Positions 1 through 8,120 of a stretch of 8,120 nt of DNA are shown here, piece after piece. The stretch is taken from positions 1 through 8,120 of the forward strand of contig JACRGO010000140.1 in the NCBI GenBank assembly GCA_016212295.1, in the 5' to 3' direction. Every line of letters begins with the position of its first letter. Positions within the stretch are counted from its first letter, which is position 1. Position numbers and translations under genes: made by a program. The notes under the pieces were generated by a model. That model did not search any database, had not been told where the DNA came from, and was given only the letters and a program-made list of their open reading frames with translations. The stretch is from Nitrospinota bacterium. GTDB lineage: Bacteria; Nitrospinota; Nitrospinia; JACRGO01.

Positions 1-65
1 CCCGAAGGCACCTTGGAATCGGGAAGATTCAGCTCGCGGCCGCAGTTTTCGCAAGTAAGCTTCAT
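1..65 (-). CDS. Zinc-ribbon protein, N-terminal fragment (runs off the window)
   Basis: The minus strand read from position 65 begins MKLTCENCGRELNLPDSKVP, and the gene continues beyond base 1. The CxxC pair (Cys5 and Cys8) directly after the start, followed by a short hydrophilic stretch, is the usual first half of an MJ0042-type zinc ribbon at the N-terminus of many delta-proteobacterial-style proteins. The second CxxC would lie outside the window. The ATG overlaps the stop codon of the upstream PilT-like gene (TAATG, bases 67 to 63), so the two are probably translationally coupled and this is the third gene of the pilus ATPase operon. In this family the ribbon is often fused to membrane, PilZ or other regulatory domains. 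Only 21 codons are visible, so the rest of the protein and its role are unknown. Confidence 0.7.
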   Translation of the reverse strand, partial: MKLTCENCGRELNLPDSKVPS

Positions 66-1261
66 TACATCCGCCTTTTCATCTTTTTAAATTTATCGTC
101 CTCGTCGCCGTATTCGGCATCCAGGGCCAGATCTTCTATGTCCGTGGTCTTTTCGCCTCGCGAACTCTTGAGGACATCGATGCCCCGGCTGACAATCGCC
201 TTCCTGGAGCAGTAATTCATGGCGGTTTCTTCCGTTACCTTGCCATCTTTATAAAGATCAAGGATGGACTGGTCGAAGGTCTGCATTCCAAATGTCCTGC
301 TGCCCGAAATGATTTCGTAAAAAGTCTTCCCCTCGGATTCGCCGTTGAGTATGGTGTCCTTGACCCTGAGGTTCGCGCCCATGACTTCAAGGGCCGCCAC
401 GCGGCCCCCGCCGACCCTAGGAAGCAGCCTTTGGCCGACTATCCACCTTATGGTGTCCGCCAGCCGGGTCCGCACCTGCACCTCCTCGTCCTTGTCGAAC
501 ATGCCAACGATCCTGTTTATGGTTTGTCCTGCGTCCACGGTGTGCAGGGTGCTCATCACCAGGTGGCCCGTCTCCGCCGCGCTCAGGCCGATTTCCACTG
601 TCTCCCGGTCTCTCATTTCGCCGACCAGGATGACTTTAGGGGCCTGCCTCAGGGCGGCCCTCAGCCCGGACGCGAAGGAGTCGAAATCCGTGCCCAGCTC
701 CCGCTGGTTGAAGGTGGCCTTTTTGTGGATGTGGACGAATTCCACGGGGTCTTCCAGGGTGACGACGTGGATTGATTTATTTTCATTGACTTCATTCAAA
801 AGGGCGGCGAGCGTGGTGGACTTGCCGCTTCCAGTGGCGCCGGTGACGAGGATGAGTCCGTTAAGCTCTTTTCCCATTTTGAAAAAAACATCAGGGAGAT
901 TCAGGTGGCCGATGGTGGGGACGCTGGTGCTGAGGCGCCTCATGACTATGCTGTAGCAATTCTTTTGGGAAAAGATGTTGACCCTGAAGCGGGCCTTGCC
1001 GGCCAAATGGTATGAGGAGTCGCAAGAGCCTTCCCTGACCAGGTTTTCGCAGAGACGCCGGTCCGTGCCCATGAGATTCAAAGCGAATATTTCCGTCTGG
1101 AAAGGGGTCAGCTTTTCTATTTGAGGGGTGATAGGGACCGAGGTAAGGACCCCTGACGACTCCACCTGAAGCGGTTTGTCAACGGTAAGGTTCAGGTCTG
1201 AGACGTTCCCGAAGCTTTCCAGCATCGTGGTCAGAATGAAGTCGATCTCGGCTTTTCTCAT
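65..1261 (-). CDS. PilT/PilU-like type IV pilus retraction ATPase (second paralogue)
   Basis: A 398-residue secretion-type ATPase of the PilT family, expected to act as a cytoplasmic hexamer at the pilus base and drive pilus retraction. Visible motifs are the N-terminal PAS-like region with DLNL near residue 22 where PilT has DLHL, Walker A GATGSGKS at 141-148, the Asp box TLEDPVEFVH at 168-177, Walker B ILVGEMRD at 211-218 and the His box TGHLVMSTLHT at 231-241. It diverges from canonical PilT: it has STLHT rather than GTLHT, a much altered C-terminal segment where PilT has AIRNLIRE, and an extra charged tail after about residue 365 ending KKMKRRM. These traits and the tandem position suggest an accessory retraction motor (PilU-like or PilT2). 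The ATG at 1261 lacks an evident Shine-Dalgarno sequence. The gene lies 109 bp downstream of pilT and its stop overlaps the next start. Family assignment is firm; the exact subtype is inferred. Confidence 0.93.
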   Translation of the reverse strand: MRKAEIDFILTTMLESFGNVSDLNLTVDKPLQVESSGVLTSVPITPQIEKLTPFQTEIFALNLMGTDRRLCENLVREGSCDSSYHLAGKARFRVNIFSQKNCYSIVMRRLSTSVPTIGHLNLPDVFFKMGKELNGLILVTGATGSGKSTTLAALLNEVNENKSIHVVTLEDPVEFVHIHKKATFNQRELGTDFDSFASGLRAALRQAPKVILVGEMRDRETVEIGLSAAETGHLVMSTLHTVDAGQTINRIVGMFDKDEEVQVRTRLADTIRWIVGQRLLPRVGGGRVAALEVMGANLRVKDTILNGESEGKTFYEIISGSRTFGMQTFDQSILDLYKDGKVTEETAMNYCSRKAIVSRGIDVLKSSRGEKTTDIEDLALDAEYGDEDDKFKKMKRRM

Positions 1262-1277
1262 ATTAGAGTCATGTTTA

Positions 1278-1331
1278 ATGAGTCATGAGTGGTGCGTCAT
1301 GCGTAGTGCACTCATGACCCATGACTCATGA
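1278..1331. repeat. TCATGA-rich palindromic repeat between the two pilT genes
   Basis: The 109-bp spacer between the two ATPase genes is filled with short palindromic units. TCATGA occurs at 1283-1288, 1312-1317 and 1326-1331. ATGAGTCAT at 1278-1286 is the exact inverse complement of ATGACTCAT at 1321-1329, so the block can fold into a hairpin. In the minus-strand transcript the hairpin would sit between pilT and the second ATPase gene. It could act as a processing or attenuation structure, or simply be a dispersed palindromic repeat. No T-run follows the stem, so it does not look like an intrinsic terminator. Confidence 0.6.
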
Positions 1332-1370
1332 CGTATTCCTGTTTTTTCCTGCCACCTGCCCCATGAACTA

Positions 1371-2447
1371 TTACGAAAATTCATCCGGCGGCTCTTTCAG
1401 GAACTGGACGAACCTCCCCTTTTCAATGGCCTTGTCGTACGCCTCCTCCGGACTGATCCATTTCTTCTTCAGAAGTTCAAGTATGGCGTCGTCCAGTGAC
1501 TGCATCCCGAACTTCTTCCCTGTTTGTATGACCGACGGGAGTTGGAAGGTCTTGGATTCCCGTATGAGGTTGGCCGTTGCCGCGGTTACCACAAGGATCT
1601 CCAGGGCGGCGCAGCGGCCCTTCTTGTCCACTCGCTTGAAAAGGTTTTGGGCCACGACCCCTTTCAATGACTCGGACAAGGTGACGCGGATTTGGGACTG
1701 CTGGTTGGACGGGAAAACGTCGATAACGCGGTCAACGGTTTTAGGCGCGCTTTGCGTGTGCAGGGTGCCGAACACCAGGTGGCCGGTTGAGGCGGCCTCA
1801 AGCGCCAGGGCTATTGTCTCCAGATCCCGCATTTCGCCGACCAGGATAATGTCAGGGTCCTCGCGAAGGGCGCCCCTCAAGGCGGCGGAAAAAGAGCGGG
1901 TATGTATTCCCACTTCGCGGTGGTTGATAAGGCATTGTTGGCTTTTGTGCACGAATTCTATGGGGTCTTCAACCGTGATGATATGCTCCTTCCTGTTTTT
2001 GTTGGCATAGTCCATCATGGCGGCCAGGGTGGTGGACTTGCCGCTTCCAGTGGGACCGGTCACCAGCACAAGCCCCTTTCGCAGCATTGCCAGTTTTTTC
2101 ACCACGGGCGGCAGGCCAAGATCGTCAGCGGTCAGGATTTTGCTGGGAATTTCCCGGAACACCGCGCCGATCCCCCATTTCTGCTGGAAGAAATTGGCCC
2201 GGTAACGGGCGAGATTTGGAATTTCATAGGCGAAATCAAGGTCGCCGGTTTCCTCGAAGACCTTTACCTTGTCTTCCGGGGCTATCTCATAGAGCATGGC
2301 CTTTAGCTCGTCATTGGTCAGGGTCTTGTATTTCACCCGCTCCATGTCCCCGTTGATCCGCAGGATGGGCTGGGACCCGGTGGTCAGGTGGAGGTCGGAG
2401 GCCCCTTGTTCGTTCATCAATTTAAAGAACGCGTCGATTTTAGCCAT
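1371..2447 (-). CDS. pilT: PilT, type IV pilus twitching motility ATPase
   Basis: A 358-residue PilT of normal length with every family motif. These are SDLHL at 17-21, Walker A GPTGSGKS at 131-138, the Asp box VEDPIEFVH at 159-167, Walker B ILVGEMRD at 201-208, the His box TGHLVFGTLHT at 221-231, and the C-terminal AATANLIRE at 289-297, equivalent to the AIRNLIRE retraction motif. PilT forms a cytoplasmic hexamer that disassembles the pilus fibre and powers twitching. The start ATG at 2447 gives the typical MAKIDAFFKLMNEQGASDLHL N-terminus. There is no clear Shine-Dalgarno sequence just upstream, and a TATACT box lies only about 8 bases before the ATG, so a very short leader is possible. An 11-base A/T homopolymer at 2468-2478 lies in the upstream region. 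This is the first gene of the leftward pilus operon. The 147-bp gap on its right (2448-2594) shows no other gene. Confidence 0.96.
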   Translation of the reverse strand: MAKIDAFFKLMNEQGASDLHLTTGSQPILRINGDMERVKYKTLTNDELKAMLYEIAPEDKVKVFEETGDLDFAYEIPNLARYRANFFQQKWGIGAVFREIPSKILTADDLGLPPVVKKLAMLRKGLVLVTGPTGSGKSTTLAAMMDYANKNRKEHIITVEDPIEFVHKSQQCLINHREVGIHTRSFSAALRGALREDPDIILVGEMRDLETIALALEAASTGHLVFGTLHTQSAPKTVDRVIDVFPSNQQSQIRVTLSESLKGVVAQNLFKRVDKKGRCAALEILVVTAATANLIRESKTFQLPSVIQTGKKFGMQSLDDAILELLKKKWISPEEAYDKAIEKGRFVQFLKEPPDEFS

Positions 2448-2594
2448 GGCTATAGTATAGGAAAATCAAAAAAAAAAAGCCACTTAAAAGCATTGGCCAT
2501 AATTCAGTGATAATATTTTTGAAAAAAACCGAGGTTGGCGTGAAAAAGAGAAAGACCCGTATTCATGGAGACAAAAGCAAGGGAACGCTGGCAT

Positions 2595-3229
2595 CTATCC
2601 GCCCCAAAACGCCTTTTCCACCTCTTCGTTCGCAAGGAGGTTTTCGCCTGTATCCTCCATTAATATCCGGCCAAGTTTAAAGACATATCCCCTGTGGGCT
2701 ATCTCAAGGGCCATACGGGCGTTCTGCTCGACCAGGAGGACGCTGGCGCCCGACCTGTTTATCTCAATCAGTTTTTCAAAGATAATGTCCACATACAAGG
2801 GAGAAAGTCCCAGGGAAGGCTCATCGGCAAGAAGGAGTTTCGGCTTTTGCATCAATGCCCTGCCTAAGGAAAGCAACTGCTGTTCACCGGTGGAAAGGAC
2901 GCCGCCTTTTGCCTTATTTTTTCTTTCAGGGACGGAAGGAGGCCGAGAATCCTTTCCATTTCAGACTTCGTATCTTTTTCTTTTCTGAAAAATGCGCCCA
3001 TTGCAAGGTTTTCGATAACCGTCATGGAAGGGAACAACCTCCTCCCCTCCGGCCTGAGTGAAATCCCCTCCGCTGCGCGCTGATCAGGCCGCAGGAATTT
3101 AATGCTCCTGCCCTCAAAAAAAATATCCCCTGACCCCATCTCAATAAGACCGAAAACCGCCTTGAGAGCGGTGGACTCGGGTTCCGGCGGAAAACCCATC
3201 AGGGTTGACCCCGAAAAACTTTTAAACAA
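2595..3229 (-). pseudogene. livF: Decayed LivF-type ABC transporter ATPase
   Basis: Two frames together give most of a LivF protein, the ATPase of branched-chain amino acid importers. The upstream frame (about 3229 to 2908) covers KAVFGLIEMGSGDIFFEG and EGRRLFPSMTVIENLAMGAF and ends LKEKIRQKA. The downstream frame (about 2907 to 2595) continues GVLSTGEQQLLSLGRALM, with an ABC signature, Walker B LLLADEPSLGLSP, the switch histidine region VLLVEQNARMALEIAHRGY and a normal C-terminus. Adding one base around 2901-2908 joins them perfectly. Two further lesions are present. The Walker A position reads GFPPEPEST instead of GPNGAGKST, so the catalytic lysine is gone, and the first 25 or so residues are missing. 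No other liv gene is nearby. I read this as a pseudogene with multiple independent lesions, which makes a sequencing error as the sole cause unlikely. Confidence 0.85.
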
Positions 3230-3345
3230 AGCAAAAGAGCCTCAAACCATTGCGCATCAGGAGATTCAAGAAGGATGAGGTCGTCTTTATGAAGGATATG
3301 AATCAGGGGAATTTGGCGGTTTTTGATTTGGATTGATGGTAACAT
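3199..3345 (-). CDS. Possible 48-residue hypothetical ORF
   Basis: A minus-strand ORF starts with ATG at 3345 and encodes MLPSIQIKNRQIPLIHIL and onward for 48 residues, ending inside the livF remnant. GGGAGGG, about 9 bases upstream of the ATG, could serve as a ribosome binding site. The frame stays open further upstream to 3519, but that part reads like translated spacer. I recognise no family. The final dozen residues come from sequence that belongs to the livF relic in another frame, so this may be a truncated gene or chance. Confidence 0.2.
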   Translation of the reverse strand: MLPSIQIKNRQIPLIHILHKDDLILLESPDAQWFEALLLCLKVFRGQP

Positions 3346-3722
3346 TTTAGCGTGCCCTCCCTTGTTTAATAATAGCGGTTTGATTGGCCTCTTTCGGGCG
3401 CTCCTATTTTGTAATTTAAATGCCGCTTTTGTCTGAATATCATAGCCCCCTGTAAAATAGCCATGTCTCGAATTGGCAATAGGCAGGGAAGATGAAATTT
3501 TTATAATTTTTTTACCCAATAAAAAAAAGATTATCTTGTTGATTTAAAAGACTTTTTCTTATTTATGCGTAGGCTCTGTATCTCAGGCAATTTTTTTTAC
3601 TCTGATAAAAATCGCTAAATTTAGGTCATAATATTTCAGGAACGAAATTCCAGAAATATTTGGAATTTTTACTTGCTATTCCTTATCCTGAATTTTTTTA
3701 TTTTGAGGAATAAAGGACTTCT
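3346..3722. other. AT-rich gene-poor gap upstream of the cytochrome gene
   Basis: This stretch has no convincing gene. It is clearly more AT-rich than its neighbours. It holds the first copy of the 17-bp dispersed repeat (3561-3577), an 8-bp perfect inverted repeat AAATTCCA / TGGAATTT at 3645-3652 and 3661-3668 followed by a short T run, and a second, imperfect TCCTTAT / ATAAAGGA pairing between about 3680 and 3718. The inverted repeats could be protein-binding sites or transcript hairpins ahead of the cytochrome promoter. Nothing else stands out. Confidence 0.5.
3561..3577 (-). repeat. 17-bp dispersed repeat, copy 1 (inverted)
   Basis: ATTTATGCGTAGGCTCT here is the exact reverse complement of AGAGCCTACGCATAAAT, which occurs at 6406-6422 and 7985-8001. 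Seventeen identical bases three times within 4.5 kb cannot be chance. This copy lies in the AT-rich gap between the livF relic and the cytochrome gene. Together with copy 2 it makes an inverted pair around 3561-6422, which encloses the cytochrome, epimerase-like and yajD genes. An insertion-sequence end or a small dispersed repeat are both possible readings. Confidence 0.85.
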
Positions 3723-3776
3723 TTGAAAACTCCTTTCAATCTTTTGTAGAATTAAGGTTAACTTTTAACCAGGAGG
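3723..3776 (+). promoter_or_regulatory. Promoter, leader hairpin and ribosome binding site of the cytochrome gene
   Basis: TTGAAA at 3723-3728 and TAGAAT at 3747-3752 are separated by 18 bases and resemble a sigma-70 promoter. Just downstream, GGTTAA (3756-3761), a CTT loop and TTAACC (3765-3770) form a perfect 6-bp stem with a 3-base loop. The hairpin directly abuts a strong AGGAGG Shine-Dalgarno sequence at 3771-3776, six bases before the ATG. The stem-loop could be an operator palindrome or could tune ribosome access. No experimental support is available from sequence alone. Confidence 0.55.
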
Positions 3777-3782
3777 AATCTC

Positions 3783-4643
3783 ATGAAAAAATTAGTTTCG
3801 GTCATTTTATCAGCGTCCCTTTTCATTGTCCCCTCCGTTTTCGCCCACGAGGCAAAGGTGGAAAAAAAACCGGTGACGATCCAGAACCCGCCGGACGCCA
3901 TTTCCAAATACTATCCGCCAAACAGCATGAAGATGGAATTCCTTGAGATCATGCACGCCATTTCAGGTTCCTTCAAGGGGGCGTGGATCGACGCCAAGGA
4001 AGGGCAATGGGAAAACGCCTTGAAAAACGCCGAGGCCCTGGAAGCCGACTACAAGAAATCGTCGGAGATGGTGGGGAAGGAATGGCGCGAAAAATACTTT
4101 AAATTCGAGGCCGCGGCAAAATTCAAGGAAGCAGTGGCTGGAAAGAACATGGAGCAGATGAAGGTCCAGGGCAAGGAACTGGGCGGCTCATGCGGAAGAT
4201 GCCATAAGGACCAATACGTCAGCGCATGGCTTAAATATTATTGGAGCGATTTCGACGAATTGAAGCTGGAGGACCCCATCACTGAAAAAAAGCTGGAGTT
4301 CGAGGACTACAAGCATGAACTCGTTAATGCGTTTTATACCCTGACGAATGACGGGAAGCAGGGGGACTCCGCCAATGCCGTGAAGGGGGGGAAGGAATTC
4401 ATCCAGCGCTATAAAGGATTAAAGGCGTCCTGCATGAAGTGCCACGATGACGAGCAGGTTAAATATTTTTATGTGGGCGGCAAAGTGGAAAAGGCGCTTG
4501 AGGATTTATCCGCCACCCTAGGCAAGGAGCCTTTGAACATGGAAGAGGCGTTTAAGAGCATAGGCGTGATCGGGAAGGAAGGTTGCAAGAAGTGCCACCT
4601 CACGCACCGCTGGGCGATGATTCTGAAAGGGAACCAGGAATAG
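3783..4643 (+). CDS. Exported trihaem c-type cytochrome, cytochrome c'-like repeats
   Basis: The 286-residue product has a classic Sec signal peptide (MKKLVSVILSASLFIVPSVFA, likely cut after Ala21) and three CxxCH haem sites: CGRCH at 137-141, CMKCH at 217-221 and CKKCH at 268-272. It should be a periplasmic electron-transfer protein. Each haem site sits at the end of a helical, charged segment (about 45-148, 172-228 and 232-276). The first segment has a Met-rich start (MKMEFLEIMHAI) and a C-terminal CGRCH, which is the arrangement of four-helix cytochrome c' / c556. The protein therefore looks like tandem cytochrome c'-type units, the later ones shortened. The start is fixed by AGGAGG six bases upstream and by the signal peptide. 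It is apparently monocistronic: a promoter lies in front and a palindromic element directly behind. The partner oxidoreductase is not in the window. The haem protein call is firm; the repeat-domain reading is inference. Confidence 0.9.
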   Translation: MKKLVSVILSASLFIVPSVFAHEAKVEKKPVTIQNPPDAISKYYPPNSMKMEFLEIMHAISGSFKGAWIDAKEGQWENALKNAEALEADYKKSSEMVGKEWREKYFKFEAAAKFKEAVAGKNMEQMKVQGKELGGSCGRCHKDQYVSAWLKYYWSDFDELKLEDPITEKKLEFEDYKHELVNAFYTLTNDGKQGDSANAVKGGKEFIQRYKGLKASCMKCHDDEQVKYFYVGGKVEKALEDLSATLGKEPLNMEEAFKSIGVIGKEGCKKCHLTHRWAMILKGNQE

Positions 4644-4658
4644 ATAATTCTAAATAAA

Positions 4659-4791
4659 ATCCAAAAATGAACCGCGGAGGCACGGAGACGCGGAGATTTT
4701 TTGCATAATATTTACAGCTTTTTGTTTTTTTCTCCGCGTCTCCGCGTTCTCCGCGGTGAAAAATTTTTCACATTTCAAAATATTTTTGGAT
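4659..4791. repeat. Palindromic intergenic element (CGCGGAG type) with outer inverted repeats
   Basis: A left arm at 4671-4696 (starting ACCGCGGAGG) and a right arm at 4731-4757 (ending CTCCGCGGT) are nearly perfect inverse complements around an AT-rich 34-base loop. Each arm contains degenerate repeats of CGGAGACGCGGAG. Outside them a second inverted repeat, ATCCAAAAAT at 4659-4668 and ATTTTTGGAT at 4782-4791, closes the whole 133-bp block. Palindromes of the ACCGCGGAG...CTCCGCGGT kind are familiar intergenic repeats in environmental bacterial genomes. The nested structure resembles a REP-type or MITE-like unit. It may also stop or stabilise the cytochrome transcript that ends 15 bases upstream. 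Confidence 0.85.
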
Positions 4792-4811
4792 AGGTCTTAA
4801 ACCGCATAGCC

Positions 4812-5708
4812 ATGAGGGTATTAATCGCCGGAGGTTCAGGATTCGTTGGAAGCGCCTTGATCCGGGAGCTGAAATCCGCCGGCCATCAAACGGCGATCAT
4901 TGCAAGGGATCCTGAAAAATTTTCAGCGCCGAGCGTGGGATGGGACACGGAGGAATTAATCCGCGCTGTAAGTGAATATGATGCAATAGTCAACTTGGCC
5001 GGTGAACCCATTATCGGCAAGCGTTGGAATGAAAAGCAGAAGCAAAGGCTGTGGGACAGCCGTATAGGGTCCACTAAAAAACTGGTGGACGCCATGAAAG
5101 AGGCGAAAACCAGGCCGAAGGTTTTCATCAGCGCCTCGGCGGAGGGTTATTACGGTCCACGCGGAGACGAGGCCCTTGACGAAACGGATTCCGGTGGAAA
5201 CGACTTTCTGGCGGGCTTGTGCAAAAAATGGGAAGAAGAGGCCCTCCGCGCGAAAAGTCTCGGCATACGGACAGCGATAATAAGGCTCGGAGTTGTTTTG
5301 GGGATGGGGGGAGGGGCGCTGTCCAAAATGGTCCCGCAATTCAAATTAGGGCTTGGGGGCCCCTTGGGGCATGGACGCCAGTACTTGAGCTGGATTCATA
5401 TTTCCGACCTTGCCAGGCTCTTCCTTTTTCTTTTGGAGCGGGAGGGATTGGAGGGGGCCTTCAACGGCACCGCCCCGAATCCCGCGACAAACAGGGAGTT
5501 CTCGAAAACTCTTGGAAGGGTCCTGATGAGGCCCGCCTTGTTTCCGGTCCCTGGATTCGTCCTGAAATTGGTCCTTGGAGAAGCGGCGGACGCCATCCTC
5601 ACCGGCCAGAGAGTCATGCCCAAAAGGACCCTGGAAGCGGGCTTTGAATTCCGGTTTTCGAATCTGGAAGAGGCGCTCAGGAATTTGGCATTGGCCCATG
5701 GTCCTTAA
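4812..5708 (+). CDS. TIGR01777 family SDR epimerase-like protein (YfcH-like)
   Basis: The 298 residues match the TIGR01777 / SDR39U1 family from end to end. An N-terminal Rossmann motif GGSGFVGSAL at 7-16 implies NAD(P) binding. Family blocks follow: NLAGEPI at 61-67 with RW at 71-72, SASAEGYYG at 107-115, SWIHISDL at 193-200, NPATNREF at 223-230, and a C-terminal DUF1731-type segment with GQRVMPKRTLEAGFEF at 265-280. The YxxxK catalytic pair of ordinary short-chain dehydrogenases is not present in its usual form, as is normal for this family. The substrate is unknown. Homologues are sometimes linked to cell division or envelope roles, but nothing here supports a particular one. Length is normal and the frame is intact. 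The start ATG at 4812 has only a weak purine stretch upstream. The gene stands alone between two palindromic repeats. Confidence 0.93.
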   Translation: MRVLIAGGSGFVGSALIRELKSAGHQTAIIARDPEKFSAPSVGWDTEELIRAVSEYDAIVNLAGEPIIGKRWNEKQKQRLWDSRIGSTKKLVDAMKEAKTRPKVFISASAEGYYGPRGDEALDETDSGGNDFLAGLCKKWEEEALRAKSLGIRTAIIRLGVVLGMGGGALSKMVPQFKLGLGGPLGHGRQYLSWIHISDLARLFLFLLEREGLEGAFNGTAPNPATNREFSKTLGRVLMRPALFPVPGFVLKLVLGEAADAILTGQRVMPKRTLEAGFEFRFSNLEEALRNLALAHGP

Positions 5709-5774
5709 GCTATTCCAATTTGAAATCCTTAAGGAATCAATCAGCGCAATTTTCCATGCAACTCGTTGAAAAAT

Positions 5775-5910
5775 AAATTCGAAATCCGAGTAACGAAATC
5801 CGAAACAATATCAAAATTCAAAAGTTCAAATTTTAAAACTCAGGCCCTGTGGTTTGGAGCATTGGAATTTGGGCATTCGGATTTGTTTCGCGTTTCGATA
5901 TTAGGATTTT
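5775..5910. repeat. Long imperfect palindrome (CGAAATCCGAAAC type)
   Basis: This fills most of the 313-bp gap between the epimerase-like gene and yajD. The left arm at 5775-5838 (with GAAATCCGAG, CGAAATCCGAAACAA and AAATTCAAAAG) pairs imperfectly with the right arm at 5852-5910 (GTTTGGAGCATTGGAATTTG, ATTCGGATTTGTTTCG and CGTTTCGATATTAGGATTT). The short loop contains CAGGCCCTGTG. It is unlike the CGCGGAG palindrome at 4659-4791, so two different palindrome families occur within 1.3 kb. Similar sequences are dispersed intergenic repeats in other environmental genomes, as far as I recall. Beyond it, 5911-6021 holds only a small GCGGC / GCCGC dyad at 5956-5968 and the leader of the next gene. Confidence 0.8.
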
Positions 5911-6021
5911 TGGGTTGCTGCTACGAAGTCACGCCATGCTCCGTTATCCCATAGCGCGGCATGGCCGCAGCCAAAATAAATTTCGACGTATTCAAACGTT
6001 CGGTGATATATTAAAAAGGAT

Positions 6022-6396
6022 ATGAAGACGCAATCGGAAGATGCCAAAATTGACCCCTTCGTTGCCGGGGTCAGGCGCGAGATTGAGCGCAGGAAGAAGG
6101 AATACCGGGCGCGGGCGCTCAAAATTTTTCCATGGATCTGCGGGCGTTGCGGGCGTGAATTTTCAGGCAAAAAACTTCGGGAACTCACGGTCCATCACAA
6201 GGACCATAACCACGAGAACAATCCGCCTGACGGCAGCAACTGGGAACTGCTGTGCATTTATTGCCATGACAATGAGCATTCGCGGAATTCTGTCGCGGAA
6301 TGGTACGCAGAGCCAACGCCAGGCGGCGAGAAGGACCCGCCTTATACCTACAAACCGTTTGAGGGCCTCGACGCCTTGCTGAAGGGCAAGAAGTAA
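6022..6396 (+). CDS. yajD: YajD-family HNH nuclease
   Basis: The 124-residue product resembles E. coli YajD through its core: ALKIFPWICGRCGREF, LRELTVHHKDHNHENNPPDG and SNWELLCIYCHDNEHS. Zinc would be held by Cys40, Cys43, Cys78 and Cys81. The HNH beta-beta-alpha metal site would use His58-His59, Asn73 and the histidines at 82 or 86. The protein is predicted to cut nucleic acid, but the cellular role of the family is unsettled. It has an N-terminal extension of about 25 charged residues compared with the E. coli protein. The ATG at 6022 has AAGGA only one base upstream, which is unusually tight. No downstream partner is evident: nine bases after the stop comes the second copy of the dispersed repeat. 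Confidence 0.92.
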   Translation: MKTQSEDAKIDPFVAGVRREIERRKKEYRARALKIFPWICGRCGREFSGKKLRELTVHHKDHNHENNPPDGSNWELLCIYCHDNEHSRNSVAEWYAEPTPGGEKDPPYTYKPFEGLDALLKGKK

Positions 6397-6403
6397 TCGG
6401 GCA

Positions 6404-6423
6404 ATAGAGCCTACGCATAAATT
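6404..6423 (+). repeat. 17-bp dispersed repeat, copy 2 (20 bp shared with copy 3)
   Basis: The 20 bases ATAGAGCCTACGCATAAATT are identical at 7983-8002, and the 17-base core is present inverted at 3561-3577. The copy lies just after the yajD stop codon. With copy 3 it forms a direct repeat pair that brackets the secreted-protein gene and the GHKL / STAS-like / PIN cassette (about 1.6 kb). The flanks of the copies differ, so the conserved unit is short. Confidence 0.85.
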
Positions 6424-6439
6424 CGGAAACCCTCTGTTT

Positions 6440-6858
6440 TTATTGAATTACATAATCAGTAAAATAAGAAATTGTTCCAGTCAGCTTATTGTTTTGTATT
6501 TTTATTATTGGATAATTGGAATCGGCAGGATCGCCAAAGCAGATCCAGCCCGCATTGGGGGCATAAGCATAACCGGAAAGTAGATATGTTTGAGTTTTGT
6601 CGTCATATTCTGCTTGTACTTGGTAATCATGTTGGTTTTTGCAAAACTGCGGATTAGTCTTTTGCGCGTCTTTTTTAGTAGCGGGATTAGGAGGGGTGGT
6701 TTTTCCGTTCACACAATAAAAATTGATCCAACCAATATTGGGACTGTGCGCATACCCATGCACATTATAATAGGTAGCCGCCTCCACCGCCTGCGGCCCA
6801 AGCGCCAGACCAAGGAACAGAACCAGGCTGTAAAGAAAATAGGAGATTATTTTTTCAT
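6440..6858 (-). pseudogene. Secreted GYAxxPNxGWI-repeat protein, signal peptide frameshifted at an A6 run
   Basis: The intact frame encodes two copies of a short motif, GYAHSPNIGWINF and GYAYAPNAGWICF, about 60 residues apart, then a C-terminal segment ending TDYVIQ. Comparable GYAWSxNIGWI repeats occur in exported proteins of many environmental bacteria and have no known function that I can name. Upstream in the same frame lies a good signal-peptide core, SYFLYSLVLFLGLALGPQAV followed by EA and then ATYY. The natural start ATG at 6858 (ATGAAAAAATAA) is off by one base: adding one A to the A6 run would give MKKIISYFLYSL and a complete exported protein of about 139 residues. As written the ATG frame stops at once. 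GTG at 6787 also opens the frame but would remove the signal peptide. This may be a real frameshift, a slippage-controlled gene or a homopolymer sequencing error. Confidence 0.7.
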
Positions 6859-6925
6859 GGATTTTTGTTTTTTATGAGGCAGGCAACCTTTAAGGGTTGA
6901 TAATCCAGCTTTATCCGTCCAATAA

Positions 6926-7395
6926 GTCGCCACATTGCACGGTTCAACCTTACAGGAAAGCGCGTTGGAATTTGCGAAGTATATCATTGTATTTACCAAT
7001 TTTCCTCTGGACAGTATTTTCATAGAAAGCAACGCCTTGATTTTTCCATCGCCGATTTAGGAATAGGCATACGAAACAATATCAAGCAAAGATTCGGACC
7101 AGCCCTTTCCGCCGGGCAGGCGATAAACTGGGCGGTGGCAGGGAAAAACACCACCAAAGCGGGGCGTATTCCCGGAGGGTTGGGGCTCAAACTGTTGCGG
7201 GAGTTTATAATTCAAAATGAGGGACGCATTCAGATTGTATCCGACAAGGGATACTGGGAACTTTCCGGGGGAAAAATCACAACCCAAAACTTCCAGGCCC
7301 CTTTTCCCGGCACGGTAGTCAATATCGAAATCAATACAGCCGACATCAAATCCTACCGCCTTGCCGCGGAGATCAGTCCTCGATATATTTTTTAA
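6926..7395 (+). pseudogene. GHKL (histidine kinase-like) ATPase of a STAS-like/PIN cassette, 5' end decayed
   Basis: In the main frame the sequence reads QYFHRKQRLDFSIADLGIGI, then GKNTTKAGRIPGGLGLKLL, QIVSDKGYWELSGGK and FPGTVVNIEINTADIKSYRL to the stop at 7395. DLGIGI (7054-7071) is the G1 box and GGLGLKLL (7174-7197) the G2 box of a Bergerat-fold ATP-binding domain. I recognise this as the ATP-binding protein that accompanies STAS-like DUF4325 proteins. The N-box is broken: LQESALEFA in one frame (to 6976) continues as VYHCIYQFSSGQYF in another (from 6979), as if one base were lost in the N-box Asn codon. A TAA at 6923-6925 and two further stops in the main frame (6898-6903) precede it, and the usual N-terminal part is absent. 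GTG at 7135 would give only an 86-residue fragment without G1. The next gene's Shine-Dalgarno sequence overlaps this stop codon. Confidence 0.75.
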
Positions 7396-7404
7396 GGAAC
7401 TTTT

Positions 7405-7767
7405 ATGAACGATCAATTAGTGATTATGCCATTTGAAATAGTGGGAAGCGGCATCTGCGTTTCCTCGGACAACGGGCAGAAGATCCATGACCAAATAACC
7501 AAAGCCTTGCGGGAAGGGAAAAAAGTAAATATCTCTTTCCTGAACATTGGAAGCGTTACTTCCGCTTTTCTCAATGCGGCCATCGGCCAGCTTTATGGCG
7601 AATTTGCCGAGGAAACCATCAAGGACTCTCTTTCCGTGTCCGGGATGGACCAAAACGATCTGGTCCTTTTGAAACGAGTGGTGGAAACGGCCAAGGAATA
7701 TTTTAAGGATCCAGAGCGCTTCAAAAAGACGGTGGAAGAAATCCTGGAGGGGGAAAATGCCGGCTGA
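7405..7767 (+). CDS. STAS-like domain protein (DUF4325)
   Basis: An intact 120-residue protein. The stretch REGKKVNISFLNIGSVTSAF followed by LNAAIGQLYGEF is the hallmark of STAS-like DUF4325 proteins, which share the fold of anti-sigma-factor antagonists. The helix after SVTSAFLNAA corresponds to the region that carries the phosphorylated residue in true STAS antagonists, and a Ser/Thr-Ser pair is present (VTSAF). A charged helical tail (AKEYFKDPERFKKTVEEILE) follows. Paired with a GHKL ATPase, it suggests partner switching, in which the ATPase binds or phosphorylates the STAS-like partner. That is inference from the families. AAGGA at 7394-7398 lies six bases before the ATG and overlaps the upstream stop, so the genes are one operon. 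Its 3' end overlaps the PIN gene by 11 bases. Confidence 0.88.
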   Translation: MNDQLVIMPFEIVGSGICVSSDNGQKIHDQITKALREGKKVNISFLNIGSVTSAFLNAAIGQLYGEFAEETIKDSLSVSGMDQNDLVLLKRVVETAKEYFKDPERFKKTVEEILEGENAG

Positions 7768-7999
7768 CATCCGCCCAATTGACTCTTTCGAATTCAGGGA
7801 TTCCGGCGAGTTTTTGGTGGACACCAATATATGGCTATATATCTTTGGTCCTCAAGCCCCGGATAATTGGGAAACAAGGATTTACTCAAAAGCGTACGCG
7901 GGCATCCTTTCCGCGAAAAGCCATGTTTATATTGACCCCTTGATCCTTTCCGAATTTATTAACCGGTATGCGCGGTTAATCTATAGAGCCTACGCATAA
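7757..7999 (+). pseudogene. PIN-domain protein (VapC-like), 3' truncated
   Basis: The 80 residues show the start of a PIN nuclease domain: FLVDTNIWLYIFG with the first acidic residue Asp22 and Asn24, then YIDPLILSEFINRYARL with Glu66 as the likely second acidic residue. A complete PIN domain runs on for some 60 to 80 more residues and needs two more acidic residues, which are missing. The last codons (TAT AGA GCC TAC GCA TAA) fall inside repeat copy 3, so the gene is cut exactly where the repeat begins. The start is well supported: GGAGG at 7746-7750 lies six bases upstream, and the start overlaps the STAS-like gene. The protein would have been a ribonuclease-type effector linked to the ATPase and STAS-like genes; here it is probably inactive. 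Confidence 0.8.
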
Positions 8000-8002
8000 A
8001 TT
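7983..8002 (+). repeat. 17-bp dispersed repeat, copy 3, at the PIN gene break point
   Basis: ATAGAGCCTACGCATAAATT is identical to 6404-6423, and its core is repeated inverted at 3561-3577. It supplies the last residues and the stop codon of the truncated PIN gene. To its right the sequence turns strongly AT-rich and a new ORF opens 62 bases on. That is the layout expected at the end of an insertion sequence, but no second end is in the window, so this remains a proposal. Confidence 0.8.
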
Positions 8003-8064
8003 AAAAAACAACAAATCAATTTTAAAAAACCCAACAAAATCAATGAGTTAGGATTTTAGGGTCT

Positions 8065-8120
8065 ATGGGTAAATTGAAAACCAGTAAATATAAACTTGTC
8101 AATTTTGAAGCAGTCCCATA
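8065..8120 (+). CDS. Start of an unidentified ORF, possibly a transposase (runs off the window)
   Basis: ATG at 8065 opens a frame reading MGKLKTSKYKLVNFEAVP to the window edge. AGGG ends four bases before the start and could be a weak ribosome binding site. Only 18 codons are visible and I cannot assign a family. Its place about 60 bases inside the repeat that cuts the PIN gene suggests a transposase. Confidence 0.35.
   Translation, partial: MGKLKTSKYKLVNFEAVP

Follow-up and report, generated by a model that had tools for sequence, protein, structure and literature searches.

A decayed operon of probable vapKSC type in a Nitrospinota contig, and the nesting of its relatives in restriction-modification operons

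Introduction

The right end of a contig from a Nitrospinota bacterium (GenBank assembly GCA_016212295.1, contig JACRGO010000140.1) carries three tightly packed genes. The window analysed here is this entire contig (C99), 8,120 nucleotides in length. An earlier note, made from the sequence alone, described the three as a tightly linked Bergerat-fold ATPase, STAS-like protein and PIN-domain protein, a description that was borne out, and put them forward as a candidate undescribed system. Does this trio represent a new system, how would it act, and is the copy in the window still able to do so? As shown below, a trio of this kind has in the meantime been described as the vapKSC operon, named by Chambers et al. 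(EMBO J, June 2026; PMC13373217; PDB 9Z7O). Together with the mechanism proposed below, a decayed vapKSC operon is the best explanation of the cassette and very probably the right one.

Content and state of the cassette in the window

Three forward-strand frames, which overlap or abut, make up the cassette: a GHKL ATPase gene and a PIN gene, both truncated, with an intact DUF4325/STAS-like gene between them. The features, with names that follow from the identification given in the next section, are these:

6997-7395, forward strand: vapK C-terminal remnant, GHKL kinase domain (71% identity to residues 158-288 of the VapK of locus L056)
7394-7398, forward strand: vapS Shine-Dalgarno sequence AAGGA, read from the sequence, overlapping the vapK TAA stop at 7393-7395
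7405-7767, forward strand: vapS, intact, DUF4325 STAS-like antitoxin of 120 aa (PF14213, E 1.9e-16)
7561-7563, forward strand: vapS Ser53, counterpart of the phosphoacceptor Ser48 of Escherichia VapS
7757-7984, forward strand: N-terminal 76 codons of vapC, PIN nuclease, interrupted at 7985 (PIN E 5.6e-4)
7820-7822, forward strand: vapC D22
7952-7954, forward strand: vapC E66
7985-8120, forward strand: end of a multicopy insertion sequence interrupting vapC; the contig ends inside the element

The PIN gene opens with an ATG at 7757 and so shares 11 bases with the DUF4325 gene (stop at 7767); this overlap and that of the Shine-Dalgarno sequence with the preceding stop had been read correctly in the earlier note. 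Its bounds for the cassette, 6926-7999, proved slightly too wide. Homology of the window ATPase to the intact reference relative (VapK of L056, 289 aa) starts at 6997 and not at 6926. On the right side the PIN part stops at 7984; 7985-8120 belongs to the terminus of an insertion sequence, so that the codons read between 7985 and 7999 do not belong to PIN.

Both outer genes are damaged, as the note had recognised. The vapK remnant keeps the DLGIGI (G1) and GGLGL (G2) boxes (HATPase_c, E 0.0035), and the N-terminal STAS domain and the N box (E..N...H) are deleted, along with the region of F54, the ssDNA-binding aromatic residue of Escherichia VapK. The missing N-terminal half was found nowhere in the same genome, which is 90.5% complete, and a search for the origin of the segment that replaces it (6406-7000) returned only short matches elsewhere in that genome. 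vapC is split by the insertion sequence. The genome has 49 occurrences of the first 17 bases of this element's terminus, many at contig ends, and the 136-base end is identical at many contig ends. The remaining half of vapC, carrying the DFND and HDRD motifs, is found at 127-441 of contig C19, where it immediately follows the opposite end of the element; each of the two junctions has TA. The end of the element is present in three copies in the window (3430-3577, 6406-6422 and 7985-8120); its abundant copies cause many of the contig breaks in this genome.

With the sensor half and N box of VapK gone and VapC cut by the insertion sequence, the system in the window is not a working one, and only VapS can still be made from it. 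As far as its sequence tells, this copy is a dead relic of the vapKSC family. The same genome contains a second relic (contig C20, 1111-1797), in which a 5'-truncated kinase gene precedes an intact DUF4325 gene and the PIN gene is absent; it sits behind a type I restriction specificity gene. Elsewhere in the window (2595-3229, reverse strand) a LivF-like ABC transporter ATPase gene is apparently broken by a frameshift into two overlapping frames.

Relationship to VapKSC and the proposed mechanism

A profile of the DUF4325 family compared with the PDB gave one strong match, to Escherichia VapS (9z7o_A, E 3.7e-25), and a profile of the PIN family likewise gave one, to Escherichia VapC (9z7o_C, E 8.1e-15). 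In these alignments D28 of Escherichia VapC corresponds to D22 in the window, and S48 of VapS to S53. In the published system a C-terminal region of VapS reaches the active site of VapC; a C-terminal stretch is present here and aligns to 9z7o_A, but beyond residue 100 the DUF4325 model is of low confidence, and a matching role for the stretch is putative. On the strength of these matches and aligned residues the trio is a known one, that is, vapKSC, and the suggestion of an undescribed system without a described role has to be abandoned. Within the family, Escherichia VapSC falls in a divergent branch, the VapC match scoring about 58 bits.

Structural models agree with these assignments. The DUF4325 model (pLDDT 87) has a STAS fold, with RsbV, RsbS and SpoIIAA among its best structural matches, at Z values near 7 that are modest by themselves. 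In the ATPase model (pLDDT 91) the kinase half is closest to SpoIIAB (Z 11.1; next fold outside the anti-sigma factors, 8.3), and the N-terminus of the ATPase shows a weak sequence resemblance to TM1442, RsbS and other STAS proteins.

In the published system VapK phosphorylates VapS and thereby frees the VapC nuclease (PMC13373217). Escherichia VapC is strongly toxic, and the substitution D28A abolishes both its toxicity and phage protection (PMC13373217). VapS is the antitoxin of VapC; the structure of the VapS-VapC complex has been solved (PMC13373217; PDB 9Z7O), and the phosphomimetic substitution S48E in VapS breaks the complex (PMC13373217). In E. coli the operon gives about 100-fold protection from one phage, and this protection needs VapC D28, VapS S48 and VapK F54 (PMC13373217). 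VapK was insoluble, and its activation by ssDNA is not directly evidenced in that paper (PMC13373217).

The relatives found here would behave like the Escherichia system. VapS, with its STAS fold, would bind and block VapC. VapK, a predicted fusion of an N-terminal STAS-like domain to a SpoIIAB-like GHKL kinase, would be switched on by ssDNA arising from DNA damage or phage infection and would then phosphorylate the conserved Ser/Thr of VapS; VapC, once freed, would cut RNA and stop growth. That a kinase/antagonist-like pair controls the PIN nuclease, in a toxin-antitoxin or phage-defence role, had been anticipated in the earlier note and matches VapKSC (PMC13373217). Its further idea that ATPase and STAS protein jointly hold the nuclease in check stands for the STAS protein, which restrains VapC alone; the ATPase is instead the releasing trigger (PMC13373217). 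Because three loci (L112, L114 and L215) keep VapS and VapC with only a C-terminal scrap of the kinase, it also fits that the STAS protein and not the kinase is the restrainer.

Conservation and distribution of relatives

Searches seeded with an alignment of four DUF4325 sequences retrieved 80 genome loci and 6 viral loci; a scan of the viral contigs with a single protein gave no match there. With the addition of a Deinococcus gobiensis plasmid and a phage record, the set comprises 88 related loci, which span many bacterial phyla, two archaea, phages and one plasmid. A search of complete E. coli genomes with the DNA of locus L184 gave no match, the query probably being too divergent. The nearest relatives of the window copy in the tree are loci of Desulfuromonadales and Geobacteraceae. 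With profiles built from the relatives, the kinase-STAS-PIN order was recovered in 83 of the 88 loci, and contig ends truncate three of the five loci that deviate. The arrangement of the cassette in the window is thus far beyond chance.

The residues on which the proposed mechanism depends are conserved. In the family alignment E144, N148 and H152 of the VapK N box are each present in 100% of the sequences. Position 53 of VapS is Ser or Thr in all 90 sequences (Ser in 79, Thr in 11; S53 in the window), and the D/E/D/D set of the PIN domain is invariant, so that the catalytic acidic residues, a general lack of which would have counted against the proposal of the earlier note, are retained in homologues. 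Column 42 of the VapK alignment, which is not equated with Escherichia F54, is Trp or Phe in 79/80 relatives.

Several loci deserve separate mention. Streptococcus phage Javan172 (L141, 2989-4781) carries a complete kinase-DUF4325-PIN trio beside an integrase gene, the PIN gene being unannotated in the record. In another locus (L132, 6448-8004) VapK is 518 aa long, has a long extra N-terminal part and lies inside an HmaA-HmaB operon. Neither PADLOC nor NCBIfam has a name for the trio, apart from a weak match of VapK kinase domains to the N-terminal part (142-275) of the PADLOC DrmA profile PDLC02567 (E about 2e-7); some proteins labelled DrmA may therefore carry a GHKL domain of the VapK type.

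Linkage between DUF4325 and PIN genes

Linkage was assessed from both sides. In Pseudomonadota the DUF4325 family is present in 29/398 genomes, and a PIN gene was found at only 3 of the 30 places outside the centre genome of the search; at the remaining places there are kinase-STAS pairs, fusions, or operons whose third gene is another one. That all DUF4325 genes are linked to PIN genes is hence rejected. Starting from the PIN family, which is present in 14/395 Nitrospirota genomes, VapS was found directly upstream in 13 of the 14, and in 9/10 of the genomes not already known. The sole PIN gene without VapS is 5'-truncated, so the PIN-side search of Nitrospirota genomes found no intact PIN gene lacking VapS. 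Because 3/30 places from the DUF4325 side stand against 9/10 from the PIN side, we take PIN linkage to mark one clade of DUF4325, that of VapS; on this distribution it is a property of the clade and nearly obligatory within it. The earlier note had made its proposal depend on most DUF4325 genes with this ATPase having a linked PIN gene, which fails for the family at large but holds from the PIN side.

Matches to DUF4325 in the phylum of the window were not accepted as vapKSC, being orphan VapS-like genes without kinase or PIN. Nearly every genome of two families in this phylum has one such gene (L024-L052), and in 17 loci it adjoins genes for a TPR protein and a TrmL-like tRNA methyltransferase; possibly it is a domesticated core gene. 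Five other loci (L176, L178, L179, L187 and L190) encode single proteins of ~335-370 aa with a helix-turn-helix-like start and a DUF4325 end, and the middle part of that in L176 weakly matches the SpoIIAB model.

Nesting in restriction-modification operons

The cassette is flanked by mod and res, inside a type III system, in 11 loci, one such locus being that of Nitrosomonas nitrosa (L079); in 6 loci it is flanked by HmaA and HmaB. A 4-base ATGA forms the overlap of the VapK start with the stop codon of the preceding mod or HmaA gene in 17 loci. Among 110 immediate neighbours there were 13 type III methylases (PADLOC) as well as 11 N6_N4_Mtase and 8 ResIII matches (Pfam), and none of these was among the families listed for 110 control genes from distant regions in 20 of the same genomes. 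As to the defence islands that the earlier note proposed to check, many free-standing copies (52/86 loci) have no gene of the five defence types searched within 8 kb; the count of 34/86 loci rests on profiles built from the neighbours themselves and is not unbiased, whereas the comparison of family scans with control genes is. In the published survey 36% of 289 vapKSC instances lie within 10 kb of another immune gene (PMC13373217). The main text of that paper contains no mention of 'type III' or 'Hma'; relative to that main text, the nested loci and the module without PIN described below are additions. Because the context changes 10 times for the type III setting and three times for the Hma setting on the tree, the cassette has probably moved into or out of such operons several times.

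The nesting suggests that these copies may act as a second-line suicide defence behind restriction. CapK/CapS has been proposed to connect restriction, and the DNA damage it causes, with suicide defences that act later (PMC13373217), and by analogy the same reasoning would apply to nested vapKSC. Combining these points, nested VapKSC could be a fail-safe wired to restriction, which senses ssDNA from phage attack or from restriction-cut DNA and kills the cell if restriction fails, while the GHKL-DUF4325 pair would be a general switch with exchangeable outputs, including the uncharacterised small, mostly one-helix proteins that replace PIN on plasmids and prophages. We advance this joint reading tentatively, as having close to an even chance of being correct.

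It has to be weighed against mere hitchhiking, by which an independent toxin-antitoxin cassette would accumulate in defence islands without any functional link to restriction. The cassette does stand alone as well, and occurs in prophages and on a plasmid, and its repeated changes of context are what a passenger would be expected to display. Against this stand the precision of its insertion into the mod-res and HmaA-HmaB pairs, down to the shared ATGA, the prominence of type III methylase and Res families among immediate neighbours and not among control genes, and the fact that most Hma-linked copies form a single clade across several phyla. We therefore regard hitchhiking as a plausible but somewhat doubtful account of the nesting. 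Another rival would be to regard the trio as a partner-switching regulator in which PIN is a non-toxic RNA-processing enzyme and no suicide toxin; the kinase and STAS folds are indeed those of sigma-factor regulators, and the loci without a defence gene nearby would be in keeping with it. The toxicity of Escherichia VapC, lost together with phage protection in D28A (PMC13373217), the failure to find an intact PIN gene without VapS in the Nitrospirota genomes searched, and the frequent occurrence of the cassette inside restriction-modification operons and in prophages make this very improbable. A PIN toxin restrained by VapS and released by VapK is the reading retained below.

A related module with a different third protein

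Several Pseudomonadota loci, Marinobacter phage AS1 (L218, 1392-3318) and plasmids of Vibrio, Acinetobacter and Leptospira contain a kinase and a DUF4325 gene followed by a third gene whose product, usually of 140-175 aa, is not a PIN protein (L177, L180, L183, L192, L195, L197, L199, L219, L221 and L222). The genes have start/stop overlaps, and such modules occur on plasmids and also next to a phage repressor gene. Most of the third proteins carry a single hydrophobic segment, as a rule close to the N-terminus; in that of L193 no helix is convincing. A few pairs show clear homology (E 1e-6 to 1e-10), and the others resemble one another only weakly. The same layout, with a 293 aa protein, DUF4325 and a membrane protein, is present in a Francisella prophage (PMC7924643). 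A description of the third protein was not found in the literature searched. The same switch may here have a second class of output.

Comparison with other systems

VapKSC and the cassettes studied here share the kinase-STAS-PIN order, homologous VapS and VapC proteins, the phosphoacceptor Ser/Thr, PIN D28 and a STAS-GHKL kinase. The differences are that the window copy is broken in two of the three genes and that relatives are also found inside mod-res or HmaA-HmaB pairs, in archaea and in prophages. CapK/CapS resembles the trio in combining a STAS-GHKL kinase with a STAS substrate, in its DNA-damage signal and in often lying next to restriction-modification systems (PMC13373217), but CapS has a winged helix-turn-helix and represses transcription, whereas the trio lacks such a domain and has a PIN nuclease as partner. 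With SpoIIAB/SpoIIAA and RsbW/RsbV the trio has in common the kinase fold, the N box and a STAS fold with a phosphorylatable Ser/Thr; its output is a nuclease in place of a sigma factor, the third gene of the relatives being PIN and not a linked sigma factor gene, and VapK has the extra N-terminal STAS-like domain. VapBC likewise has a PIN nuclease toxin, but in VapKSC the antitoxin is a kinase-controlled STAS protein and not the DNA-binding VapB. PrrC/RloC is similar as an RNase module inside a restriction-modification operon with a likely last-resort role, PrrC being known from type I operons (PMC3710099); it differs in consisting of a HEPN anticodon nuclease and an ABC-type ATPase, as opposed to PIN and GHKL/STAS.

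Concluding remarks

What appeared to be an undescribed system is settled as a relic of one published in 2026. VapKSC is widely spread, occurring in many bacterial phyla, archaea, prophages and a plasmid. The small membrane-type third protein of the related module points to an output of the GHKL-DUF4325 switch that is uncharacterised in the literature searched, and the nested position of the cassette gives a direct test of mechanical coupling between restriction and suicide defence.
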